Below are positions 1-64,000 of a stretch of 64,000 nt of DNA, in pieces. The notes under the pieces were generated by a model. The model saw only the letters and a program-made list of their open reading frames with translations, was not told where the DNA came from and ran no database searches. Within the stretch, counting starts at the first letter, position 1. Each line of letters opens with the position of its first letter. The position numbers and the translations under genes were made by a program. Origin of the DNA: Candidatus Bathyarchaeia archaeon (lineage in GTDB: Archaea; Thermoproteota; Bathyarchaeia; 40CM-2-53-6); the NCBI GenBank assembly GCA_035935655.1, contig DASYWW010000040.1, positions 124,001 through 188,000 on the forward strand, given 5' to 3'.

Positions 1-705
1 TCCTCTGATCCTCCGATGAACTGGCGGCTATCGCAGCTCGATCGCTTGTGTCTCGTTTCCAATTCCGACGCGCACTCGGCATGGCCATGGCGTTTGGGAA
101 GAGAGGCGAATGTCTTCGATCTGGAACACGTATCCTACCACAATCTTGTCGGGGCGATTAGAGGCAAGGATCCTACCCGCTTCCTGTTTACGATAGAGAC
201 CTCGCCTGCTTATGGCAAATACCATTGGACTGGCCATCGTGAATGCCAGGTTTCAATGTCCGCGAGAGACGCTCGCGGATTCGACGATAAGTGTCCCAAA
301 TGCGGAAAGAAGATGACTCGAGGCGTCGAAGAACGAGTAGAACAGCTGGCGGACCGACCGGAGGGCTACGCGCCCAAAAACGCAATTGGCTACCGCCATT
401 TGCTCCCTCTCTCTGAGATTATCGCCCTCGTAACAGGAGACACGAATCTCGCGTCGCCAAAAGTATCGGACAAATACTATGTGCTTGTTGGACAATTCGG
501 GTCAGAATATTCTGTGATGCTGGACGCGCCTGAAGACAGGCTGTTGGCCGTAGCTGGACCAGAGATCTCAAGCGCAATTCTTCGAGTGCGCAATGACGAC
601 ATTTTTGTCGCGCCAGGCTACGACGGCGTCTACGGAAAACTCGATCTCAGTAGACATCCTCTTGTCAAGAAATCTGTGGGCTTGGGACTTGAGCAGTTTG
701 TCTAG
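1..705 (+). CDS. Endonuclease Q (PHP-fold), 3' part
   Basis: This is the C-terminal part of an endonuclease Q-type protein, an archaeal repair enzyme that nicks DNA 5' of deaminated bases such as uracil and hypoxanthine. The frame is already open at base 1, so the N-terminal part of the PHP fold lies outside the window; the ATG at 16 is internal. Visible signatures are the SNSDAHS metal-site segment, the WPWRLGREAN stretch, a CPKCGKKMTRGV zinc-binding element (C-x2-C) near residue 93, and LADRPEGY, all typical of this family. It ends tail-to-tail with top6A, sharing four bases. Family assignment is by remembered motifs; confidence is good. Confidence 0.85.
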   Translation, partial: SSDPPMNWRLSQLDRLCLVSNSDAHSAWPWRLGREANVFDLEHVSYHNLVGAIRGKDPTRFLFTIETSPAYGKYHWTGHRECQVSMSARDARGFDDKCPKCGKKMTRGVEERVEQLADRPEGYAPKNAIGYRHLLPLSEIIALVTGDTNLASPKVSDKYYVLVGQFGSEYSVMLDAPEDRLLAVAGPEISSAILRVRNDDIFVAPGYDGVYGKLDLSRHPLVKKSVGLGLEQFV

Positions 706-1817
706 TTCGACTTGATTTTCAGCTTCTTCGGTAGATACTCGTCAACAATGTATGTGAGACCGTATCTGCTGAATGCCTCTTGCTCCGATTTCTTCTTGAC
801 CTTACGAAAAGTATCGATCTCCCTCTGCCAGAGTCCACCTGCATATCGGGGATCTTTCTCCAACTCGTTCAACCTTTTGACATCCAGGTCCGTCAGAGGA
901 TCGCTCGGGAGTTTATAGTCGACGATGTCTGTTGCCCAGACTCCGCCCCATATTGCGTCTGGAGTGTTCAGCTCGCGAAGGTGAGCCGCGTTTGCTGATC
1001 CTGAGATAATAACCATTGCAATGTGCATTCCCCACGGGTCCCCGTCTGTGAATATGTAGACTGGGATGTCTAGCTCTTGGTTGAGCCTTCGAAGAAGGAA
1101 CCTTGTTGCTCTAGGCGCCTGTCCCGCGGTATGGATAAGGACGGCCTTGAAACGCTGGTGGACGCGTTCTTCTATAAACCTGGTAAATAGGCCACCCTTC
1201 TCGATCGCAATTACCTTGTCAACCTTACGGCTGTCGGGTTGGATGAACTCCGAAGTTGTCAGGGCGGGTCCAATCATAACGCCGTCAGGGTGAGAGGCTA
1301 GGTTCAGCCTCCGTCCTTCGTATCCAGGAACCGTGTATTCGATAGTCAAATCCCCGAATATTGCGCTTCTTTCCTCAGGGTAGACGTTGAAGTCTTCTCT
1401 AGAATATCCGGTCACAGTCTCTAGGTCGGTTATGAGATTGTCGCTTTCCTGCTGGTCTTGGAAGTCCATCTCGTAGGCTTGAGCCGAGTAGAACACGTCT
1501 CTCAACGTGCTAGTCTTGTTCTGTTCAGTCAGTTCGTCCGCGAACATCGCCGTCCAGAGGAGTTGGGTAAAGGGTCGAAGATGCCTTACGTTTCGGGCGC
1601 TCCTCTTGACGGTTCGTTTTCCTAGGATGTACTGCCTTGTTTTGGAGTCGTAAAGTATGTTGGCTATGGATCGGCTGGGCATACGGAAGGTTGGAAATTC
1701 CTTCCTGTCGAGCTGGCTGTAGACCTGTCCGCCAAGGTCCCGCATAGCTGATAGAACCTTTTCCTTCCGCTCTTTGATAACGCCCTTACTCTTGCTCTTC
1801 TTCCTCTTCTGCACCAT
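702..1817 (-). CDS. top6A: DNA topoisomerase VI subunit A
   Basis: This is the DNA-cleaving subunit of the A2B2 type IIB topoisomerase, homologous to Spo11. The protein has 371 residues, usual for the family. An N-terminal winged-helix (CAP-like) domain holds the catalytic tyrosine at about residue 110 in TLRDVFYSAQ. The Toprim domain follows, with the acidic VIAIEKGG segment and the FTDGDPWG metal site. The ATG start lies inside the 3' end of top6B (32-base overlap), so the two subunits are translationally coupled. The gene converges on endonuclease Q. Confidence 0.97.
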   Translation of the reverse strand: MVQKRKKSKSKGVIKERKEKVLSAMRDLGGQVYSQLDRKEFPTFRMPSRSIANILYDSKTRQYILGKRTVKRSARNVRHLRPFTQLLWTAMFADELTEQNKTSTLRDVFYSAQAYEMDFQDQQESDNLITDLETVTGYSREDFNVYPEERSAIFGDLTIEYTVPGYEGRRLNLASHPDGVMIGPALTTSEFIQPDSRKVDKVIAIEKGGLFTRFIEERVHQRFKAVLIHTAGQAPRATRFLLRRLNQELDIPVYIFTDGDPWGMHIAMVIISGSANAAHLRELNTPDAIWGGVWATDIVDYKLPSDPLTDLDVKRLNELEKDPRYAGGLWQREIDTFRKVKKKSEQEAFSRYGLTYIVDEYLPKKLKIKSN

Positions 1818-3363
1818 ATTTGATCACTCCTTTAAGAAGCGGTTTGATGTCTGGCTCTCTCTTCTCCTTTGCAAGCTTTGTCGAAAATTGCGCTACCTTT
1901 GGCAGATACTTCTCGAACACGTCTAGACGTCTTTTCTCTTGGGTAAGATGCTCGCGTTTTGACAAGTAGAGCCTGAGGTTTCGACCGACTTCTCGGATTG
2001 CGTTGAGAATTTCGTGCTCTACTTCAGGTCGGTCAGCAATGAATTCTTTTCCGACCGTCTTGTAGGGGATCTTTGTGCTGCATACGTGAACGAAAACGGC
2101 GAGCGGGGTCTCACCCGGGATGACCTTATAGTTTCTCCAGTCAATCTCAGTATCGACAACTTTCCATGATACATCGCTTGCCTCGTCGAAGAGCAGTGGG
2201 ATCTTGTTTGCAAATCTGAAGAGGAGAATCTTGCCTTGCATTTCGATCTGCTTGGAGCTTGCGAGCCCGACTTCGATGATGAAGGGAAAGCCTGCGTATG
2301 TCGCGGGTCGTCTTTGCAGCGTAGTCACGAAGGCAGAGCCGCTCTCAATTTCCTGATCTGTTATACCGAGTTCCTTCCTTATCCCTGTTTCCATTAGATC
2401 TTCGCCGAGAGGTGAGAGGCATGTCGGGTCGGGGGATAGAAAACCATCGTAATTCTTCATTGCGTTAACTAGTTTGACCATGTCCTGCGCGGACAGATTT
2501 CTGGGATTCTTTTTTTGTCCGAGGTTTGCGAACTGGAGGAACTTGCGGGCTGTAGTCTCTCCTATCCTCTGAAAGTTCTTTCGCATGAACTCCTGGACGC
2601 TTCTGGCGTTGGTGAGTTTCAGCATTCTTTGTACGGTTTCAACATCGACTCCGTGCGGATGAGGAGAGGTCTCAGTGGGTGCGGGCGGTACTGTTGTCGT
2701 GCCGCGCAGGAACTTGTAGAGCCTCCCTCTGGGGTCTACGAATGTGATATTAGCGTATGGGACAATGATTGCTGTCTGTTTGAAGTATTCGAGAATCCTG
2801 GGCATTGCACGCGAGTAGTCCGCTTCTGTCTTGAACTCGATAATTGTGCCCCGCCAATGCGGCTTGTTGGCTCGGGTCTTGTTCTTGATAATGACGGGCT
2901 TGTTCTGTTGAATATCAATTCGAAGAACAACCTCAGCTATGCGAGACTTGGATCCTGTGCTCGACGTTATGGACGCTTCAGAATGGGTGGTGATCTGTCC
3001 ATAGAGCAAGGCCATTTTTCCGCCCAGACCAAACGTACCTCTCGTTTGTCGGAGTTTGTATTTCGACCCGTAGAGAACTTGACCGAAAGCGGATGGGATT
3101 ACATTTGTTGGGATTCCAATGCCATTATCTTCGACCCTTACAATGTAAGTCCCGGGCCCGTCGAGGGGACCGGATTCATGGGACAATCGTACGTATATGT
3201 CGGGAGGGATCCCGCCTGTTTCGCAGGCGTCTAGTGAGTTTTCCACAAGCTCGCGAATCGTGGAGTAGATTGATCTTGACGGGCTTGTGAATCCTGCGAT
3301 GTCGCGGTTGCGATAAAAGAAGTCGGCGGCGCTTATTTCTTGGAAGACCTCGGCCACGGTCAT
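1786..3363 (-). CDS. top6B: DNA topoisomerase VI subunit B (GHKL ATPase)
   Basis: This is the ATPase subunit of topoisomerase VI, which closes the ATP gate and drives strand passage. The 525 residues match the family size. The Bergerat ATP fold is visible: ELVENSLDACE (Mg-binding Asn), VEDNGIGI, and the ATP lid GTFGLGGKMALLY. An H2TH region and a transducer domain follow. The C-terminus is acidic (repeated Glu). It precedes and overlaps top6A and follows a KH-domain gene by 28 bases, so the four leftward genes from rio1 may be co-transcribed. Confidence 0.97.
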   Translation of the reverse strand: MTVAEVFQEISAADFFYRNRDIAGFTSPSRSIYSTIRELVENSLDACETGGIPPDIYVRLSHESGPLDGPGTYIVRVEDNGIGIPTNVIPSAFGQVLYGSKYKLRQTRGTFGLGGKMALLYGQITTHSEASITSSTGSKSRIAEVVLRIDIQQNKPVIIKNKTRANKPHWRGTIIEFKTEADYSRAMPRILEYFKQTAIIVPYANITFVDPRGRLYKFLRGTTTVPPAPTETSPHPHGVDVETVQRMLKLTNARSVQEFMRKNFQRIGETTARKFLQFANLGQKKNPRNLSAQDMVKLVNAMKNYDGFLSPDPTCLSPLGEDLMETGIRKELGITDQEIESGSAFVTTLQRRPATYAGFPFIIEVGLASSKQIEMQGKILLFRFANKIPLLFDEASDVSWKVVDTEIDWRNYKVIPGETPLAVFVHVCSTKIPYKTVGKEFIADRPEVEHEILNAIREVGRNLRLYLSKREHLTQEKRRLDVFEKYLPKVAQFSTKLAKEKREPDIKPLLKGVIKYGAEEEEEQE

Positions 3364-3391
3364 AGGGCACAGTCCGCGAGGTCCGTTTTGA

Positions 3392-3982
3392 TCATGGTTT
3401 CTTTGCTGTAGGCACTTGTCCTTCCCACAGTCCTAAAGCTTTCTCCTTCTTGATTTCCTGTCGTCTTCTTCTTAGGAACTTATAGACTGTGCCGTGCTGT
3501 CGGCCTTTGATCAACTTCTCTAGCGCATCTTTCGCCATGGTAACTGCTTCGTAGCTACCGATTATTGACACGGTATGGCCGCTAACTGAGATGGCGGTTC
3601 CAGTCAACTCTTCGAGAATCCTTCTTGTCTTGCCTTCTCTTCCGATAATTCTCCCGTCGACCCTTCGAATTTCTGCCTCGTTCTTGCCGAAGAAGTCGTG
3701 AAGATCGATGATATCCAGCGTAATGTCTTCGCTGAAGAGTCTGAACGCTCGCTCGGGAGAAAACCCTCTCCCAATAGCGAGAACGATGTCTTTGGCTTGG
3801 AGGGCCCCTGTTGGGTCTGGTGAATCTGGCTTTACCCCGATTTCTACGGAGCCTGAAGGACTGTCTATCTTGAGATCCACCGACAGTTTCTCTTCAATTG
3901 TCGACTTTACCGCGCCTCGTGGACCAACAAGTACTCCCACTCTATCCTTCGGTATTATCGCGGTCATCCGCGTCTCGGCCAT
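3392..3982 (-). CDS. KH-domain protein, Dim2/Pno1-like
   Basis: This RNA-binding protein has two KH domains and resembles archaeal Dim2/Pno1, which acts in 3' maturation of 16S rRNA and small-subunit assembly. The 196-residue protein shows a KH GxxG-type loop in VLVGPRGAVKSTIE near the N-terminus and a second in GRIIGREGKTRRILEEL at about residue 110. It starts 3 bases after the stop of rio1. In many archaea these two genes are neighbours and both work on small-subunit biogenesis. The C-terminal tail is basic. Confidence 0.9.
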   Translation of the reverse strand: MAETRMTAIIPKDRVGVLVGPRGAVKSTIEEKLSVDLKIDSPSGSVEIGVKPDSPDPTGALQAKDIVLAIGRGFSPERAFRLFSEDITLDIIDLHDFFGKNEAEIRRVDGRIIGREGKTRRILEELTGTAISVSGHTVSIIGSYEAVTMAKDALEKLIKGRQHGTVYKFLRRRRQEIKKEKALGLWEGQVPTAKKP

Positions 3983-3985
3983 CTC

Positions 3986-4759
3986 TTATCGAGCTCCTAT
4001 GATCTTCGCTAGAGATTGAGTTCTGACGTTGAGACCCTCAAAATAATGGTTGATGTTCTCGATATCTCTTTCGAGGAAAGCTCGAGCCTCAGGATGCTCC
4101 GTAGTTACTGCTTGCCCGAAGTCGATTATGACCGGATATCCGTTTGGGATCATGATATTGTACTCGCTCAAGTCGCCATGGACGAGTTTCGCCTTATCGA
4201 ATAGTTGCTTGATCAATTCGATTATTTTCTTGTACCAATCTGCAGCCGCCTGAAGTCGCACCTCTCTAAGGACTGGGGCAGGGATTCCATCCTTCCCAAT
4301 AAATCCGAGAATCAAAACATTCTTCTCCACATGGATCGGTTTCGGAACTGATATTCCCGCATGGTCCGCCAGTTCGAGATTCTTGAACTCCTTCGACGCC
4401 CACTGGTCTACAAGAGATTGCGTGTCATGCGGTATATCCTTGAAACGAGGGTCTCCACGGATGTACTTCAATCGGCCATGCCTGAATACGTTTGATGTGG
4501 TAAGGAAAATCTTGACTGCCACTTCTTTTCCCTTAGGATCTACTCCATGGTAGATCTTACTCTCCTTTCCAGATTTCATTGCGCCGTGAAGCTCTTTCAG
4601 AACCCCGGTGTTGAGCATCTTGAGAACCGTCATGATCGTACGTCGGTCGAACACCTCTTCAAGCGATTCAGTATCCTCACTCCACTTTATTCTGACGCGC
4701 CGTTCGTTGTCGTACCGAACCTCTCTCCGCCGAACCCCCTCGTCAATCTTGTCGCTCAA
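3986..4759 (-). CDS. rio1: RIO1-type serine protein kinase
   Basis: This is a RIO-family atypical kinase/ATPase acting in late 40S/30S subunit maturation. The 257-residue protein carries the RIO nucleotide-loop segment MKSGKESKIYHG, the catalytic loop LVHGDLSEYNIM, and the metal-binding VIIDFGQAV, which replaces the DFG motif of ordinary kinases. It is the first gene of the leftward run rio1, KH gene, top6B, top6A. No aIF1A gene, often its neighbour, was found upstream. The 309 bases between its start and the permease contain no convincing gene. Confidence 0.95.
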   Translation of the reverse strand: MSDKIDEGVRRREVRYDNERRVRIKWSEDTESLEEVFDRRTIMTVLKMLNTGVLKELHGAMKSGKESKIYHGVDPKGKEVAVKIFLTTSNVFRHGRLKYIRGDPRFKDIPHDTQSLVDQWASKEFKNLELADHAGISVPKPIHVEKNVLILGFIGKDGIPAPVLREVRLQAAADWYKKIIELIKQLFDKAKLVHGDLSEYNIMIPNGYPVIIDFGQAVTTEHPEARAFLERDIENINHYFEGLNVRTQSLAKIIGAR

Positions 4760-5017
4760 AACTGCAGAGCCTTGAGTTTCATGGAGCGAGCCAAGAAGAT
4801 ATCTATTTCATCGTCAACCAGGAAGTATTACTCGTTCTGCACGCTTTATTGGGGTCGTGTGACATACGTGCAACACCAAGGTTTTCAAACGATCGGACCG
4901 AGATTAGACCCCTCCGTTTTATCTGAGTAGAGTAGTATTAGTCGATTGATAGACACGTTTGTTTCTTATCAGGATACTGTCGTATTCACGCCTAGAAGAC
5001 AATTTCGAAGCTATTGA

Positions 5018-5040
5018 AAAGTGTTAAATTAACAATAGGG
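5018..5040 (+). promoter_or_regulatory. Probable promoter of the amino-acid permease gene
   Basis: An A/T-rich TATA-like stretch containing gttaaattaac lies about 35-50 bases before the TTG start at 5069. That spacing would give a very short leader, as is common in archaea. No strong Shine-Dalgarno sequence is visible. This is a pattern-based call without experimental support. Confidence 0.4.
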
Positions 5041-5068
5041 CGCAGATTAGCCCTTCTAACGAGACATC

Positions 5069-6826
5069 TTGGCAGAAGAGAAGTTATTCGTCCGAAAGGC
5101 AACCGGCCTAGTTAGGGAAATCGGGGCTATCACTGCGATCATAATTGTGATGGCGAACACGATAGGATTAGGTTGGCAAAAGAGGGTTTTCCAGTATACG
5201 GGTTTAGCTCCCCTGCCCGAGAACCAATACTGGGCGGGAATTCCTCCCATGACCATGGCGTTCATCGTCGGTGGAATTGCAGTTTTGCTATCTGTACTCG
5301 CTGTCTCCGTCCTTGCTGCGGCTATGCCTCGCTCAGGGGGAGGGTATGTCGTGATTTCGAGAATTATTGGGCCGGTTTGGGGCTTCCTCGCTGCTTGGCT
5401 TGAGTTTCTAAGTATCGCTTGGTCATTTGGAATAATCGCCGTCGCGGTATTCGAGGGGCTGTATTTCATTATGGGACCAGTTGCGTTCGGCCTCAACTTC
5501 GGACCACCCGCAGGGATCCCGACTGACGAGTTCCTGTTCCTCGTGGGTCTACTGCTCGTCGTGATTTTCACAGTAATAGGGGTCTTCGGGGTTAAACTAA
5601 CCGGCCTCTTACTCCAGGCGATGTTTTGGATTCCGGCGGTTCTCACGTTCTATGTTTTTGGACTACTCAGTCAGGCGAACAACACGACGATTCTTTCAGG
5701 AATGCAGAACGTACTAGGGGTTGCACCCGGCAAATATGTTGCCGCCGCAACGAACGCAACCTTGACGAACAACCTTCAGAGCCAAGTTGCTGGTATTGGG
5801 GGTTACGCCGGTGCCTTTACCACATGCTTAATCGGAGCATATTTTGCATATATCGGGTACGCAGCCTCCACTTTCGTTGCGGGGGAGATAAAGGAAGCCA
5901 ATAAGGCCCTTCCCAAAACGCTTGCCATCGCATCCATACTAATTATCGCGCTATACGTCAGCATATCTCTCGTTGGTGCGTACGCTCTCAAGGGGATAGG
6001 CCAAGTTACAGTTGGCAACAACACATACTCCCTGCTGACTGCTTGGAGTTACCTGTCCTACGGCGGGAAAGTGAGTCTAGCGAGCGTTGGTCTTCCAACT
6101 GTCAAATTGTGGACTACCACAGTTGCCGGGCTTGCCGGTAGCGGCATCAACCTTGGATCTGCTAACGTACTGCTGGTCGTTTTCGGAGTGTTTTGGGTCG
6201 CCAATGACATTCCGCCATTCATTCTAACGGCCTCGAGAGTTCTGTTTGCCATGTCCTTCGACCGGGTGCTCCCAGCCCCATTGGCGAACGTTAATGACCG
6301 GTTCCACTCTCCTATCAATGCCGTGATCATAGTTGGAATCGTCGCTCTTCTGGGCTGTTTCTCGGAGTCTACCATACTAGACCCGGGCGGCACCTTGAAC
6401 CCCGGGAAAAACGCTGCAATTGCGGCAATACTAGGCAGTGGCGGCGGGGTACAAATTACAGATTTCTACGATTCATTCTTCTTCACATTATTCACGCTGT
6501 CGCTAGTAATACTGCCCTTGCGAGCCAGTAGGAAGCAAATTTTTGACACAGCCCCCTACAAGCCGGGTGGTAAGTGGGGCATGCTAGGCTTAGGACTCGC
6601 CGGGTTCGGCGCAAACCTCTTTGTCGACTACGAATTCGTCTGGCCGCAAGGATCAGACTTTGGGCTGTCACAGATAAACTGGGCATCGTCAACACTATTG
6701 AGCGATATCTCGGCAGTCATCTTCACTATTGTGGTAGCAATTCTAGGTGTCGCGGTATACTATATCCACAGAATGAGAAGAGGCATAAACTACTCTACCA
6801 TTTTCGCCCAAATACCTCCCGAATAG
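5069..6826 (+). CDS. APC-superfamily amino-acid permease
   Basis: This is a multi-spanning membrane transporter of the amino acid-polyamine-organocation superfamily, probably importing an amino acid or related organic cation. The 585-residue protein has about 12-14 hydrophobic segments. The first contains the glycine-rich helix-breaking part (IVMANTIGLGW), followed by the conserved PRSGGGYVVISR segment typical of APC helix 2-3 regions. It is longer than the usual 450-500 residues because of extended loops. The TTG start follows a TATA-like element. The substrate cannot be told from sequence. It stands alone between divergent rio1 and an unknown gene pair. Confidence 0.9.
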   Translation: MAEEKLFVRKATGLVREIGAITAIIIVMANTIGLGWQKRVFQYTGLAPLPENQYWAGIPPMTMAFIVGGIAVLLSVLAVSVLAAAMPRSGGGYVVISRIIGPVWGFLAAWLEFLSIAWSFGIIAVAVFEGLYFIMGPVAFGLNFGPPAGIPTDEFLFLVGLLLVVIFTVIGVFGVKLTGLLLQAMFWIPAVLTFYVFGLLSQANNTTILSGMQNVLGVAPGKYVAAATNATLTNNLQSQVAGIGGYAGAFTTCLIGAYFAYIGYAASTFVAGEIKEANKALPKTLAIASILIIALYVSISLVGAYALKGIGQVTVGNNTYSLLTAWSYLSYGGKVSLASVGLPTVKLWTTTVAGLAGSGINLGSANVLLVVFGVFWVANDIPPFILTASRVLFAMSFDRVLPAPLANVNDRFHSPINAVIIVGIVALLGCFSESTILDPGGTLNPGKNAAIAAILGSGGGVQITDFYDSFFFTLFTLSLVILPLRASRKQIFDTAPYKPGGKWGMLGLGLAGFGANLFVDYEFVWPQGSDFGLSQINWASSTLLSDISAVIFTIVVAILGVAVYYIHRMRRGINYSTIFAQIPPE

Positions 6827-6969
6827 TCCGATGCTATGAGCCAGCAGCCTCAGGGTCACCGATTCTTGCTCTTCCGACCTCAGTGAATGGGCGGGGTGGA
6901 GAGCATAAATCGGAAGACAAAGCGATCGTCTTAATTCTCTCTCGTGCTACACAGTGGTAGAGTCGGTAA

Positions 6970-7488
6970 TTGTCTCAAGAGACTTCAGCCGTCGACGCCT
7001 TCGAATCAAACCTACTGCATGGCGGAACGCGTCTCATCGCTGATTTGACAGAGTTCTTCCGAGATTACAAGATTCATGACACGATTTTCGCGATCTACGC
7101 GAAAGGAAACACGAGAAATAAGGGCCTATTCCTTTCTCGATTCTTCGCCTGGACCGTCCTTCCCAATTACCCTGTTTCACTCTTCTGCCTGGATGAGGGG
7201 AAAGCTCTCATTTCAATTGAAAAACTTCGCACCTGGATGGACACGGTGACCAAGGTCATTGATCGAGATGAGTTGAAGTGGGCATGGTTGGTTGTTCTTT
7301 CAGATAGGGCACTATCGCCGCAAATCGTATCCTTCGTCTCCCGATACGATAGAAAGGAACTCGGACTTGCTCTTGCCAGCACCACATCAAAACAGATCGT
7401 TTTGAGTAATAACCAGATAGGAAGAAGCATTGGAAGCCAGTTGAAATTGAAGAAAGCCTTGGAGCCTTACAAGCATTGGATAAGCTAA
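6970..7488 (+). CDS. Hypothetical soluble protein, first of a pair
   Basis: This 172-residue protein matches no family I recognise. It is mixed alpha/beta in character and contains segments like WAWLVVLSDRAL and GLALASTTSKQIVLSN that suggest a Rossmann-like or restriction-fold core, but no catalytic motif stands out. The start is TTG. The stop overlaps the next gene (7476) by 13 bases, so the pair is translationally coupled and probably forms a soluble-plus-membrane unit. Confidence 0.65.
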   Translation: MSQETSAVDAFESNLLHGGTRLIADLTEFFRDYKIHDTIFAIYAKGNTRNKGLFLSRFFAWTVLPNYPVSLFCLDEGKALISIEKLRTWMDTVTKVIDRDELKWAWLVVLSDRALSPQIVSFVSRYDRKELGLALASTTSKQIVLSNNQIGRSIGSQLKLKKALEPYKHWIS

Positions 7489-7949
7489 CCAAGACTCAGG
7501 TTTCGGTGTTGGCATCGTACAGCATGCCCTTTGTCTTGCTTTCGGCTCTCATAATTAACAGTCTTTTGACGAACTACCATGTCACTGGAGGGCCTTTGAG
7601 AATTTTGTTTCTGGGGGGAGCCTTTCCTCTCGGGTTTGTTGTAGGTCGACTAATCTACGTTAAGCGGTCCCATGTCGAGATTCTCTTTGATGACACCTCC
7701 TTTCGCGTCAGTAAGGGTTCTAGGGAAGCGCAAAACGGATTTTGGAAGAGTTTTCGTTTCGTGTCGTTAGTCTTGGACCAATTCGGCAAACCTAATCTCA
7801 GACTTTATCGGTCTGCAGGAGGCGAGTACGAAGATCTTCCAATCTCCAAGACTAATGCTGATCCCCAGAGGTTTAGGGACTATGTCCAGTCTTTGATCTC
7901 GGGAATCCGGATAAGCAAGGCTACCCCTCAAGTCGTTGAAGCCGCTTGA
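7476..7949 (+). CDS. Small membrane protein, second of a pair
   Basis: This 157-residue protein of unknown function has two predicted transmembrane helices near the N-terminus (about residues 10-30 and 40-60), followed by a cytoplasmic beta-rich domain of about 90 residues that begins YVKRSHVEILFDD. This two-helix plus beta-domain plan is reminiscent of bacterial PH-like (bPH2) membrane proteins, but the similarity is only of layout. It overlaps the preceding gene by 13 bases and converges on the phosphoesterase gene with a 29-base tail overlap. Confidence 0.65.
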   Translation: MDKLTKTQVSVLASYSMPFVLLSALIINSLLTNYHVTGGPLRILFLGGAFPLGFVVGRLIYVKRSHVEILFDDTSFRVSKGSREAQNGFWKSFRFVSLVLDQFGKPNLRLYRSAGGEYEDLPISKTNADPQRFRDYVQSLISGIRISKATPQVVEAA

Positions 7950-8865
7950 CTTTTCCGTCTTCCAGCTCGATAATATATGCCCTCAGGATTCCTTCCGAAT
8001 ATTCGCTTCCCGGGTTAATGCACTGGGTCCTACCTATTTTCACGAGGCCAGGACTTTCGTGGATATGGCCGTGGAGTCCGAGGAGCGGTTGGTACTTTTC
8101 TATGACCCTTCTTACTGATTTAGATCCCACAGGTATGAACGCAGGTCTTCCGCCCTCATAGACAGGCCTCAGAGTCGCATCTAGCTTTGGAGCGAGATCG
8201 ATAGTGGAGTTGTAAGGAGGTACATGGAAACAGAAGCAAGAAGTCTCGACGGACCTAAGTTGTGATACAGTTTTCTCTAACTTCTTCAAAAGCTCTTCTT
8301 CAGTGCATTCTCGTGGGCTATTCCAGGGTGTGGGATTTGACCATCCAACGCAGGCTCCCTCATGAAGATCATCGAAATGGACTATCGATTCTTCAGCAAA
8401 GATTATGTTGGGGGAATTTTTCAGCACATCATCGAGAATGAACTTATCGTCGTTTCCAGGATGGATGATGACGTTTACGCCGGGCGCTTTCTTCGGGATG
8501 AGCGAGAGCCAATCCTTTACCATCTCGACCTCCAGGTCCTCGAAGACTTTCTCGACATATTCCTGATCCTTGCTTAGCTTTTCGACTTCAGCCCTAGAGC
8601 AAACATAGGGCAGGTAGCAATGCTGGCGAATTTGCTTCTTGAGGTCCGGAAGGCTCTCTTCCGAGATTCTCGTCTGTTTTCCTAGAAAGTTGGCTGTGTA
8701 ACCTCCATCAGGCTCTCGAACGACAGGTACCATTACCTTACTTGTCATATCTCCCCCCATCAACAAGACATCCGCCTTGAACATGGAAGCAGAGTTCAGG
8801 AACTTTCTCCAGACCACCTCGCTTCCATGGAAGTCGGAAGAGAAAACAATTCGAGTCTTGGGCAA
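7921..8865 (-). CDS. Calcineurin-like metallophosphoesterase
   Basis: This 314-residue protein has the binuclear metal phosphoesterase fold. The ordered motifs are FSSDFHGS (D-x-H) at the N-terminus, LLMGGDM (GD), HPGNDD (GN-D/H variant), FHVPPYN, and LGLHGHIHE (GHxH) near the C-terminus. The substrate is unknown; relatives hydrolyse phosphodiesters or cyclic nucleotides. About 60 extra residues are inserted between the GD and GN motifs compared with the smallest family members. It is transcribed leftward, away from the nucleotidyltransferase-like gene. Confidence 0.88.
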   Translation of the reverse strand: MPKTRIVFSSDFHGSEVVWRKFLNSASMFKADVLLMGGDMTSKVMVPVVREPDGGYTANFLGKQTRISEESLPDLKKQIRQHCYLPYVCSRAEVEKLSKDQEYVEKVFEDLEVEMVKDWLSLIPKKAPGVNVIIHPGNDDKFILDDVLKNSPNIIFAEESIVHFDDLHEGACVGWSNPTPWNSPRECTEEELLKKLEKTVSQLRSVETSCFCFHVPPYNSTIDLAPKLDATLRPVYEGGRPAFIPVGSKSVRRVIEKYQPLLGLHGHIHESPGLVKIGRTQCINPGSEYSEGILRAYIIELEDGKVKRLQRLEG

Positions 8866-8996
8866 ATTCGGAATAGCACGGGCTTAGGACTTCTTAAATT
8901 GTGCGCGGGGCAGTGGGCGAACCGTCGAGAAATAGACGAGACTTAAGTACGAACAAAGACCTCATTCGCTGACAGCGCAAAGAAAATTCCTCAATC

Positions 8997-9773
8997 ATGC
9001 TATCTGCAATATCTGATGAAGCAAAACGTATACTAGATGAGGCAAAGGAAAGAGGAATCGTCCTAAGACTCTTCGGTGGCGTGGCTGTCAAGTATCATTG
9101 CCCAAGCGCTACTCATAGATCACTCCAAAGATCCTATCCTGACTTGGATTTCTTTGGTAAGGGAAAGCAAGGTAGGGAGATCCGGAAGTTTTTCCTCGAT
9201 CTGGGTTACGAGCCTAACCAACGATTCAACGCCCTACATGGCGCCACTAGACTGATCTTCGAGGACTCCAGAAACCAAAGGGTGGTCGACATTTTCCTGG
9301 ACACATTCAAAATGTGTCATACATTGCATCTAACCAATAGACTTACTCTTGATGAATTTACAATACCAATCTCGGATCTATTGCTGACGAAACTCCAGGT
9401 CGTCGAAATAAACGAGAAGGATATCCGAGATCTTATCGCTATTCTTAGCGATCACGAAGTGGTGGAGAATCCCTCTAGCGGAGACAGGGAGGTAATCGAT
9501 ACTAGCTACATATCGAATCTGTGTGCAGATGATTGGGGGCTATGTAAGACCCTATCTCTAACACTAGCAAAGCTCCTGGCCTTCCTTTCGAAATACGAGC
9601 TAGAACCTGAAGCTAAGCAGATTCTCGGAAGTCGAATCAATAGGCTCATTCAGACTAATGAAACAGTCCCTAAGTCGTTCAAATGGAAATTGCGTGACAA
9701 GGTTGGGGAGAAGAAGCGCTGGTACGACCTCCCAGAAGTTCCTATACGAACGGAATCGGTTTCTTCAACGTGA
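8997..9773 (+). CDS. Nucleotidyltransferase-fold protein (AbiEii/MNT-like)
   Basis: This 258-residue protein has an N-terminal nucleotidyltransferase-like core. RLFGGVAVKYH supplies the helix-turn GG motif and SYPDLDFFGKG supplies a D-x-D-like acidic pair, followed by VVDIFLDTF as the probable third acidic strand. This resembles the AbiEii/GSU0053 group of NTases, some of which are toxins of toxin-antitoxin pairs, but no antitoxin-like partner is adjacent. A C-terminal helical domain of about 100 residues follows. Its end overlaps trm112 by 9 bases tail-to-tail. Substrate unknown. Confidence 0.7.
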   Translation: MLSAISDEAKRILDEAKERGIVLRLFGGVAVKYHCPSATHRSLQRSYPDLDFFGKGKQGREIRKFFLDLGYEPNQRFNALHGATRLIFEDSRNQRVVDIFLDTFKMCHTLHLTNRLTLDEFTIPISDLLLTKLQVVEINEKDIRDLIAILSDHEVVENPSSGDREVIDTSYISNLCADDWGLCKTLSLTLAKLLAFLSKYELEPEAKQILGSRINRLIQTNETVPKSFKWKLRDKVGEKKRWYDLPEVPIRTESVSST

Positions 9774-10046
9774 CAATTCAAGGTTGAAGGGTTTACCTTC
9801 CTTCAACACCCGAGGGGGGACACTTTCCTTCCATTTCGTTAGCCAGGATAGCTCGTCTCTTTGCTCGCGTAAGTCGTCCGGAAGTAGTTGAGGTATCTCA
9901 TCCATAATAGGATACCACCGGCCACACTCCGAACAAACCAGTAATCCTTCGACGATCTCCTCCTTCTCTTCGAAAACGTGAAGATCGAGTGGGTAATGCT
10001 TGTCAATGGGACAAGCGAGGATATCCATCAACCGTCTCTTCAACAC
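9765..10046 (-). CDS. trm112: Trm112-family methyltransferase activator
   Basis: This small zinc-binding protein stabilises and activates class I methyltransferases that modify tRNA, rRNA and release factors. The 93-residue protein shows the family pattern: RLMDILACPIDKH (first half of the zinc site), LLVCSECGRWYPI (C-x2-C), and IPQLLPDDLRE. The ATG start is 45 bases before the nucleotide-sugar dehydrogenase gene would end on the same strand. Recognition is by motif and size. Confidence 0.85.
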   Translation of the reverse strand: MLKRRLMDILACPIDKHYPLDLHVFEEKEEIVEGLLVCSECGRWYPIMDEIPQLLPDDLREQRDELSWLTKWKESVPPRVLKEGKPFNLELSR

Positions 10047-10091
10047 GATCCCCTAGATCCTGTGGTGCGGAGCTTTCCCGGATAAGGGTAA

Positions 10092-11450
10092 CTACGGTCG
10101 TCCTGTTGCAAGGTAAATGAATCCAGCGTCCTCACATTCCTTTCTAGTCCGGAGATTTCTTGTATCATAGAGAATAGGACTGTCACGCATAACACTCCTC
10201 ATTTTCGGAAGGTCGACACTTCGAAACGCGTTGTGTGCCGTGGCGATGATGACCGCGTCTGCATCTCGGATGGATTCCATTTCGCTACTACTTGATTCGT
10301 AAACCTTGCCTCCGACCGTCACGCGCGGAACGTATGGATCGAAGACTCGGATCTTTGTTCGAGATTGTTTCAGAAGCTTGAGAAGCTCGAGGCTCGGGCT
10401 TCTTCGCGTATCTTTCACTTCGCCTTTGTATGCTAGACCCCAGACCACTACACTGGCGTTTGAGAGACTCTTCTTACTCGTCTCAAGTGTTTTGATCAAC
10501 CTCTCAATGGTGTGAATGGGCATCATCTTGTTGACAGCCTTAGATGCAGATACTAGACGCAGTGCGAATCCCGCCTGTTTTGCCTTGAAGACAAGATAGA
10601 ATGGGTCCTTTGGAATACAGTGGCCCCCTACTCCGGGGCCTGGATAGTGTGGCATGAATCCGAATGGTTTCGTGGCTGCTGCGTTGATGGCCTCGACGAA
10701 GTCAACGCCCAAGGTTTCATGGAGGACTGCCAGCTCGTTTACCAGTGCGATATTCACGTAACGGAATATGTTCTCTAACATTTTTGTTGCTTCAGCCACT
10801 GACGGGCTTCCCACAGTAACGACGGGTGCGTCCAAGATCGCCTTGTAGAACTCGGCACCCAGTTGAGTGGAGTCGATGTTGATGCCTCCTACCACTTTTG
10901 GAATGTTTCTTACTCCGAACTTGGCATTGCCGTAGTCAATTCGCTCGGGGGAATAAACGAGGGCGAAATCTTTCTCAGGCCTCTTTCCGTTTCGCTCGAG
11001 TAAAGGTTGGAAGATGTCTGTCGTGGTCCCGGGAAAACTTGTGCTTTCAACGATGACGAGCTTGAATCCTAGGAGGTTCTTCGATAGGTCTTTGGCGACA
11101 GATTTGAGGAACGACAGGTCTGGCTCACCTCTTGTATCGAGAGGAGTTGGCACGCACACGATTACAATGTCAGAAGAAACCGCCCCGTTGGATATGCTCC
11201 CAGTTGCGCTAATCGATCCTATTTTGACAAGTTCAGGCAGATACTTCTCGCTGTAAGCATCTTCGACGTAGCAAATGCCCCTGTTGATCATGGAAACCTT
11301 TTCCTTGTCCACATCCACGCCGATTACTCCGAAGCCTGCTTGGGCAGAAGCTACTGCGAGGGGGACGCCAACATACCCCAAACCTACGACGCATACTTTC
11401 GCCTTCTTCGATCTCACCTTGCCCAACAAAGCAGTGGTGTTGTCGCTCAA
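10092..11450 (-). CDS. Nucleotide-sugar dehydrogenase (UDP-Glc/UDP-ManNAc DH family)
   Basis: This is an NAD-dependent UDP-sugar 6-dehydrogenase that oxidises a sugar C6 alcohol to the acid (UDP-glucuronate or UDP-ManNAcA) for surface glycans. The 452-residue protein has the Rossmann motif VVGLGYVGVPLAV, CVPTPLD, PERIDYGN, the catalytic Lys region ATKMLENIFRYVN, and the catalytic Cys in GPGVGGHCIPKDP. The C-terminal UDP-binding domain includes WGLAYKGEVKDTR. It resembles the WecC branch; the exact sugar is unknown. Its start overlaps the DUF354 gene by 4 bases (ATGA), so they form an operon. Confidence 0.93.
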   Translation of the reverse strand: MSDNTTALLGKVRSKKAKVCVVGLGYVGVPLAVASAQAGFGVIGVDVDKEKVSMINRGICYVEDAYSEKYLPELVKIGSISATGSISNGAVSSDIVIVCVPTPLDTRGEPDLSFLKSVAKDLSKNLLGFKLVIVESTSFPGTTTDIFQPLLERNGKRPEKDFALVYSPERIDYGNAKFGVRNIPKVVGGINIDSTQLGAEFYKAILDAPVVTVGSPSVAEATKMLENIFRYVNIALVNELAVLHETLGVDFVEAINAAATKPFGFMPHYPGPGVGGHCIPKDPFYLVFKAKQAGFALRLVSASKAVNKMMPIHTIERLIKTLETSKKSLSNASVVVWGLAYKGEVKDTRRSPSLELLKLLKQSRTKIRVFDPYVPRVTVGGKVYESSSSEMESIRDADAVIIATAHNAFRSVDLPKMRSVMRDSPILYDTRNLRTRKECEDAGFIYLATGRP

Positions 11451-12529
11451 TATCTCCTCAACCGGCCCGCTAGCTCTACCGTGCTAAGAATCTTGGCGAC
11501 TGGGTCCTCCATTTTCGCCAGGAGTTGTCTTCCACTTCTCCTCTGGCCTTCAAATGCCTCCGGGTTGGTTAGAATTCTTTGAACTCTAGATGCGATTTCT
11601 CGAGGTGACCTAATCGTCTCGACCAGGCCGAGCTTCTCCAGGTACTGGATGTACAAGGGTTTAGGTCCAGGAAAGCAGGAGATCGATGGAATCCCCAATA
11701 GCGCAGCCTCAACAGTCATTGTGCCCCCCGAGCCGACAAAAGCTGAGGAGTACGAAAGCAGGCTGGTGGCATCTACTATCCTGTCGACGACAGTAACACT
11801 ATCACCGAATCGCTTTCTGATCACGGGAGCTTGCATCCCATACCTTGTAGACACTACTACTTGGCAATCCAATTCTCGCCTTAACAACTCATCGATAATC
11901 GGCCCTACTACTGGCTCTTTGTCACTGGATTTCCCCATGAGATAGGATGCGAAGGCTTCTTCGGTTCTGAAAACGACGATCGGCCGATCGTTCTTGAGGT
12001 CCAGTTGACCCAGAACTCTATCGTTCGGACGATGGCGTTTGAGCCAGGCGGCAGGATCCAATGCCCTGTAAAGGACTACCTTCTTTATGGGTCCGCCGAA
12101 CGCGTCCCAAGCGGATCGACCGATGATCCAAGGACAGCAAAGGAAAGTTGTTAGGGGTATTGTCAGCCTGGCTACCATCCAGGAGTGTGGCGAGTCGTTA
12201 GCTGCAACATGAGGGATCCCTAGGCCGAACGCGACCCGAGATGCTTCGACCGAAGAGAAGGAGACCGCCACGCTTGGCTTCCACTTCTGAATCAGTTTTC
12301 CGAGTTTTGCAATTCTTTCAGCACTCGCGATGAGCTTCCCGAATGCAGTTCCACCGCCATGGCTTCCCACTACTGAAAATCGCAGCTTCTTCAATCTGAG
12401 CGTCTGTTCGGCCTCACGGTAGACGCGCGTTGTAATCAATACCTCATGCTCGTTCCCCGACAGCGCACGACACAAGGGCTCAAAAAAGAGCGCCTGTTTC
12501 GGGGTCAGAACTTCGATCCAGACTTTCAT
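11447..12529 (-). CDS. DUF354 glycosyltransferase-like protein
   Basis: This 360-residue protein belongs to the DUF354 group, which has a GT-B/UDP-GlcNAc 2-epimerase-like fold and occurs in archaeal and bacterial glycan clusters. The N-terminus (KVWIEVLTPKQALFF) and the segment AANDSPHSWMVARL are typical. A C-terminal nucleotide-sugar site is suggested by AFVGSGGTMTVEAALLGIPS. It precedes the nucleotide-sugar dehydrogenase in a two-gene operon and diverges from the dehydrogenase-like gene at 12706. The true reaction is not known. Confidence 0.82.
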   Translation of the reverse strand: MKVWIEVLTPKQALFFEPLCRALSGNEHEVLITTRVYREAEQTLRLKKLRFSVVGSHGGGTAFGKLIASAERIAKLGKLIQKWKPSVAVSFSSVEASRVAFGLGIPHVAANDSPHSWMVARLTIPLTTFLCCPWIIGRSAWDAFGGPIKKVVLYRALDPAAWLKRHRPNDRVLGQLDLKNDRPIVVFRTEEAFASYLMGKSSDKEPVVGPIIDELLRRELDCQVVVSTRYGMQAPVIRKRFGDSVTVVDRIVDATSLLSYSSAFVGSGGTMTVEAALLGIPSISCFPGPKPLYIQYLEKLGLVETIRSPREIASRVQRILTNPEAFEGQRRSGRQLLAKMEDPVAKILSTVELAGRLRRY

Positions 12530-12705
12530 AATCTATTTTCCGGGCAACCACAGTGGGTCCAACGACAAGTAGATAAAAGATGCAAATAATCCGACCTTCT
12601 AATTATTTCCGTGAGGAGGGCCGGCACCATTCGTGTTAACTGGCTATTGGCGGCATCTCGTAAGGGTAGCAACTTCTCCTCGTCTGCCCTGCAATATTGT
12701 AACGG
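12530..12705. promoter_or_regulatory. Divergent promoter region between two glycan operons
   Basis: This 176-base spacer separates the leftward DUF354/dehydrogenase operon from the rightward dehydrogenase-like/oxidoreductase pair. It contains A/T-rich elements such as agataaaagatgc and taattattt, suitable as TATA boxes for the leftward promoter. No open frame of note is present. Confidence 0.4.
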
Positions 12706-14091
12706 ATGCGTAACAATTGGTTAACCCACCAAACGTGTATGAGCGCTTCTCCGCAAGATTATGGGTGGTTTCGAACGAGCAACCAATTTTCCGAATGCAA
12801 GATTGCGATCATCGGAAACCAACCAGAAGCGCTCATTCTTTCAACCTTGTTTGCGGAAGCAGGGCGACCTAACTGCCTAGTAGGGCACTTTGACGAAGCC
12901 AAAACCAGGAGGACAGAACCAGGCGGGCTGAGCGAAGCAAGATGGCTGCTTGGAGTTCACCGGAAAACAGGAACTACAACCCTATTCTCAACCGTCGAGG
13001 AACTCTCCGCGAATCCACCGTCGATAGTTGTCCTAACCGGCCACGCCGTGAGTCAAAAGGAGCTCAGCGAGCTTGAGAGAACCACTCGCGCCCTCTGCAA
13101 GTTTCTCGCTCACGGGGCAAGCCTGACCTTCACGGGGTTATGCCGACCAAACTTCACTGGCACAACCCTTCGCGAAACGATCGAAAAGCACAGCGGCCAC
13201 ACTGTGGGCAGAGATGTTCAGCTAAGCTACGTACCACTCTTTTGGAGCGGCGAGACCCTTCAGAAATTTCGAGAGAAGCCAAAACTCGTCGCAGGAATCG
13301 GGACAAGCGCACCTTCGCTAGCTCAGGAGATTTTTCTCTCAATCTTCCCTTCGATCAGCACGAGTGCTATGCTCAGCGCCGCCGAGGCGGCCGGCCTATT
13401 TGGGCCAATATACCGAGATGTCCTGAGAGCCTTGGAATTCGAACTAGCAAGCCTCTGCGAAACTGATGACGTGGATTATTCCGAGGCTCTAGATCTTAGC
13501 AGGCAATCTGGAACCGACAACTTAGGGATTCCCAATACCTTCGTGGTTAGAGATACAATTGCGAGCAACATCGTGATCAGTAGCACGAGTGGACGAGGAA
13601 GCCTGAGCGTGGTCCGAGCGGCTCGACGAATCAATGACGCAGGCGAACAAAAAGTTCTAGACTTGGTCAAGAATGCTTTGGCCCTTTGCGGAAAACGCTT
13701 CCGCCACTCTAGAATCGCCATATTGGGTTTCAGTGGGCTCGAGTCTCCGCGAGATCCGAAGCCCAGTCCGCCACAAATCATTCAAACCCTTGAACGAAGA
13801 GGCGCGATTCTTTCGGTGTATCCTGGCAGGGACAACAGGTGGTTCGAAGCCGGAGTCCTAAGCGACGGCGTTAGGGTGGAGAACACTCCATTGAGAGCTG
13901 CTTCGAAGACGAGCTGCGCGCTGGTAGCGCTAGAGAGGTCGGATTTCGGAGAAGTAAGTCCGCAGAAACTGGCCTCTGAAATGAGCCGTCCAGGGGCGAT
14001 ATGTGATCTGTCACGGGTTCTGGAAGCTTCAAATGTAGAGAGAGCAGGCCTCTTCTATACTTCTATTGGAAGAGGCAGCTCGGGGACATGA
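12706..14091 (+). CDS. Nucleotide-sugar dehydrogenase homologue lacking catalytic residues
   Basis: This 461-residue protein follows the architecture of the UDP-sugar dehydrogenase family but has lost the catalytic residues. The N-terminal Rossmann loop reads KIAIIGNQPEALILSTLFAE in place of VVGLGYVGxPLA. The ENTFRxVN helix with its catalytic Lys becomes AAGLFGPIYRDVLRALEFEL. The catalytic Cys motif GxGGxCxPKD becomes NLGIPNTFVVRD. The C-terminal domain (RIAILGFSG...PRD) is still alignable. It is probably a pseudoenzyme, structural partner or regulator. A later start at 12739 (MSASPQD) is possible. It overlaps the Gfo/Idh/MocA gene by 4 bases, so the two are coupled. Confidence 0.75.
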   Translation: MRNNWLTHQTCMSASPQDYGWFRTSNQFSECKIAIIGNQPEALILSTLFAEAGRPNCLVGHFDEAKTRRTEPGGLSEARWLLGVHRKTGTTTLFSTVEELSANPPSIVVLTGHAVSQKELSELERTTRALCKFLAHGASLTFTGLCRPNFTGTTLRETIEKHSGHTVGRDVQLSYVPLFWSGETLQKFREKPKLVAGIGTSAPSLAQEIFLSIFPSISTSAMLSAAEAAGLFGPIYRDVLRALEFELASLCETDDVDYSEALDLSRQSGTDNLGIPNTFVVRDTIASNIVISSTSGRGSLSVVRAARRINDAGEQKVLDLVKNALALCGKRFRHSRIAILGFSGLESPRDPKPSPPQIIQTLERRGAILSVYPGRDNRWFEAGVLSDGVRVENTPLRAASKTSCALVALERSDFGEVSPQKLASEMSRPGAICDLSRVLEASNVERAGLFYTSIGRGSSGT

Positions 14092-15029
14092 AACGTGTCG
14101 GCGCTGGCGTTATAGGAACCGGATTCTGGGGAGAGAATCAGGTCCGAGTCCTCCGCCAAAATCCAAAGTGCAATCTTGTTGGAATCTGCGACGCTAATCG
14201 CGAGCGAGCACGACAGGTTGGCTCGAAATACTCGGTTCCATGGTATACCGACACACAGGAGTTTCTGCGCATTTCCGAAATAGAAGCCGTGACTGTCGCA
14301 ACACCTACACATACTCACTTTCAAGTCGGGACGAGAGTTCTCGAGGCCGGAAAGAACCTCTTGGTCGAGAAACCAATGACAGGTAACCAGGAACAAGCTC
14401 GCAAGCTCGTCCGCACGAGTTCAAAAGCCGGGTTGAAGCTTATGGTCGGATTTATTGAACGGTTCAACCCGGGAGTTCGATTTGTCAAGGAGCTACTGAC
14501 CCAGAAGGCTGCAGGACAGGTCATTATCGCCACTGGCAGGCGTGTCGCTCGTTGGCCAATCAGGATAGGAGACGTTGGAGTAATCAAAGATACGGCAATA
14601 CATGACATTGACATCATACGGTTTCTGCTAGAAGACAATGTCTCAGTAGTCTACGCTCAGACCGGATCCTTGAAGCACTCTTTTGAGGACTACGCAGAGA
14701 TCATGCTACGGTTCAGCCGAGGCGTCACGGGATTCCTGGACGCGAACTGGTTAACACCTCGCAAAGTTCGCACCCTGATAATTACGGGGAGCGAGGCTAC
14801 AATAAATTTGGACTACATAACTCAAGAGATTACGGTTGAAAATTCAAAAATGATGACCAAACCGTACATTCGATATGATGAGCCGTTGCGTTTGGAACTT
14901 GAATACTTCATGAAGGTCGTGAGGGATGATCTTGACCCCATCCCATCTGGGGAAGATGCCATTGAAGCCATTCGTGTATGTGACACGGCCTTGAAATCTG
15001 GCAAGACGAGAACCGCATGTAAGAACTGA
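14088..15029 (+). CDS. Gfo/Idh/MocA-family sugar oxidoreductase
   Basis: This is an NAD(P)-dependent oxidoreductase, probably acting on a nucleotide sugar (for example a WlbA-like UDP-GlcNAc(A) 3-dehydrogenase). The 313-residue protein begins with the Rossmann motif VIGTGFWGENQVR and carries the family EKP motif (LLVEKPMTGN) at about residue 93. The second domain contains DTAIHDIDIIRFL with the family's conserved His-Asp residues. It is translationally coupled to the catalytically stripped dehydrogenase upstream, which suggests the two work on the same sugar. Confidence 0.88.
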   Translation: MKRVGAGVIGTGFWGENQVRVLRQNPKCNLVGICDANRERARQVGSKYSVPWYTDTQEFLRISEIEAVTVATPTHTHFQVGTRVLEAGKNLLVEKPMTGNQEQARKLVRTSSKAGLKLMVGFIERFNPGVRFVKELLTQKAAGQVIIATGRRVARWPIRIGDVGVIKDTAIHDIDIIRFLLEDNVSVVYAQTGSLKHSFEDYAEIMLRFSRGVTGFLDANWLTPRKVRTLIITGSEATINLDYITQEITVENSKMMTKPYIRYDEPLRLELEYFMKVVRDDLDPIPSGEDAIEAIRVCDTALKSGKTRTACKN

Positions 15030-15054
15030 CACTCTGTTCGTTCCCGTAACCCGT

Positions 15055-15981
15055 TTAGTTGTTCGACATTGGCGTACTAGACGATTCTTCCATACCCAAC
15101 ACCAGTTCTGTTAAGATCTCGTTTACGGGCGTCTTAATTCGCGCTCTTCTTCCACGGGAAACTATTGCGCCATTTAGTTGTCTAATTTCCGTAGTCCTGC
15201 CTCTTTCTATGTCTTGGAGCATTGAAGACTTGTTGGGTTTAGTTGACAACAAGATCTTCCGCCATAGTTTTCTAGGATCTCCGACAAGTCGAACGCGTGC
15301 GGCATGGCTAACCAAGATCCCTTCGTCTATTGCGCGTTGGGCGATCCCGTGGATCACCCGGTTCTTGGCCAGCGCACCATTGGGTAGCCTGGTCAAACTT
15401 GAAAGCGGGTTTATTGCTGCATTGACGATGGCTTTCGTCCACAGCACTCCGCGGATGTTGGAACTGGTTCTTGTCCTAAATCCGGCTCCGTCGAACGCCA
15501 TCTTGATGCGCAAGCTGGAATCTGTTCTTCCTGTGGGTCCAACAAGCGTCAGCCCTCTCCCCGTATGCGTCACGTATCCTGGGCCTGATGAGAGTGCTCC
15601 TTCCGTGGTGGATGCTGCGAGAACTTCGTTTTTGAACGAGGATTGTAGGGTCTCAACATTGCCGAGGCCGTTTTGAAGACTCAAGATGTTGGTCTCAGGA
15701 GGCACGATTCCGCGATAACTCGTGGCTACTACTCTGGTGTCGTAGGCTTTCACCGCAATAATCAGAACGTCTGTTCCGAGTAGCTTTGTTGGACCCTTTC
15801 GAACGGATACGCGAACCTCGGTGAGGGTTCGGTCTAGGTCTTGGAGCCTAATACCATTCCTCTTGATGGCTCGGACTACAACTGGGTCGTGATGTACTAG
15901 TGTGACATCGTGCCCCGCCATTCTCAATCTTGCGCCGAAGAGACAACCAATGGCTCCTGCGCCGACAATGCCGAAGTGCAA
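15055..15981 (-). CDS. panE: 2-dehydropantoate 2-reductase
   Basis: This enzyme reduces ketopantoate to pantoate with NADPH in CoA synthesis. The 308-residue protein begins FGIVGAGAIGCLFGARL (dinucleotide-binding motif). It contains the VKAYDT segment and SLQNGLGNVE, followed by a C-terminal helical domain with LWTKAIVNAAINPLSSL, where the conserved Lys and Asn of this family are found. It is the last of four leftward CoA genes, 13 bases after panB. Confidence 0.92.
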   Translation of the reverse strand: MHFGIVGAGAIGCLFGARLRMAGHDVTLVHHDPVVVRAIKRNGIRLQDLDRTLTEVRVSVRKGPTKLLGTDVLIIAVKAYDTRVVATSYRGIVPPETNILSLQNGLGNVETLQSSFKNEVLAASTTEGALSSGPGYVTHTGRGLTLVGPTGRTDSSLRIKMAFDGAGFRTRTSSNIRGVLWTKAIVNAAINPLSSLTRLPNGALAKNRVIHGIAQRAIDEGILVSHAARVRLVGDPRKLWRKILLSTKPNKSSMLQDIERGRTTEIRQLNGAIVSRGRRARIKTPVNEILTELVLGMEESSSTPMSNN

Positions 15982-15994
15982 GTTTTCAGGACTT

Positions 15995-16867
15995 CTAGCT
16001 TGAGTCGAGCTTGTTCCGTTCTGAGTCTTCCATTTTGAAGACGTGTTTCTCTCCGGGAAAGTTTCCTTGACGGACCTCTGATGCGTATTCCCCCATGGCT
16101 TTTTTTATCGTTGAGGCAACATCTGCGTATTGCTTTGCGAATTTTGGCACAAATCTAGGGTAGAGTCCGAGAATGTCGTGCAAGACGAGTACTTGGCCAT
16201 CGCAGTATCTCCCCGAGCCAATACCAATGGTCGGGATTGAAACGGTTTGCGTGATGACTTTTGCCACTTCTTCGGTGACCAGTTCAAGAACAATCCCGAA
16301 CACTCCCGCTTCTTCCAATGACTTGGCATCCTCAACGAGTCCTTTTCCAGATTGAGCGCTCTTTCCCTGAATTCTATACCCTCCATGGAGAGTTGCGGTT
16401 TGCGGCGTGAGCCCGATGTGTCCGAGCACAGGTATGCCCGCGTTCGAAACTGCCTTCGAAATATGTGCCATTTCCCTTCCTCCTTCGATTTTGACTGCCT
16501 CCATTCTTCCTTCCTTGATGAAACGTCCCGCGTTTCTTATCGCATCCTCTTCAGAGATTTGAAAGCTAAGGAACGGCATATCGCCGATTAACAGTGAATG
16601 ACTCGCACCTCTCTTGACTGCTTGGCATACTGGAAGAAGTTCTTCGACCGTTACGGGAATAGTTGTGTCGTAGCCTAGAACGACCATCCCGTAGGAGTCT
16701 CCGACGAGGATCGAGTCAACTCCGACATCATCTGCGATAATTGATGTGGGGTAATCATATGACGTCACCATTACGATCCGCTGACCCTGAGTCTTCATTT
16801 TCAAAAAGTCGGCTACCGTTACTTTCTTTCTCTCTGTGTTAGAATTTCCCTTCATGCCTAGGCCCAT
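15995..16867 (-). CDS. panB: 3-methyl-2-oxobutanoate hydroxymethyltransferase
   Basis: This enzyme transfers a hydroxymethyl group from methylene-tetrahydrofolate (or its archaeal counterpart) to ketoisovalerate, giving ketopantoate. The 290-residue TIM-barrel protein shows VMVTSYDYPTS, VDSILVGDSYGMVVLG (metal-binding Asp), IGDMPFLS, AVKIEGG, GHIGLTPQ and IGIGSGRYCDGQVLV. It overlaps the phosphopantothenate synthetase gene by 10 bases. An alternative start a few codons later (MKGNSNT) is equally possible. Confidence 0.95.
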   Translation of the reverse strand: MGLGMKGNSNTERKKVTVADFLKMKTQGQRIVMVTSYDYPTSIIADDVGVDSILVGDSYGMVVLGYDTTIPVTVEELLPVCQAVKRGASHSLLIGDMPFLSFQISEEDAIRNAGRFIKEGRMEAVKIEGGREMAHISKAVSNAGIPVLGHIGLTPQTATLHGGYRIQGKSAQSGKGLVEDAKSLEEAGVFGIVLELVTEEVAKVITQTVSIPTIGIGSGRYCDGQVLVLHDILGLYPRFVPKFAKQYADVASTIKKAMGEYASEVRQGNFPGEKHVFKMEDSERNKLDSS

Positions 16868-17610
16868 CCTTGCATGTAGTGGATAAGATCCTTCATTGCT
16901 CTCGCAAGATTCTCCTCATTGTCGAATTTTGATGACATTTTGTTTAGTCTGGACTTCGAAAGAGGTTTCATTCTCAGCGTGATGCGAAGCAATTCCGGAA
17001 TAGCTCGGATGATATTGTCGACAATAGTGACTGAGGCGGCCCGCGAAGTTCGCGACATTGGATTGAGGTCTATCGCTATCACTGCTTTGCCAGCCTTTCT
17101 AAGTGCTTCAGCTCGGTCGCCGTCTTCCAGCGGGATCAATACAACATCAGCGTCACCTATTCCCGCGGCATCGACGCTGCGTCTTGCGCTGGCCACTCCT
17201 CGGATCCGAATTCTGGGTCTGGCGTTCACCCCAAGCACTTGCTTCGCGCCATTGCGCCTGAGCAAGGAATCGATTCTTCGTTCTCGGACGAGGCTTCTGT
17301 GAAACAGATTTACTTCCAGCCCGGCAGGGACTAGATTCGCAAGTTTGACGATATCTCGTGGTACGAGAGCGGCAGTGTTGCCGTTGATGGATATCACCGG
17401 GTTTCTTGCGCTCAGTAGAAACGCAGCGGCGGCCTCGGTCGACAGCCGAGAGGATTTTGGCGTGATCTCACCAAACAGATAATCGAAGGCCTCTCCACGG
17501 CCGTGGGCGATCAAACCCTGCGTTGCCACGATTCCGTTTTGAAATCCTCGGACAAGTTGCTCTCTAGTCTGAAGGGATCTAAACCGGGGGTGGTTGGGTG
17601 ATATTTTCAA
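16858..17610 (-). CDS. 4-phosphopantoate--beta-alanine ligase (archaeal PPS)
   Basis: This archaea-specific enzyme condenses 4-phosphopantoate with beta-alanine using ATP to give 4'-phosphopantothenate, replacing bacterial PanC. The 250-residue protein starts with the typical segment NHPRFRSLQTREQLV and carries GLIAHGRGEAFDYL and ISINGNTAALVP. ALVPRD and the C-terminal NPMSRTSRAASVTIVDNI are also family-like. It overlaps pantoate kinase by 4 bases and panB by 10 bases. Confidence 0.93.
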   Translation of the reverse strand: MKISPNHPRFRSLQTREQLVRGFQNGIVATQGLIAHGRGEAFDYLFGEITPKSSRLSTEAAAAFLLSARNPVISINGNTAALVPRDIVKLANLVPAGLEVNLFHRSLVRERRIDSLLRRNGAKQVLGVNARPRIRIRGVASARRSVDAAGIGDADVVLIPLEDGDRAEALRKAGKAVIAIDLNPMSRTSRAASVTIVDNIIRAIPELLRITLRMKPLSKSRLNKMSSKFDNEENLARAMKDLIHYMQGWA

Positions 17611-18500
17611 AACATTACAGCTCCGCGTCCTGAGATTTTGCTAACTACCGGAGTAAGACCTGTTGATTTGATAGCCGCCTTGGCTTTAGGGACGAGGTCG
17701 AAACGAACTACGGTGAACAGCGACTCCCCAATCATCATCATACTCGACATCATCTGTCCCCGCTGCATCCGTGCAATGGCTACGCGTAGTCGCGGGGAGA
17801 ATAATCCGAGGCAATCTGCGAACCTTCGCGATAATCTGATGAAAGTCTTGGTCTCAGGGCTCTCAGATTGCAGAGCGATCAATCCACTTCCACATCGATT
17901 GATTCGCCTCTTCAAAGAGGCGTTGGTCAAGACATCTGCGGTTGATATCGGTCCGAATGCACCCGAAACAACTCTTAGTGAAGACGACGGAATGACTTTC
18001 TTGACTTTTGCGATTCCGGGGGCCCCCGGACGGGTCCGTATCACCAGTCCTCCGTAGAACGCAGAGGTAACGGTTCCTAGGCCAGTCTTGCATTTCACCT
18101 CTGCCTTGTGAGCAATCTGCGCAGCCTCAACATTACTAAGATGGGATCCCAGAGCCTGGTTGAGAGCTAGGGACAGGCTTAGTGCTCCGGCACCACTAGT
18201 CCCGTAGCCGCAACCCATTGGAAGAATCCCTTTGTGAGAGACATTCACTGTCAACGTCTCCGATGTTCTTTCTAGGTGTTCTTGAACAACCGCTCTCGAA
18301 ACCACTGGGTGGGCGAGTGGTTTTCCGTTAAATGAGATAATGAGTTTGGTTCGCGAAGCGGGGCTGAGCCTTACTGAAGTCGTCACTCCTTGTTGAAGAT
18401 TCACTCCAGCCCCGGTCGATCCGATCTTCAATGGATCGCTGGGAGTGTCGTGTATGCGAAAGAAACCGGTGATCTGGCACGGGGAAAATGACGACGCCAT
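17607..18500 (-). CDS. Pantoate kinase (GHMP family)
   Basis: This kinase phosphorylates pantoate, the first committed archaeal step toward phosphopantothenate. The 297-residue protein has the GHMP layout: N-terminal CQITGFFRIHD, the ATP loop PMGCGYGTSGAGALSLSLAL at about residue 93, and a third motif near the C-terminus (PKAKAAIKSTG). It is the first gene of the leftward CoA operon, overlapping the ligase by 4 bases. In archaea its feedback behaviour differs from that of bacterial PanK; nothing regulatory is visible here. Confidence 0.92.
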   Translation of the reverse strand: MASSFSPCQITGFFRIHDTPSDPLKIGSTGAGVNLQQGVTTSVRLSPASRTKLIISFNGKPLAHPVVSRAVVQEHLERTSETLTVNVSHKGILPMGCGYGTSGAGALSLSLALNQALGSHLSNVEAAQIAHKAEVKCKTGLGTVTSAFYGGLVIRTRPGAPGIAKVKKVIPSSSLRVVSGAFGPISTADVLTNASLKRRINRCGSGLIALQSESPETKTFIRLSRRFADCLGLFSPRLRVAIARMQRGQMMSSMMMIGESLFTVVRFDLVPKAKAAIKSTGLTPVVSKISGRGAVMF

Positions 18501-18642
18501 CTTAACTGTCAGTATTCAACCTCCAGATAATCACGTGCTCCGTTCTCTTGGACATCGGTAGTTCCAAACTATTCTGTGTCCGGCTCTAAAGACAATATAG
18601 GGGAGCTCCCGGATCGAAATTCAGGGGTCCCGGAGGATAAAG

Positions 18643-19686
18643 TTGAGAGGGTTGATACTCGCAGGAGGTTTCGCAACAAGGTTGCGGCCTCTCAGCTGCT
18701 CTAAGCCGAAGTTGTTATTTCCGATTGTTGGTGTGCCGCTCGTTGAGTTGATGGCTCGCTGGCTCAGCTCCGGTGGAGTCGACCAAATCATCCTTGCAGT
18801 CAATCATCTTTCAGAGAGGTTGAAGGTCGAAGTAGCGCACAGTATAGGAGGCGCGACAGTCACTTTTTCTGCGGAGGAATCTCCGCTAGGAACTGCTGGT
18901 CCGATTTTGCTTGCAGCCAACAGGTTGGGCGTGGATGACCCCTTCTTCGTAATAAACGGCGATATAGTAAGCGATATCGACATTAGAGGTATGCTGGCAC
19001 TTCATCAAGAGAAAAATGCCGACGCAACAATTGCGTTGGTCTCTGTTCGTGATTCCTCTCCATATGGCTCAGTTCTAGCCGATTCCAACGGAGTGGTCAG
19101 GAAGTTCGAGGAAAAATCCGAAGCTACTTCAGGTACTACTCGGGTAAACGCGGGAGTGTACGTTCTAAGTCCAAGCTTGATAGGCTCGATTCCAGCCGGC
19201 CGAGCCTTCAGCTTGGAGAGAGACGTTTTTCCCAAGCTGGCAGAGAAAGGCCGGTTACGGGCGTGGATCCATGATGGATTCTGGTACGACATTGGTAGAG
19301 TTTCGGAATATGTGCGGGCTAACAGAGAGCTCTTGGAGAAGCAAGAGTCTACCGCGAGTAAGCTTGGAGGGGACATGGAGAAGCGGAGAAATGTTGTGCC
19401 ACCTGCATATTTGGGATCGAATGTACACTTAGGAGCGGGCGCAAGAGTGGGACCGCTAACGATCCTTAGTGACAGAGTGAGTCTAGGGGATCAAGCTGTC
19501 GTTCGGAACTCGATAGTGTTTGAAGAAACCGTGATTGGTCAGAAGACGATCGTAGAAGACGCCGTCATCGGTGAGAAAGTGGTAATCGGGAAGGGGTCGA
19601 GAGTAGGCAGTGGGTCAATAATTGCAGGACAGCTAAATGTCCCAGCGGGATCAGAGGTGCCTCCTAATTCGATTGTTCTATGTTAG
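18643..19686 (+). CDS. Sugar-phosphate nucleotidyltransferase with left-handed beta-helix tail
   Basis: This enzyme makes an NDP-sugar from NTP and a sugar 1-phosphate. The N-terminal domain has the signature LILAGGFATRLRPLS and FVINGDIVSDID, and the region SPLGTAGPILLAANRL looks like GDP-mannose or UDP-GlcNAc pyrophosphorylases. The C-terminal 90 residues form hexapeptide repeats (for example VIGEKVVIGKGSRV). At 347 residues it is shorter than the bifunctional archaeal GlmU-like enzymes. The TTG start has a good ribosome site, ggagg at 18632. It is followed 26 bases later by the phosphohexomutase gene, which would supply its substrate. Confidence 0.9.
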   Translation: MRGLILAGGFATRLRPLSCSKPKLLFPIVGVPLVELMARWLSSGGVDQIILAVNHLSERLKVEVAHSIGGATVTFSAEESPLGTAGPILLAANRLGVDDPFFVINGDIVSDIDIRGMLALHQEKNADATIALVSVRDSSPYGSVLADSNGVVRKFEEKSEATSGTTRVNAGVYVLSPSLIGSIPAGRAFSLERDVFPKLAEKGRLRAWIHDGFWYDIGRVSEYVRANRELLEKQESTASKLGGDMEKRRNVVPPAYLGSNVHLGAGARVGPLTILSDRVSLGDQAVVRNSIVFEETVIGQKTIVEDAVIGEKVVIGKGSRVGSGSIIAGQLNVPAGSEVPPNSIVLC

Positions 19687-19712
19687 GAGGTAGGATATGG
19701 AGGATTAGCAGG

Positions 19713-21068
19713 ATGGCGAGGGCACAAAGGCTTTTTGGAACAAATGGAATTAGGGGACTCGCTGGAAAAGAGATAGACTCGGCCCAGGCTTTTCGCGTCG
19801 GCTCGGCCTTAGGAGCACTGTTTCCTAAACAGAGAGTATTAGTCGGCAGAGATGGTCGAATTTCGAGTTTAACACTGCTCGAAGGAGTTGCGGCGGGTCT
19901 GCTATCCCAAGGGAACGATGTGGAGGATCGGGGTTTGATAACTACTCCCACCTTGGAGTTCATGGTAAAGCATACCTCCTCCTCGGCAGGAGTGATTGTA
20001 ACGGCGAGTCACAACCCACCGGAGTACAATGGATTCAAGATAGTCGATTCTGACGGGATTGAGATTCCCCGTTTGAAAGAAGAGAAGATGGAAGCGCTGA
20101 TTCATCGGGACACCTGGCGGACGAGCCAACGTCCGGGGAAGCGGGTTTTCAGAGAGGACCGGATAGAATCCTACTTTGAGGAGCTTGAGAGCCAAGTCAT
20201 TGCAAGAGATAGAATCAAGAATCTGAAGATCGTCATCGATACTGGCAATGGAGTCGCGGCCCTCACCACCCCGAGGTTGCTTAGGAATCTTGGCGCAAGC
20301 GTGATTTGTATTAACGATGTGATTGATGGCGATTTCCCCGGTCGGAATTCGGAACCGCGTCCCGAAAGTCTTGGTTCTCTCTCGAAGATTGTAAGAGAAG
20401 AACAGGCCGATTTGGGAATCGCTCACGATGGGGATGGCGACAGGGCAATCTTTGTCGACGAGACCGGTATCGTTCAACCCGGCGATCGCACCCTCGCGCT
20501 CATTGAGAACGAGTTGTTAAAGAGCAATCCTGGGGCAATAATTGTAACGCCCATCAACACTTCGATGATGGTATCGGAGATCGCTAAGAAAGGAAAGGGC
20601 AAACTGATTCTTACTAAAGTAGGCAGCATCGAAGTCTCGAGAACCGTCGTAAGAGTAGGTGCCTTGCTTGGGGGTGAAGAGAACGGAGGAATCTTCTACG
20701 CTCCTCATCATCCCGTCAGAGACGGAACAATGGCTGCAATCCTAGTTGTAAACGCAATTTCCAAGAATCAGAGACCCTTTTCCAAGCTCCTGGATGAGCT
20801 TCCCAAGTTCTACATGGTTAAGGAGAAAATACCTTGCAGGGAAGGCGCAAAAGATCGCGCAATCAGCTCTTTCAAGGCCAAACTGCGGGGGAGGATATCC
20901 AGTAGCCTTGACGGCATTCGGGTGGACATCGAGGGACGAGGATGGGTTCTGGTCAGGGCCAGCGGCACGGAGCCTTTGCTGAGGCTTTACGCTGAAGGGA
21001 AAACGGAAAACACTTTACAAGAAATACTGAACGAGTTTCGACCTCTGGTCATGAAAGCGGTAAAGTGA
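19713..21068 (+). CDS. glmM: Phosphoglucosamine mutase / phosphomannomutase
   Basis: This alpha-D-phosphohexomutase interconverts 6- and 1-phosphates of glucosamine or mannose, feeding the nucleotidyltransferase before it. Motifs in order are RLFGTNGIRG, the phosphoserine loop VTASHNPPEYNGFKI, the metal loop HDGDGDRAIF, GGEENGG (sugar binding), and RASGTEPLLRLYAEG (phosphate binding). I chose the ATG at 19713, preceded by ggagg at 19699-19703. An upstream in-frame ATG at 19680 overlaps the previous stop and would add residues the family lacks. About 451 residues. Confidence 0.92.
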   Translation: MARAQRLFGTNGIRGLAGKEIDSAQAFRVGSALGALFPKQRVLVGRDGRISSLTLLEGVAAGLLSQGNDVEDRGLITTPTLEFMVKHTSSSAGVIVTASHNPPEYNGFKIVDSDGIEIPRLKEEKMEALIHRDTWRTSQRPGKRVFREDRIESYFEELESQVIARDRIKNLKIVIDTGNGVAALTTPRLLRNLGASVICINDVIDGDFPGRNSEPRPESLGSLSKIVREEQADLGIAHDGDGDRAIFVDETGIVQPGDRTLALIENELLKSNPGAIIVTPINTSMMVSEIAKKGKGKLILTKVGSIEVSRTVVRVGALLGGEENGGIFYAPHHPVRDGTMAAILVVNAISKNQRPFSKLLDELPKFYMVKEKIPCREGAKDRAISSFKAKLRGRISSSLDGIRVDIEGRGWVLVRASGTEPLLRLYAEGKTENTLQEILNEFRPLVMKAVK

Positions 21069-21256
21069 AGGAAACTCGCCCGGAATAAGCCCTGATCTTG
21101 AATCTGGGAAGCGCCGCTAGACATTCCGGAAATTCGTTCGGAATTGTCAGCTTCTCTCTATTCTCATCTGGACATAGAATTGCCCCCTGAATAGCCAGAA
21201 TCGCCCAAGATCAACGCCAGACAAGAAACGGTTTCCAGAAAATAGGGGGTCTTAGC
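21069..21256 (-). repeat. Dispersed ~190-bp repeat, copy C
   Basis: Read on the minus strand, this spacer starts CTAAGACCCCC and contains TTGTCTGGCG, TTGGGCGA, TATTCAG, TTCCGAACGA and a terminal CAGATTCAAGATCAGGG block. The same blocks occur in the same order and with similar spacing at 28782-28975 and 47784-47972, and more weakly at 47553-47735. It begins directly after the glmM stop. Length differences between copies argue against coding. Function unknown; it could be a non-coding RNA or a non-autonomous mobile repeat. Confidence 0.75.
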
Positions 21257-21395
21257 GACCGAGTCCCGCGTCGCATGAGTGGATCTCTCAGCCTTCTGTG
21301 AAAGCAACCTTAAGGATTCCAGTCAGTTCGCTCGAACTCGAGTTAGCGAGGCCGTGCACGAGTGTGCATCGACAGGGATCGAGTCAGATTCTTTC

Positions 21396-22193
21396 CTAGA
21401 TTGGGCTTGCGTCCGACCAGCGTTTGTCAAACGCGTCGGTGAAGACCCGGATCATCCCGTTGTTCTTGGTGAAGTGAGGCCTGAAGAATTTTGGCCGTCT
21501 GCCATCTTTCTCGTTTGAGGCCCATATGAGGAAGACAAGCTCTTTGTCATCGGACAATGTGCCTCTGACGGGATACCAGTCTTCCCTAGGTTGTCGGACT
21601 TCCATTCCTAACCCCTTTGCTTCTCGAGCTCGTGAGACAGCCTCAGAGTCCTTTGCGGTCATGAGGAGCCGAAATCTTACTCCTCTCTCTATCGCTCGGT
21701 AGATTTCCTCTTTGACTTTGCCGAACCAGCTAAACGTCTCGGCCGAGATGAAGATTTTTTTCGATGAGTTCGCGATCACCTTGACTGTCCGAACTTCCAT
21801 TTCTTCAAGTGTCGGCAATGGTTCGAGAAGGTCCTCGGGCTTGACGCCAAGCCTCAGCTCCCAGTACTGTGGCTCCAACAGCGACAATAATCGCGCACTC
21901 TTCGCGTTAAGCGCGTCAAGATCCCTGGACATCTCCGTCCTTTTTATATCCTGAATTCTCGCCACGAACTGCTTGGGTTCGGACGCTTCCAGTTTGTTGC
22001 TACTGACACGAACTATTCCCTTCTCAACAAGCTCCTTCACAGCTCGTTCAGCGTCTCGCGAGGAAAAGCTCGAATGAGCCAGTATCTGCTCAATAGTTTC
22101 TCCTGACGGCTTTTCCAGGAGAGAGAAATAGATTGAGCATCCTTCCCTTGAAAGGCCAAGCTCTTCCATGAGTTTCTGGGCTTCTTCGTTCAA
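21396..22193 (-). CDS. TrmB-like transcriptional regulator
   Basis: This 265-residue protein has an N-terminal winged helix (about residues 5-75, with the helix pattern LGLSREGCSIYFSLLEKP and a recognition-helix region SSRDAERAVKELVEKGIV). A coiled linker and a C-terminal phospholipase D-like/TrmB effector domain (SKKIFISAETFSWFGKVKEEI) follow. TrmB proteins usually sense sugars and control sugar transport or metabolism. Here it sits among sugar-nucleotide genes, so a role in glycan metabolism is likely but unproven. It converges on glmM across the repeat-bearing spacer. Confidence 0.82.
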   Translation of the reverse strand: MNEEAQKLMEELGLSREGCSIYFSLLEKPSGETIEQILAHSSFSSRDAERAVKELVEKGIVRVSSNKLEASEPKQFVARIQDIKRTEMSRDLDALNAKSARLLSLLEPQYWELRLGVKPEDLLEPLPTLEEMEVRTVKVIANSSKKIFISAETFSWFGKVKEEIYRAIERGVRFRLLMTAKDSEAVSRAREAKGLGMEVRQPREDWYPVRGTLSDDKELVFLIWASNEKDGRRPKFFRPHFTKNNGMIRVFTDAFDKRWSDASPI

Positions 22194-22227
22194 CCAGGGC
22201 GACGCCCTTGCCTTAGAGTCGACCCTC

Positions 22228-22491
22228 TCAGGTAGAGGTGGGCAGAGGAAAGCCTCTACAGTCCACCTTTCCCTTTACTCGCCGAATGAAGTTGGGACAT
22301 GCAAAGCATTGAGCGAAAGAGACAGTCTTCGAGAGCACTGGACAGTCTACCGCTTCCTTCTTCATTCTAGCCAACTGTTTCCCCCCTACCACTCCCTTGA
22401 GACCCTGAATGTACTGTTTTGGAGTCGAAGTGCTTTTTTCGGGAACGGTGACTTCCACGACATATTTCGTTTGAGGAAGGTCTTCGCTCAT
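22228..22491 (-). CDS. Small cysteine-containing protein, unknown
   Basis: This 87-residue protein of unknown function has four cysteines in the C-terminal half: CPVLSK, then QCFACPNF (C-x2-C), then VDCRG. The spacing suggests a zinc or iron-sulfur site. The N-terminal half is beta-rich and hydrophilic. It lies 34 bases upstream of the TrmB-like gene on the same strand and may be its operon partner. I cannot name the family with certainty, although similar small archaeal proteins exist. Confidence 0.65.
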   Translation of the reverse strand: MSEDLPQTKYVVEVTVPEKSTSTPKQYIQGLKGVVGGKQLARMKKEAVDCPVLSKTVSFAQCFACPNFIRRVKGKVDCRGFPLPTST

Positions 22492-22618
22492 CTGCTTCCA
22501 ATCGCCCGCCCGTCCGGAGTGCTAATTATCCCTTTGTTACTAGAGAGCCTCTAAGAGCCCATGCTGTAGCCTAGATTTGAAGCAAGGAGTCAACATATGG
22601 TCGTAGGAACCAATCGCC

Positions 22619-23107
22619 CTAATCCTTTGATCTATTTTTTGGCAGACCTATAGAGGAGCCCTCGATCAACGCACTCGCCTTTTCCAGTACTGCCTGGAAT
22701 TCCATTTGCTCTTCTGACGTAATTGAGCGCTGTTGCTCCATCATTTTTGCAAGCCCTTTCGCAGTAAGCATCATCAACGGAAGGAAGACCTCGCGCTCCT
22801 TCCCCGGTATCGCCTTGTAGACGTAGGGATTTGATTCGGTAAGTACCGAAGCCTCCGCGGAGTAAGCTCCCGTACGTTTGATGTGGTACAGCCCGGCGTA
22901 AATGCTTACCGGACCTATGATAAGCAAGGCGATAATTCCGAAAATGTACAAATGAGGAAAGTAGTCGTGGATCTGCGGCACATCCTTCAATGCGAGCTCG
23001 TATATGACAATCATGGTGCTCACAAAGCCGAGCGGAAACGCCACGTACGTTCCATATCCTATTCGGAAGTAGTACCAGCTGCGAAAGATCAATCTCATGA
23101 GATTCAT
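22619..23107 (-). CDS. Two-helix membrane protein, unknown
   Basis: This 162-residue protein has two transmembrane helices (about residues 20-40 and 52-72) and a C-terminal soluble helical tail of about 80 residues (KAIPGKEREVFLPLMMLTAK onward). It resembles no family I know. It diverges, across only about 34 bases, from another small membrane protein gene at 23142; such an arrangement could share a promoter. Confidence 0.7.
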   Translation of the reverse strand: MNLMRLIFRSWYYFRIGYGTYVAFPLGFVSTMIVIYELALKDVPQIHDYFPHLYIFGIIALLIIGPVSIYAGLYHIKRTGAYSAEASVLTESNPYVYKAIPGKEREVFLPLMMLTAKGLAKMMEQQRSITSEEQMEFQAVLEKASALIEGSSIGLPKNRSKD

Positions 23108-23141
23108 TGTCTCTTCAACTTGGATTGCGCCTAACGTTTAT

Positions 23142-23543
23142 ATGAAATATCGGTTGGCGGGCAATTCGCGAAGGCTATTGGAGAAACGGCTTCTTATACT
23201 TCCCTTAGCATGGGCCGTTTTCGGTATCGGAGAAGTCTTCGGCCTCCGATTCTTGCTTGGACCAATCGTAAATATCGTTCCTACTGTACCCAATGACAAG
23301 CCAATTGGCGGTTCCATCTTTCCCGTCCTATTCTTCAATGTCGCGGCCGTCCTCGGGGTCTTAGCTGTGAGCCTCTATTCCCTCGGAATCTGGAACATAG
23401 ATTGGTCAAAGAGAAAAGACAAGGCTGACTTGGGCGCGCTGATAGTGTTAGTAACCGGAGGTCTCCTGCTGTGGTATGTGCCTCTCGCCTTCTTCGTTGT
23501 AATTGCATCAATCGTCTATTTGCTCGCAATTAACATCGAGTAG
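23142..23543 (+). CDS. Four-helix membrane protein, unknown
   Basis: This small integral membrane protein has about four hydrophobic segments and basic residues at the N-terminus (MKYRLAGNSRRLLEKR). I chose the ATG at 23142 because the upstream ATG at 23097 would overlap the divergent gene and adds a non-hydrophobic extension. The protein is then 133 residues. No function can be inferred. It precedes a sugar-nucleotide cluster by 49 bases, but the link may be accidental. Confidence 0.65.
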   Translation: MKYRLAGNSRRLLEKRLLILPLAWAVFGIGEVFGLRFLLGPIVNIVPTVPNDKPIGGSIFPVLFFNVAAVLGVLAVSLYSLGIWNIDWSKRKDKADLGALIVLVTGGLLLWYVPLAFFVVIASIVYLLAINIE

Positions 23544-23592
23544 CTCCATTCGCCCACCAAAGAATGGTCCAATCACGAAGCGGCCAGGCTAG

Positions 23593-24300
23593 ATGAAACC
23601 CCCCAAGACCGCTGTAATCCTATCCGGAGGCGAAGGACTTAGACTTAGGCCGATCACTCACGATATCCCAAAAGGACTCGTCAAAGTAGGAGGAAAACCC
23701 CTCCTCGAATGGGTTGTCGAATGGCTCCAGGAAAGCGGTGTGACCGATCTTGTAATAGGTGTCGCCTATCTGAAGGAGAAAATAATTCGCTACTTCGGAT
23801 CAGGAAAAAGGTTCGGAGTAAGTATCCGATACAGCACCCATAGCGTAGAAGGTGGAACGAGCGAGGGTTTCCGCCTTGCCATTTCGCGATTTGTCGACGC
23901 TCCTTCATTTTTTGCGCTCAACGGGGATCAAATAACGGATCTCAGACTAGGCACAATATACAAGAATCATCTGGAGGGTCGGCCTTTGGCCTCGGTGGCG
24001 GTTGTCCACCCTCGGCTTCCCTTCGGTCTCGTCGAGGTTGATCGTAACGGCTACTGCAAGGGATTCGTCGAGAAGCCAGTCTTAGATCAAGTATTCTGCT
24101 CGATGGGAGTATACGTTTTCGACCGGAAAGTACTGAAATACCTCCCTATGAGGGGCGATGTTGAACGAACCACGTTTCCGAAACTCGCACAAATGAAGCA
24201 GCTAAAAGCGTTCAGACATCCGGGCTCTTTCATCACGGTTAACTCGTTGAGGGAACTAGAGGAAGCTGATGAAGAATTGAAGAGGCGATCGACAAGATGA
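23593..24300 (+). CDS. Sugar-phosphate nucleotidyltransferase
   Basis: This 235-residue NTP-transferase forms an NDP-hexose. It has VILSGGEGLRLRPITHDIPK (catalytic Arg/Lys region), FALNGDQITDLRL (metal Asp) and CKGFVEKPVL. It lacks the beta-helix tail of the 18643 gene, so it resembles the short RfbA/HddC-like class. It overlaps the next gene by 4 bases, forming a nucleotidyltransferase/epimerase pair whose product is probably used by the glycosyltransferase at 25299. Confidence 0.9.
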   Translation: MKPPKTAVILSGGEGLRLRPITHDIPKGLVKVGGKPLLEWVVEWLQESGVTDLVIGVAYLKEKIIRYFGSGKRFGVSIRYSTHSVEGGTSEGFRLAISRFVDAPSFFALNGDQITDLRLGTIYKNHLEGRPLASVAVVHPRLPFGLVEVDRNGYCKGFVEKPVLDQVFCSMGVYVFDRKVLKYLPMRGDVERTTFPKLAQMKQLKAFRHPGSFITVNSLRELEEADEELKRRSTR

Positions 24301-25256
24301 ACGTTCTAATCACAGGGATTACCGGTTTCATCGGCTCAAGACTCGCGTCTCGCCTGGTTGAGGATGGGTACAATGTTCATGGGCTAGTCAGACATACATC
24401 TGAACGAGAATTAGGTAGAATCAGGAAGGTGGTCTCCCAAGTCCACCTCATCGAGGGGGACCTTGGAACATTTCACTCCATATTATCTGCAGTGGACGCG
24501 TCGGAGCCGGAAATAATCTTCCATCTGGGAGCTCTAACCCCGGTCAGACTCTCTTTCGACGATCCGTACCCTTACATCGCCACAAACTTTGAGGGAACGG
24601 TAAATCTGGTCCACGCAATTCTTGCGGAGGCGCCGAACGCTCGACTGATCGCAGCGTCGACCGCAGAGGTGTATGGCTGGCAAGAAGGTGACAGGCCTAT
24701 CGGGGAAAGTGCGTTATTGAACCCAGCTTCTCCTTACGCTGTCACGAAATCGGCGGCAGACCAATACGTTCAGATGGCCAATCGTGTATATCATCTGAAG
24801 GGAACCGTGCTGCGTCCTATCAATAGCTATGGAAGGACCGGTGAAGTAGGGTTCTACACAGAATACCTCGTCTCCAAGATGTTGGCTGGAGAAACTTGCT
24901 ATGTTGGAGCTCCTGACTCTGTCCGAGACTACATGTTTGCGGAAGACCATGTAAGCGCTTACGTCCTATCTGCTAGGTCGCCAAAGGCCATAGGCCAAGT
25001 CTACAATGTATCTCCTGGCAACCCTGTCACTAACTCTGAGTTGGCCAAGATTCTGACGACTATGATAGGGTTCAAGGGGAAAATTGTTTTTGGATCTTAT
25101 CCCCCCGGCTACCCTCAACGACCCAAATCGCAGGACCCGCAATACTTGGTCCTAGACAACTCGAAGATTTCCAAGGAACTCAATTGGAAACCATCCTACA
25201 GTCTACGAGAGGGATTGAACCAGACCGTAGAGATGTGGAAGTCTAGAGACAGTTAA
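24297..25256 (+). CDS. NAD-dependent sugar epimerase/dehydratase (extended SDR)
   Basis: This 319-residue extended short-chain dehydrogenase acts on an NDP-sugar. The N-terminal TGITGFIGSRLASRLV is the NAD-binding motif. The catalytic triad is the Ser/Thr in AASTAEVYGW and YAVTKSAADQY (YxxxK). The C-terminal part contains RPINSYGRTG and YNVSPGNPVTN. It may be a 4,6-dehydratase or 4-epimerase; sequence alone does not decide. Translation is coupled to the preceding nucleotidyltransferase. Confidence 0.92.
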   Translation: MNVLITGITGFIGSRLASRLVEDGYNVHGLVRHTSERELGRIRKVVSQVHLIEGDLGTFHSILSAVDASEPEIIFHLGALTPVRLSFDDPYPYIATNFEGTVNLVHAILAEAPNARLIAASTAEVYGWQEGDRPIGESALLNPASPYAVTKSAADQYVQMANRVYHLKGTVLRPINSYGRTGEVGFYTEYLVSKMLAGETCYVGAPDSVRDYMFAEDHVSAYVLSARSPKAIGQVYNVSPGNPVTNSELAKILTTMIGFKGKIVFGSYPPGYPQRPKSQDPQYLVLDNSKISKELNWKPSYSLREGLNQTVEMWKSRDS

Positions 25257-25298
25257 CCGTACATCGGTTCAGTCTTCCCGACTCAAGGATGCTAATCC

Positions 25299-26420
25299 AT
25301 GAAGATACTGCTCGTTCACCCTCGATTGAGCGTTAAGGGCGGGGGAGAGAGAGTTGCCATCCACTCGATCATAGCCGCGACCAAGGCTGGCCATGAAGTT
25401 CACCTTCTTGCAGAGGAGTTCGATGAAACCAGTTTTGAGGATTTCTATGGTTACTCCGGGGTCTTCAATGATATCAAACGTTTGTATTATCCCGCATTCA
25501 GGTCGGTTTCAGGCCAGCGTGGTCTTCTCTATCCGAGATTGATCTACAATTGGTTTCAGATTAGGAGACTATCGTCGATCGACAGTTTCGATCTTGTTTT
25601 GAGCACACAGGACATCGCAAATGTGCCTTCTACCCCCAGGCCCGTGGCGCAGTATTGTTATTTTACAGAAAGCTTCTCACACTTGGCGGTCAATCCATCC
25701 TCTCCCATCTGGCAATTATACTACAAGCCAGCGAGCGAATACTACCGCAAGCACGTAGGCCGCGTTGGGACCTTACTCAGCGTGTCGGACTACACGAAAG
25801 GATTCGTCAAAGAGAAGTGGGGACGCGATTCCACTACTCTATACCCACCTTGTCCGATTCAAGATTATTCCGAATACGGGGGCCGACGGGGTCGAGAGAA
25901 CTTGGTAGTGACTGTTGGTCGACTTGTTCCAGAAAAAGGATTTGACTTGTTTGTTGATCTAGCGCGACTCCTCCCTGAAACGAGGTTTCTCGCGATAGCC
26001 AGTCTCCCAGAAAAGAGATCGACGTACTATGAGCAGTTGCGCCAGGGAGCACCTGACAATGTGTCCTTCGTTCTCTCCCCTTTGAGGAAGGTTAGAGATA
26101 TTCTTGGTCGGGCGATGGCCTATGTTCATTGCGCCAAAGGCGAGCATTTCGGAATAACAATCGTCGAGGCTATGGCTGCCGGATGCGTCCCGGTCGTTCA
26201 TGATAGTGGAGGGCCGAGGGAGATAGTGACTGCGGATGTTGGTTTCCGCTGGCGCGACCTGCCCACAGCCGTGGGCCAGATTTCCGCACTGACGAATGAT
26301 GACCGTCTCCGGCAGAGGCTTTCGACAGCCTCATCCGCAAGGGCAAAGAGGTTCCGTCCAGAGGTGTTCGAATCAGAAATGATTGAACTCTTCCGACGTT
26401 TTCCGTCTCGAGCATCCTAG
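25299..26420 (+). CDS. Glycosyltransferase family 4
   Basis: This 373-residue GT-B glycosyltransferase probably adds a sugar to a lipid-linked or protein glycan. The N-terminus KILLVHPRLSVKGGGERVAI holds the GGGE acceptor-side loop. The donor domain has TVGRLVPEKGFDLFVDLARL and the EX7E motif in GEHFGITIVEAMAAGCVPVV. It follows the epimerase by 42 bases and ends tail-to-tail with a zinc-ribbon gene. The sugar used is unknown. Confidence 0.93.
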   Translation: MKILLVHPRLSVKGGGERVAIHSIIAATKAGHEVHLLAEEFDETSFEDFYGYSGVFNDIKRLYYPAFRSVSGQRGLLYPRLIYNWFQIRRLSSIDSFDLVLSTQDIANVPSTPRPVAQYCYFTESFSHLAVNPSSPIWQLYYKPASEYYRKHVGRVGTLLSVSDYTKGFVKEKWGRDSTTLYPPCPIQDYSEYGGRRGRENLVVTVGRLVPEKGFDLFVDLARLLPETRFLAIASLPEKRSTYYEQLRQGAPDNVSFVLSPLRKVRDILGRAMAYVHCAKGEHFGITIVEAMAAGCVPVVHDSGGPREIVTADVGFRWRDLPTAVGQISALTNDDRLRQRLSTASSARAKRFRPEVFESEMIELFRRFPSRAS

Positions 26421-26584
26421 GGTTCGGCTTCTCTCTCTTCTTCCAAAGCAATGAATCCTTCATAACCGCAGCTCTTGCAAACGTACCTTACCGGCAAGAT
26501 CCATCCCTCGAGCGGTCCTCGAGACCTTTCCACTGACCAACCACAATGAGGACATGTTCGTAGTCCTATGGGACCTCGTCGCAA
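26417..26584 (-). CDS. Short zinc-ribbon protein
   Basis: This frame of about 55 codons contains two C-x2-C knuckles: RTCPHCGW and YVCKSCGYEGF, separated by about 22 residues, a complete zinc ribbon. It ends with an acidic tail. The frame is open upstream to a stop near 26620 and has no ATG or GTG; the first usable start is TTG at 26584, or CTG at 26614, which would add the plausible segment SSVKEILSS. It lies just after aIF1 on the same strand and overlaps the glycosyltransferase stop by four bases. Role unknown. Confidence 0.65.
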   Translation of the reverse strand: MRRGPIGLRTCPHCGWSVERSRGPLEGWILPVRYVCKSCGYEGFIALEEEREAEP

Positions 26585-26626
26585 TGAGCTAAGGATTTCT
26601 TTTACACTGGACAGGCTCTAAGCGAC

Positions 26627-26935
26627 CTAGTGGAGTTCTATACTTGCTTCTGGAAACCCGTATCCAACTAAGACTTTTTTCACCTTGTCGCGATGATCTC
26701 CTTGAAGAATGATGGCGTTGTTCTTGGACGTTCCGCCGCAAGCACAATATGTCTTTAGTTTCGTTGCGAGATCTGGAAGGTCAACGCTCTTTCCGTCTAT
26801 TCCCTCAACTATAGTGGCGGGTTTGCCCCACTTGCGCATCTCCATTCGCACTTTTACCGTCTGCTGCTCCATGCTGATGGTGCCGCAAACGCAGAGATCT
26901 TTTGGAAGGCCGCAGGTAGAACAGACGTCGGCCAT
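26627..26935 (-). CDS. Translation initiation factor aIF1 (SUI1)
   Basis: This is the archaeal homologue of eIF1/YciH, which monitors start-codon selection on the small ribosomal subunit. It has an N-terminal zinc element (CSTCGLPKDLCVCG) followed by the SUI1 fold with CACGGTSKNNAIILQGDHRD. I use the ATG at 26935 (MADVCSTCG); an upstream ATG at 26974 lies too close to the TATA-like sequence cttaaatac (about 26990) to be included in the transcript comfortably. About 102 residues. Confidence 0.92.
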   Translation of the reverse strand: MADVCSTCGLPKDLCVCGTISMEQQTVKVRMEMRKWGKPATIVEGIDGKSVDLPDLATKLKTYCACGGTSKNNAIILQGDHRDKVKKVLVGYGFPEASIELH

Positions 26936-27021
26936 TCTAGAAGCCCAGTTCTCCCTTGTAATCGTCCACGACATGCTGGTGGTTGGTTTGCGTATTTAAG
27001 CGTGCCTTCAGTAGCCCGGGG

Positions 27022-27105
27022 CTACACACCTAGGTAGAGGAAGAAGAGGAACCAGAAGAGCCAAGCCAGTCCAAGAGCGAGGATCACAGTGGTCTTTTCC
27101 GTCAT
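27022..27105 (-). CDS. 27-residue single-span membrane peptide (candidate)
   Basis: A short frame with an ATG start encodes a peptide beginning MTEKTTVILALGLAW, followed by about 20 purely hydrophobic or aromatic residues and ending YLGV before the stop. The composition (charged N-terminus, then one long transmembrane helix) is what a real small membrane protein looks like and is unlikely by chance in a spacer. It lies upstream of aIF1 on the same strand. There is no homologue I can name. Confidence 0.45.
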   Translation of the reverse strand: MTEKTTVILALGLAWLFWFLFFLYLGV

Positions 27106-27332
27106 GGTTCTGTAGTGTTCAGCGCTTTCTGCGGTAAAATTCCGATTGTTACCCGGGTAAAGATGGGTTCAGGGGTTGGCGTATTCGGGGTTTACGGAGA
27201 TTGAGTTCTGGAGCCATTTGCTGCTTGGGTTCTCTCTGGATTGCTGTGGGTGTCTACTGCTTTCTAGGGGACCTGTTGAGGGTTTGTCGGGTCTAGGGGC
27301 TATCGATAAATAGGTATAGCCAACATATACGG
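27106..27332. other. Intergenic region with probable promoter
   Basis: No gene is visible here. Near the right end the sequence gataaataggtata (about 27304-27317) is a good TATA element for the gene starting at 27333, consistent with a nearly leaderless transcript. The rest is G/T-rich on the plus strand without obvious structure. Confidence 0.45.
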
Positions 27333-27605
27333 TTGGGCGATCTAGAAGGTTCTCTATTGAGTGAGCGGATAACCGTCTCGATTGAGCTTGAGTTCTTTAA
27401 CAAATACCTGTTCAATGCGTTGAAGAGGAGTCTTTACAACGCTAACCCGAAGCGAAAACTGGATATCATTTATTACTATTCTAGGGATCCGAGGGTGAAG
27501 TTCTCTATATCAATGACCGGGTATAGTACTGCCAAGCCGAGTCCGGCGCCTCAGTGGAGTACTGTGTTCAACAATATTCAGAGTATGCGCCAGTATCTTC
27601 GCTAG
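27333..27605 (+). CDS. Small conserved-looking hypothetical protein
   Basis: This protein of 90 residues or fewer is unrecognised. The core (ITVSIELEFFNKYLFNALKR, then DIIYYYSRDPRVKFSISMTG) is beta-alpha-beta in character. The TTG at 27333 lies about 20 bases after a TATA-like element, suggesting a leaderless message; another TTG at 27357 would remove eight residues. It converges on the TFB gene, with 9 bases between the stops. Confidence 0.6.
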   Translation: MGDLEGSLLSERITVSIELEFFNKYLFNALKRSLYNANPKRKLDIIYYYSRDPRVKFSISMTGYSTAKPSPAPQWSTVFNNIQSMRQYLR

Positions 27606-27614
27606 TTCACCGTT

Positions 27615-28547
27615 TCAGGCGGTTAGGCCGAGTGCGTCCTTGAGGCCTTTGTACCTGTTTCGGACGGTGACCTCTGTGACATTGGCGATTTCTGCGATCT
27701 CTTTCTGGGTCTTTTTCTCGCCCTGGAGGACGCAGGCGACATAGAGGGCTGCAGCAGCCAGGCCCATCGGGTCTTTGCCGGCTACGACGCCCTTTTTTCT
27801 GGCGTCTTTCAATACTTGAATTGCTGATTGCTGAGTTTGTATCGTGATTTCTGCTCTGCTTGCGATCTTGGAGATGCAGCGGATAGGATCTTCGACCGGC
27901 ATGGCCATCTCTAGCTCTCTGAGCAGGAGGCGATAGCAGCGTGCGACGTCTTTTTTCTTGATCCGGCTTGCGGAGGCAACTTCTTTGAGCGTTCTCGGGG
28001 TCTCGCTGGATCTGCATGCCGCGTACAATGACGCGGCGGCTATTGCTGCGATTGAACGGCCTCTCACTAGCCCACTGTCGAGCGCTTTTCTGTACACGAC
28101 TGCGGAGTCTTCTTTGACGTTTGCTGGGACGTGCAGTCTGTCTGTTAGACGGTCCAGTTCGGCCATTGCCTGGGCTAGGTTGCGATCGGATGATGAGTGT
28201 ACTCGAGTTCGGATCTGCCATTTGCGGAGCCGGAGCATCTCCATTCTCGTCTCGAAGGGCAGTTGTCTGCCGAAAGCGTCTCTGTTGACTCGATCGATGA
28301 CAGTTGAGAGTCCCTTGTCGTGGATGGAGAATGAAGTGGGTATTCCGACACGTCCCCTCTCATCTTTCTCTTCCTTGGTGAACGCTCGCCATTCGGGTCC
28401 TCTGCTCATCAAGTTCTGCGATAGGACTAGGCCGCAGTCTTGGCAGATCGTTTCGCCTTGGTCGAAGTCTTCTATGAGATTGAGGCTTCCGCACTCAGGA
28501 CAGACGTGAACTTTTGGTGCGTGTGTGCTCGGGGATGGTGTGCTCAT
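27615..28547 (-). CDS. tfb: Transcription initiation factor TFB
   Basis: This is the archaeal TFIIB homologue that bridges TBP-bound promoters and RNA polymerase. The N-terminal zinc ribbon is VHVCPECG...GETICQDCG. The B-reader/linker carries SRGPEWRAFTKEEKDERGRV. Two cyclin repeats follow (SIAAIAAASLYAACR and PMGLAAAALYVACVLQG). I use the ATG at 28547 (310 residues); the frame continues upstream as an unlikely basic extension. A TATA-like ttatatgc lies near 28663-28672 on this strand, implying a leader of about 90 bases. Confidence 0.95.
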   Translation of the reverse strand: MSTPSPSTHAPKVHVCPECGSLNLIEDFDQGETICQDCGLVLSQNLMSRGPEWRAFTKEEKDERGRVGIPTSFSIHDKGLSTVIDRVNRDAFGRQLPFETRMEMLRLRKWQIRTRVHSSSDRNLAQAMAELDRLTDRLHVPANVKEDSAVVYRKALDSGLVRGRSIAAIAAASLYAACRSSETPRTLKEVASASRIKKKDVARCYRLLLRELEMAMPVEDPIRCISKIASRAEITIQTQQSAIQVLKDARKKGVVAGKDPMGLAAAALYVACVLQGEKKTQKEIAEIANVTEVTVRNRYKGLKDALGLTA

Positions 28548-28781
28548 GGTTTTTTCCCTGGGTTTCCGCGGACCGTGGGTGTCCCCGCCTGGTGGACCGG
28601 TCTCGGAGGGGGCTTTAGAAGAGTCCAAGCTCGGAAAGCGAAAGCGACGCGCTCGATTTTGCATATAAGTGTTTCGACAAGTATATAGGCTAGGTCGGGT
28701 TCCGGCCGCTTCGGTCTCCCTGTTCCTTTCAGGCATCCTGCTGGACGGAGGATGCGGTCTTGTGTCTCGAGACCCACTCGC
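28548..28781. other. TFB upstream region
   Basis: This stretch contains the probable TFB promoter (TATA-like element around 28663-28672 read leftward, and a second around 28680). No gene supported by composition is present; short frames here are shadows. Confidence 0.4.
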
Positions 28782-28975
28782 TAGTACCCCCCTTTTTGTC
28801 GAGAGGATTTCCTGTCCGGCAGGGATAATGGGCGAGATCGGTGATTCAGAGCGTGATCCACGGTTAGATGGAAAGACGTTTGCGGGAGTTATCTCATCAA
28901 TTCCCGAACGATCCTAACGCGGGATCTAGGGGTCGTTCTTGATTCAAGATTGGGGGTTATTTTGGGCGATTCGCC
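28782..28975 (+). repeat. Dispersed ~190-bp repeat, copy A
   Basis: This copy starts with tacccccc, then gagaggatttcctgtc, cggcaggg, gggcgaga, tgattcagagcg, gatgg, cccgaacgatcc and finally a gattcaagattggggg...gggcgatt block. The order and spacing match the copy at 47784-47972, which is about three-quarters identical over the first 130 bases, and the copy at 21069-21256 read on the other strand. A small hairpin, ttcctg/caggga, is possible here but not perfectly kept in the other copies. The copy lies between TFB and tRNA-Gln. Confidence 0.8.
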
Positions 28976-29072
28976 TGCTAATCCCCCTAGGATTCTGCGT
29001 TGCCGCGGGTTCTACGGCAGATGACATGAACAGGCTTGTTGTTTCGTCGGATTTGAGATCGTGGGGTCGACG

Positions 29073-29085
29073 AAACCTATTATGA
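29073..29085 (+). promoter_or_regulatory. TATA-like element of tRNA-Gln
   Basis: The stretch aacctattatgac lies about 30-40 bases before the first base of the tRNA-Gln gene, the expected position for an archaeal box A. This is a positional inference only. Confidence 0.4.
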
Positions 29086-29113
29086 CTGGTCGAGGGGCAA
29101 CCGAGAACTTCGT

Positions 29114-29251
29114 AGCCCGGTGGTGTAGTGGTCTAGCATAGCATGGGCGTTTCGGGCCAGAACACGGAAGCGTCCCTAGTCGGCTCTGGATCCCCTCAAA
29201 CAGAGGGGTTGGAGCAACCTGCTGACGGGAGTTCGAATCTCCCCCGGGCTA
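29114..29251 (+). tRNA. tRNA-Gln(CTG) with two introns
   Basis: The acceptor strands AGCCCGG and CCGGGCT pair perfectly; the T-arm is GGGAG-TTCGAAT-CTCCC with discriminator A. Removing 29144-29181 (38 nt, between positions 29 and 30) and 29190-29216 (27 nt, at the canonical 37/38 site) gives a perfect anticodon arm GCAGG-CTCTGGA-CCTGC. Both introns fit bulge-helix-bulge folds. Intron 1 has flanking pairs GGGCG/CGTCC and AGC/GCT; intron 2 has CTCT/GGAG with an inner stem CCCCTC/GAGGGG. The mature tRNA is 73 nt without CCA, which is not encoded. Splicing by the archaeal tRNA endonuclease is inferred. Confidence 0.92.
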
Positions 29252-29260
29252 CCATACCCG

Positions 29261-29518
29261 ATGTCGAATATCCCTCGGTCCAGTAAGAGTGTTCAAGACG
29301 AAACTCCCGAGACATCCGCTAGGGAAACCGCAATGTGGTGGGACCGCCCGGATTCATTATCACATGTGGACGCCCTTTTCAGGCCCAAGAAAGAGTCTCA
29401 AGTCGCACGCAATCACGTAACCAAGCCGCGATCGTTAGAAGAAGCAGTTCCACCCCTGTCACGCAAGTTAACGCTCGACGATGACACTAAACGAGAGCCG
29501 CCGGCAATTGCTTGTTAG
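29261..29518 (+). CDS. Doubtful hydrophilic ORF
   Basis: An 85-codon frame begins with ATG 10 bases after tRNA-Gln. The predicted product is rich in charged residues, Pro and Ser and would be largely disordered; no domain is recognised. It may be a small real protein or a chance frame. The next 80 bases hold nothing visible. Confidence 0.25.
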   Translation: MSNIPRSSKSVQDETPETSARETAMWWDRPDSLSHVDALFRPKKESQVARNHVTKPRSLEEAVPPLSRKLTLDDDTKREPPAIAC

Positions 29519-29597
29519 GGTAAAACCGCTGCAAACTAATGGAGAGAAAACATATAGTGCCAAGAATTGGATTTCCTCCTACATTCCGCTTTCATAG

Positions 29598-29843
29598 ATG
29601 ATACCAAGAGGTCGAGATGTGGGAACAACGCGAAAATTGGTTAGTTCTCGGTCGTGGTCTGGAGATCGTTTGAGACTCGAACTTAGGACCAATATGTTCC
29701 TAGGTACGAAGGAGATGGGGGAACGAATCTTGCGTTCCATCGTAGAAATCGAAACGTATTTGTTCCGGGAGTGTGTGTCGGAGGTCAGACAACTAAAGGC
29801 AAGAAGGTCAGGTTCGATCCAAATGATCTCTCACATCCAATAG
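29598..29843 (+). CDS. Doubtful small ORF with a helical C-terminus
   Basis: An 81-codon frame whose middle part (KEMGERILRSIVEIETYLFR) would form an amphipathic helix. No family is recognised. Its codon pattern is not obviously different from the spacer. It is reported because the spacer between tRNA-Gln and the rhomboid gene (about 630 bases) holds no better gene. Confidence 0.25.
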   Translation: MIPRGRDVGTTRKLVSSRSWSGDRLRLELRTNMFLGTKEMGERILRSIVEIETYLFRECVSEVRQLKARRSGSIQMISHIQ

Positions 29844-29877
29844 AGTCCCGGGTCAAAGTTCCCTACCTCTGTCAACG

Positions 29878-30498
29878 CTAGAAGTTCTTGAGGTCCGAGT
29901 TCCAGAATCGTCGAAGAAGAAGCCCGGTGATAAGACCTCCGATGTGTGCGAAGAAGCCCCCGCCTGCAAAGATATCCAAGCCAGCGATGAATATGATCAG
30001 AATGACGCCTCTAAGCCCTGTTGCAGCTCCCATTATTCCGTAGACTGCGCCCGATGCTCCCACGCCACAACTCAAAGAGGACGGGTTAGGGAAGTTGGTT
30101 AGAAGAAAGCCTGCGAGATCAGACCCGACGAAGGTGAGGCTTCCGGCAACACCGGTGAGGAAAAAAGTTGTTATCCAACGAGTCTTCGTAACTTGTTCCT
30201 CAAGTATGGAGCCAAAGAGCAACAGGAATAGGATGTTGCTCGCGATGTGAATCACACTTGCATGAAGAAAGATCGAAGTCACCAATGTCCAAGGATAGAA
30301 AGGTAAGGGACCGTCGCACTGGACAAGAACCTGGAGCAGCCTTGAATTTGGGAGAATGGAGATAGGGCTGACGAAGTCTCCTACCAAGAATCCAATCGCC
30401 ACATAAACGCAAATGAGTGTGAGGGAAAAGACAACAGTTGGAGAGGTCAAGTATGGATTGGATTTTTCCGTCCCGCTTGTACGAGAATCGTTTGACAC
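29878..30498 (-). CDS. Rhomboid-family intramembrane serine protease
   Basis: This 206-residue membrane protease probably cleaves transmembrane substrates. Six or so hydrophobic helices are visible. The catalytic Ser is in GVGASGAVYG and the catalytic His in FFAHIGGLITG; the oxyanion-side HIASNILFLLLFG (H-x3-N) is in helix 2. All key residues are present, so it should be active. An N-terminal hydrophilic stretch of about 15 residues precedes helix 1. It follows a membrane protein gene (30565) on the same strand by 66 bases. Confidence 0.88.
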   Translation of the reverse strand: MSNDSRTSGTEKSNPYLTSPTVVFSLTLICVYVAIGFLVGDFVSPISILPNSRLLQVLVQCDGPLPFYPWTLVTSIFLHASVIHIASNILFLLLFGSILEEQVTKTRWITTFFLTGVAGSLTFVGSDLAGFLLTNFPNPSSLSCGVGASGAVYGIMGAATGLRGVILIIFIAGLDIFAGGGFFAHIGGLITGLLLRRFWNSDLKNF

Positions 30499-30564
30499 AA
30501 GTCAAGCCCGTTTTTCGCCGTCTTATAACCTCCAACGAAGGGCGTCCCTCAAACCTGGCAGGGC

Positions 30565-31212
30565 CTAGGCGGAGACAAACTGAACGCCTGAGCTTCGCCT
30601 TCTGTGTCGAATCCAAAGAGCAATCGCTACAGCGCCTAATGCGATAGTCCCGAGTTGGGCCTGGTTGGCGAAGATCGATTGGACTCCAGATTTCTGAACG
30701 ATTCCGGTCAATGATGCAATATCAAACGACTTGGCGACTGAACGGTATAACCATACTACCGTCAGTCCGCAGAGAAGCATAAGGATGAAGGCGAGATGTG
30801 CGAAGCTTCTGTTCCTTTCAATACTCGGCGTAGTCACCGGTTCAGGATTGAACCCCTGAAAACGGTTCAACTCCTCCGTCTCGGCAATCTCCTCTAGTCT
30901 GACCGCATCCTTTTCTCCAAGCCTCTTCCTCAGTTCTGCTTGTCTGGTCAAACTCTCAAGAATATCATCAGTCGTCACCCTTTCCTTCTTCTCTTTCTTT
31001 GTTGGACCGGAAAAGGTGAACCTTTGACGTGCCCGAGGGGATCTAGAGTCCGAACCCAACTTCACTCCCCATGTTGCTATTGGGCCGATCGCGGATATGA
31101 GGATAGGAGTACTCGTCGCTGTCAGACCGAGGACTGGGCGACTTCGAACCGTGCGTCCCACGACCCTATGGTGCGATTTTCCTCTCTCCAGAAAATCGAA
31201 GGAATTGCTCAC
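30565..31212 (-). CDS. Membrane-anchored hypothetical protein
   Basis: This 215-residue protein of unknown function has a basic N-terminal half with a possible hydrophobic stretch near residues 28-50, a charged coiled region (TTDDILESLTRQAELRKRLG), and two transmembrane helices in the C-terminal third, ending in a basic tail. The N-terminal start is uncertain; a start near the charged region is also possible. It is oriented with the rhomboid gene and diverges from coaD, whose start lies about 50 bases away. Confidence 0.55.
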   Translation of the reverse strand: MSNSFDFLERGKSHHRVVGRTVRSRPVLGLTATSTPILISAIGPIATWGVKLGSDSRSPRARQRFTFSGPTKKEKKERVTTDDILESLTRQAELRKRLGEKDAVRLEEIAETEELNRFQGFNPEPVTTPSIERNRSFAHLAFILMLLCGLTVVWLYRSVAKSFDIASLTGIVQKSGVQSIFANQAQLGTIALGAVAIALWIRHRRRSSGVQFVSA

Positions 31213-31218
31213 TGCAGC

Positions 31219-31241
31219 CCAAAGTTTATCCTTAAAATCCG
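31219..31241 (+). promoter_or_regulatory. TATA-like element of coaD
   Basis: The stretch caaagtttatccttaaaat lies about 25-40 bases before the TTG at 31262. It supports that start over upstream in-frame alternatives and suggests a leaderless transcript. Confidence 0.4.
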
Positions 31242-31261
31242 GAACCCAAAATGCCCACGAC

Positions 31262-31753
31262 TTGCACCAGTCAGCTCATCCCTACAAACTCGTGGCTCTC
31301 GGAGGAACATTCGACGTCTTACACGCTGGCCACCGTCAATTGCTTTCTGAAGCTTTCAGGCTCGGAGACTTGGTCTTGATCGGAGTTACGAGCGACCGAT
31401 TTGTTGCGAGGCTAGATAAGAAACACCAAGTTCGTTCGTTTTCAAGTCGAGTTCATGACCTGAACGTGTTTCTGAAAACTCGAGGGTGGTTGTCGCGGGC
31501 GAGGGTGACTGCTCTTCGTGAGCCTTACGGACCTGCTGCACGGCGAAGGAAGCTTCAGGCTCTGGTAGTCAGCAGGAAGACCCTTGCAAGTGGTCGAAGA
31601 CTGAATGAACGCAGGAAGCAGAATGGTCTGCAGCCGGTGGACCTGCGAATCGTCAATTTGGTGACGGCTGCGGACGGGAAGCCAATCTCGACTACAAGAA
31701 TTAGGAATGGAGAAATCGATCTGAACGGGCGAGTTTTGAAAAACTGCCGTTAG
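31262..31753 (+). CDS. coaD: Archaeal phosphopantetheine adenylyltransferase
   Basis: This enzyme transfers AMP from ATP to 4'-phosphopantetheine, giving dephospho-CoA. The nucleotidyltransferase signature is near the N-terminus: LVALGGTFDVLHAGH (HxGH), followed by LIGVTSDRFVARL. The ISTTRIRNGEID motif near the C-terminus is the family's ISSTRIR equivalent. The TTG at 31262 gives 163 residues, the normal size. The frame is open further upstream, but that part overlaps the divergent gene. With the operon at 15-18.5 kb, five CoA steps are encoded in this window. Confidence 0.9.
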   Translation: MHQSAHPYKLVALGGTFDVLHAGHRQLLSEAFRLGDLVLIGVTSDRFVARLDKKHQVRSFSSRVHDLNVFLKTRGWLSRARVTALREPYGPAARRRKLQALVVSRKTLASGRRLNERRKQNGLQPVDLRIVNLVTAADGKPISTTRIRNGEIDLNGRVLKNCR

Positions 31754-31755
31754 TT

Positions 31756-31799
31756 GCATCCGATTTATTGGATGTATCTCGATCGTCCAGTTTTTTGGA
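31756..31799. terminator. Bidirectional hairpin/T-rich terminator
   Basis: Between convergent genes, gcatcc-gatttatt-ggatgt forms a 5-6 bp stem. A second weak hairpin tcca/tgga flanks a run of six T. The location between two stops suggests transcription ends here on both strands. Confidence 0.45.
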
Positions 31800-31803
31800 T
31801 GAC

Positions 31804-32196
31804 CTATTTCATCCTGGCTTCGTATCCACTTTCGGAGGAATAGACCTTCATCATTTGTTCTAGTTCTTGCATGAATCCTTCGCTCATGTGCCACTTGGAA
31901 TCGCGCTTCTCTATGAAACCTGCTCCGACAAGTCCGTGAATCATATTGTAGAATTGTCCAACGCTCATTCCGCGTTTCGAGATCCAGTCCTTCCATGCTT
32001 GGATTGGTAGGCCGCCAGGTTCAGCTCTCTTGACTTCCCTCCAGAAGTTGTGGGCTTCGCCAGCGAGAAAGTCGCTCTTCCAGAATACCCGTCGGAAAAG
32101 GTCCTCTGGGGTGTTTGGTAGGTTTCCGGCTTTGAACAAGATTGTTGTCTTCTGTTTGGCTGGTCTTCGAACTGCTCTTCGGGGCACGCGGTTCAC
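31804..32196 (-). CDS. Hypothetical protein, winged-helix-like
   Basis: This 130-residue unknown protein starts with GTG and has a very basic N-terminus (RRAVRRPAKQKT). The C-terminal part WISKRGMSVGQFYNMIHGLV followed by GFIEKRDSKWHMSEG looks like a winged helix (recognition helix, then a beta wing), so DNA binding is plausible. It lies beside the recombinase-HNH pair and could belong to the same mobile remnant, but there is no direct proof. Confidence 0.6.
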   Translation of the reverse strand: MNRVPRRAVRRPAKQKTTILFKAGNLPNTPEDLFRRVFWKSDFLAGEAHNFWREVKRAEPGGLPIQAWKDWISKRGMSVGQFYNMIHGLVGAGFIEKRDSKWHMSEGFMQELEQMMKVYSSESGYEARMK

Positions 32197-32439
32197 GTCC
32201 GACGGAACGACAATTTCACGTCTCGTTTAATCCTTATGGTCGATGAATAATCTGTAAGCCGGGAGAAAAAGATGGATTGTTGGTTGAGAGATTTCTAACG
32301 TAAATTGTTCAATGAATCGCGCCTTACTTGTCCTCCTACATCCTCGCGTAACCTCCGTGGGACAAGTTTCTAGATTCTTCGGCTTGAAGGGGTAGCGCCA
32401 ACGAGTTCTTTCCGAATCACCGAGGATCTCTAACGTTGC
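32197..32439. other. Spacer between the winged-helix-like gene and the recombinase
   Basis: No gene is visible. If the recombinase belongs to an integrated element, an attachment site could lie here, but no convincing direct repeat was found within the window. Confidence 0.3.
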
Positions 32440-33048
32440 CTAGGACTCGTCTAGGAGCTGCTTCTTCTCTTCGAGGGAGAGCTCTTCAACATACACGGCT
32501 GTTGCCCTCAAGTCTTTGTGCCCCATAAGGCTCTGAACTTTCCAAGGATCCCTACCGGTCTTTCTGGCCCAGTATGTCCCGAAATAGGCCCGCTGACGGT
32601 GATTATGCAGACGGTCCCAATCAGGAACACCAGCGAGTCTGGCATACTTTCGCAGGATGTTTGTTCCATGTTGCTCTGAAAGAGAGATAATCCTCTCGCC
32701 TTTCTGAGCTTTTAGGGCTAGTTTCTGAGCAAGCCGGAGCCACTTTTTCCCAGGATAGTCTGGCTCTATCTTTCCCCCCTTGAAGTGAATCATTATTGTT
32801 TCTTCGCCGACGTCCTCTTTCTGTATTCCTGGAAGCTCCACGAAGCACACGACCTTCTCACCGGTCCTCTTCCTGATGTAGGTCACCTTGTTATGGCAGC
32901 CCACGATGCTTCCGATACGCCATCCTCGCTCCAACTGAAGCCCCAACAGAAGGTAATCTCGAGGAACCTCCTGGGCCAATTTCAATATCCGGTTCTTCTG
33001 AGCATCTGTTAACCGAGTCTCCCCTCGTCCGTCTCTGCTTACTCGCAT
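32440..33048 (-). CDS. Tyrosine recombinase catalytic domain
   Basis: This site-specific recombinase/integrase of about 202 residues consists essentially of the catalytic domain. Conserved residues in order are the first Arg in LERGWRIGSIVG, HNHRQRAYFGTYW (H-x2-R), LMGHKDLRATAVYV (His then the nucleophile Tyr). The large N-terminal core-binding domain of phage integrases is absent; the N-terminus is short and charged. The ATG at 33048 overlaps the HNH stop (ATGCGAGTAA), so the genes are coupled; an upstream in-frame extension to 33129 is less likely. It may serve integration of a small element. Confidence 0.8.
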   Translation of the reverse strand: MRVSRDGRGETRLTDAQKNRILKLAQEVPRDYLLLGLQLERGWRIGSIVGCHNKVTYIRKRTGEKVVCFVELPGIQKEDVGEETIMIHFKGGKIEPDYPGKKWLRLAQKLALKAQKGERIISLSEQHGTNILRKYARLAGVPDWDRLHNHRQRAYFGTYWARKTGRDPWKVQSLMGHKDLRATAVYVEELSLEEKKQLLDES

Positions 33049-33341
33049 GAGAGAATGCGCCTCTGATTCTTTCCCTTTCCCGTGTTTCCCCATTCTTTCC
33101 CATGTTCTTTGACGTGACAAGATGGGCAAACGAGCTTGAGGTTGTCGAGAGAGTTGTTGCCACGATTCCTGTCGATGTGATGTACAACCATATATGGATC
33201 CCAGCCTTCGGAAACCAGACCCGTCCTAGGACTGTAGCACGAGATCTTGCCGCATCTCTGACAGGTATTATTGTCTCTCTTCCAGACCAAGTCCCGAAGT
33301 CTGGGAGTTAGCCTCGACTCGTATGCTTCGAACAAGCTCAT
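33039..33341 (-). CDS. HNH endonuclease
   Basis: This 100-residue HNH nuclease has a zinc-supporting C-x2-C (NTCQRCGK), the catalytic VVHHIDRN (HH), the central Asn in NNSLDNLKLV, and a C-x2-CH-x3-H tail (VCPSCHVKEHG). All canonical residues are present. It is the first gene of a two-gene unit with the tyrosine recombinase. Small HNH proteins of this size occur in mobile elements, restriction systems and homing loci. Confidence 0.88.
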   Translation of the reverse strand: MSLFEAYESRLTPRLRDLVWKRDNNTCQRCGKISCYSPRTGLVSEGWDPYMVVHHIDRNRGNNSLDNLKLVCPSCHVKEHGKEWGNTGKGKNQRRILSCE

Positions 33342-33382
33342 CGATTTTTCGCCTCTAGCCTCTTTACGGTAGCCGAAATAAG

Positions 33383-33410
33383 ACTTACTAAAAGTGCAGT
33401 TTTAGCAAGT
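33383..33410. promoter_or_regulatory. Imperfect 28-bp palindrome, candidate operator
   Basis: The arms ACTTACTAAAA and TTTTAGCAAGT (10 of 11 positions complementary) are separated by GTGCAG. The palindrome lies about 42 bases upstream of the HNH start, in the promoter area of the HNH-recombinase unit. It looks like a dimeric repressor site. The regulator is unknown. Confidence 0.5.
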
Positions 33411-33616
33411 GTACGTGCGTATTAGTAGAGTTGGACAAATAGGATCTGCCGGCGTAATGGTAGAATTGCTTTCCGGAGCTTTCAGATCACCAAAACTTGA
33501 TCTAGTTCCGAGCGAGCATCAAGACCCAAGCAGTAGAAGAGCTCCACGAGCGCGAGTTGAGTCATACGAAAGCACCCAAAACGCTGAATCGATCCCGGCG
33601 ATGATTTCACGGAATA

Positions 33617-33799
33617 ATGTTGAAAAGGCTTGGCGTACCGATCTCCGGCCAGCCATTGAACCAGTTCGAATTCTACGACATTGAGAGGCACGACCGGACA
33701 CCATTGGGTGTCATCGCGAGATATGTGCCTGCGACTCCATTGGACAGGAGGCAAGCCATAGTGGAAACGGTGCTAGCCGAAGAGGGCATTCGTCTATGA
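33617..33799 (+). CDS. Small hypothetical protein (candidate)
   Basis: A 60-codon ATG frame encodes a balanced, soluble-looking product (QFEFYDIERHDRTPLGVIAR, then RRQAIVETVLAEEGIRL). No family is recognised. Overlapping frames in other phases look less protein-like. Low confidence. Confidence 0.35.
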   Translation: MLKRLGVPISGQPLNQFEFYDIERHDRTPLGVIARYVPATPLDRRQAIVETVLAEEGIRL

Positions 33800-33822
33800 C
33801 AGCGAGCCGGGAGAGTCCAATT

Positions 33823-33859
33823 TTTTGGAGGGATGACAATCCTCCAAAATTTTGGAGGG
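33823..33859. repeat. Inverted and direct TTTTGGAGG repeats
   Basis: TTTTGGAGGG at about 33823-33832, its complement CCTCCAAAA at 33841-33849, and a second direct TTTTGGAGGG at 33850-33859. The first two can form a 9-bp hairpin, as can the last two with almost no loop. This could be a terminator for the frame ending at 33799 or a protein-binding site. Confidence 0.5.
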
Positions 33860-34107
33860 CTGTAATAATCCGTGATTAGAATTAGGTCGTGTAGCGCGCC
33901 TCGGATTTTCTCTGCCCCCGGTGTTGCTTTGCTTGCATTTGTTCTGGCGGAAGGCCTATAGGGAGAAGTGGCGGAGGGATCCCCTAGGCTCTTCGATAAG
34001 AGAATCGCCTCAGCCATCGCAAGGCTCGATACCGCCTGAATTATCGCTAAGTGTGGGGGCTTGTTCTGTTTGCGCTCGTCTATTATCTTAGAGATCTCCC
34101 CTTTTTT

Positions 34108-34389
34108 TTAGCCCATCACTTGCGCCCGGCCTTTGACGCTGAGCTGTGCAATTGATGGACTGTAGTTGACCGTGAAAACAAAGGGAGCGTCAGCTGTGAG
34201 CTCGTTTTTCATCTCTAATCCGATGATATTGATGTTAACACCGATCTGGACTTGAGGCGGTAATTGCATGTCTTGGCCCCAGAAACGCTCACCAGTAAGA
34301 TTTGTACCTTGCACGGTCACTCTTACCATTCGATTTGCAAAATAGGACGCGACGAGACCCCCTGAGGTATTATGGTTTCTGCCGGGCAT
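34108..34389 (-). CDS. Hypothetical beta-rich protein
   Basis: This 93-residue protein has alternating hydrophobic stretches (MVRVTVQGTNLTGERFWG, then QIGVNINIIGLEM and PFVFTVNYSPSIAQLSVKG) typical of a small beta barrel. The layout recalls SecB-like or DUF beta proteins but is not diagnostic. It overlaps the AbrB-like gene by 20 bases and is probably translated with it. Confidence 0.65.
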   Translation of the reverse strand: MPGRNHNTSGGLVASYFANRMVRVTVQGTNLTGERFWGQDMQLPPQVQIGVNINIIGLEMKNELTADAPFVFTVNYSPSIAQLSVKGRAQVMG

Positions 34390-34609
34390 CTCCGGTCCCA
34401 GATATCTGGAGAATGCTCTTCTGAGCCTTCTGAACGATCAACTTACGGCCATCAACTCGAATAGTGAGTAAGTCTCCTTCTTTGAATGGAAAGCTAGAGT
34501 CATCTGTCAATTTGGTAGGGAGATAAATTCGGGGTGACCTGTAGTGCGTACCTTCAGATCGAGCTGGTTTCTTCGCCACAGCGAATCTAGTTAGGATTTT
34601 CTTAACCAA
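34370..34609 (-). CDS. AbrB/SpoVT-like swapped-hairpin protein
   Basis: This 79-residue protein contains the AbrB-type pattern RIYLPTKLTDDSSFPFKEGD followed by LLTIRVDGRKLIVQK, a swapped-hairpin beta barrel that usually binds DNA as a dimer. It could be an autoregulator or antitoxin. The gene it overlaps (34108) is its only operon partner and does not look like a known toxin. The promoter region is shared with the divergent HD-domain gene. Confidence 0.7.
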   Translation of the reverse strand: MVKKILTRFAVAKKPARSEGTHYRSPRIYLPTKLTDDSSFPFKEGDLLTIRVDGRKLIVQKAQKSILQISGTGDARQKP

Positions 34610-34706
34610 TTTGCTAGGCCTTCACAGGACGAATGGCTGGCGTGTTTACATAGTGAAGGGTTTTTAGGGATTGCGGTCGGAGTGCGCACATTGGTGGGAA
34701 CAAATC

Positions 34707-35255
34707 TTGGACGAGCTGATCGGGTTTTGGGAATTCGCGGCCAGGTTGAAAGCCGAACCCCGCCGAGGGTGGCTCAAGAAACTCCGCCTTCAAAGACCTG
34801 AGTCAGTTGCCGATCATTCGTTCGCGTTATCGATTCTCTGTTTGTTCGAGGGGGAGAGACGAGGTTACGACGTAGAAAAGCTACTGAAGCTTGCGTTGTT
34901 GCATGACCTGGAAGAAGCGATCACGGGAGATCTGACTCCTCAGGACAAGGAATCCAAGGGAGAAAAAACCGTTACAGCCCAGAAAATCTCGGCTCGAGAA
35001 CAGTTGCTCTCGTACTTCCGAGGGGAGGATCAGAGGGCTTACCGAGAACTGTGGGCTGAGCTAGAGAGTGAAAACAGCAAGGAGGGGCAGCTGGTTCACG
35101 AACTCGATAAGTTGGAGATGGCACTCCAAGCCAACGAATATTCGAGGCAAGGTATCGAAGCGACAAAACTAAGAGAATTCTACGAATCCTCTAAGGGCGC
35201 AATCAAAGATCCCAAGCTAAAGCTCGTTCTAGACCAAATTTCTTCCAAAAACTAA
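34707..35255 (+). CDS. HD-domain hydrolase (HDDC2/YfbR-like)
   Basis: This metal-dependent phosphohydrolase resembles 5'-deoxynucleotidases. The HD pattern is visible: PESVADHSFAL (first His), LALLHDLEEAITGDLTP (HD), and LVHELDKLEMALQA (final Asp). I favour the TTG at 34707, preceded by ggtggg and matching the usual N-terminus; a TTG at 34671 would add 12 residues. The protein is then 182 residues. It converges on the dCTP deaminase-like gene, so this may be a small nucleotide-pool locus. Confidence 0.85.
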   Translation: MDELIGFWEFAARLKAEPRRGWLKKLRLQRPESVADHSFALSILCLFEGERRGYDVEKLLKLALLHDLEEAITGDLTPQDKESKGEKTVTAQKISAREQLLSYFRGEDQRAYRELWAELESENSKEGQLVHELDKLEMALQANEYSRQGIEATKLREFYESSKGAIKDPKLKLVLDQISSKN

Positions 35256-35321
35256 GAGCGCGGCCCACTCAGGATCGGGATCGCTATGGACAATTGCTCC
35301 AGTTTATTTGACTGCCATGGG

Positions 35322-35858
35322 TTAGATCTGAGTGACGACAGCGACTCGTGCTTGTGCAGCCTTTGTCAGGTACTCTTTCGGAAACAAAGTCTTGAAGTCC
35401 CTCGCCAGTATCGACATGTATTCTCCGATTTCGTCCTCACTCATGAATTGAAACATATATCCGCCATTGTAGGGGGATGCCTCTCCCTCACGTTTCATGA
35501 ATTCGATATGCATCAAAGGATCTCCTCGTTTGATCGTTATTGGTTGCCTCTCGTTACTCAGGTTAACGAGTTCAAGCGCGAGGCGACCTATGAACCCGCT
35601 GTGGACCTTTGCAGCGTTCAGAAACGATAGGCCCATTCTACCGTACTTGCTCTTCGCGGTGAGGTGCGCGACAAATTCTGGAGGGGTAAACACGACCTCG
35701 TTGGAGACCAGATTCTGGTGCTCCAGATAGTGAAGGGTCCTCTCCTCTTTGACCGTGAGAACATAACCGTCGCCGTCAAGGAGCCCATAGTCGAATGGAT
35801 GAATGCACTTGTGAGCCTTGATAAGGGTGACGAGTTGGTTTTTGCCAATTACGCACAT
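35322..35858 (-). CDS. dCTP deaminase / dUTPase-fold protein
   Basis: This protein belongs to the trimeric dUTPase superfamily. The 178 residues carry TAKSKYGRMGLSFLN (substrate-binding Ser/Arg region), KVHSGFIGRLALELVNLS (with the Glu expected as general base in the deaminases), and ITIKRGDPLMHIEF. The C-terminal Gly-rich arm of true dUTPases is not obvious, so a dCTP deaminase-like or family-specific role is preferred. It probably helps keep dUTP low, together with the neighbouring HD hydrolase. Confidence 0.82.
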   Translation of the reverse strand: MCVIGKNQLVTLIKAHKCIHPFDYGLLDGDGYVLTVKEERTLHYLEHQNLVSNEVVFTPPEFVAHLTAKSKYGRMGLSFLNAAKVHSGFIGRLALELVNLSNERQPITIKRGDPLMHIEFMKREGEASPYNGGYMFQFMSEDEIGEYMSILARDFKTLFPKEYLTKAAQARVAVVTQI

Positions 35859-35906
35859 ACAAACCTCGTCTCCAGCAGTCGAATTTGATGGTTTCGGTGA
35901 AGCAGA

Positions 35907-36437
35907 TCAGACCACCGACGTCTGGACAATCTGAATCGAGAGGGTAGCTGGACTAGCCAAAATCATAGAATCGTCGAAACTTACTACTAGGAGAATGTCT
36001 CCGAAACCGTTCGGGGGGATGGGGAGAGTGAAGTTGGCGTTCAAAGTGGGGTTGTTCGAGAGTGGTACTTGAGTGGCACCTATGACTGCAGTCGAATTCG
36101 TCATGGATAGCCGGATCGCGTCGTATCTACCTGAGGTAATCTGGGCAGATGCGACGATTTGAGGTAGGAAATTGGTCGGGAGCGGAACCAAGTCAATAGT
36201 TGGAGTGGTCTCGTTAACATTTACCCATCCCTTCCCGAAATCGAACCCGAAGGTGTGGAATTGCAAGCCAGCGAACTTGACGTAAAGATGATCGATTACG
36301 CCGGGAGCTGTCAACCCATAGACGTGCACCTTAACGGTCCCCTGACTGACTGAAGGAGCCAATGCAATGACCAAGACGACGACTAGGACCGCGACAAAAA
36401 GCACTCGTCGCCATCCCGGGTAAGCGTAAGCTGGCAC
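35907..36437 (-). CDS. Secreted/anchored beta protein, DUF4382-like
   Basis: This 176-residue exported protein has an N-terminal hydrophobic helix after a basic start (WRRVLFVAVLVVVLVIALAP), a signal peptide or anchor. The extracellular part is beta-rich: VKVHVYGLTAPGVIDHLYVK and ITSGRYDAIRLSMTNS recall DUF4382, a carbohydrate- or surface-associated fold with the pattern TSGRYDAIRL. No enzymatic residues are seen. It lies 28 bases after the methyltransferase on the same strand. Confidence 0.7.
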   Translation of the reverse strand: MPAYAYPGWRRVLFVAVLVVVLVIALAPSVSQGTVKVHVYGLTAPGVIDHLYVKFAGLQFHTFGFDFGKGWVNVNETTPTIDLVPLPTNFLPQIVASAQITSGRYDAIRLSMTNSTAVIGATQVPLSNNPTLNANFTLPIPPNGFGDILLVVSFDDSMILASPATLSIQIVQTSVV

Positions 36438-36465
36438 AATTCCGCTTGGGCGACAACACTGCTAT

Positions 36466-37125
36466 TTAACGACCAGCAACAGCATCCCTCAAGGAAAGGT
36501 TCGTTACCGGGTTAGGTCTATGCGCGGTAAAGAAGAGGTTCATCAGGAGATTTTCATAGAAGAGATTGATACTCACAAACCTATCCGCCAACAACTCCTT
36601 CAACTGTTCCTTCGAGAAATTGTTGTGAAAGGGTTCGGACTGCGGGTGGGTCACGCTAAGAATGTTCCGAAACCTCCACAGTGGATTGCTGCTTGGAACG
36701 GAGCCGATGAAAATACCATGCGGTTTGATCACCCTGGCGATCTCACCGAGAGCTCGCTTAGGAACGTAAAGATGCTCCACTACCTCTGTGCAAATCGCCA
36801 AGTCAGCTAGACCGGTCCGGAGCGGCATGTGTTCGACGTCGCATTGAACGAATTCCGCGTCCGGAATGCGTCTCTTCGCCCTTAGCAGGTTCCATCGATT
36901 TATGTCGAGACCAACGACTCGTGAAGAGCGAATATATCGTGTAATCAGCCCGGTTCCACAGCCGATATCAAGCGCACACTCCGACTTGGCCAGCCTTCGG
37001 ATCAACCTTTTTGCCACTGTCGATCTTCCCCAGTGGAATATTCTTTCTAGGGCCCGGGGATCAGTAACCCAATCATAGAATTCACCTGCGATATAGTAGC
37101 TCTTCACGCTTCGAGCATTTTGCAA
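36466..37125 (-). CDS. Class I SAM-dependent methyltransferase
   Basis: This 219-residue methyltransferase shows SAM motif I in ALDIGCGTGLITRYI, motif II VVGLDINRWNL, and the post-motif segment LADLAICTEVVEHLYVP typical of UbiE/COQ5-like small-molecule methyltransferases. The substrate is unknown. It may form an operon with the secreted protein downstream, although a functional link is not evident. Confidence 0.85.
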   Translation of the reverse strand: MQNARSVKSYYIAGEFYDWVTDPRALERIFHWGRSTVAKRLIRRLAKSECALDIGCGTGLITRYIRSSRVVGLDINRWNLLRAKRRIPDAEFVQCDVEHMPLRTGLADLAICTEVVEHLYVPKRALGEIARVIKPHGIFIGSVPSSNPLWRFRNILSVTHPQSEPFHNNFSKEQLKELLADRFVSINLFYENLLMNLFFTAHRPNPVTNLSLRDAVAGR

Positions 37126-37381
37126 TGTGGTACCCAGTTCAAGGGCCCCCTATTCTCAATCGAATCATGGGAATCATGCGGGGTGTATAACCAGTTTCGA
37201 TTACCTTGCAAACGAGGGCAAACACAACTATCCTTTAAGGGCTCGAGATTTCTCGACGAAAGATCAACGGGGGCAGATCAAAGTGCAACATAGGATGCCA
37301 CGTCCTACTCTGGATTGGGAACGTCAGAGACAAAAGGAACCCTGCCTGCTCACCCCCATCCTTCGAAGAGACGAAACGATC

Positions 37382-38332
37382 TTGTCGCCTGAAACACGCA
37401 TAACAGTTCTTGCTCTTGGGGGGAACGCGATTCTTCGCCGCAATCAACAAGGTACCTTCCAGGAGCAATATGAGAACGTGAGGTCCACTGCGGCTCAAAT
37501 AGCTACGCTTGTGGATGAAGGGCTCAGAATCGTCATTGTACATGGAAACGGCCCCCAAATCGGTGCAACAGTCATCAGACACGAGATGGGTCGAGCCAGA
37601 GTACCTCCTCTTCCCCTACATGCTTGTGGGGCGGAGACCCAGGGTTTCCTAGGCTATATGATCCAACAATGCCTCCAAGATGAATTGTCCGAGCGTGGAT
37701 CTAGCAAGCCAGTTGCGACAATTGTGACCCAAGTCCTGGTGGATCCGAACGATCCTGCGTTCAAGCACCCATCAAAGCCTATTGGACCATTCTATACAAA
37801 GGACCAGCGAGATGCAATTCTGAAAGATAGAAAGGACCTTACTATTGAAGAGGATTCTGGGAGAGGATACAGGAGACTCGTTCCATCGCCGGACCCCATA
37901 GCGGTTATCGAGCACAGAGCGATCCAGGTCCTGGTTGACAACGAGTCGATCGTCATCGCGTGCGGAGGAGGAGGAATACCTGTCATACGACAAGGCCGCG
38001 AATTAGAGGGAGTCGAGGCGGTAATCGACAAGGACCTCGCCTCTGAAAGATTAGCCACATCGATTCATGCAGATAACCTAGTCATTCTGACGGACGTTGA
38101 GGGCGCCTACCTTAGTTATGGTAAACCAGAACAGCAGCTATTGTCAAAGGTCAACCGAGATGAGCTCGAGAAGTATGCTAGGAAGGGTTCTTTCGCTACA
38201 GGAAGCATGGGGCCTAAGGTGGAAGCCGCGATTCGATTTCTTCGGAGCGGCGGAAAAAGAGCGGTGATAGCAAACCTCAGAGACCTAGGAGGCGCAATAG
38301 AGGGCTCCGCCGGGACGCAAGTAAGAAATTAA
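37382..38332 (+). CDS. arcC: Carbamate kinase
   Basis: This enzyme forms or uses carbamoyl phosphate with ADP/ATP, in arginine or purine fermentation or carbamoyl-phosphate synthesis. From the TTG at 37382 the protein has 316 residues, the normal size. Motifs are ITVLALGGNAI at the N-terminus, IVHGNGPQIG, HACGAETQGFLGYMIQ, ACGGGGIPV, ILTDVEGAY and FATGSMGPKVEAAIRF. The open frame upstream (from 37127) encodes a non-homologous extension and is rejected. It precedes DNA ligase by 28 bases. Confidence 0.92.
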   Translation: MSPETRITVLALGGNAILRRNQQGTFQEQYENVRSTAAQIATLVDEGLRIVIVHGNGPQIGATVIRHEMGRARVPPLPLHACGAETQGFLGYMIQQCLQDELSERGSSKPVATIVTQVLVDPNDPAFKHPSKPIGPFYTKDQRDAILKDRKDLTIEEDSGRGYRRLVPSPDPIAVIEHRAIQVLVDNESIVIACGGGGIPVIRQGRELEGVEAVIDKDLASERLATSIHADNLVILTDVEGAYLSYGKPEQQLLSKVNRDELEKYARKGSFATGSMGPKVEAAIRFLRSGGKRAVIANLRDLGGAIEGSAGTQVRN

Positions 38333-38360
38333 GAGCATCTAACAACAAGATCCGACTGGG

Positions 38361-40157
38361 TTGCTTCTCAACTTGCTCTATTCGAGGATAGTCGATGCTT
38401 ATTCTAAGATCGAAGTCACCACGAAGCGGCTGGAGATAACTCGCCTTCTAGTCGATCTCATCAATGCTACTCCGCACTCAATTATCGATAAGGTGGTCTA
38501 CCTAACTCAGGGAAAGTTGTATCCAGATTTCCTTGGCATAGAGCTTGGAGTAGCCGAGAAGCTTCTGTTTCGTGCTGTCGCGAAGGTAACCGGGCAGACC
38601 GAAGCGAGGGTTACAGCACTCTACAAGAAGTTGGGCGATCTTGGAGTAACTGCTGAGCAACTGGTCAAAGACAAGATTCAGGTCTCGTTTCAGAGGGAAG
38701 CCCTCACGGTCGAGGAGGTCTACAATGTCTTCGACGCGATAGCTCACGAGGCAGGTAAGGGGTCTATCGACTCGAAGCTCAGACATCTAACCGGCCTCTT
38801 GGGGAGGGCGTCTCCGACCGAGACGAAATACATCACTCGAATGGCTCTCGGCCGTCTACGGCTGGGCGTAGCGGACATGACAATACTAGACGCGCTCGCG
38901 ATTTCTCTCGGAGGAGGAAAAGAGTCAAGGCCGATCTTAGAGCGCGCCTACAATCGCTCGTCTGACCTCGGTTACGTTGCTAGAACTCTAGCTACTAGAG
39001 GAATAGAGGCAATAGCGTCCCTCAGAGTTATGGTCGGCAGGCCTATCCGGCCGATGCTTGCAGAACGGCTCTCCGACGCTGAGGAAATCCTCGCAAAGAT
39101 GAACGGCGAGTGTGCAGCCGAATACAAGTACGACGGCCTAAGAATTCAGGCGCATGTCTCCCCGAGGGAGATCGTGCTCTTTTCGAGACGCCTCGAGAAC
39201 ATCACCGATCAATTTCCCGATGTACGACAATTATTGAAGAAAAATCTAGGGGAAATGGCATTAGTCTTGGAAGGTGAAGCGGTTCCCGTCGACGCGGCTA
39301 CCGGGGAGCTCTTACCCTTCCAGTTGATCTCGCAGCGTAGAGGCAGAAAATACGACCTTGAAAGAACTGTTCAGGAGATACCTGTTGCTTTCTATCCGTT
39401 TGACCTTCTATATTCTGATACGATTGACTACACCGATCGGCCTTACCTTGAAAGACGTGAAAGGCTTCGAAAGCTGATTCAGAGGAATCCAAGATTGAAC
39501 CTTTCTAAGCAGAAAATTTGCACTGCCCCCAAGCAGTTAGATGACTTCATGCAAGAGGCGGTGGCAGATGGTTGTGAAGGCTTGATGATCAAATCAATTG
39601 GCCCCAACTCAGTGTACAAGGCAGGCGCAAGAGGTTGGACGTGGATCAAATACAAGCGTGAATACAAGTCGGAAATGCAAGATAGCGTCGACTTGGCTGT
39701 AGTCGGAGCCTTCGCGGGTAGGGGCCGGCGAGGAGGAACCTACGGCGCCTTGCTTCTCGCGGCCTACGACAAGAGCCAAGACGTATTCAGAACCGTCTGT
39801 AAATGCGGGTCAGGATTCACTGATGAAGACTTGGAGAAACTGCCAAGGCTTCTTGGCAAATATCGAATAGACCACATGCACCCAAGAGTGGATTCCAAGA
39901 TTGAGGCAGACGCATGGTTCGTCTCGGGACTTGTTCTCGAGATAATAGGTGCAGAGATCACGCTTAGCCCGATACACACCTGCGGAATGAACAGTATCAG
40001 GCCGGGTGCAGGTCTAGCAGTGAGGTTTCCACGGTTTACGGGAAAGTATCGCGAAGACAAGTCAGCAGAAGACTGCACCACGACGGAGGAAATAGTGGAA
40101 ATGTACCGGGCTCAACTAAAGAAGGTTACCGAGAGTACCACGGTTGAAGCAGCATAG
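38361..40157 (+). CDS. lig: ATP-dependent DNA ligase
   Basis: This ligase seals nicks in Okazaki-fragment processing and repair. It has 598 residues, the usual archaeal Lig1-type length. The N-terminal DNA-binding domain runs to about residue 230. The adenylation lysine is in EYKYDGLRIQAH, and motif III-IV segments include LVLEGEAVPVD and DGCEGLMIKS. The C-terminal OB domain ends with AVRFPRFTGKYREDKSAEDC. The TTG start is 28 bases after carbamate kinase. The primase-like gene follows 3 bases after the stop. Confidence 0.96.
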   Translation: MLLNLLYSRIVDAYSKIEVTTKRLEITRLLVDLINATPHSIIDKVVYLTQGKLYPDFLGIELGVAEKLLFRAVAKVTGQTEARVTALYKKLGDLGVTAEQLVKDKIQVSFQREALTVEEVYNVFDAIAHEAGKGSIDSKLRHLTGLLGRASPTETKYITRMALGRLRLGVADMTILDALAISLGGGKESRPILERAYNRSSDLGYVARTLATRGIEAIASLRVMVGRPIRPMLAERLSDAEEILAKMNGECAAEYKYDGLRIQAHVSPREIVLFSRRLENITDQFPDVRQLLKKNLGEMALVLEGEAVPVDAATGELLPFQLISQRRGRKYDLERTVQEIPVAFYPFDLLYSDTIDYTDRPYLERRERLRKLIQRNPRLNLSKQKICTAPKQLDDFMQEAVADGCEGLMIKSIGPNSVYKAGARGWTWIKYKREYKSEMQDSVDLAVVGAFAGRGRRGGTYGALLLAAYDKSQDVFRTVCKCGSGFTDEDLEKLPRLLGKYRIDHMHPRVDSKIEADAWFVSGLVLEIIGAEITLSPIHTCGMNSIRPGAGLAVRFPRFTGKYREDKSAEDCTTTEEIVEMYRAQLKKVTESTTVEAA

Positions 40158-40160
40158 ATC

Positions 40161-40970
40161 TTGAGGTCGAGGTACCGATTTCCGGACCGAATGCGCCCGG
40201 CAACGGTGCTAGAAAGATACGAATTTTATCGGCAGGAGTTCAAGCTGAATCTCGTTCGAGAATGGTTTCGAGGCTGGGCAAGACCAATAGTCTTCGCTGT
40301 GATCATTGGACGACACACCAAGATCTTTCCAGCTGAATATCGAAGGGACCGATACAGAACAATTCTCATTGACGAGTACGAGGGGTTGCAGGATCTAAGA
40401 CGTTATTGCATGGAATTTACGCCCGAATCCGTGTACTACGATAGAAACGTGTACAAGAACTGGGAGGAAGCTAGACGAGGCCCAAGAGAAGCCCGGGAAC
40501 TGGGCAGATCGTTTGGCCAACAGCTAGCTTTCGACATTGATTCCGAGAATTTCAACTGTCCATTACACGGCACTCTTGAGGACAAGCTGAGCAAACGGCA
40601 AGGATTGTCCTTTTGTAGACTAGAACTCCAATTGGCCCAAGAAAAAGCGCTCGAGCTAATGAACGATCTATCCGGATCCTTCGGGGAGCTCCGGCTGGTT
40701 TATTCCGGTAGAGGGTTCCACGTTCATGTTCTAGATGAGAATACGTTCTTCTGGACGCGAAGACAAAGGCTCAACTTGATCCGCTCGCTCGTTAGGAGAG
40801 GCTACTTGATGGACGAGTGGGTCGCGAACGGGGGCATGAGGCTGATCAGATTACCCCACTCCCTCAACGGGTTAGTAAGTCGCCTCGCAATGCCATTGGA
40901 TGAGATCGATGCTCGATCCTTCGATCCTGTGACCGATCGTCGCTGCCTTCCCAGGTTTGCCCTGAGCTAG
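40161..40970 (+). CDS. priS: PriS-type DNA primase small subunit (divergent)
   Basis: This belongs to the archaeo-eukaryotic primase superfamily. Recognised elements are QLAFDIDSENFNCPLHG (catalytic DxD plus the start of a zinc element), LRLVYSGRGFHVHVLDE (SGxGxH nucleotide site), and MRLIRLPHSLNGLVSRLAMP. It has 269 residues against roughly 330-350 in studied archaeal PriS. The third metal-binding Asp expected just before the RLIR segment is not seen (NGGMRLIR). It may be the replicative primase with a shifted residue or a divergent paralogue. The TTG start is 3 bases after ligase; an ATG at 40191 is possible. Confidence 0.8.
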   Translation: MRSRYRFPDRMRPATVLERYEFYRQEFKLNLVREWFRGWARPIVFAVIIGRHTKIFPAEYRRDRYRTILIDEYEGLQDLRRYCMEFTPESVYYDRNVYKNWEEARRGPREARELGRSFGQQLAFDIDSENFNCPLHGTLEDKLSKRQGLSFCRLELQLAQEKALELMNDLSGSFGELRLVYSGRGFHVHVLDENTFFWTRRQRLNLIRSLVRRGYLMDEWVANGGMRLIRLPHSLNGLVSRLAMPLDEIDARSFDPVTDRRCLPRFALS

Positions 40971-40975
40971 GCGGT

Positions 40976-41164
40976 CTACCGCCTTCTAGGTTTCCGAGTT
41001 GCCTTCTTCGGAGGCTTCTTCGCCTTTTTCTTGACAACTTTCTTTGCTTTGGTCTCTTTTCCAGCATAGTAATAGTACGCTTTTCGTTTCTTGGCTCCGA
41101 TTCCAGAACGTTTTGAAGGCATATGCCATAATTTGCCCGTTGTCGTCTTAACGTTTTTGGGCAA
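40976..41164 (-). CDS. Small lysine-rich basic protein
   Basis: This protein of 62 residues or fewer ends in a tail composed almost entirely of Lys, Ala, Pro and Arg (KAKKPPKKATRKPRRR), reminiscent of histone or ribosomal-protein tails. The front part has a KLWHMPSKRSGIG segment followed by four consecutive tyrosines. It probably binds nucleic acid. TTG at 41164 lies 9 bases after the kinase-like gene stop; the ATG at 41122 is an alternative. It converges on the primase gene. Confidence 0.6.
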   Translation of the reverse strand: MPKNVKTTTGKLWHMPSKRSGIGAKKRKAYYYYAGKETKAKKVVKKKAKKPPKKATRKPRRR

Positions 41165-41173
41165 GAATTAGCT

Positions 41174-42349
41174 CTAGGCGCTTTCGAGCATGGAAATAAT
41201 TCGTTTGTGAGTCCCTTCAATGCTGTCGACCCCCGTGTTTAGTAGCAGACATTTGACGTGGAATTTGGAAATCATTCGTCGGAAGAATTGTTCTTGGCGA
41301 GCATGATCCAAGAGCAGCAGGTAAGGGTTGTACCAGGGCTCACCTGCAAGCTTCCCCCACATTTCTTTAGGCCCTGCACCAGGACGGACCATGTACTCCC
41401 CCTTTCTGAGGATCTTTATCGCCTCGTCAGCGTTCAAATGGACTTCTGCAGGGCTCTTGTCGTCCCTCCTCAGTAGAACTAGGAGCCTGATTCTTGCCTG
41501 ATCTGTGACCTTTCCGGGTCCAAACACTTTTTCTCGAGGAACTAATGCTCTGCTGTTTCCGAAGGCGTAGTAGCACCAGCGCAACTCTTCGTCGAATACG
41601 CACTTGCTGTCTGTTAGTTTACATCCTGTTGGACCTTGGGTAAACTCGCAACTCTCTTTCTTAGTGGTGACGTTCTCACACTTGCTCTGGTCGAAAATCT
41701 TTCGAAGCCATGTTTTGCTCATCTGCGTCTCCGTTCGCATGTAGAGGCTTTTTTCAGGTTGCCTGCCAACTAGGTGGCCGAGTTTTTCTCCTTCATCGTG
41801 GTCAATGTAGACCCAGTCGTCTCCTACGATTCTTCCGCCTGGAAGCTCCATTAGTTTGAACGCTTGAGTAGTCTTGCCCGTACCCGTTGGGGCAACTATA
41901 ATGACTCCTCTACCTGAAACGTCGACGCATGCCCCGTGTATGGAGTGAGTGTTTCTTTTTTCTTCCATGATTGCTGCGGCCATGCCGAGGGCCCAGCTTT
42001 TGCACTGTCCGTAGTATTCTGTGTTGAAGAAGACTGATTCGTGAATTTCTGGACAGTAGTACGCTGCGGGCTCGTGTCCCTCAACGCCTTGGGCTGAGTA
42101 GATCTTTGCGTCGGTGTGAGAGGAATTAGGGGCTTCGTTCCAGTTTAGCTTCCAAAAATCGCACTGATGCTTGCTGTTTCCGTAGAGCTCAACCGTGACT
42201 CCGTTGAGATCAGCCTTTGAACGCGCTGCTCTGGTCTCTTGGAGTCTTTTCTCAGCGAGAGCCTTGAGCGTTTCAAACTTGGCTTTCGGTACATTCTTGT
42301 CGCTTTTGACTCTAGCGGTTGAGGCCGTGATGTAGTTGTCCAGTTTCAC
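41174..42349 (-). CDS. HprK/PEPCK-like P-loop kinase, unknown substrate
   Basis: This 391-residue protein has a P-loop VIIVAPTGTGKTTQAF at about residue 150 and a downstream acidic strand RIVGDDWVYID, the arrangement seen in HPr kinase/phosphorylase and ATP-type PEP carboxykinase. The PEPCK substrate signature is not found. A cysteine-rich insertion near residues 224-250 (SKCEN, KESCEF, TGCKL, SKCVF) could bind metal. The stop is followed by the lysine-rich gene, and its start overlaps agmatinase by 4 bases. The substrate is unknown. Confidence 0.7.
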   Translation of the reverse strand: MKLDNYITASTARVKSDKNVPKAKFETLKALAEKRLQETRAARSKADLNGVTVELYGNSKHQCDFWKLNWNEAPNSSHTDAKIYSAQGVEGHEPAAYYCPEIHESVFFNTEYYGQCKSWALGMAAAIMEEKRNTHSIHGACVDVSGRGVIIVAPTGTGKTTQAFKLMELPGGRIVGDDWVYIDHDEGEKLGHLVGRQPEKSLYMRTETQMSKTWLRKIFDQSKCENVTTKKESCEFTQGPTGCKLTDSKCVFDEELRWCYYAFGNSRALVPREKVFGPGKVTDQARIRLLVLLRRDDKSPAEVHLNADEAIKILRKGEYMVRPGAGPKEMWGKLAGEPWYNPYLLLLDHARQEQFFRRMISKFHVKCLLLNTGVDSIEGTHKRIISMLESA

Positions 42350-43266
42350 GAGTCATGGCTCCGCGTTGACAGGGCTGCAATCGCCTCGAATATGACCTTT
42401 ACACCGACCGCGGCGGTTTGGCCCGAGTCGAGCTGTGGAGAAACTTCGACCAAATCTAAGCCGATACTGTTCTTTTCCATTGTTGCATCAACCAACGTTA
42501 GAAGCTCGTCTGTTGTGAGCCCGTCTGGTTCAGGATTTCCGATACCCGGGGCAAATGCTGGATCAAGCACGTCGATATCGACTGTCACATAACTGTGGGA
42601 AAACGCTGACAGGAACCCTTTGATTCTCTCAGCTGTCTTTGGAAGCCCAGTTTTCCTCAGGTCCTGCGGAGTAATCGTTGTGACTCCTGTGCTTCTTGTG
42701 AAATCCAGTTCGGACTTTGAGAAGGCGCGGATACCGACTTCCATGATGTGGTCTGAGCCAAGCTGCTCGGACACTCTCCGCATGAATGTGGCATGAGAGA
42801 GTTTCTCTCCCAGAAATTCATCTCGCAGATCAAGATGAGCGTCGAAGCTGACGAGAGCCGTGTCTTTCGGCAGGGCATCGGCCGCTGCCTTAGTTATAGA
42901 GTGTTCTCCGCCAGCCATTATCGGAATCTTCTTTGCCTCAAACAGCTCGGAACAAACAGACCTGACTCTGCTGAGAGTGTCGGCGAGGCTCTCGACGATA
43001 TCAACGTCTCCCCAGTCGTGAACCGGCACTTTCTCTAAATCCACTCCTGATCTTACGCTATAGAGTTCCATGTTAGCCGAGACATCTCGGAGGACTCCAG
43101 GTGCAAACCTTGATCCAGCCTTGTACGTGCTCGTCTTGTCGTAGGGAACGCCGAAAAAGACGAAACGTGATCTGTCATAGCTAGCGGATATGCCAGTGAA
43201 TGGAACCCTTGTTGAGAGGTATAGCTTTGCTCGGCTCAATCTGTTGGACAGTCTGCGAGAAGCCAT
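42346..43266 (-). CDS. speB: Agmatinase/arginase-family ureohydrolase
   Basis: This enzyme hydrolyses agmatine (or a related guanidino compound) to putrescine and urea using a dinuclear Mn site. Metal-binding motifs are all present: AGGEHSIT, SFDAHLDLRD, SHATFMRR, and VDIDVLDPAFAPGIGNPEPDG. The ATG at 43266 gives 306 residues, the family size; an upstream extension is unlikely. It is translationally coupled to the HprK-like kinase, hinting at a polyamine link. The gene diverges from a membrane protein at 43314. Confidence 0.92.
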   Translation of the reverse strand: MASRRLSNRLSRAKLYLSTRVPFTGISASYDRSRFVFFGVPYDKTSTYKAGSRFAPGVLRDVSANMELYSVRSGVDLEKVPVHDWGDVDIVESLADTLSRVRSVCSELFEAKKIPIMAGGEHSITKAAADALPKDTALVSFDAHLDLRDEFLGEKLSHATFMRRVSEQLGSDHIMEVGIRAFSKSELDFTRSTGVTTITPQDLRKTGLPKTAERIKGFLSAFSHSYVTVDIDVLDPAFAPGIGNPEPDGLTTDELLTLVDATMEKNSIGLDLVEVSPQLDSGQTAAVGVKVIFEAIAALSTRSHDS

Positions 43267-43313
43267 TGTAAAGCTTATTGGGGGAGGTGCCGACTCGGCG
43301 TAGGAACATCGCA

Positions 43314-43730
43314 ATGCCTAAGCAAGAAGCCAAGCAAGAGTCGAAAAACGAGGCAATTTCCGCAGGAGTAGTACGACCGGTTGGTCTCTCTTTTTCCTCG
43401 TTCTTTTACGCTGCCTCTGGTCTCTACTATCTCATCTATCCACTCGTGGTGCAGGATACAACACTATACCAGTTGTACCTTATCGGAGCCTTGTCAATAA
43501 TTGGTTCGGTGGGAATAATGCGGGTGACCAGGTGGGGTCTCTGGCTCGGGCTCGCGCTCTTTCCGCTTCAGATAGTTGCCCCCGCATTTGCTCTAATGGC
43601 CGCACTTCAATACCCAGGGGTAGCCTCAAGCAGCACCGCGATAGCCTATGTCGTATCCCTTGCGATTCTAATGTTCTTCGCATCGTTAACTTTCCTACTC
43701 GTTCTGGACAAGAGAAAGACGTTCAAGTAG
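43314..43730 (+). CDS. Four-helix membrane protein, unknown
   Basis: A charged N-terminal stretch (PKQEAKQESKNEAI) is followed by about four transmembrane helices and a short basic end (VLDKRKTFK). The protein from the ATG at 43314 has 138 residues; an upstream start at 43278 would reach into the divergent agmatinase promoter. It overlaps topoisomerase IA by 8 bases tail-to-tail. No function is assigned. Confidence 0.65.
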   Translation: MPKQEAKQESKNEAISAGVVRPVGLSFSSFFYAASGLYYLIYPLVVQDTTLYQLYLIGALSIIGSVGIMRVTRWGLWLGLALFPLQIVAPAFALMAALQYPGVASSSTAIAYVVSLAILMFFASLTFLLVLDKRKTFK

Positions 43731-45855
43731 CAGGCGCAGCTTCCCCCGATATCCGTGTCGGAATCTTATTCACGTTGGGTGTGGGCTTCGTTTCCCTAGC
43801 TTTCGCTGCATAACAGCGTGGACATGAAATCAAGGGTCTACGCCTTCCTGATCGTGCTTGAACCATCTGAAATCCACAGGCATTGCAACGACGGCTCAGT
43901 AGGGTAAGAGCGCCGAATTGCGGTAGCGGAAGAGCAAAATTGCATCCCGTTTCCCACTTGCCGCTGCAACCGATGAATCTTTTGCCGGTCCCACGACTTC
44001 GGACGATAGCAAGTTTCAGCCCGCACTTCGGGCAAGGACCGTCAAGGGTGACATCAGCTACCCTTTGTGCTACGATGACATCTGACAGCATAGAACCAAT
44101 CTTCTCTTCGTTTTCTGCCAGCGAGAGCATGATTGGCCGAAGATACTCTAGAGCTTCAACCAGTACGCGGCGTCTGGAGGCGGTCCCACTCTGGATGTCT
44201 TGCATCAAGTTCTCCAGATTCGCGGTGAATGACGAGTCGATAATCAAAGGACAATATACTGAGAGAGTCTCAATTATCTTGCCTGCGAGTTCGCTCGCCT
44301 TCATCCGTTCTTCCCTAACGTAGCTCCGCGCGTAGAGAAGATCGATGATGCCTGCTCGTGTAGCCTTTGTACCGATGCTTGCCTCTTCCATTTTCTTCAA
44401 GAGGCTACTTGGATTGTAACGATGAGGTGGTTGCGTGAAATTCTCGACGGCTTTGATGTCCTGAACCTTCGCTCGGTCACCGATCCTTAAGTCGGGTAGA
44501 GGTTTTGAGTCATCAAACACATAGGGCCGGTAGAACTCAACCCAGCCCAAGCGGACGATATGTGAACCCGAAAGAAAGAACCTGTGGTTGTTATGGGCGA
44601 GAATTACCCGCGTACTTGTCTTGAGGCTGGATTCCGCAAGCGAGGCCATAAATCGTCGCGAGATGAGATCGTATAACTTGGCCTCACCACTCGAAAGGGG
44701 TCGTTTGGGAGATTCGCCTGTAGGGAAGATTGCAGGGTGAGCTGGGTCATCTTTGGGACCGTTGTTCGGACGAAGACTGCCTTTGGTCATGAGCTTGGCG
44801 ACTAACGACCGGTAGTCAGCATGAGTTGCGATTCCATGCAAGATTTCGGCATACCCAATATCGGGGGGTAGTCTCTGGCTAGATGTCCTTGGGTAGGAAA
44901 TTAGAGCATCAAGATACAATCTCTCGGCAAAGACAATCGTCCTTGCAGGAGAATAGCCAAAGTGTCGATAGGCCTCGGTTTGAAGATTCGACAAGTCAAA
45001 CGGGTAGGGGGAATACTGTTGAATCTCTCGGGATTCCACCGCTTTGACCTCAAGTGGAACGTCACGACACTGGTCGCGGACATTCTCGGCCTCAGCTTGA
45101 GAGACGAGCCTATCTTTTTCGTATTCTAAGCTGTAGGTCTTGCCATTGTGGCCGATTGTGGCCTGTATTGTCCAGTATGGAACAGGGACAAAATTGGATA
45201 TCTCCTCCTCTCGTTCTACGACGAAGCCGAGCGTTGGGCCTTGTACTCTTCCGGTACTAAGCGTCGCGTAGCCTCTGCCCTGCCTCAAGGCTGATTCTGT
45301 TAGGAGTCGCGAGAGATTGATCCCGTAAAGCCAATCTAGTTCATGCCGGCACTTTCCCGCATCCACCAAGGGAAATTCCGGGTTTGAATCTAGCTTTTGA
45401 AAAGCGAGTCGGAGCTCCTTCTCGGTCATTGTACTGAATTTCATTCTGAGTGCCTTGGTGTGAGCTCCGTTGCAAGCGTATTGCAGTACCGTGTGACCTA
45501 TGACCGATCCTTCAATGTCATAATCACACGCGTTGATGTAACGATCGGCGGCTGTTGCAATGGAGGCGATCAAGCGGACCCATCGAGCTAGTCTTACAGA
45601 TGCCTTGTCGACCTGATGTTTTGGGGCCCAATGATAGTCCCAGATAGGGTAGGAACGTCTACTGGATCGACCTTTCGAGTCAACACCGTAGAGATGTCCA
45701 AGGGCCGAGCAAACTATGATCCGTTCCGTCTTTCTGCGGCACTCAAAATAGGGAACACCTTGAGACTCGAATTTCTGCGGGAGATTCTCTTCATCTAGTG
45801 CCCTTGCGATGCGTTGAGCCGCGTCAGGCTTCTCGCAAACAATCAGGGTCTTAAT
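43723..45855 (-). CDS. topA: Type IA DNA topoisomerase, non-canonical start
   Basis: This topoisomerase I relaxes negative supercoils through a tyrosine intermediate. The catalytic Tyr is in ALISYPRTSSQRLP. The Toprim domain has ACDYDIEGSVIG (DxD), and the C-terminus bears zinc elements (CPKCGLK, CNACGF). The first ATG is at 45573 and would cut off the Toprim start; the frame continues upstream to 45855, encoding KTLIVCEKPDAAQRIARAL, the conserved Toprim entry. The codon before is the TAG of the upstream gene, so initiation must use ATT (45855) or CTG (45846). About 710 codons. It is coupled to the small zinc protein upstream. Confidence 0.9.
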   Translation of the reverse strand: MKTLIVCEKPDAAQRIARALDEENLPQKFESQGVPYFECRRKTERIIVCSALGHLYGVDSKGRSSRRSYPIWDYHWAPKHQVDKASVRLARWVRLIASIATAADRYINACDYDIEGSVIGHTVLQYACNGAHTKALRMKFSTMTEKELRLAFQKLDSNPEFPLVDAGKCRHELDWLYGINLSRLLTESALRQGRGYATLSTGRVQGPTLGFVVEREEEISNFVPVPYWTIQATIGHNGKTYSLEYEKDRLVSQAEAENVRDQCRDVPLEVKAVESREIQQYSPYPFDLSNLQTEAYRHFGYSPARTIVFAERLYLDALISYPRTSSQRLPPDIGYAEILHGIATHADYRSLVAKLMTKGSLRPNNGPKDDPAHPAIFPTGESPKRPLSSGEAKLYDLISRRFMASLAESSLKTSTRVILAHNNHRFFLSGSHIVRLGWVEFYRPYVFDDSKPLPDLRIGDRAKVQDIKAVENFTQPPHRYNPSSLLKKMEEASIGTKATRAGIIDLLYARSYVREERMKASELAGKIIETLSVYCPLIIDSSFTANLENLMQDIQSGTASRRRVLVEALEYLRPIMLSLAENEEKIGSMLSDVIVAQRVADVTLDGPCPKCGLKLAIVRSRGTGKRFIGCSGKWETGCNFALPLPQFGALTLLSRRCNACGFQMVQARSGRRRPLISCPRCYAAKARETKPTPNVNKIPTRISGEAAPAT

Positions 45856-46089
45856 CTAATTCCACCTTTCAGGGTTCTGAATCAAGAACTGACCTATCTT
45901 TCGTGTCCGATCGCCAGTTTCAGGCAATCCTACTAGACGCTGAAGAAAATCCCCAATCGTCAGGCTCCCGTACGCAGCAAGCCAGAGGGAGAATGCATCC
46001 CTGACATTGCGATAAGCCCTTAGGTGATTAGGACAAAACCAGGTACTGGCGTCTACAATTTTCATTCCACAGACAGCGCACTGATCCAT
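45856..46089 (-). CDS. Small putative zinc protein upstream of topA
   Basis: This 77-residue protein has C-x2-C near the N-terminus (QCAVCGMK) and CPNH about 12 residues later, a probable zinc knuckle, followed by a helical region (RNVRDAFSLWLAAYG). Its stop codon directly abuts the first codon of the topoisomerase IA frame, so it may serve for translational coupling. The family is not known to me. Confidence 0.65.
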   Translation of the reverse strand: MDQCAVCGMKIVDASTWFCPNHLRAYRNVRDAFSLWLAAYGSLTIGDFLQRLVGLPETGDRTRKIGQFLIQNPERWN

Positions 46090-46263
46090 ATCTTACCTTT
46101 CCATCCTCACAATATCCCTGCAATCACATACAAGAGAGATTCGCGAACAATTCGATGCCATCTCCCTATAGATGTGAGGCAACGTCAAATGCGCTAACCA
46201 TCGCGACCTAGGCAAACTGTTTTAACTGTATTACCTTAAAATGGTCCGCAGGAAGTTCAACCA

Positions 46264-47511
46264 TTGGCAGACAAGAGAGCTGTATTGCTAATAGTCGACG
46301 GAATGGCGGACAGACCCTTGATCGATCATGATTACAAAACACCTCTGGAATTCGCGAACACTCCAAATATGGATAGGCTGGCCAAGGGGGGCCTTGTTGG
46401 CCAACTTGACCCCATATCTCCAGGGGTACGCGCTGGAAGTGATGTAGCGAACCTCGCGTTGCTAGGATATGATCCTGCGAAGTACTACACGGGACGTGGT
46501 GCTCTGGAAGCGATAGGTGCTGGAATCGAACTTCGCCCGGGTGATGTAGCGTTCCGGTGCAACTTTGCGACTGTCGACGATGATTTTCGGGTTGAAGATA
46601 GACGGGCCGGACGAATTAGAAAGGGAACTTCAAAGCTAGCTAAAGCGGTTGATGCGATCAAAATTGATGGAGTGCAAGGGATCAGGACGATCTTCAAGGC
46701 GACAGTAGATCACAGGGCGGTTCTAGTTTTGCGTGGTGAAAAACTGTCGCGAATGGTTTCTGACGTGGACCCGAAGGAAGAAGGTGCGAAGATCCAGATT
46801 TCGAAAGCGCTTGACGGAAGCGAAGAGGCAAAACGGACATCTGCAGCAGTCAACGAATTCGTCAAGAGATCACATGAAGTGTTGCGAGAACATCCGTTGA
46901 ATCAGGAACGAGCGAACGAAGGTGAGAAGGCAGCGAACATTGTATTGACAAGGGGAGCGGGGACAACTCCGAATCTTCCAAGCTTCAAGTCGATGTTCGA
47001 CCTCCGCGGATGCTGCATTTCTGGAACCCCGATGATCCAAGGAATAGCGACCATCGCAGGCATGGAAGTCATGGACGTCAAAGGTGCGACCGGTGGAATC
47101 AAGACAGACTACGAGGCAAAGGCCAAAGCGGTGATCGAAGGGAGCAAGGACAAGAACTTCGTTCTCGTCCATGTAAAAGCGCCCGACATCGCAGGTCACG
47201 ACGGCGATTTCAAAGGCAAAGTCAGAACCTTGGAGGAGGTGGACACCCTTGTGGGTCATATTATCGACGAGGTTGATATTGGGCTGAACTATGTTGCGCT
47301 GACCGCCGACCACGCTACTCCAGTAGGGTACGGAGCTCATACTGGGGACCCTGTGCCAGTTGTAATCGGTGGTCCCGACGTCCCTGCGAGTCGGGTTCTC
47401 AAGCTCAGCGAGGCTTCAGCCGCCAGGGGAAACCTCGGAAGGATACGGGGTCTTGACCTGATGCCGATAATCACCGACCTCGTTGGTCGAAGCAGGCTCT
47501 ACGGCTCCTAG
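46264..47511 (+). CDS. apgM: 2,3-bisphosphoglycerate-independent phosphoglycerate mutase (archaeal)
   Basis: This enzyme interconverts 3- and 2-phosphoglycerate in glycolysis/gluconeogenesis. The 415-residue protein is an alkaline-phosphatase superfamily member: LLIVDGMADRP (metal Asp), SPGVRAGSDVANLALLGYDP (the catalytic Ser lies in this region), DIAGHDGDF (metal Asp/His), and LTADHATPVGYGAHTGDPVP (DH and H). It begins with TTG, preceded by A/T-rich sequence suitable for a TATA box. A long repeat-bearing spacer follows. Confidence 0.95.
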   Translation: MADKRAVLLIVDGMADRPLIDHDYKTPLEFANTPNMDRLAKGGLVGQLDPISPGVRAGSDVANLALLGYDPAKYYTGRGALEAIGAGIELRPGDVAFRCNFATVDDDFRVEDRRAGRIRKGTSKLAKAVDAIKIDGVQGIRTIFKATVDHRAVLVLRGEKLSRMVSDVDPKEEGAKIQISKALDGSEEAKRTSAAVNEFVKRSHEVLREHPLNQERANEGEKAANIVLTRGAGTTPNLPSFKSMFDLRGCCISGTPMIQGIATIAGMEVMDVKGATGGIKTDYEAKAKAVIEGSKDKNFVLVHVKAPDIAGHDGDFKGKVRTLEEVDTLVGHIIDEVDIGLNYVALTADHATPVGYGAHTGDPVPVVIGGPDVPASRVLKLSEASAARGNLGRIRGLDLMPIITDLVGRSRLYGS

Positions 47512-47552
47512 ACACAATCTCTGTCCTCCCTCGCGTCGCGGGGTGTTCTTCT

Positions 47553-47735
47553 CTTATCCCCCGTCTCCGGGGAAGTTTTTCGGTGTCTGCTATCGATAAT
47601 GGGCGAGTCCCGGGGTTCTGGGCTTGGTCCGGGCTTAGACCATCTTGTATTTTTGCGCCTGTCACGTAGGGTTTGCTAGGAAATCTAGCGACCGGATCTC
47701 AGAATCGAGATCAGGGCTGATAATCGGCGAACTGG
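47553..47735 (+). repeat. Dispersed ~190-bp repeat, degenerate copy D
   Basis: This is the most diverged copy. It starts with tatcccccgtctccggggaag and has tgtctgc, gataatgggcgag, and, after about 90 bases, aaatctagcgaccggatctcagaatcgagatcagggct. That last block matches copy C almost base for base (tctagcg, cagattcaagatcagggct). It lies about 50 bases upstream of copy B in tandem, in the apgM-downstream spacer. Assigned by eye; an alignment would fix its ends. Confidence 0.6.
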
Positions 47736-47783
47736 TTTGGAGGAGATCTTTATTCAGCCACTCTTGAGTCGCGAGTTGCAATC

Positions 47784-47972
47784 ACTAAGACCCCCCTCTT
47801 TTATGGAGAAGATTTTCTGTCTGGCAGGGTTTCTGGGCGAGACAGTTGATTCAGAGCGCGATTCGGGCTTGGATGGCGAGGGAGAGATACGGGAAGTCAT
47901 CTAGTATTTCCGAACGATCCGAGGGAGAGAAATTCAGCCACTTTCCAGATTCGAGGACAGGGCGTGAAATGA
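47784..47972 (+). repeat. Dispersed ~190-bp repeat, copy B
   Basis: The copy begins cactaagacccccct, continues gagaagattttctgtctggcaggg, tgggcgaga, gttgattcagagcgcgattc, ggatgg, tttccgaacgatcc, and ends with ccagattcgaggacagggcg. The first part matches copy A and the very start (ctaagaccccc) matches copy C. The spacing from cgaacga to the agattc block is about 25 bases in all copies. No open frame is conserved between copies. Confidence 0.8.
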
Positions 47973-48258
47973 GCAATTTCTCGAGCGGTTCCGGCCACGA
48001 AGGAAGAAGGACAAAACAGGGACTGGTGAACGTGGAATCATGAGGGTTTCACGAAGGGCGGGGCGCGGGGAAAAACAGACCCCCGGGTGGTCGTGATTTA
48101 GTTAACGGAAAAAACAGTTTAGCAACAAGAGGGCAATTTACTGACGGATTTTGGGGCCGGAGTAATTTGATGTGCGAAGTCCTGGAAGGAAACCGTGCGG
48201 AACAGTATCCGAGCTCAGCTAGTCCATCGCCCATCTTGGGCGCAACACCTGAAGCTGT
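47973..48258. other. Spacer after repeat copy B
   Basis: About 290 bases without a supported gene. G/C-rich near 48055-48085, then A-rich. No further repeat copy is visible. Confidence 0.35.
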
Positions 48259-48648
48259 CTAACTTTTTCCCTTCTTGAGCTTTCGGGCAAGTTCGAAACG
48301 ATCAGAAGAATAGTTCGGGTAAACGATGTCCATCAATGGGAGTCTTTCCGTTGAGAGGGGAGGAAAGGGCGGAATTCCCTTGATCTTATCACTCTCGGGG
48401 GCGCTTCTGGAGCCGAATCGTCATACGGAACGACCTTGAGGATTCCAGAACTGCTGAGAACCCTGTAGCCCTCCAATCCTTCATGACGCATGAATTTGTG
48501 AAGAAGCAACTTGACATCTCGGCCCCTCTCATCCTCGATCTCAATCTTGTTGCCATCGACCTTGATCCTGCCTGGAATTTTTCGACTGGAGAAACTTGGT
48601 CGCAGCTTCAGCTTCCCCGGGTAGCATTTTCAGCTCTACAAGTACCAT
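48259..48648 (-). pseudogene. Conserved-looking gene broken by two opposite frame changes
   Basis: On the minus strand the ATG at 48648 opens a frame encoding MVLVELKMLPG. After the GGGG run at 48615-48618 the protein-like reading moves to another frame with KLKLRPSFSSRKIPGRIKVD, then DVKLLLHKFMRHEGLEGYRV and SSSGILKVVPYDD. At the CCCCC run near 48395 it returns to the first frame with KIKGIPPFPPLSTERLP and DIVYPNYSSDRFELARKL, stopping at 48259. Removing one G and adding one C would give a continuous protein of about 130 residues. It is either a recent pseudogene or carries homopolymer sequence errors. The fold of the middle part vaguely recalls L22e-type small RNA-binding proteins; not a firm assignment. 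Confidence 0.65.
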
Positions 48649-48773
48649 CTAACTGCCCTAGACAAGTCGTGGCCTATCGTCGCATTTTAGCCTGTTCAAG
48701 AGGCGAGAAGGAGGAGGGCACTGGTAGAACAGCCAAAAGAAGGAATAAATTGTCGCAGTCGGGTCTGGCCAAG

Positions 48774-49994
48774 ATGGGCAAACGGTTGTCGGTGGCGGTT
48801 CAAGGGTTCCACCCTTCAAGCTTCTTGTCCGAAGAGACCGCAAGGCTGCGCGAACTCGCCCAAGACAAGAAAGTCATCTCGGCAGTATCAGGAGGCGTCG
48901 ACAGCACCGTCGCTACACTGGTCGCGAGAGAAGCTCTCGGCGACAAACTCCTACCGATCATGATGGACACAGGCTTTCTCCGGGCTGGGGAACCTGAAAG
49001 TGTCAAAGAAAGATTGGCAAAGTCTCCTACTTCTCTGAAACTGCGATTGATCCATGCTAGCGGTCGATTCCTATCCTCCGTCAAGGGAGAAACAACCGCG
49101 GAAGAAAAGAGGAAAAAGTTCAGAGAGACATTCTACCAAGTTCTCAAAGAAGAAGCCGAGAAAGAAGACTGCGAGTACATTCTTCAGGGGACCATTGCTC
49201 CTGACTGGATTGAGACGCAGGGCGGTATCAAGACCCAACACAATATCCTGGAACAAGTGGGAATAGATCCTTCGACAACCTACGGTTTCAAGATCATCGA
49301 ACCTCTGGCAGACCTCTACAAGGATCAGGTGAGAGCGCTCGGACGCCATCTGAATCTTCCAAGCGAGCTGTCAGAGAGACAGCCGTTCCCTGGTCCAGGG
49401 CTTCTTGTCAGATGCATTGGAAACGTAACTAAGGAAAAGGTTCGAGTGCTTAAAGAGGCAACAAGAATAGTTGAGACAGCGCTAGCTCCCTTCAACTACG
49501 AGCAGTACTTTTCAGCCGTAATCGAGAACAGGTTCGCTAGGGAGCCCTCGACTAAAACACTCTCAGGGGCGGCAGGTGATGCCCTTGGACTTCCAAAGTC
49601 CGAGATCCAGGCCGAGGTTTTTGAAGACCGAGTGACTGGAGTGAAGGGCGACCAAAGATGCTACGGACTACTGGCCGGGGTCAAACTCTCAGAAGAATCC
49701 CGCGAAACCTACGGCTGGCTCCAAGATCGACTTCGACTGCTCCAAGCTGGACTCGTGGAAAGATTTCCGGACGTCACTAGGGTCGCGTTGCTCGTCAAGG
49801 AGCGAAGAGGTGGAGGACCCTTTTCTATGATCGTCAGAGCTGTTTCGACCAGGGACTTCATGACCGCCGCAGTCTCCCCTGCACCGTGGAAAATCCTCAA
49901 AGACATCGCCCAGGAGATCCTGAAAGGAGAAGACGTCAGCCGAGTCTACTACGATATTACGCCCAAACCACCCGGAACCATCGAGTTCGAATAG
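48774..49994 (+). CDS. guaAB: GMP synthase subunit B (ATP pyrophosphatase), long form
   Basis: This subunit adenylates XMP and aminates it with ammonia supplied by subunit A. The PP-loop is VISAVSGGVDSTVATLV. LQGTIAPDWIETQGG and RQPFPGPGLLVRCIG are conserved, and the end ITPKPPGTIEFE is diagnostic. At about 406 residues it is some 100 longer than usual archaeal subunits. The extra residues lie in the dimerisation domain, between GVKGDQRCYG and STRDFMTA, as in eukaryotic GMP synthases. I use the ATG at 48774; a TTG at 48750 is possible. Further upstream sequence is antisense to the broken gene. Confidence 0.93.
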   Translation: MGKRLSVAVQGFHPSSFLSEETARLRELAQDKKVISAVSGGVDSTVATLVAREALGDKLLPIMMDTGFLRAGEPESVKERLAKSPTSLKLRLIHASGRFLSSVKGETTAEEKRKKFRETFYQVLKEEAEKEDCEYILQGTIAPDWIETQGGIKTQHNILEQVGIDPSTTYGFKIIEPLADLYKDQVRALGRHLNLPSELSERQPFPGPGLLVRCIGNVTKEKVRVLKEATRIVETALAPFNYEQYFSAVIENRFAREPSTKTLSGAAGDALGLPKSEIQAEVFEDRVTGVKGDQRCYGLLAGVKLSEESRETYGWLQDRLRLLQAGLVERFPDVTRVALLVKERRGGGPFSMIVRAVSTRDFMTAAVSPAPWKILKDIAQEILKGEDVSRVYYDITPKPPGTIEFE

Positions 49995-49997
49995 CAA

Positions 49998-50588
49998 ATG
50001 ACCACAATACCAGTCGTTTACGTCAAAGGCCAATACAATCATTTGATTGTCCGAAACCTCAAGGAGCTGGGAGTGGAATCCAAGCTACAGCCACCCTCTA
50101 TTCCCCTCGAACAACTCGAAGCGATGCACCCAGACGCGCTCGTTATGGGCGGTGGCCCGCAAAGCGTAAGATCTCCTGATCAGCTCACGGGAGAGTTGGC
50201 CGATGCTGCTCGACTGATAAGACAAGTCAAACTCCCAATGCTGTGCATCTGCGTTACCCACCAGCTACTTGCCACGGCTTTCGGTGGAGTCACTGAAGCT
50301 GCTCGGAAGCCTGAGTTCGGTCCAGTCGAAATCTCGGTATTAGAAGATGGTCGGATTCTCGAGGGATTAGGGCCGCGTTTTACCGCGTGGGAGTCGCACA
50401 ACGACGAAGTGGTGAAGGCCCCCGAGGACTTCCAGGTTATGGCAAGATCGAGCAACTGCGCCGTTGAAGCTATCAGACACAATAGTAGAGACGTCTATGG
50501 AGTCCAGTTCCACCCGGAAGTATCGCACACAACGAAAGGGGTAGACTTGTTCAAGAACTTCCTACAAATCGTCGAAGAGGACAAGTAA
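49998..50588 (+). CDS. guaAA: GMP synthase subunit A (glutamine amidotransferase)
   Basis: This class I glutamine amidotransferase supplies ammonia to subunit B. The 196-residue protein has MGGGPQSVR (oxyanion strand), the nucleophile in PMLCICVTHQLLA (the second Cys takes the usual GxCxGHQ position, with Thr in place of the second Gly), and the His-Glu pair in VQFHPEVSHT. It starts three bases after the stop of subunit B. The order B then A, both on one operon, is typical for archaeal split GMP synthase. Confidence 0.93.
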   Translation: MTTIPVVYVKGQYNHLIVRNLKELGVESKLQPPSIPLEQLEAMHPDALVMGGGPQSVRSPDQLTGELADAARLIRQVKLPMLCICVTHQLLATAFGGVTEAARKPEFGPVEISVLEDGRILEGLGPRFTAWESHNDEVVKAPEDFQVMARSSNCAVEAIRHNSRDVYGVQFHPEVSHTTKGVDLFKNFLQIVEEDK

Positions 50589-50613
50589 GCTTAGCCCCGC
50601 TGCTCGCAGATAC

Positions 50614-50910
50614 TCATTCGAAGGGAGCTGGTATATTCCTAAGCTGCCAGGTGACCTCGCCTTTCACGGTATCGATCCAGATGAGGAACGCCCTACCTGT
50701 CGGCCTTTGCGATCGATACGAGTTCAGATCCGCAACAAGCTTAGGATCGACGAGAGCCTCGGCAGACGCTCCTTCACCGGTGTTTGGATCGACGAGTTCG
50801 AAGCTCAGCCTAGTCATTCCTTCCTCGGGAATCGCTGAGTATCGTAATACATGGAATCCTCGGCCGTCTAGACTCAGAAGGACTGGCTTTTCGGCAGGAT
50901 CAATGGTCAA
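50614..50910 (-). CDS. Hypothetical beta-rich protein
   Basis: This 98-residue unknown protein has an alternating pattern (PVLLSLDGRGFHVLRYSAI, then MTRLSFELVDPNTG and RAFLIWIDTVKGEVTWQLRN) indicating a beta sandwich or barrel. It is 72 bases downstream of the AAA+/Lon gene on the same strand and may be the last gene of that unit. No motif suggests a function. Confidence 0.55.
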   Translation of the reverse strand: MTIDPAEKPVLLSLDGRGFHVLRYSAIPEEGMTRLSFELVDPNTGEGASAEALVDPKLVADLNSYRSQRPTGRAFLIWIDTVKGEVTWQLRNIPAPFE

Positions 50911-50982
50911 GCCAAAACCAAATTCGCTGTCCCAGGCAGGTGTAATAGAGTCTTCTCGTCGACTCCTAGGTTGTGGGAACGA

Positions 50983-53784
50983 CTAGGCCCCTGCGCTTCC
51001 AACGGGTCGCGATGAACCGAGTCCCATGTCCACTACTGACTCTCTCTCGATGAGAGATGTTCGGATCTTTTTCGCCAGGTCTTCGGCGTTCGTCGAGAAG
51101 AGAATCGGCCATCCGTCGGGGGCGTTCGCGATTGGGTGAACGATGATTCCTTCATCCTGAATCATCTTCATCTCGTCGGAAGCGTTCTTGAAATTGGACT
51201 CAGGCACCAGTAAATCGGTGACCTTGATCTTCTCAGCCTTCAGAATGCCCACCAGCTTCCCGGCCTCTCTGCCTCTTCCACCGAGCCCGCCTACGGGGCC
51301 AACGTCCATTTTGAGTCCTATCGTTCCGGTCATCACTCTCGACTGTGGGATCGGGATTCCCGACAGTTCTGAGACTAGCGCGTTCAGCATCGCGTAGCCC
51401 GCGCTTGGACCCGACACTCCCTGGCCGGGGGCGCCTTCAAGAATGGATCGTATCTGGAACGCTACGTGGAACCTTGAGAGGTTCGCCCGAGCTTTCAGCC
51501 ACAGCCATGACCTGACGGCCTCGACAGCATTGGTTGCGCTTTGTATCACGGAATCGTCGGGAACGAAGCTCTGTCCGAGCATCATCGAGCTTGCTTGGCC
51601 AGTAACCGACACGTGCCTCTCCCCAGCATTGATGGGTCTGACCGTGCACTGAATAGTCAGGATACCTCCACTTCCCCTATCACTCGTGTAGAGACCATAC
51701 GTGACTCCAGGTATCGCTTGGGAGAGAATCAAGGCCTCCGCGATTTCTCTATGCTCTTTATCTTCCAAGGATTCAAGGCTTGAGATCGCACGCTGGAAGT
51801 GGAAGAGTCGTATCTTGTAGTTGTCTTGGTTCACCTGGTCAGGGGTGAGGGGAGTCCCTTCGTTTTTGTAGATCGCTAGTAACTGGTCGAGCCGGTCGAG
51901 ATCGTCTTGATACCTGAGCGAGATGGCCTGAAGAGAGGTTTCCTTGCCCTTAGCCTGGGCGACCTCTCGAGCCGCAGCAACTTCCGATGCCCACATTCGA
52001 TGAGCCTCAGAGACTGTCTCCGCAGCACCTCTTGGGCTGAGAATTCGCTGTCGCCGGAACATCTTGGTGATCTTTGCGGCGTCGACTTCCGAGTGTAGGT
52101 ATCTGCTGAACTTTCTCAGGTGTATTCCGACGACTTCGTTCCATTCGCTGTCGTTTTGTGGTGGGTGGACGTAGTAGATGTTGGGTTCGAACCTGTCACG
52201 GGTGGCCTGGTCGATCAGTTGTTCTTTGTTTGAGGTTGCGATGACAACAACTCTGTCCTCTGGTCTCAGTTCACTCAGCTCTGCTTTTACTTGGGCGAGG
52301 ATTTTGTTGCTCGAGGGGTCTCCTCCCCAGAAGATTGCGTCCGCTTCGTCCAGCAGCAGTATGCAGGGACTCTTCTGTCGCACCAGTGAAAAGAGATCCT
52401 TGACCCTTTTCTCGGGGTCACCCATGTAGTTCGCCCCGCTCATGAGTTCGCCGCCTCTGACCTTGATGAATCCCACGTTGTTCTCCGCGGCAGCTACCAT
52501 CGCCAGCAGAGTCTTGCCCGTGCCCGGTGGACCCATCAGGAAGAATCGCGGGTTGGACTGGTGTCCCAGCTCGGCCATTGAGGGATTGAAGGCAAGTGCG
52601 ATATGGTTGAGAATCTTGTTCTTGACATCGTGTAGGCCTCCAACATCTTCTCGGTTCACCTTGGGTTTGCTCACGTAAACGGCGTCCGTCACTTCTTGCG
52701 ACTTTTCTTGCTCTGAGTATAGCTTGATGTTTCTTGCCGCCACGACGAAGTCATCAATCTTCACAGATATTTTTGGTCTCTCGATGTTCGCGTAAAGGTT
52801 TCGACTATCTCTGAACTTCTCCCTCAGTGGTGCTTCCTTGGATTTCCTAACCTCACGAAAGATTTCCTGAATGTCGCTAGGCGTGAGTGAGGCTCTCCGT
52901 CTCATAGTAACTTCCCTCTCCATCAAGTCGAGGAGGTCCTCCGCCTTCAGTCCTGTCCATGCTTCTCGTTTTATCGAGTCCTCAACAACGGCAAGAAGCA
53001 TTTCTCGGGTTACTCCATCGTTAAGACTGACCTTGGTCAACCGCCGCCGTATGTCTTCTCGAATTTTCTCATAGGCATTTGTCGCGACGACAACAAGCGT
53101 CCGGGTTTTTCCGCTAACTATCTTGTCGAGCCATCGGTTAAGCTCGTCTTGCAGCCTTGTATCCTCTATTTCCGCACCAGTTTCTCCCCTCACTTTTCTA
53201 CCGAAGCTTTGGAATTCGTCGATGTAGACTACTGACGGGACCGAACTCGCATAGTCCAAGAATCGACCTAGTTGCCGGGTGCTCTTTCCGTAGAACTCTG
53301 AATATACATCTGAGCCTTTCAGAATGACGGGTGTGACTAACACGCCGCTTCGATAGCCCTCCAGAAGCATTTGTCTCAACGCGACCATGGTGAGAAACGT
53401 TTTTCCTGTTCCGCTATCACCGGCGAGGCAGATTGCCTTTGGGAGCTCTTCGCGGCCGAAGTACTTTGCAAGCATCGGATGTCTTAGAACGTGCAGTCTG
53501 AAGGAATCCATTAGAATGTTGAACTCCTTGTCTCGCCCGATGAGGTTTGCTGGCGAAAATTTCTCCGGCGGATACTCTCTGTCTAGGCGCTCTTGAATTT
53601 TCTTGAAACGTCGGGGCGATACCCTGGCCTTGCTCCATCTGGAGTAGGACTTGTCTACCGACTTCAGTGGAATGACGAACAATCGCCTGAACCATGGTTG
53701 TCTGTCCCACCATGGTCTTACGGACCCGAAGAGGAATTCTGACAATTGATCGTCGTTTGACGCGACTCTTCTTTTCGATGCCAC
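50983..53784 (-). CDS. Double AAA+ ATPase fused to a Lon-type (S16) protease domain
   Basis: This protein of about 933 residues has an unusual layout. AAA+ module 1 has Walker A GDSGTGKTF near residue 122 and Walker B SVVYIDEFQSF. Module 2, resembling Cdc48/Vps4 (REDVGGLHDVKNKI), has Walker A GPPGTGKTL near 418 and Walker B CILLLDEADAIF. The C-terminal Lon domain has the nucleophile in GPSAGYAM (Ser about 794). The Lys partner is ambiguous: the usual distance (+43) falls on Arg in GGLGGRGREAGK, with Lys at +49. It is probably an ATP-dependent protease or unfoldase. I favour the GTG at 53784, 7 bases after the membrane-gene stop; an ATG at 53847 overlaps that gene. Confidence 0.88.
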   Translation of the reverse strand: MASKRRVASNDDQLSEFLFGSVRPWWDRQPWFRRLFVIPLKSVDKSYSRWSKARVSPRRFKKIQERLDREYPPEKFSPANLIGRDKEFNILMDSFRLHVLRHPMLAKYFGREELPKAICLAGDSGTGKTFLTMVALRQMLLEGYRSGVLVTPVILKGSDVYSEFYGKSTRQLGRFLDYASSVPSVVYIDEFQSFGRKVRGETGAEIEDTRLQDELNRWLDKIVSGKTRTLVVVATNAYEKIREDIRRRLTKVSLNDGVTREMLLAVVEDSIKREAWTGLKAEDLLDLMEREVTMRRRASLTPSDIQEIFREVRKSKEAPLREKFRDSRNLYANIERPKISVKIDDFVVAARNIKLYSEQEKSQEVTDAVYVSKPKVNREDVGGLHDVKNKILNHIALAFNPSMAELGHQSNPRFFLMGPPGTGKTLLAMVAAAENNVGFIKVRGGELMSGANYMGDPEKRVKDLFSLVRQKSPCILLLDEADAIFWGGDPSSNKILAQVKAELSELRPEDRVVVIATSNKEQLIDQATRDRFEPNIYYVHPPQNDSEWNEVVGIHLRKFSRYLHSEVDAAKITKMFRRQRILSPRGAAETVSEAHRMWASEVAAAREVAQAKGKETSLQAISLRYQDDLDRLDQLLAIYKNEGTPLTPDQVNQDNYKIRLFHFQRAISSLESLEDKEHREIAEALILSQAIPGVTYGLYTSDRGSGGILTIQCTVRPINAGERHVSVTGQASSMMLGQSFVPDDSVIQSATNAVEAVRSWLWLKARANLSRFHVAFQIRSILEGAPGQGVSGPSAGYAMLNALVSELSGIPIPQSRVMTGTIGLKMDVGPVGGLGGRGREAGKLVGILKAEKIKVTDLLVPESNFKNASDEMKMIQDEGIIVHPIANAPDGWPILFSTNAEDLAKKIRTSLIERESVVDMGLGSSRPVGSAGA

Positions 53785-53791
53785 TCTTGGA

Positions 53792-54649
53792 TCAGTCCTC
53801 CATGATGGGTTTGAGGTCGAGGATACGATCGAGGCCTTCCCTTGCAAGATAGACTAATGTTCCCAGGGCTGCAGCGAAGAATATGGAGAAGAAATCAACG
53901 AGTGATATGAGGTTCAAGTTGACAAAGAAGAGATACTGTGCAATTAGGAGAACTAATACCTCGCCGATCATTATTGCCAGACTGATCGCAAAACCTGCGA
54001 TGAGGGCGCGGAAAGCAACCTCAGTCCAAAGATAGATCTTGTTCCCTCTATCCAGCGGAGGCAAATGCCCTTCAATTCTCCTCCGCTCATCTTCGAATTT
54101 TATCCATCGGTACCCAACGAACGCGAATTGTACTCCTAGAATTGAGTAGAGTATTTTTATCCAAAAGGGAAATGCTCCCCCGAACTGTGATACCCAGCCA
54201 TAGAAGGACGACCAACCTAGGGGCGTGCTTGGCCCTGGTGATGGCGCTACTTGGAATGACGCGAAAACGGTAAGGTTGAGATCACCACCCGAGATGAAAT
54301 AGGAGGTGTACTGGGTTTTCGACCCTGAGGACGGGTCGCTGATGAGAATGTTGGTCGTGTAGGGCGCTTGATACGATAACAAGAGGTCGACTGTGTAAAG
54401 CTGGGTCGAATTGGTGGTGAGCGTGAAGTTGCGCGCGGGATACACATTATTCGACAGTTTCGCCGCCGTGAGGTTTCCGCGAATAACTACAGATTTTATC
54501 GAGGGTTGGTTTGAGGTGATGATCAAACTGTTACCGGAATATAGATTCACGTTCTCTATTGGATTCATCGTAGCCGAGTAGACTGGGAGAATGAGCACTG
54601 CGATTGCCATCACAATGAGGACAGCTATCACACCACTCGGTTTTTTCAA
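53792..54649 (-). CDS. Membrane protein paired with the AAA+/Lon gene
   Basis: This 285-residue protein has an N-terminal signal anchor (VIAVLIVMAIAVLILPVYS), an extracellular beta-rich domain of about 130 residues (SLIITSNQPSIKSVVIRG, YTVDLLLSYQAPYTTNILIS), then three transmembrane helices separated by a charged cytoplasmic loop (KFEDERRRIEGHLPPLDRGN). It lies seven bases upstream of the AAA+/Lon gene and is probably co-transcribed, so it may tether or feed the protease at the membrane. No named family. Confidence 0.75.
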   Translation of the reverse strand: MKKPSGVIAVLIVMAIAVLILPVYSATMNPIENVNLYSGNSLIITSNQPSIKSVVIRGNLTAAKLSNNVYPARNFTLTTNSTQLYTVDLLLSYQAPYTTNILISDPSSGSKTQYTSYFISGGDLNLTVFASFQVAPSPGPSTPLGWSSFYGWVSQFGGAFPFWIKILYSILGVQFAFVGYRWIKFEDERRRIEGHLPPLDRGNKIYLWTEVAFRALIAGFAISLAIMIGEVLVLLIAQYLFFVNLNLISLVDFFSIFFAAALGTLVYLAREGLDRILDLKPIMED

Positions 54650-54840
54650 CTAACGAGTCAACCTCTGAAGTTCCAGCTCGGGCAACTACCGCGCGACCAT
54701 AGAATCGCGTACCGCAACGTGAGGGCTGTTCGAGGAATAGACTAAGCGTCCGTAACTCTGAGAGAAACTATGCGGTTACAGAGTCCATTGGTTTTTTAAC
54801 AAGGCCGAGAACGGTCAACAGACGCTTCGGGAACATAGAA
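54650..54840. other. Divergent promoter spacer
   Basis: About 190 bases between two divergent membrane-protein units. A/T-rich sequence near 54787-54800 (ggttttttaacaag) may hold the rightward promoter. No gene is visible. Confidence 0.35.
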
Positions 54841-55443
54841 TTGTCTGAACAATACCATAGACTCTTCCTAAGGTGGGAGGTTCTCCGTGGTTGGATTCCA
54901 GCAATTATTTTCGCCGCGATCTGCGTTGGGATGGAACTCTTGTTCTTCTATAACGCACTGAACACCGGCTTCGTAGACAAGGCAGTGTCTATTCCCATTG
55001 GCTCATGGAATGTGCCCATTTCCATTGCGCTTAGCCTCTCACTCGCAAATGCCCTTGTGGTGGTTACCCTCTGGATGAACGTATTCGAAAGCACGGCCTA
55101 CGTTAGGGCAGGATCAGACAAGCAAGTTCGAAGAATATTGTATCCTCTCCGAATGATCAGGACAGCGGCATTGGTGCTGGCTCCTTTTGCGATCATCCTG
55201 TTCGCACCGTATATCGTCGAGGCAAATTGGTTCGTAAACACCGCCTCATCCATTCAACAATTCAAGCAGACATCAGAGTCGTTCTACAGTTGGGCGTTCA
55301 GCGTCTCGCAGATTGACGGTGCCACGCGGTTCATAATATCCCAGATAGTGGCTGCCTGGGGCGCGCTAATAGTCGCAGGACTACAGCTTTGGCGCGTAAA
55401 AGGCACCAAGAACATAGTAAGAGCGTTTCGACGGCGCAAGTAG
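54841..55443 (+). CDS. Four-helix membrane protein
   Basis: This 200-residue integral membrane protein has about four or five helices: ILFFYNAL-type near residues 18-40, SIALSLSLANALVVV, AALVLAPFAIILF, and FIISQIVAAWGALIVAGLQL. A basic tail follows. Its TTG start is preceded by a T-rich element. The family is unknown. It begins a rightward pair with the gene at 55472. Confidence 0.65.
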   Translation: MSEQYHRLFLRWEVLRGWIPAIIFAAICVGMELLFFYNALNTGFVDKAVSIPIGSWNVPISIALSLSLANALVVVTLWMNVFESTAYVRAGSDKQVRRILYPLRMIRTAALVLAPFAIILFAPYIVEANWFVNTASSIQQFKQTSESFYSWAFSVSQIDGATRFIISQIVAAWGALIVAGLQLWRVKGTKNIVRAFRRRK

Positions 55444-55471
55444 GACTGCATAGAGTCAAGTTGATTGTCAT

Positions 55472-55762
55472 GTGGATTGTCCGCGCATCGCGATCTTAAT
55501 TATAGAGGCGAGCGCTAAACCTCCTACCTTGGCCTCCGCCCGTGAGAAACTCTTCTGGAGCAGTCTGTGGATATATTCCTTAGCCACGGGTTTGGCGAGC
55601 ATGATCTTCATGGCTTGGGCGTTCTACGTCGAAACAACCGGACGGGGCGCGCTGTTCATAGAACCTAACAGAATGCTAGCCGCGGGGGAGCTTGCCACTG
55701 TCGCTTCGGGGATGCTGGCCCTTTTCATCCTCTTTCTTCGAAGCCTCGGCCGCTCCGAGTGA
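55472..55762 (+). CDS. Small two-helix membrane protein
   Basis: A frame of up to 96 residues contains two transmembrane helices (SLWIYSLATGLASMIFMAWAF and LATVASGMLALFILFL). The first 20 residues before ASAREKLFW may not be translated; an internal TTG could be the real start. The 3' end overlaps the opposing membrane-protein gene by 87 bases, unusually long for this compact genome. Confidence 0.5.
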   Translation: MDCPRIAILIIEASAKPPTLASAREKLFWSSLWIYSLATGLASMIFMAWAFYVETTGRGALFIEPNRMLAAGELATVASGMLALFILFLRSLGRSE

Positions 55763-56371
55763 CTCCTCACTTTCGAATTTCAACCGGAAAATATCCGCCA
55801 ACACGGGTTTTAGCCTACTAGAGTATCCCCTTGGAAAGCTAGCTACGAGCAAAGCGTTCTCCGTTCTCAAAAAGAGCCGGCTTTTGATGAGTCTTACCTC
55901 CGACAGATCATCATATTCAATCTTGATATCATCCTTTCCAACGATGGTCAATTCGTTCTCCCGACTGATCTTGTTTCGCATTCTCTGTGTAAGAAACTCT
56001 TGCAGAGAGAATCCTGTAATCCCTCCCATCAAAGCTCCCACAATGAAGAGAATCTCAAGTCCGACCACCGCCAGGACAAGGGCGAGGATGACGGTCACGC
56101 CAACCGAACTTAGCCGCTTGAGTACTAGCTTGGAATCCAGAAAAACGAACTGGTATATGCTTGCCCGCACAACTCCTCTGTCGATCAATAGTTTGATGCC
56201 GGCAGACTCGGGCTGAGTTTCCAGCCCTCGAGACGCTTTGGTGAACAGCCCGAGAATTATGTTCAGAGCAGCAACGGGAAGGCCAAATAGAAGGCTGCTC
56301 GGATACGAAGCTCCATAAACGAGGGCCAATGCAAGCAGGGCACCTCCGGCAACAAGAACGTTCTTTCGCAA
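55676..56371 (-). CDS. Membrane protein with C-terminal PH-like domain
   Basis: This protein of about 231 residues has two N-terminal hydrophobic segments and another hairpin near the middle (VGVTVILALVLAVVGLEILFIVGALMGG, quoted here as two pieces: VGVTVILALVLAVV and LEILFIVGALMGG). A cytoplasmic beta domain then reads NELTIVGKDDIKIEYDDLSE, VRLIKSRLFLRTENALLVAS, similar in plan to bacterial PH-like domains. The C-terminal tail of about 25 residues is charged and probably disordered. Unknown function. Confidence 0.65.
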   Translation of the reverse strand: MRKNVLVAGGALLALALVYGASYPSSLLFGLPVAALNIILGLFTKASRGLETQPESAGIKLLIDRGVVRASIYQFVFLDSKLVLKRLSSVGVTVILALVLAVVGLEILFIVGALMGGITGFSLQEFLTQRMRNKISRENELTIVGKDDIKIEYDDLSEVRLIKSRLFLRTENALLVASFPRGYSSRLKPVLADIFRLKFESEESLGAAEASKKEDEKGQHPRSDSGKLPRG

Positions 56372-56447
56372 CTCGTCTCACTTAACGAAGGGAAATTCGT
56401 CCTGATTAGTCTCTGGACCCCGTGCTCGGATCCACAGTACTCGAGGC

Positions 56448-56594
56448 TCACCGAGACGAGGCTAGTTTCGTCATGTACTTCTTTACAAGTTCTTCGAACA
56501 TTTTTTGCACGATTTCGGGTGAAGGACCCGCAACTTCTACCTCGTAGTTCCCTTTTTTCACCCTGAGCTTCCAGGAATTGGTTTGGTCAGGCAT
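56448..56594 (-). CDS. 48-residue small protein
   Basis: An ATG frame too short for routine calling encodes a beta hairpin (WKLRVKKGNYEVEVAGPSPE) followed by an amphipathic helix (VQKMFEELVKKYMTKLA). The balanced, well-formed beta-beta-alpha pattern and the position between two genes argue for a real small protein, similar to short archaeal conserved proteins. Function unknown. Confidence 0.6.
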   Translation of the reverse strand: MPDQTNSWKLRVKKGNYEVEVAGPSPEIVQKMFEELVKKYMTKLASSR

Positions 56595-56702
56595 ACCCTT
56601 CTAAAAGAAATCCATCCGCTATTAACCATTCCATATTTGCCTAGGACGAGACGCGTTGTCCAACTTAACGCTGATAAGGTGATGATTTAATTGAGGTGCT
56701 CG

Positions 56703-56778
56703 GGGCCGGTAGTCGAGCCAGGACCAAGACGGCGGCCTGCGGAGCCGCAAATCGTGGGTTCGAATCCCACCCGGCCCG
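56703..56778 (+). tRNA. tRNA-Arg(GCG)
   Basis: This is a complete cloverleaf without intron: acceptor GGGCCGG/CCGGCCC, D-arm closed by GTC/GAC, anticodon arm GCGGC-CTGCGGA-GCCGC (anticodon GCG), variable loop AAATC, T-arm GTGGG-TTCGAAT-CCCAC, discriminator G. The 76 nucleotides exclude CCA. An A/T-rich element lies about 20-25 bases upstream. Confidence 0.95.
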
Positions 56779-56880
56779 CTTTCTAGCTCGAACCGGGTCG
56801 GGGAACCGAGGTAACAATCGGAACTTATCGACCATCTCCCAAGGCTACCGAGAATTGGGACGAGAAGGGGAGTTGCAGAT

Positions 56881-57150
56881 GTGACCAAACTGCCGGTTAC
56901 GACTCGAATTGGGGTGAGGAGAATAGTAATCGAGGTGAACCGAGACTTGACCGTAGAGCAAATTCAGATGCTGGATGAGACCCTGAAAAAGCTCGGCCTG
57001 AAAAGCACAACGAAAGTTACCCTCCATGATCAACAGCCCCACAGGGTTCGCTCGCCGCGAGCGTCTCACCTTAACAGGCTTCCAGCCCACGGCAAGTACT
57101 CAAATGACCCACCAACCGAGGTTCAGGGCACGCAGAGCGCCTCATCCTGA
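56881..57150 (+). CDS. Small hypothetical protein
   Basis: This 89-residue protein begins with GTG. The first 50 residues (TTRIGVRRIVIEVNRDLTVE, then QIQMLDETLKKLGLKSTTK) form a plausible beta-alpha unit; the last 35 are rich in Pro, His and Arg and look disordered. It lies about 100 bases after tRNA-Arg(GCG). No family is recognised. Confidence 0.45.
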   Translation: MTKLPVTTRIGVRRIVIEVNRDLTVEQIQMLDETLKKLGLKSTTKVTLHDQQPHRVRSPRASHLNRLPAHGKYSNDPPTEVQGTQSASS

Positions 57151-57169
57151 ACATATTTTTGTTAACGTC

Positions 57170-57234
57170 CAGGTATTTTGGGTAAACTGTTAAATTCTCG
57201 TCGAGATTGCAATTACTATTCATAGCTACCCAGT
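57170..57234 (+). promoter_or_regulatory. Promoter region of the RHH-like gene
   Basis: The A/T-rich stretch includes gtattttgggtaaactgttaaattctc, with a TATA-like element about 35-40 bases before the ATG at 57235. This suggests a nearly leaderless transcript. Confidence 0.4.
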
Positions 57235-57537
57235 ATGACCGCACAAGCGTCTCGGTCCAGTTACGTCAAGACCGACCAGTTCCGACGAAGTAGACGGGAC
57301 AGAACTGCGGCCGATCTCAAACACAAATTCATACAAACCGTAGGTGATGAAATGTTCAAGGAACTGGAAATGATTGCCGACGAAAAGGGGATACGGGTTC
57401 AGACTCTGCTTAGAGCAGTAATAATTCCTGAATGGGCTCAAAGAGAGAGGCTGTCAAGGGACCGTGGTTGGACGCTGGTGAGCACTCAAGACTCGCGCGC
57501 AGAGAAACGTAGCGTAGACCGGCCTGCGAAAGTCTAG
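57235..57537 (+). CDS. Ribbon-helix-helix-like small protein
   Basis: A 100-residue basic protein whose core DEMFKELEMIADEKGIRVQT and LLRAVIIPEWAQRERLSRD fits the two-helix part of a ribbon-helix-helix or MetJ/Arc-like DNA-binding protein, although the beta strand is not clear. N- and C-terminal arms are basic and disordered. It converges on rimI with a 4-base overlap. Confidence 0.6.
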   Translation: MTAQASRSSYVKTDQFRRSRRDRTAADLKHKFIQTVGDEMFKELEMIADEKGIRVQTLLRAVIIPEWAQRERLSRDRGWTLVSTQDSRAEKRSVDRPAKV

Positions 57538-58001
57538 CTCTCCACCAAGGCTTCCTTGACGGGTATCTTCTCCATGCTGAGGGCGTCTTCACCATCCGCG
57601 TAGTATCCCTCAGTTACTCCGGTTTTTGCGAACCCCATTTTCGTGTAGAGCCTGATTGCGGCCATGTTGCCTTGACGAACCTCCAGTCTCAGAGGCCTAT
57701 CCTTTGAAAGTCGTTTTTCGAGTTCCCGAAGCAACGCCTCTCCTAGACCTTTCCGTCTACTCTCGGGAACTACGGCGACTGAAATCAGATGATCGTGGTC
57801 CTCCCAGCGATCAACCACGGCATACCCTAGTATCGCCTCGTTCTGGGTGCTGACGAGAAAAGTATCTGGATTGTCTCGCGCAAGTTCAGAGAGGAAGTAG
57901 GATGGATAGGGATCCGTGAAGCTTGCTTGTTCCAGGGCTGAAATTTGTTCAATGTCCTCTTGTCTCACCGGTCGGATTTCGTGTTTCGCGATTGCGAGCA
58001 A
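57534..58001 (-). CDS. rimI: RimI/Ard1-type N-terminal acetyltransferase
   Basis: This GNAT-fold acetyltransferase probably acetylates protein N-termini. The 155 residues include IRPVRQEDIEQISALEQASF, the acetyl-CoA loop VAVVPESRRKGLGEALLREL (Q/RxxGxG/A variant), and RLEVRQGNMAAIRLYTKMGF with the Asn and Tyr typical of RimI. It starts directly after lysS (1 base), suggesting translation from the same message. Confidence 0.9.
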   Translation of the reverse strand: MLAIAKHEIRPVRQEDIEQISALEQASFTDPYPSYFLSELARDNPDTFLVSTQNEAILGYAVVDRWEDHDHLISVAVVPESRRKGLGEALLRELEKRLSKDRPLRLEVRQGNMAAIRLYTKMGFAKTGVTEGYYADGEDALSMEKIPVKEALVES

Positions 58002-58002
58002 T

Positions 58003-59622
58003 CTATTCCTGTCCCTTCGAGGATCGTGCTGCGGCGGTTAGGGCGGCTGCAACGTTTTCCCTTCCCATAGCGAGGATGTACGGTCCTAGTCGGGGCCCGG
58101 AATCCGCTCCGATCAGTATCCGATACAAGGTCTTGAAGAACGGGCCGGTTTCTAGCCCATGTTTTTTTGCAATGGTGAATACCGAGTTTTGCAAATAGAC
58201 CTCGTCATTGCTGGCGTTCATTATTCCCGCTAATTCGAGGACCGCGTCTCTCTCCCTACCCTCGATGTGCACCTCTCTGGTTGAGATGACATCGATGTTC
58301 CGTGCCCAATTGGTCGCTCTCTCCAATCTTGCCAGGAAGTCAGGGTCCGTTGGGTTAACTTTGTAGCCGTAGCCAGCGAGTTTCTCCCGAACAAACTCTG
58401 TCTCCTTGCCCTTGGGAGCGACTTTGGCGAGGTAGACCAGCAGGTTGTTTGGGATGTGAGTTACCGGTGCGGCTGGGGGTTTCATGTTCCAGCAGTATTC
58501 ATACAGTCCCCTAAGCTTCGCAAGCTCTTTCGGATCTCTCACCAGTTTTCGGCCGAAGTACACGTCCTCTAGCTCATCCAACTCGGCGATGTACATCGGT
58601 ATGTCCTTGACCCAAACGTGTCTGGAACCAACGCTCCTCTTGAACATTAACAGAAGCAAGGATTGAGGAGGCCCGTACCTTAGCCAGAGCTGGGGAGCTA
58701 TGACGTTTCCGACCGATTTTGAAATCTTAGATCCTGTCTTGTCGACAAAATGCTCGTACCTGGTGTGGAAGGGAGCAGGCTCGCCTAGGATCTCTTCCAT
58801 CACGCGATCGTTTGCCTTTACTGCCTCTATCAGGTCTTTTCCGTAGCCTTCGTAGTTAACTTTGAGTGCGGACCATCTAGCTGCGAACTCCACCTTCCAG
58901 CTGAGCTTTCCATCTCCACTTCTAACATCAACTTCACCGCGGTAACCGCAGCCCAGGAGGGTTTCGGCTCTGAGTTTCGTTCCTTCACAAATGTACTTGA
59001 CGATATGTCGCTCAGGAATATACTCAACGGCTCTTGTCGTGTAGATTCGGCCACAATTCTTGCAAACGGGGAAGTACGGTAGAACTTCGGTGTATTTCTC
59101 CTGGCCCATGGTTTCCTTGATGATCAGTCCGACTTTTGTCGCGTTGCGGAGAATCTTGTCGATTTGTTCATTGAACAAACCGTCCTTGTAGGATTTGGTC
59201 CCGGATACTGCGCGATATTGTATTCCAGTCTTGTCCAGAGAATCGAGCACAAGCGAACTCATGTGACTCCCATAGCTATCATGGCAACCGAACGGGTCTG
59301 GAATGCTGGAGACAGGAAATCCAATGTATTTTGATAATGATTTTGGAAACCCTGCCGGGACCTTCCTCAGCCCATCCTTGTCATCTGAGAAGGCGATGAG
59401 TTCCGTCCGGACCCCGATGTTCTCCAGGGCCATCTTGACCCCGTGAGCTCTCGCGAAATCTCCAAAATTCCCTATGTGAGGTATGCCCGATGCGCCTAGC
59501 CCGCTCTCAACTCGCAAAGAATCTATCCTGCGTCCGAGCTTCCTTTCCCGCTCGACGATGTCGGCTGCGACCTTGTCGAGCCAGGTTCCTCTTCCGATGA
59601 TCTGCGGAGATTCGAGGATCAA
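58003..59622 (-). CDS. lysS: Lysyl-tRNA synthetase, class I
   Basis: This class I LysRS occurs in most archaea and some bacteria. The 539-residue protein shows the HIGH-type motif ASGIPHIGNFGD near the N-terminus and the KMSKS-type motif GSKISKSVGN at about residue 292. A cysteine-containing zinc element (VCKNCGRIYTT, ICEGTKLRAETLLGCGYRG) lies in between. The C-terminal domain is helical. It is followed immediately by rimI. Confidence 0.97.
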   Translation of the reverse strand: MILESPQIIGRGTWLDKVAADIVERERKLGRRIDSLRVESGLGASGIPHIGNFGDFARAHGVKMALENIGVRTELIAFSDDKDGLRKVPAGFPKSLSKYIGFPVSSIPDPFGCHDSYGSHMSSLVLDSLDKTGIQYRAVSGTKSYKDGLFNEQIDKILRNATKVGLIIKETMGQEKYTEVLPYFPVCKNCGRIYTTRAVEYIPERHIVKYICEGTKLRAETLLGCGYRGEVDVRSGDGKLSWKVEFAARWSALKVNYEGYGKDLIEAVKANDRVMEEILGEPAPFHTRYEHFVDKTGSKISKSVGNVIAPQLWLRYGPPQSLLLLMFKRSVGSRHVWVKDIPMYIAELDELEDVYFGRKLVRDPKELAKLRGLYEYCWNMKPPAAPVTHIPNNLLVYLAKVAPKGKETEFVREKLAGYGYKVNPTDPDFLARLERATNWARNIDVISTREVHIEGRERDAVLELAGIMNASNDEVYLQNSVFTIAKKHGLETGPFFKTLYRILIGADSGPRLGPYILAMGRENVAAALTAAARSSKGQE

Positions 59623-59741
59623 GGGGTTCGCACGACATTATGTCATGAGTGGTTCATAAAGAATGACGAAGGCGTGTTCGACCGTAATTCATCCACCGGA
59701 ACATATTAATTACAACGGTCGATTTTCGCCAGTGCTGACGT

Positions 59742-60719
59742 ATGGACTACCGAAGACTCGGGTCTGCGGGACTCAAACTGAGCGAACTCTCACTTGGATC
59801 CTGGGTGACATACGGTGGGCAGGTTGGCGAAGAAGTTGCCGTAAAGTGCATGTCAATCGCCTACGATAATGGTGTGAATTTTTTCGATAGCGCGGAGGCC
59901 TATGCTGACGGGAAGGCCGAGATCGTCCTGGGAAACGTGTTCAAGAAACTCGGATGGCCCCGCGAGAGCCTGGTCGTCTCTAGCAAGGTCTTCTGGGGAG
60001 GCGATGGACCCAATGACAAAGGATTGTCTCACAAGCACATCTTTGAGGCCTGCCGCAAGTCTCTCAAACGATTGCAACTGGATTATCTCGATCTCTTCTT
60101 TTGCCATCGCCCTGACCCGAACACTCCGATTGAGGAAACCGTTCGTGCTATGGATGATCTTGTTCATCAAGAAAAGATACTCTACTGGGGAACCTCCGAG
60201 TGGGAGGCCGCGGACATCATGCGCGCACATGCCCTGGCTCGAGAATACGGACTGACTCCTCCCCAGATGGAACAGCCACAGTACAATATGCTGCACCGGG
60301 AACGCGTAGAGAAAGAGTATCTGCCGCTGTATCGAGAAATAGGCCTAGGCACTACGATTTGGAGCCCTCTTGCTTCGGGACTCCTCAGCGGAAAGTACGC
60401 CAAAGGCATACCCCCAGGTTCTCGTGCGACACTCTCAGGGTACGAGTGGCTCCGGAAGAACGTCATTACCGCTCAGAACATCGAAAAGGCCAAGCAGCTT
60501 GAAGCAATTGCTCTCGACCTTGGTTGCACCGCGGCTCAGCTTGCAATCGCTTGGTGCCTGAAGAATCCCAACGTGAGCACCGTAATCACGGGTGCCAGTC
60601 GACCTGAACAGGTGACTGAGAACATGAAGGCCATCGATGTCGACCAAAAACTTGACTCGGGTGTCTTGGAACAAATAGATGACATTCTGGATAACAAGCC
60701 GCAAGAACCCTCTGACTGA
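59742..60719 (+). CDS. Aldo/keto reductase (Kv-beta-like)
   Basis: This NADPH-dependent oxidoreductase has a TIM-barrel fold. The 325-residue protein has the catalytic Tyr/Asp region [20 protein letters not shown], Lys in LVVSSKVFW, the His-containing [12 protein letters not shown], and the cofactor region [17 protein letters not shown]. The end [20 protein letters not shown] is typical of potassium-channel beta-like members. The physiological substrate is unknown. An A/T-rich segment before 59742 (tattaattacaacgg) may be its promoter. Confidence 0.93.
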
Positions 60720-60747
60720 GAAACCTTGAATTTGTTGAATATCTAGG

Positions 60748-60876
60748 CGGGACCGGTGGGATTCGAACCCACGATCTTCGGGTCTCTCCACTTTCTCGGT
60801 GCCGGAGCCCGATGTCCTATCCTGGTTATCCTCACGGGGCAGTCTCTTCCTTCCCCGTGATCTAGACTACGGTCCC
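60748..60876 (-). tRNA. tRNA-Arg(CCG) with D-loop and canonical introns
   Basis: On the minus strand the acceptor GGGACCG/CGGTCCC pairs perfectly, with discriminator G. Removing 60826-60861 (36 nt, in the D-loop after position 15) and 60784-60801 (18 nt, between 37 and 38) gives D-arm GTCTAGCCAGGATAGGAC, anticodon arm TCGGG-CTCCGGA-CCCGA, variable AGATC and T-arm GTGGG/CCCAC. The D-loop intron has a perfect 8-bp hairpin (TCACGGGG/CCCCGTGA) and a GTCT/GGAT helix between 3-nt bulges. The second intron has CTCC/GGAG between 3-nt bulges. Both cut sites fit the bulge-helix-bulge rule exactly. Confidence 0.93.
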
Positions 60877-60901
60877 GTATCGCGTTTTCCGGGGATGAGC
60901 A

Positions 60902-60915
60902 TCATAAAAACTAGC
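60902..60915 (-). promoter_or_regulatory. TATA-like element of tRNA-Arg(CCG)
   Basis: Read leftward, agtttttatgatg lies about 26-38 bases before the tRNA 5' end, the expected archaeal box A position. Confidence 0.45.
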
Positions 60916-60980
60916 GATGGAAACTTAATGATAGTCGAAACCAGCGGCTTGGCTGGCTCTGGTATTACGGATTGCGAAGG

Positions 60981-61634
60981 CTAGACCTTTGCTATCAGAA
61001 TCTCGGCGATCCTGCTGAAAGCGCCGAACGAATCTGATTCTACAGCCGTGAACTTCTGGCCAGCCACACCACCCGTGCCCCTGCCATAGGCGATCACACG
61101 TAACTTTCCGCCCGTGTCTTCTATCAGAGTATTCGCGTCAATCAGCTTCTTTGCCGCCATCTCGGTTATCAGCGGCACCGCTAGGATGTCGGGTTTGTGG
61201 CGTTTGACCTTGCTAGCGACCTGTTCGGGTGAAAGATCGGTTCCTCCGTCTATGGCTGTGAAGCCTCCGATTTCGAGCATCGTTAGAAGAAGGGTTCTGT
61301 CGAAACTGTGAGGATCGCCCAGGAGAGAGCCTACCATGACTCGTCCCTTAGTCTTCTTCTGGTCGATCTTGATCTTCGGTCTAATGGCCGCAAGTGATTT
61401 TTCTGCTGCATTCTCACATTTTTCCACTTCGGCCCCAGAATAGCGCTCCATTTCGTGAAGGTCGGAGACTATGTTCATGGCGTCCGATATGGTGTCCACC
61501 ACGTCGTTGGCGCTACCGCTTTTTGCCACGATCTCTACCGCAACTCTGGCAGCATTTTCATGGTCGCCTTTCAGAATCATGTCGGTGAGTTGCTTCGCCC
61601 CATCGGTGATTTGGGCCTGTTCTTCAGTAGTCAT
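60981..61634 (-). CDS. Corrinoid-binding-fold protein with altered cobalamin motif
   Basis: This 217-residue protein has the layout of MtaC/MtbC-type corrinoid proteins: an N-terminal helical cap (about residues 1-90) and a C-terminal Rossmann-like B12 domain. The cobalamin motif DxHxxG reads LGDPHSFDRTLLLTMLEIGG, so the Asp and His are kept but the Gly is Asp. The segment KRHKPDILAVPLITEM is typical. No methyltransferase or activase gene is adjacent. It may still bind a corrinoid, or may be a repurposed scaffold. It overlaps the hydroxyacyl-CoA dehydrogenase by 11 bases. Confidence 0.75.
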   Translation of the reverse strand: MTTEEQAQITDGAKQLTDMILKGDHENAARVAVEIVAKSGSANDVVDTISDAMNIVSDLHEMERYSGAEVEKCENAAEKSLAAIRPKIKIDQKKTKGRVMVGSLLGDPHSFDRTLLLTMLEIGGFTAIDGGTDLSPEQVASKVKRHKPDILAVPLITEMAAKKLIDANTLIEDTGGKLRVIAYGRGTGGVAGQKFTAVESDSFGAFSRIAEILIAKV

Positions 61635-62463
61635 AGAAGCCCCTCTTTGTTTTCCTTCCCAGCTTTCCTTCTATGACCATCTGTTCCAGAAGAGGCGTTG
61701 GCGAAAAGGTTTCGCCGAATTCAGTTTCTAGAACCTTCAGAGTGGAGAGTACGACATCGATTCCAATGAAGTCCGCAAGTTGTAAGGGCCCCATGGGATG
61801 ATTTGTTCCTAGCAGGAATGCCTTGTCAATGTCGTCGCGAGTTGCGACTTTTTCTTCGAGAAGCTTAACGCTTTCGTTGATGAATGGCATAAGGGCCCGG
61901 TTCACTATGAACCCTGTTTTGTCGGCTGATTGGACCACGGTCTTGCCGAGGGTTTCTACAAAAGATGTTGCCGCTCTGACTGCGTCTTGAGATGTGCGTT
62001 CGCCTTTGATCAGCTCGACTAGTTTCATTGTAGGTACCGGGTTGAAGAAGTGCAGTCCTAGGACCCTTTCAGGTCTTTTTGTGGCAGAGGCAATCTTGCT
62101 GATGCTTATTGACGATGTGTTCGAGGCTAGAATCGTGTTTTTTGGGCAGACCTTGTCGAGGGTCGAGAATACCTCTTCTTTGATTCGGGGATCTTCGAAG
62201 ACGGCCTCCACGACTAAGTCTGCGTTGTTACACGCTTTCGCGAAGTCTACGCTCCCCTTCACCTTGGCGTGGATTTGAGACGCTTGGTCCTTGTTGATGT
62301 GCCCACGGCTGAGGTTCCTTTGTACATAGTCGTCGACACGTTTCATTCCCTCGTCGAGGAGCTTCTTGTCTTGCTCGATCACGGTGACGGTGTGTCCAGA
62401 TGCGGCGGAGGAGTAGGCTATGCCTGAGCCCATTGTGCCTGCTCCGACGACGACGATGTTCAT
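61624..62463 (-). CDS. hbd: 3-hydroxyacyl-CoA (3-hydroxybutyryl-CoA) dehydrogenase
   Basis: This enzyme oxidises (S)-3-hydroxyacyl-CoA with NAD. The 279-residue protein starts NIVVVGAGTMGSGIAYSSAA (Rossmann motif), has ASNTSSISISKIA, the catalytic His in VLGLHFFNPVPTMKLVELI and GFIVNRALMPFINESVKLL. The end KLGRKTKRGFYDY is diagnostic. It could act in butyrate, beta-oxidation or carbon-fixation pathways; no other pathway genes are nearby. It is translationally coupled to the corrinoid-fold gene downstream. Confidence 0.95.
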   Translation of the reverse strand: MNIVVVGAGTMGSGIAYSSAASGHTVTVIEQDKKLLDEGMKRVDDYVQRNLSRGHINKDQASQIHAKVKGSVDFAKACNNADLVVEAVFEDPRIKEEVFSTLDKVCPKNTILASNTSSISISKIASATKRPERVLGLHFFNPVPTMKLVELIKGERTSQDAVRAATSFVETLGKTVVQSADKTGFIVNRALMPFINESVKLLEEKVATRDDIDKAFLLGTNHPMGPLQLADFIGIDVVLSTLKVLETEFGETFSPTPLLEQMVIEGKLGRKTKRGFYDY

Positions 62464-62480
62464 GAGTATCTTGACCGTTG

Positions 62481-63191
62481 TTAGCTGGATTGACTCATAG
62501 GGTTTTCCACGGTAGCAGGGGTCGAGGCGATGAATGGAAGATCTTCGTCGTAGGGGGTTACGGCGCTCAAGAAGTTCGGAAATCTATCCGCCGAGACGAG
62601 TATTGCGTCAGCAGACAGTTGAGTAGGGGGTTCGCGCAGTGTCAGGATGACGGGTAGCGCTTGCAGTCCCGTGTTTCTGTCAGTCATCCTATTCGTTAGT
62701 GTCGCAAGGAGATGCAAAATGGCATGCCGTTGGTGGCTCGCCGGCATTTTGAATCGTGAGAGATGTCCTGGGGTGTTCCAGTGCTTACAATCGATCGCGA
62801 GAACCAATTCTCCTCGTAACCCAACTACATCGATCTGCCAGGCACGCCCTTCGCCTTTGACTCTTACATTCCTCTTCGCTTCAAACCCCGCTTCCTTGAG
62901 GCATTCTTCGGTAAGCTTTTCGAACTCTTGCCAGGTGAGAACATTGGCGGCGTCTCTCAGCCTTCCAGAACGAGCGACATCGAGGGCAAGCTGGATTCGA
63001 AGTCTAGGGTTCAGAGAAACCCAAGCGTTGTCAGCTTCGTCAAGGGCTGTCGTTAAGGTGCGCTTTGCGAATGATTCAGAGACTTTGGCGCTCGATGCGA
63101 TATCCACCAGTTCGAGTCTGTTCGTAGCCTTACTCAGTTTGAGAGTCTCGGTGAGAACTCGGAGGGTCTCCTCTTTCATGGGAGGACGCAT
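62481..63191 (-). CDS. PD-(D/E)XK (Mrr-like) nuclease-domain protein
   Basis: This 236-residue protein has an N-terminal helix-turn-helix-like region (residues 10-75) and a restriction endonuclease-like core: FEKLTEECLKEAGFEAKRNV, the catalytic Asp in RAWQIDVVGLRG, and DxK in LVLAIDCKHWN. This is the Mrr/archaeal homologue pattern of DNA cleavage enzymes acting in restriction or repair. No methyltransferase is adjacent, which favours a housekeeping or orphan role. It lies between hydroxyacyl-CoA dehydrogenase and the site-2 protease on the same strand. Confidence 0.8.
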   Translation of the reverse strand: MRPPMKEETLRVLTETLKLSKATNRLELVDIASSAKVSESFAKRTLTTALDEADNAWVSLNPRLRIQLALDVARSGRLRDAANVLTWQEFEKLTEECLKEAGFEAKRNVRVKGEGRAWQIDVVGLRGELVLAIDCKHWNTPGHLSRFKMPASHQRHAILHLLATLTNRMTDRNTGLQALPVILTLREPPTQLSADAILVSADRFPNFLSAVTPYDEDLPFIASTPATVENPMSQSS

Positions 63192-63201
63192 CGTGAATCT
63201 T

Positions 63202-64000
63202 CTAGAACGGAGAGAAGGCGAACGTCAATAGTAACATGGCAAGACCTAGGACGTAGAGCATTTTTCTCGAGTTGCTGACTGGGCTGATGTCGTCGAGAGG
63301 TTCTACTCCCGCGAATCCTCGGCGCGAGAAGATCATGAAAGCGAGGACTAGAAACGCGAATGGATAGTATCTTCCTGCTATGAGCACTAGCAGCCCGATT
63401 ACGGTTGCTGTGCGGTGTCCTCCTTCACCGAAAACCGATCGCGAAATGTGACCTCCGTCGAGTTGCCACATAGGAACCAGATTCAGGAAGGTGAGCAGGG
63501 CTCCGATTTGAGCAGCAAACGCAAGTTGTGAGTTAACAAGGATCACACCTCCTGTTACCGGCCGGAGAAACGTGGCTAGGCTGCCCACGATAATAGTGAG
63601 AGCGGGTTGCTGGAAAGGCCACGAACTCCAATCTACGCTTTGGACGCCGTATTGCTGTGCTTGCGGGAGCTGAGAAGGAGAGAGATAGATACCGAATACC
63701 ACGCTCAAAACAATTACCGCTACCGTCACAATGAAGCCAACTAATGGGCCACTCAGCCCTAAGTCGAAGAGTTGATCTCGGTTTGCAGGAGGCGATCTTA
63801 GCGAGATGACCGCGCCAAATGTTCCAATCGGCGGAAAGCCAGGAACAAAGTATGGTAGAGTAGCATCCATCTTGTGATGCATCGCAGCGGCTTTATGCCC
63901 GAATTCGTGAAGGCCGATTATTGCCAGCAATCCCGCAACAAACGCAACCGCCTCAACGTAGATGTTTGAGTTTGGTTCTATTGTCTGAATGAAACCTTGC
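63202..64000 (-). CDS. Site-2 protease family (M50) membrane metalloprotease, partial
   Basis: This gene runs off the right edge; the frame is open to base 64000, so the N-terminus is missing and the TTG at 63930 is internal. The zinc-binding motif HEFGHKAAAM (HExxH) lies in a hydrophobic segment. The second metal region is LNLVPMWQLDGGHISRS (the usual N-x-x-P-x-x-x-L-D-G). Five or so membrane helices are visible. It probably performs regulated intramembrane proteolysis. Confidence 0.9.
   Translation of the reverse strand, partial: QGFIQTIEPNSNIYVEAVAFVAGLLAIIGLHEFGHKAAAMHHKMDATLPYFVPGFPPIGTFGAVISLRSPPANRDQLFDLGLSGPLVGFIVTVAVIVLSVVFGIYLSPSQLPQAQQYGVQSVDWSSWPFQQPALTIIVGSLATFLRPVTGGVILVNSQLAFAAQIGALLTFLNLVPMWQLDGGHISRSVFGEGGHRTATVIGLLVLIAGRYYPFAFLVLAFMIFSRRGFAGVEPLDDISPVSNSRKMLYVLGLAMLLLTFAFSPF

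Follow-up and report, generated by a model that had tools for sequence, protein, structure and literature searches.

The window, by which we mean the whole 64,000-nucleotide stretch of DNA that was analyzed, carries two consecutive genes on its reverse strand, one for a membrane protein and one for a large AAA-AAA-Lon_C fusion protein. The membrane partner (53792..54649, (-), 285 aa, TTG start) ends in TGA 7 nt upstream of the GTG start of the fusion gene (50983..53784, (-), 933 aa), with the spacer from partner stop to fusion start at 53785..53791 (-). When the spacer region was read, GGAGG was found 12 nt ahead of the fusion GTG. The ORF at 50983-53847 (-) is open end to end and longer than the gene we assigned; because fusion homologs start at about residue 19–22 of this listed ORF (53847 start), translation probably begins at the GTG at 53784. 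The open frame and the 7 nt distance agree with the coordinates in the first-pass annotation of this DNA. The dN/dS of the fusion was 0.016 relative to its nearest relative (L004), and that of the partner was 0.049 relative to its own, three times the value for the fusion. The two genes are a real, selected pair, and chance adjacency was ruled out by these ratios and by the pairing across genomes. At 48483-50588, GMP synthase appeared by eye to be split between two neighboring genes, one for the ATPase part and one for the glutaminase part, which is the usual arrangement in archaea.

ATPase modules. Pfam placed two AAA stretches in the fusion protein (E 6.5e-45) ahead of the Lon domain, and both contained complete Walker motifs, as the first-pass annotation had claimed. 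In AAA1, these were Walker A GDSGTGKT (residues 122-129, 53398..53421, (-)), with K128 invariant in 46/46 aligned members, and the Walker B DE (residues 189-190, 53215..53220, (-)), also invariant in all 46. AAA2 had Walker A GPPGTGKT (residues 418-425, 52510..52533, (-); K424 invariant, 46/46) and a Walker B DE at residues 479-480 (52345..52350, (-); 46/46). The aligned members are deeply diverged, and all 46 retained the AAA1 RRR (Arg246-248) and the AAA2 residues Asn519 and Arg531. Aromatic or hydrophobic pore-loop motifs were also kept in the 46 members. The AAA1 pore-loop motif FYG (residues 164-166, 53287..53295, (-)) had Y165 and G166 invariant in 46/46, while relatives read WYG, LYG, or YYG, so that F, W, L, or Y preceded the invariant YG. 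A conserved PWW region lies at the fusion N-terminus ahead of AAA1. Both AAA domains were closest to VAT/Cdc48 among PDB sequence matches, and the nearest NCBIfam model to the AAA part was Cdc48 (TIGR01243). A Walker A pattern scan of the genome contigs returned Cdc48-like loci only. A defense role was rejected, since the PADLOC matches were to AAA domains only. No TM segment was found in the window's fusion protein.

Lon domain. The Lon (S16) proteolytic domain occupies approximately residues 691-908 (51061..51714, (-)) as judged from Pfam Lon_C, an AF2 model, and Foldseek. Lon_C (PF05362) scored 45.5 bits against a cut-off of 21.1 (E 8.5e-12), so a domain search recovered two AAA domains and Lon_C above cut-off. 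In NCBIfam, the Lon part weakly resembled several Lon models, all far under their cut-offs, and among PDB matches the C-terminus grouped with Lon P domains. In the AF2 model (pTM 0.81), this part took the form of a Lon P domain, and among those listed, the Foldseek hits to the model were all Lon structures (best E 1.9e-13, probability 1.00). The alignment behind the model was built from Lon P domains of bacterial type encoded on viral contigs, gathered with a 111-aa E. coli Lon query; the model speaks to the fold and cannot say which residue is catalytic, because its alignment already sets Arg837 in the Lys column. Viral contigs scanned with the Lon part of the fusion yielded no match.

Active site. 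Active-site counts refer to the 45 of 46 aligned members that reach the C-terminus. The catalytic serine motif GPSAG (51394..51408, (-)) has Ser794 at 51403-51405 in 45/45 sequences, and Pro793 just before it was equally invariant. The altered dyad segment GGLGGRGREAGK (residues 832-843, 51256..51291, (-)) contains R837 and K843, both present in 45/45. The first-pass annotation had described a Gly/Arg-rich insertion here with Arg at the usual Lys spacing, which was accurate: Ser794-Arg837 spanned 43 residues in all 35 sequences measured, equal to the E. coli Ser679-Lys722 spacing. The invariant Lys lies 4 residues beyond the Arg, or 6 in the window's family (Lys843). Thus, 42 residues lie between Ser and Arg in the fusion family and 46-48 between Ser and Lys. 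Lon proteases are said to hold exactly 42 residues between Ser and Lys (PMC9569914). At the position of GGVTQKIEAAI in A. fulgidus LonB, type-B members have GGLDYRGMGKIEAAL, and because this Lys context matches that of A. fulgidus LonB (KIEAA), we somewhat prefer the reading in which 4-6 residues were inserted ahead of the true catalytic Lys to one with a Ser-Arg dyad. The invariant Lys past the Gly/Arg insertion may then be the catalytic Lys, and the Arg need not be a replacement.

Activity could also be lost or altered, since the Lys follows a 4-6 residue insertion and Arg holds its spacing. In the stronger form of this idea, the Lon domain has lost its protease function and the pair is a membrane-tethered, double-ring unfoldase/segregase resembling Cdc48, with the Lon fold serving oligomerization or docking. 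The exact placement of Arg837 at the usual Lys spacing beside an insertion, the Cdc48/VAT identity of the best AAA matches, and the existence of S16 homologs without peptidase function (PMC9569914) are all consistent with it. However, Ser794 and Lys843 are invariant in 45/45 members across families that share 26-38% identity, and the type-B Lys is followed by IEAA as in the A. fulgidus LonB KIEAA, so the Lys may be merely displaced. We consider loss of protease function unlikely, and retain a proteolytic Lon domain with a modified site as the preferred reading.

Membrane partner. TM prediction placed segments in the partner at about 5-23, 160-178, 216-234, and 248-266. The predicted topology was an N-terminal signal/TM, followed by ~130 residues outside as a beta-rich domain and, at the C-terminal end, three TM helices with a basic loop among them; the short acidic tail was placed inside by the positive-inside rule. 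This bore out the earlier description of a protein encoded seven bases upstream with an extracytoplasmic beta domain and three C-terminal helices. The partner matched no Pfam family, and its single-sequence AF2 model was poor (pLDDT 53). The topology signature was present in 49/56 partners versus 4/189 other ORFs of the same loci and 0/65 in the window, and since the rule was drawn up with the partners already known, these counts gauge how unusual the topology is and are not an independent prediction. Partner form varied by family. Family f2 partners had three TMs only, without an ectodomain, and type-B partners had two C-terminal TMs. No sequence homology was detected between type-B and type-A partners, which had topology and position alone in common, while f1 partners had a moderate link to type A (E 1.3e-4, probability 54%).

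Distribution. The fusion was present in 18/20 other genomes of the window's family (some copies were split over contigs), 37/201 genomes of the class, and 43/398 genomes of the phylum, the last representing 20/163 genera. Families within the fusion group differed widely, at the 26-38% identity given above. Outside the phylum it was rare, with 1/101 genomes in the class of Nitrosopumilus and 2/119 in the phylum of Sifarchaeum. Neither the 24 diverse named archaea searched nor the 126 genomes from the phylum of a Thermoplasmatota MAG contained it. The first-pass annotation had raised the concern that the fusion was an assembly join of two genes, and the recurrence of the same open frame in the family and phylum genomes answers it. 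For the same reason, we assign almost no probability to the explanation that a known archaeal LonB or a plain Cdc48 was seen through misassembly or a misread frame. The resemblance of AAA2 to Cdc48 and the wide occurrence of Lon_C would speak for such an error, but LonB has one AAA with TMs inside it (L240; PMC9569914) and the window's fusion has no TM.

Conservation of the pairing. A partner adjoined the fusion at every locus with enough flank. The partner was upstream at 20/20 distant loci and at 16/20 loci in other classes, with the remaining 4 adjacent and divergently transcribed. Those 4 and three more loci make up family f32 (L217, L218, L220, L221, L234, L235, L236), in which the partner is inverted and divergent, 45-105 bp from the fusion. 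The f32 arrangement is a natural rearrangement that kept the linkage. The genome-neighborhood comparison suggested by the first-pass annotation therefore found a conserved two-gene pair. The only loci without an automatic partner call were L008 and L012, which lie at contig ends, and L237 (G255), where the fusion frame is split in two, perhaps through assembly error, and the partner is still upstream. The type-A partner profile matched 21/398 phylum genomes, exactly the carriers of the type-A or f1 fusion, and 0/377 others; this profile search of the 398 phylum genomes recovered no orphan partners. In family f30 (L207, L212-L216), a multi-TM protein of ~555-590 aa that looks like a cation/proton antiporter directly follows the fusion.

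Natural anchor-protease fusion. Two small genomes from the phylum of Sifarchaeum (Asgard MAG), G550 (L232 4150-7188, 1012 aa) and G560 (L233, partial), had the TM half of the partner fused ahead of AAA1. The Asgard fused frame encodes three TM helices that match the partner C-terminal half through its IDE tail, followed by PWW and AAA1. Comparison of the fused TM part to the partner with hhalign gave E 9.4e-9 and a probability of 95.7%, versus E 0.14 or worse for unrelated controls. This natural fusion would place AAA1 next to the membrane, and together with the conserved pairing it supports the earlier proposal that a separate protein supplies the anchor. In the phylogenetic tree, the f1, type-A, and type-B clades coincided with partner types, and the Asgard fused form was sister to f2, with its minimal three-TM partner (support 99/95). 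Because the fused forms are sister to the ectodomain-less f2, the order of events suggests that the ectodomain was lost first and the genes fused later. The extracytoplasmic domain is dispensable, being absent from f2 and from the Asgard fused form.

These same genomes bear on whether the double-AAA Lon is soluble and has the partner as its dedicated substrate or regulated client, not as its anchor. Adjacent membrane proteins can be clients, and the partner evolves faster, with the threefold higher dN/dS noted above. Direct joining of the TM part to the protease in the two Asgard-phylum genomes argues against this, as do the retention of the TM core in f2 after ectodomain loss and the lack of orphan partners in the profile search. 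A client role for the partner thus seems quite improbable to us, and we continue with the partner as a putative anchor.

Relation to LonB. We looked for LonB in the window's own genome, a check that the first-pass annotation had proposed, and it was absent. The other Lon of this genome (L238 2279-4723, contig C13; also L002) is a soluble protein of 814 aa with AAA_32, a LonB AAA-lid, and Lon_C. Its solubility, AAA_32 type, and lack of TM segments led us to reject L002/L238 as LonB. LonB-like proteins, exemplified by L240 (741 aa, with two TMs within the AAA), were present in 28/398 phylum genomes; all 28 score below the TIGR00764 cut-off and are called LonB-like on the strength of their build and score. 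The overlap between the 43 genomes with the fusion and the 28 with LonB-like proteins was 0 in 398, with a chance of 0.036 when relatedness is ignored. Since the pattern is confounded by phylogeny, mutual exclusion of the fusion pair and LonB is suggestive only.

Proposed function. Taking these observations together, we think it quite likely that the two genes together encode a membrane-tethered Lon protease with a double AAA+ ring, which takes on the role of LonB. We infer that the fusion protein would form a hexamer in which two AAA+ rings stack over a proteolytic Lon chamber. The partner may form a complex with the fusion N-terminus at the PWW region through its TM helices, cytosolic loop, and acidic tail, which would set the AAA1 pore beside the membrane. 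Proteins within the membrane or at its inner face would be extracted as substrates, threaded from AAA1 to AAA2, and cut in the Lon chamber. By analogy with LonB and FtsH, such extraction and threading into the Lon chamber are likely, and the partner would serve as a tether and perhaps also as a sensor. Where present, the extracytoplasmic domain probably senses or holds substrates. The pair would then do the work of LonB in other archaea and of FtsH in bacteria, and could have replaced LonB in its hosts. It is rather likely that this is an undescribed membrane-protease subfamily with a double-ring AAA+ Lon, a separate anchor subunit, and a modified Ser-(Arg)-Lys site, one that would be ancient in Thermoproteota-like archaea, also present in some Asgard-phylum genomes, and a replacement for LonB. 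How archaea without FtsH and LonB control the quality of their membrane proteins is poorly understood, and the pair offers a candidate machine for many of these lineages, among them some of the Asgard phylum. If this is true, the double AAA+ ring and the anchor supplied in trans would both be firsts among Lon proteases, neither having been found in the literature searched, and the pair would test how a Lon active site works with Lys displaced and Arg in its place.

Comparison with known systems. Architectures described in the literature include LonA, LonB, LonBA, and LonC, along with those in older surveys (PMC2605481, PMC9569914, PMC9263693). In line with the earlier impression that the architecture was undescribed, the open-access literature searched contained no two-AAA plus Lon_C protein and no anchor in trans; subscription papers and database entries may yet contain one. 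Like the fusion pair, LonB (MEROPS S16, TIGR00764) is archaeal and membrane-linked, and combines AAA+ with a Lon P domain. However, archaeal LonB has a single AAA+ with inserted TMs and Asp before the catalytic Ser (PMC9569914), whereas the fusion has two AAA+ modules, no TM, Pro before Ser, and its anchor in trans, and scored 29.6 bits against the LonB model, where the cut-off is 516.6. The fusion shares the A-type P-domain signature GPSAG with LonA and LonBA, Pro precedes Ser in LonA, and LonBA is further alike in that its membrane segment is N-terminal (PMC9569914). Unlike the fusion, LonA and LonBA have one AAA+ module and exactly 42 intervening residues from Ser to Lys (PMC9569914). The fusion also differs from LonA in having no N-terminal LON domain, two AAA, and GPSAG without the PKD of the LonA PKDGPSA. 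Cdc48/VAT/p97 (TIGR01243) has two tandem AAA+ modules like the fusion and is the best match for both, but the fusion has an appended Lon protease domain and the invariant YG pore motif in AAA1, and scored 149.1 bits versus a cut-off of 802.65. FtsH and the mitochondrial i-/m-AAA proteases have an N-terminal membrane tether, an AAA ring at the membrane, and a distal protease. They are zinc metalloproteases with a single AAA ring whose protease part is not homologous to the fusion, which matched the FtsH model in the AAA only (94 bits, cut-off 600). The proposed pair, known from sequence, would nonetheless be alike in plan to FtsH and the i- and m-AAA proteases.
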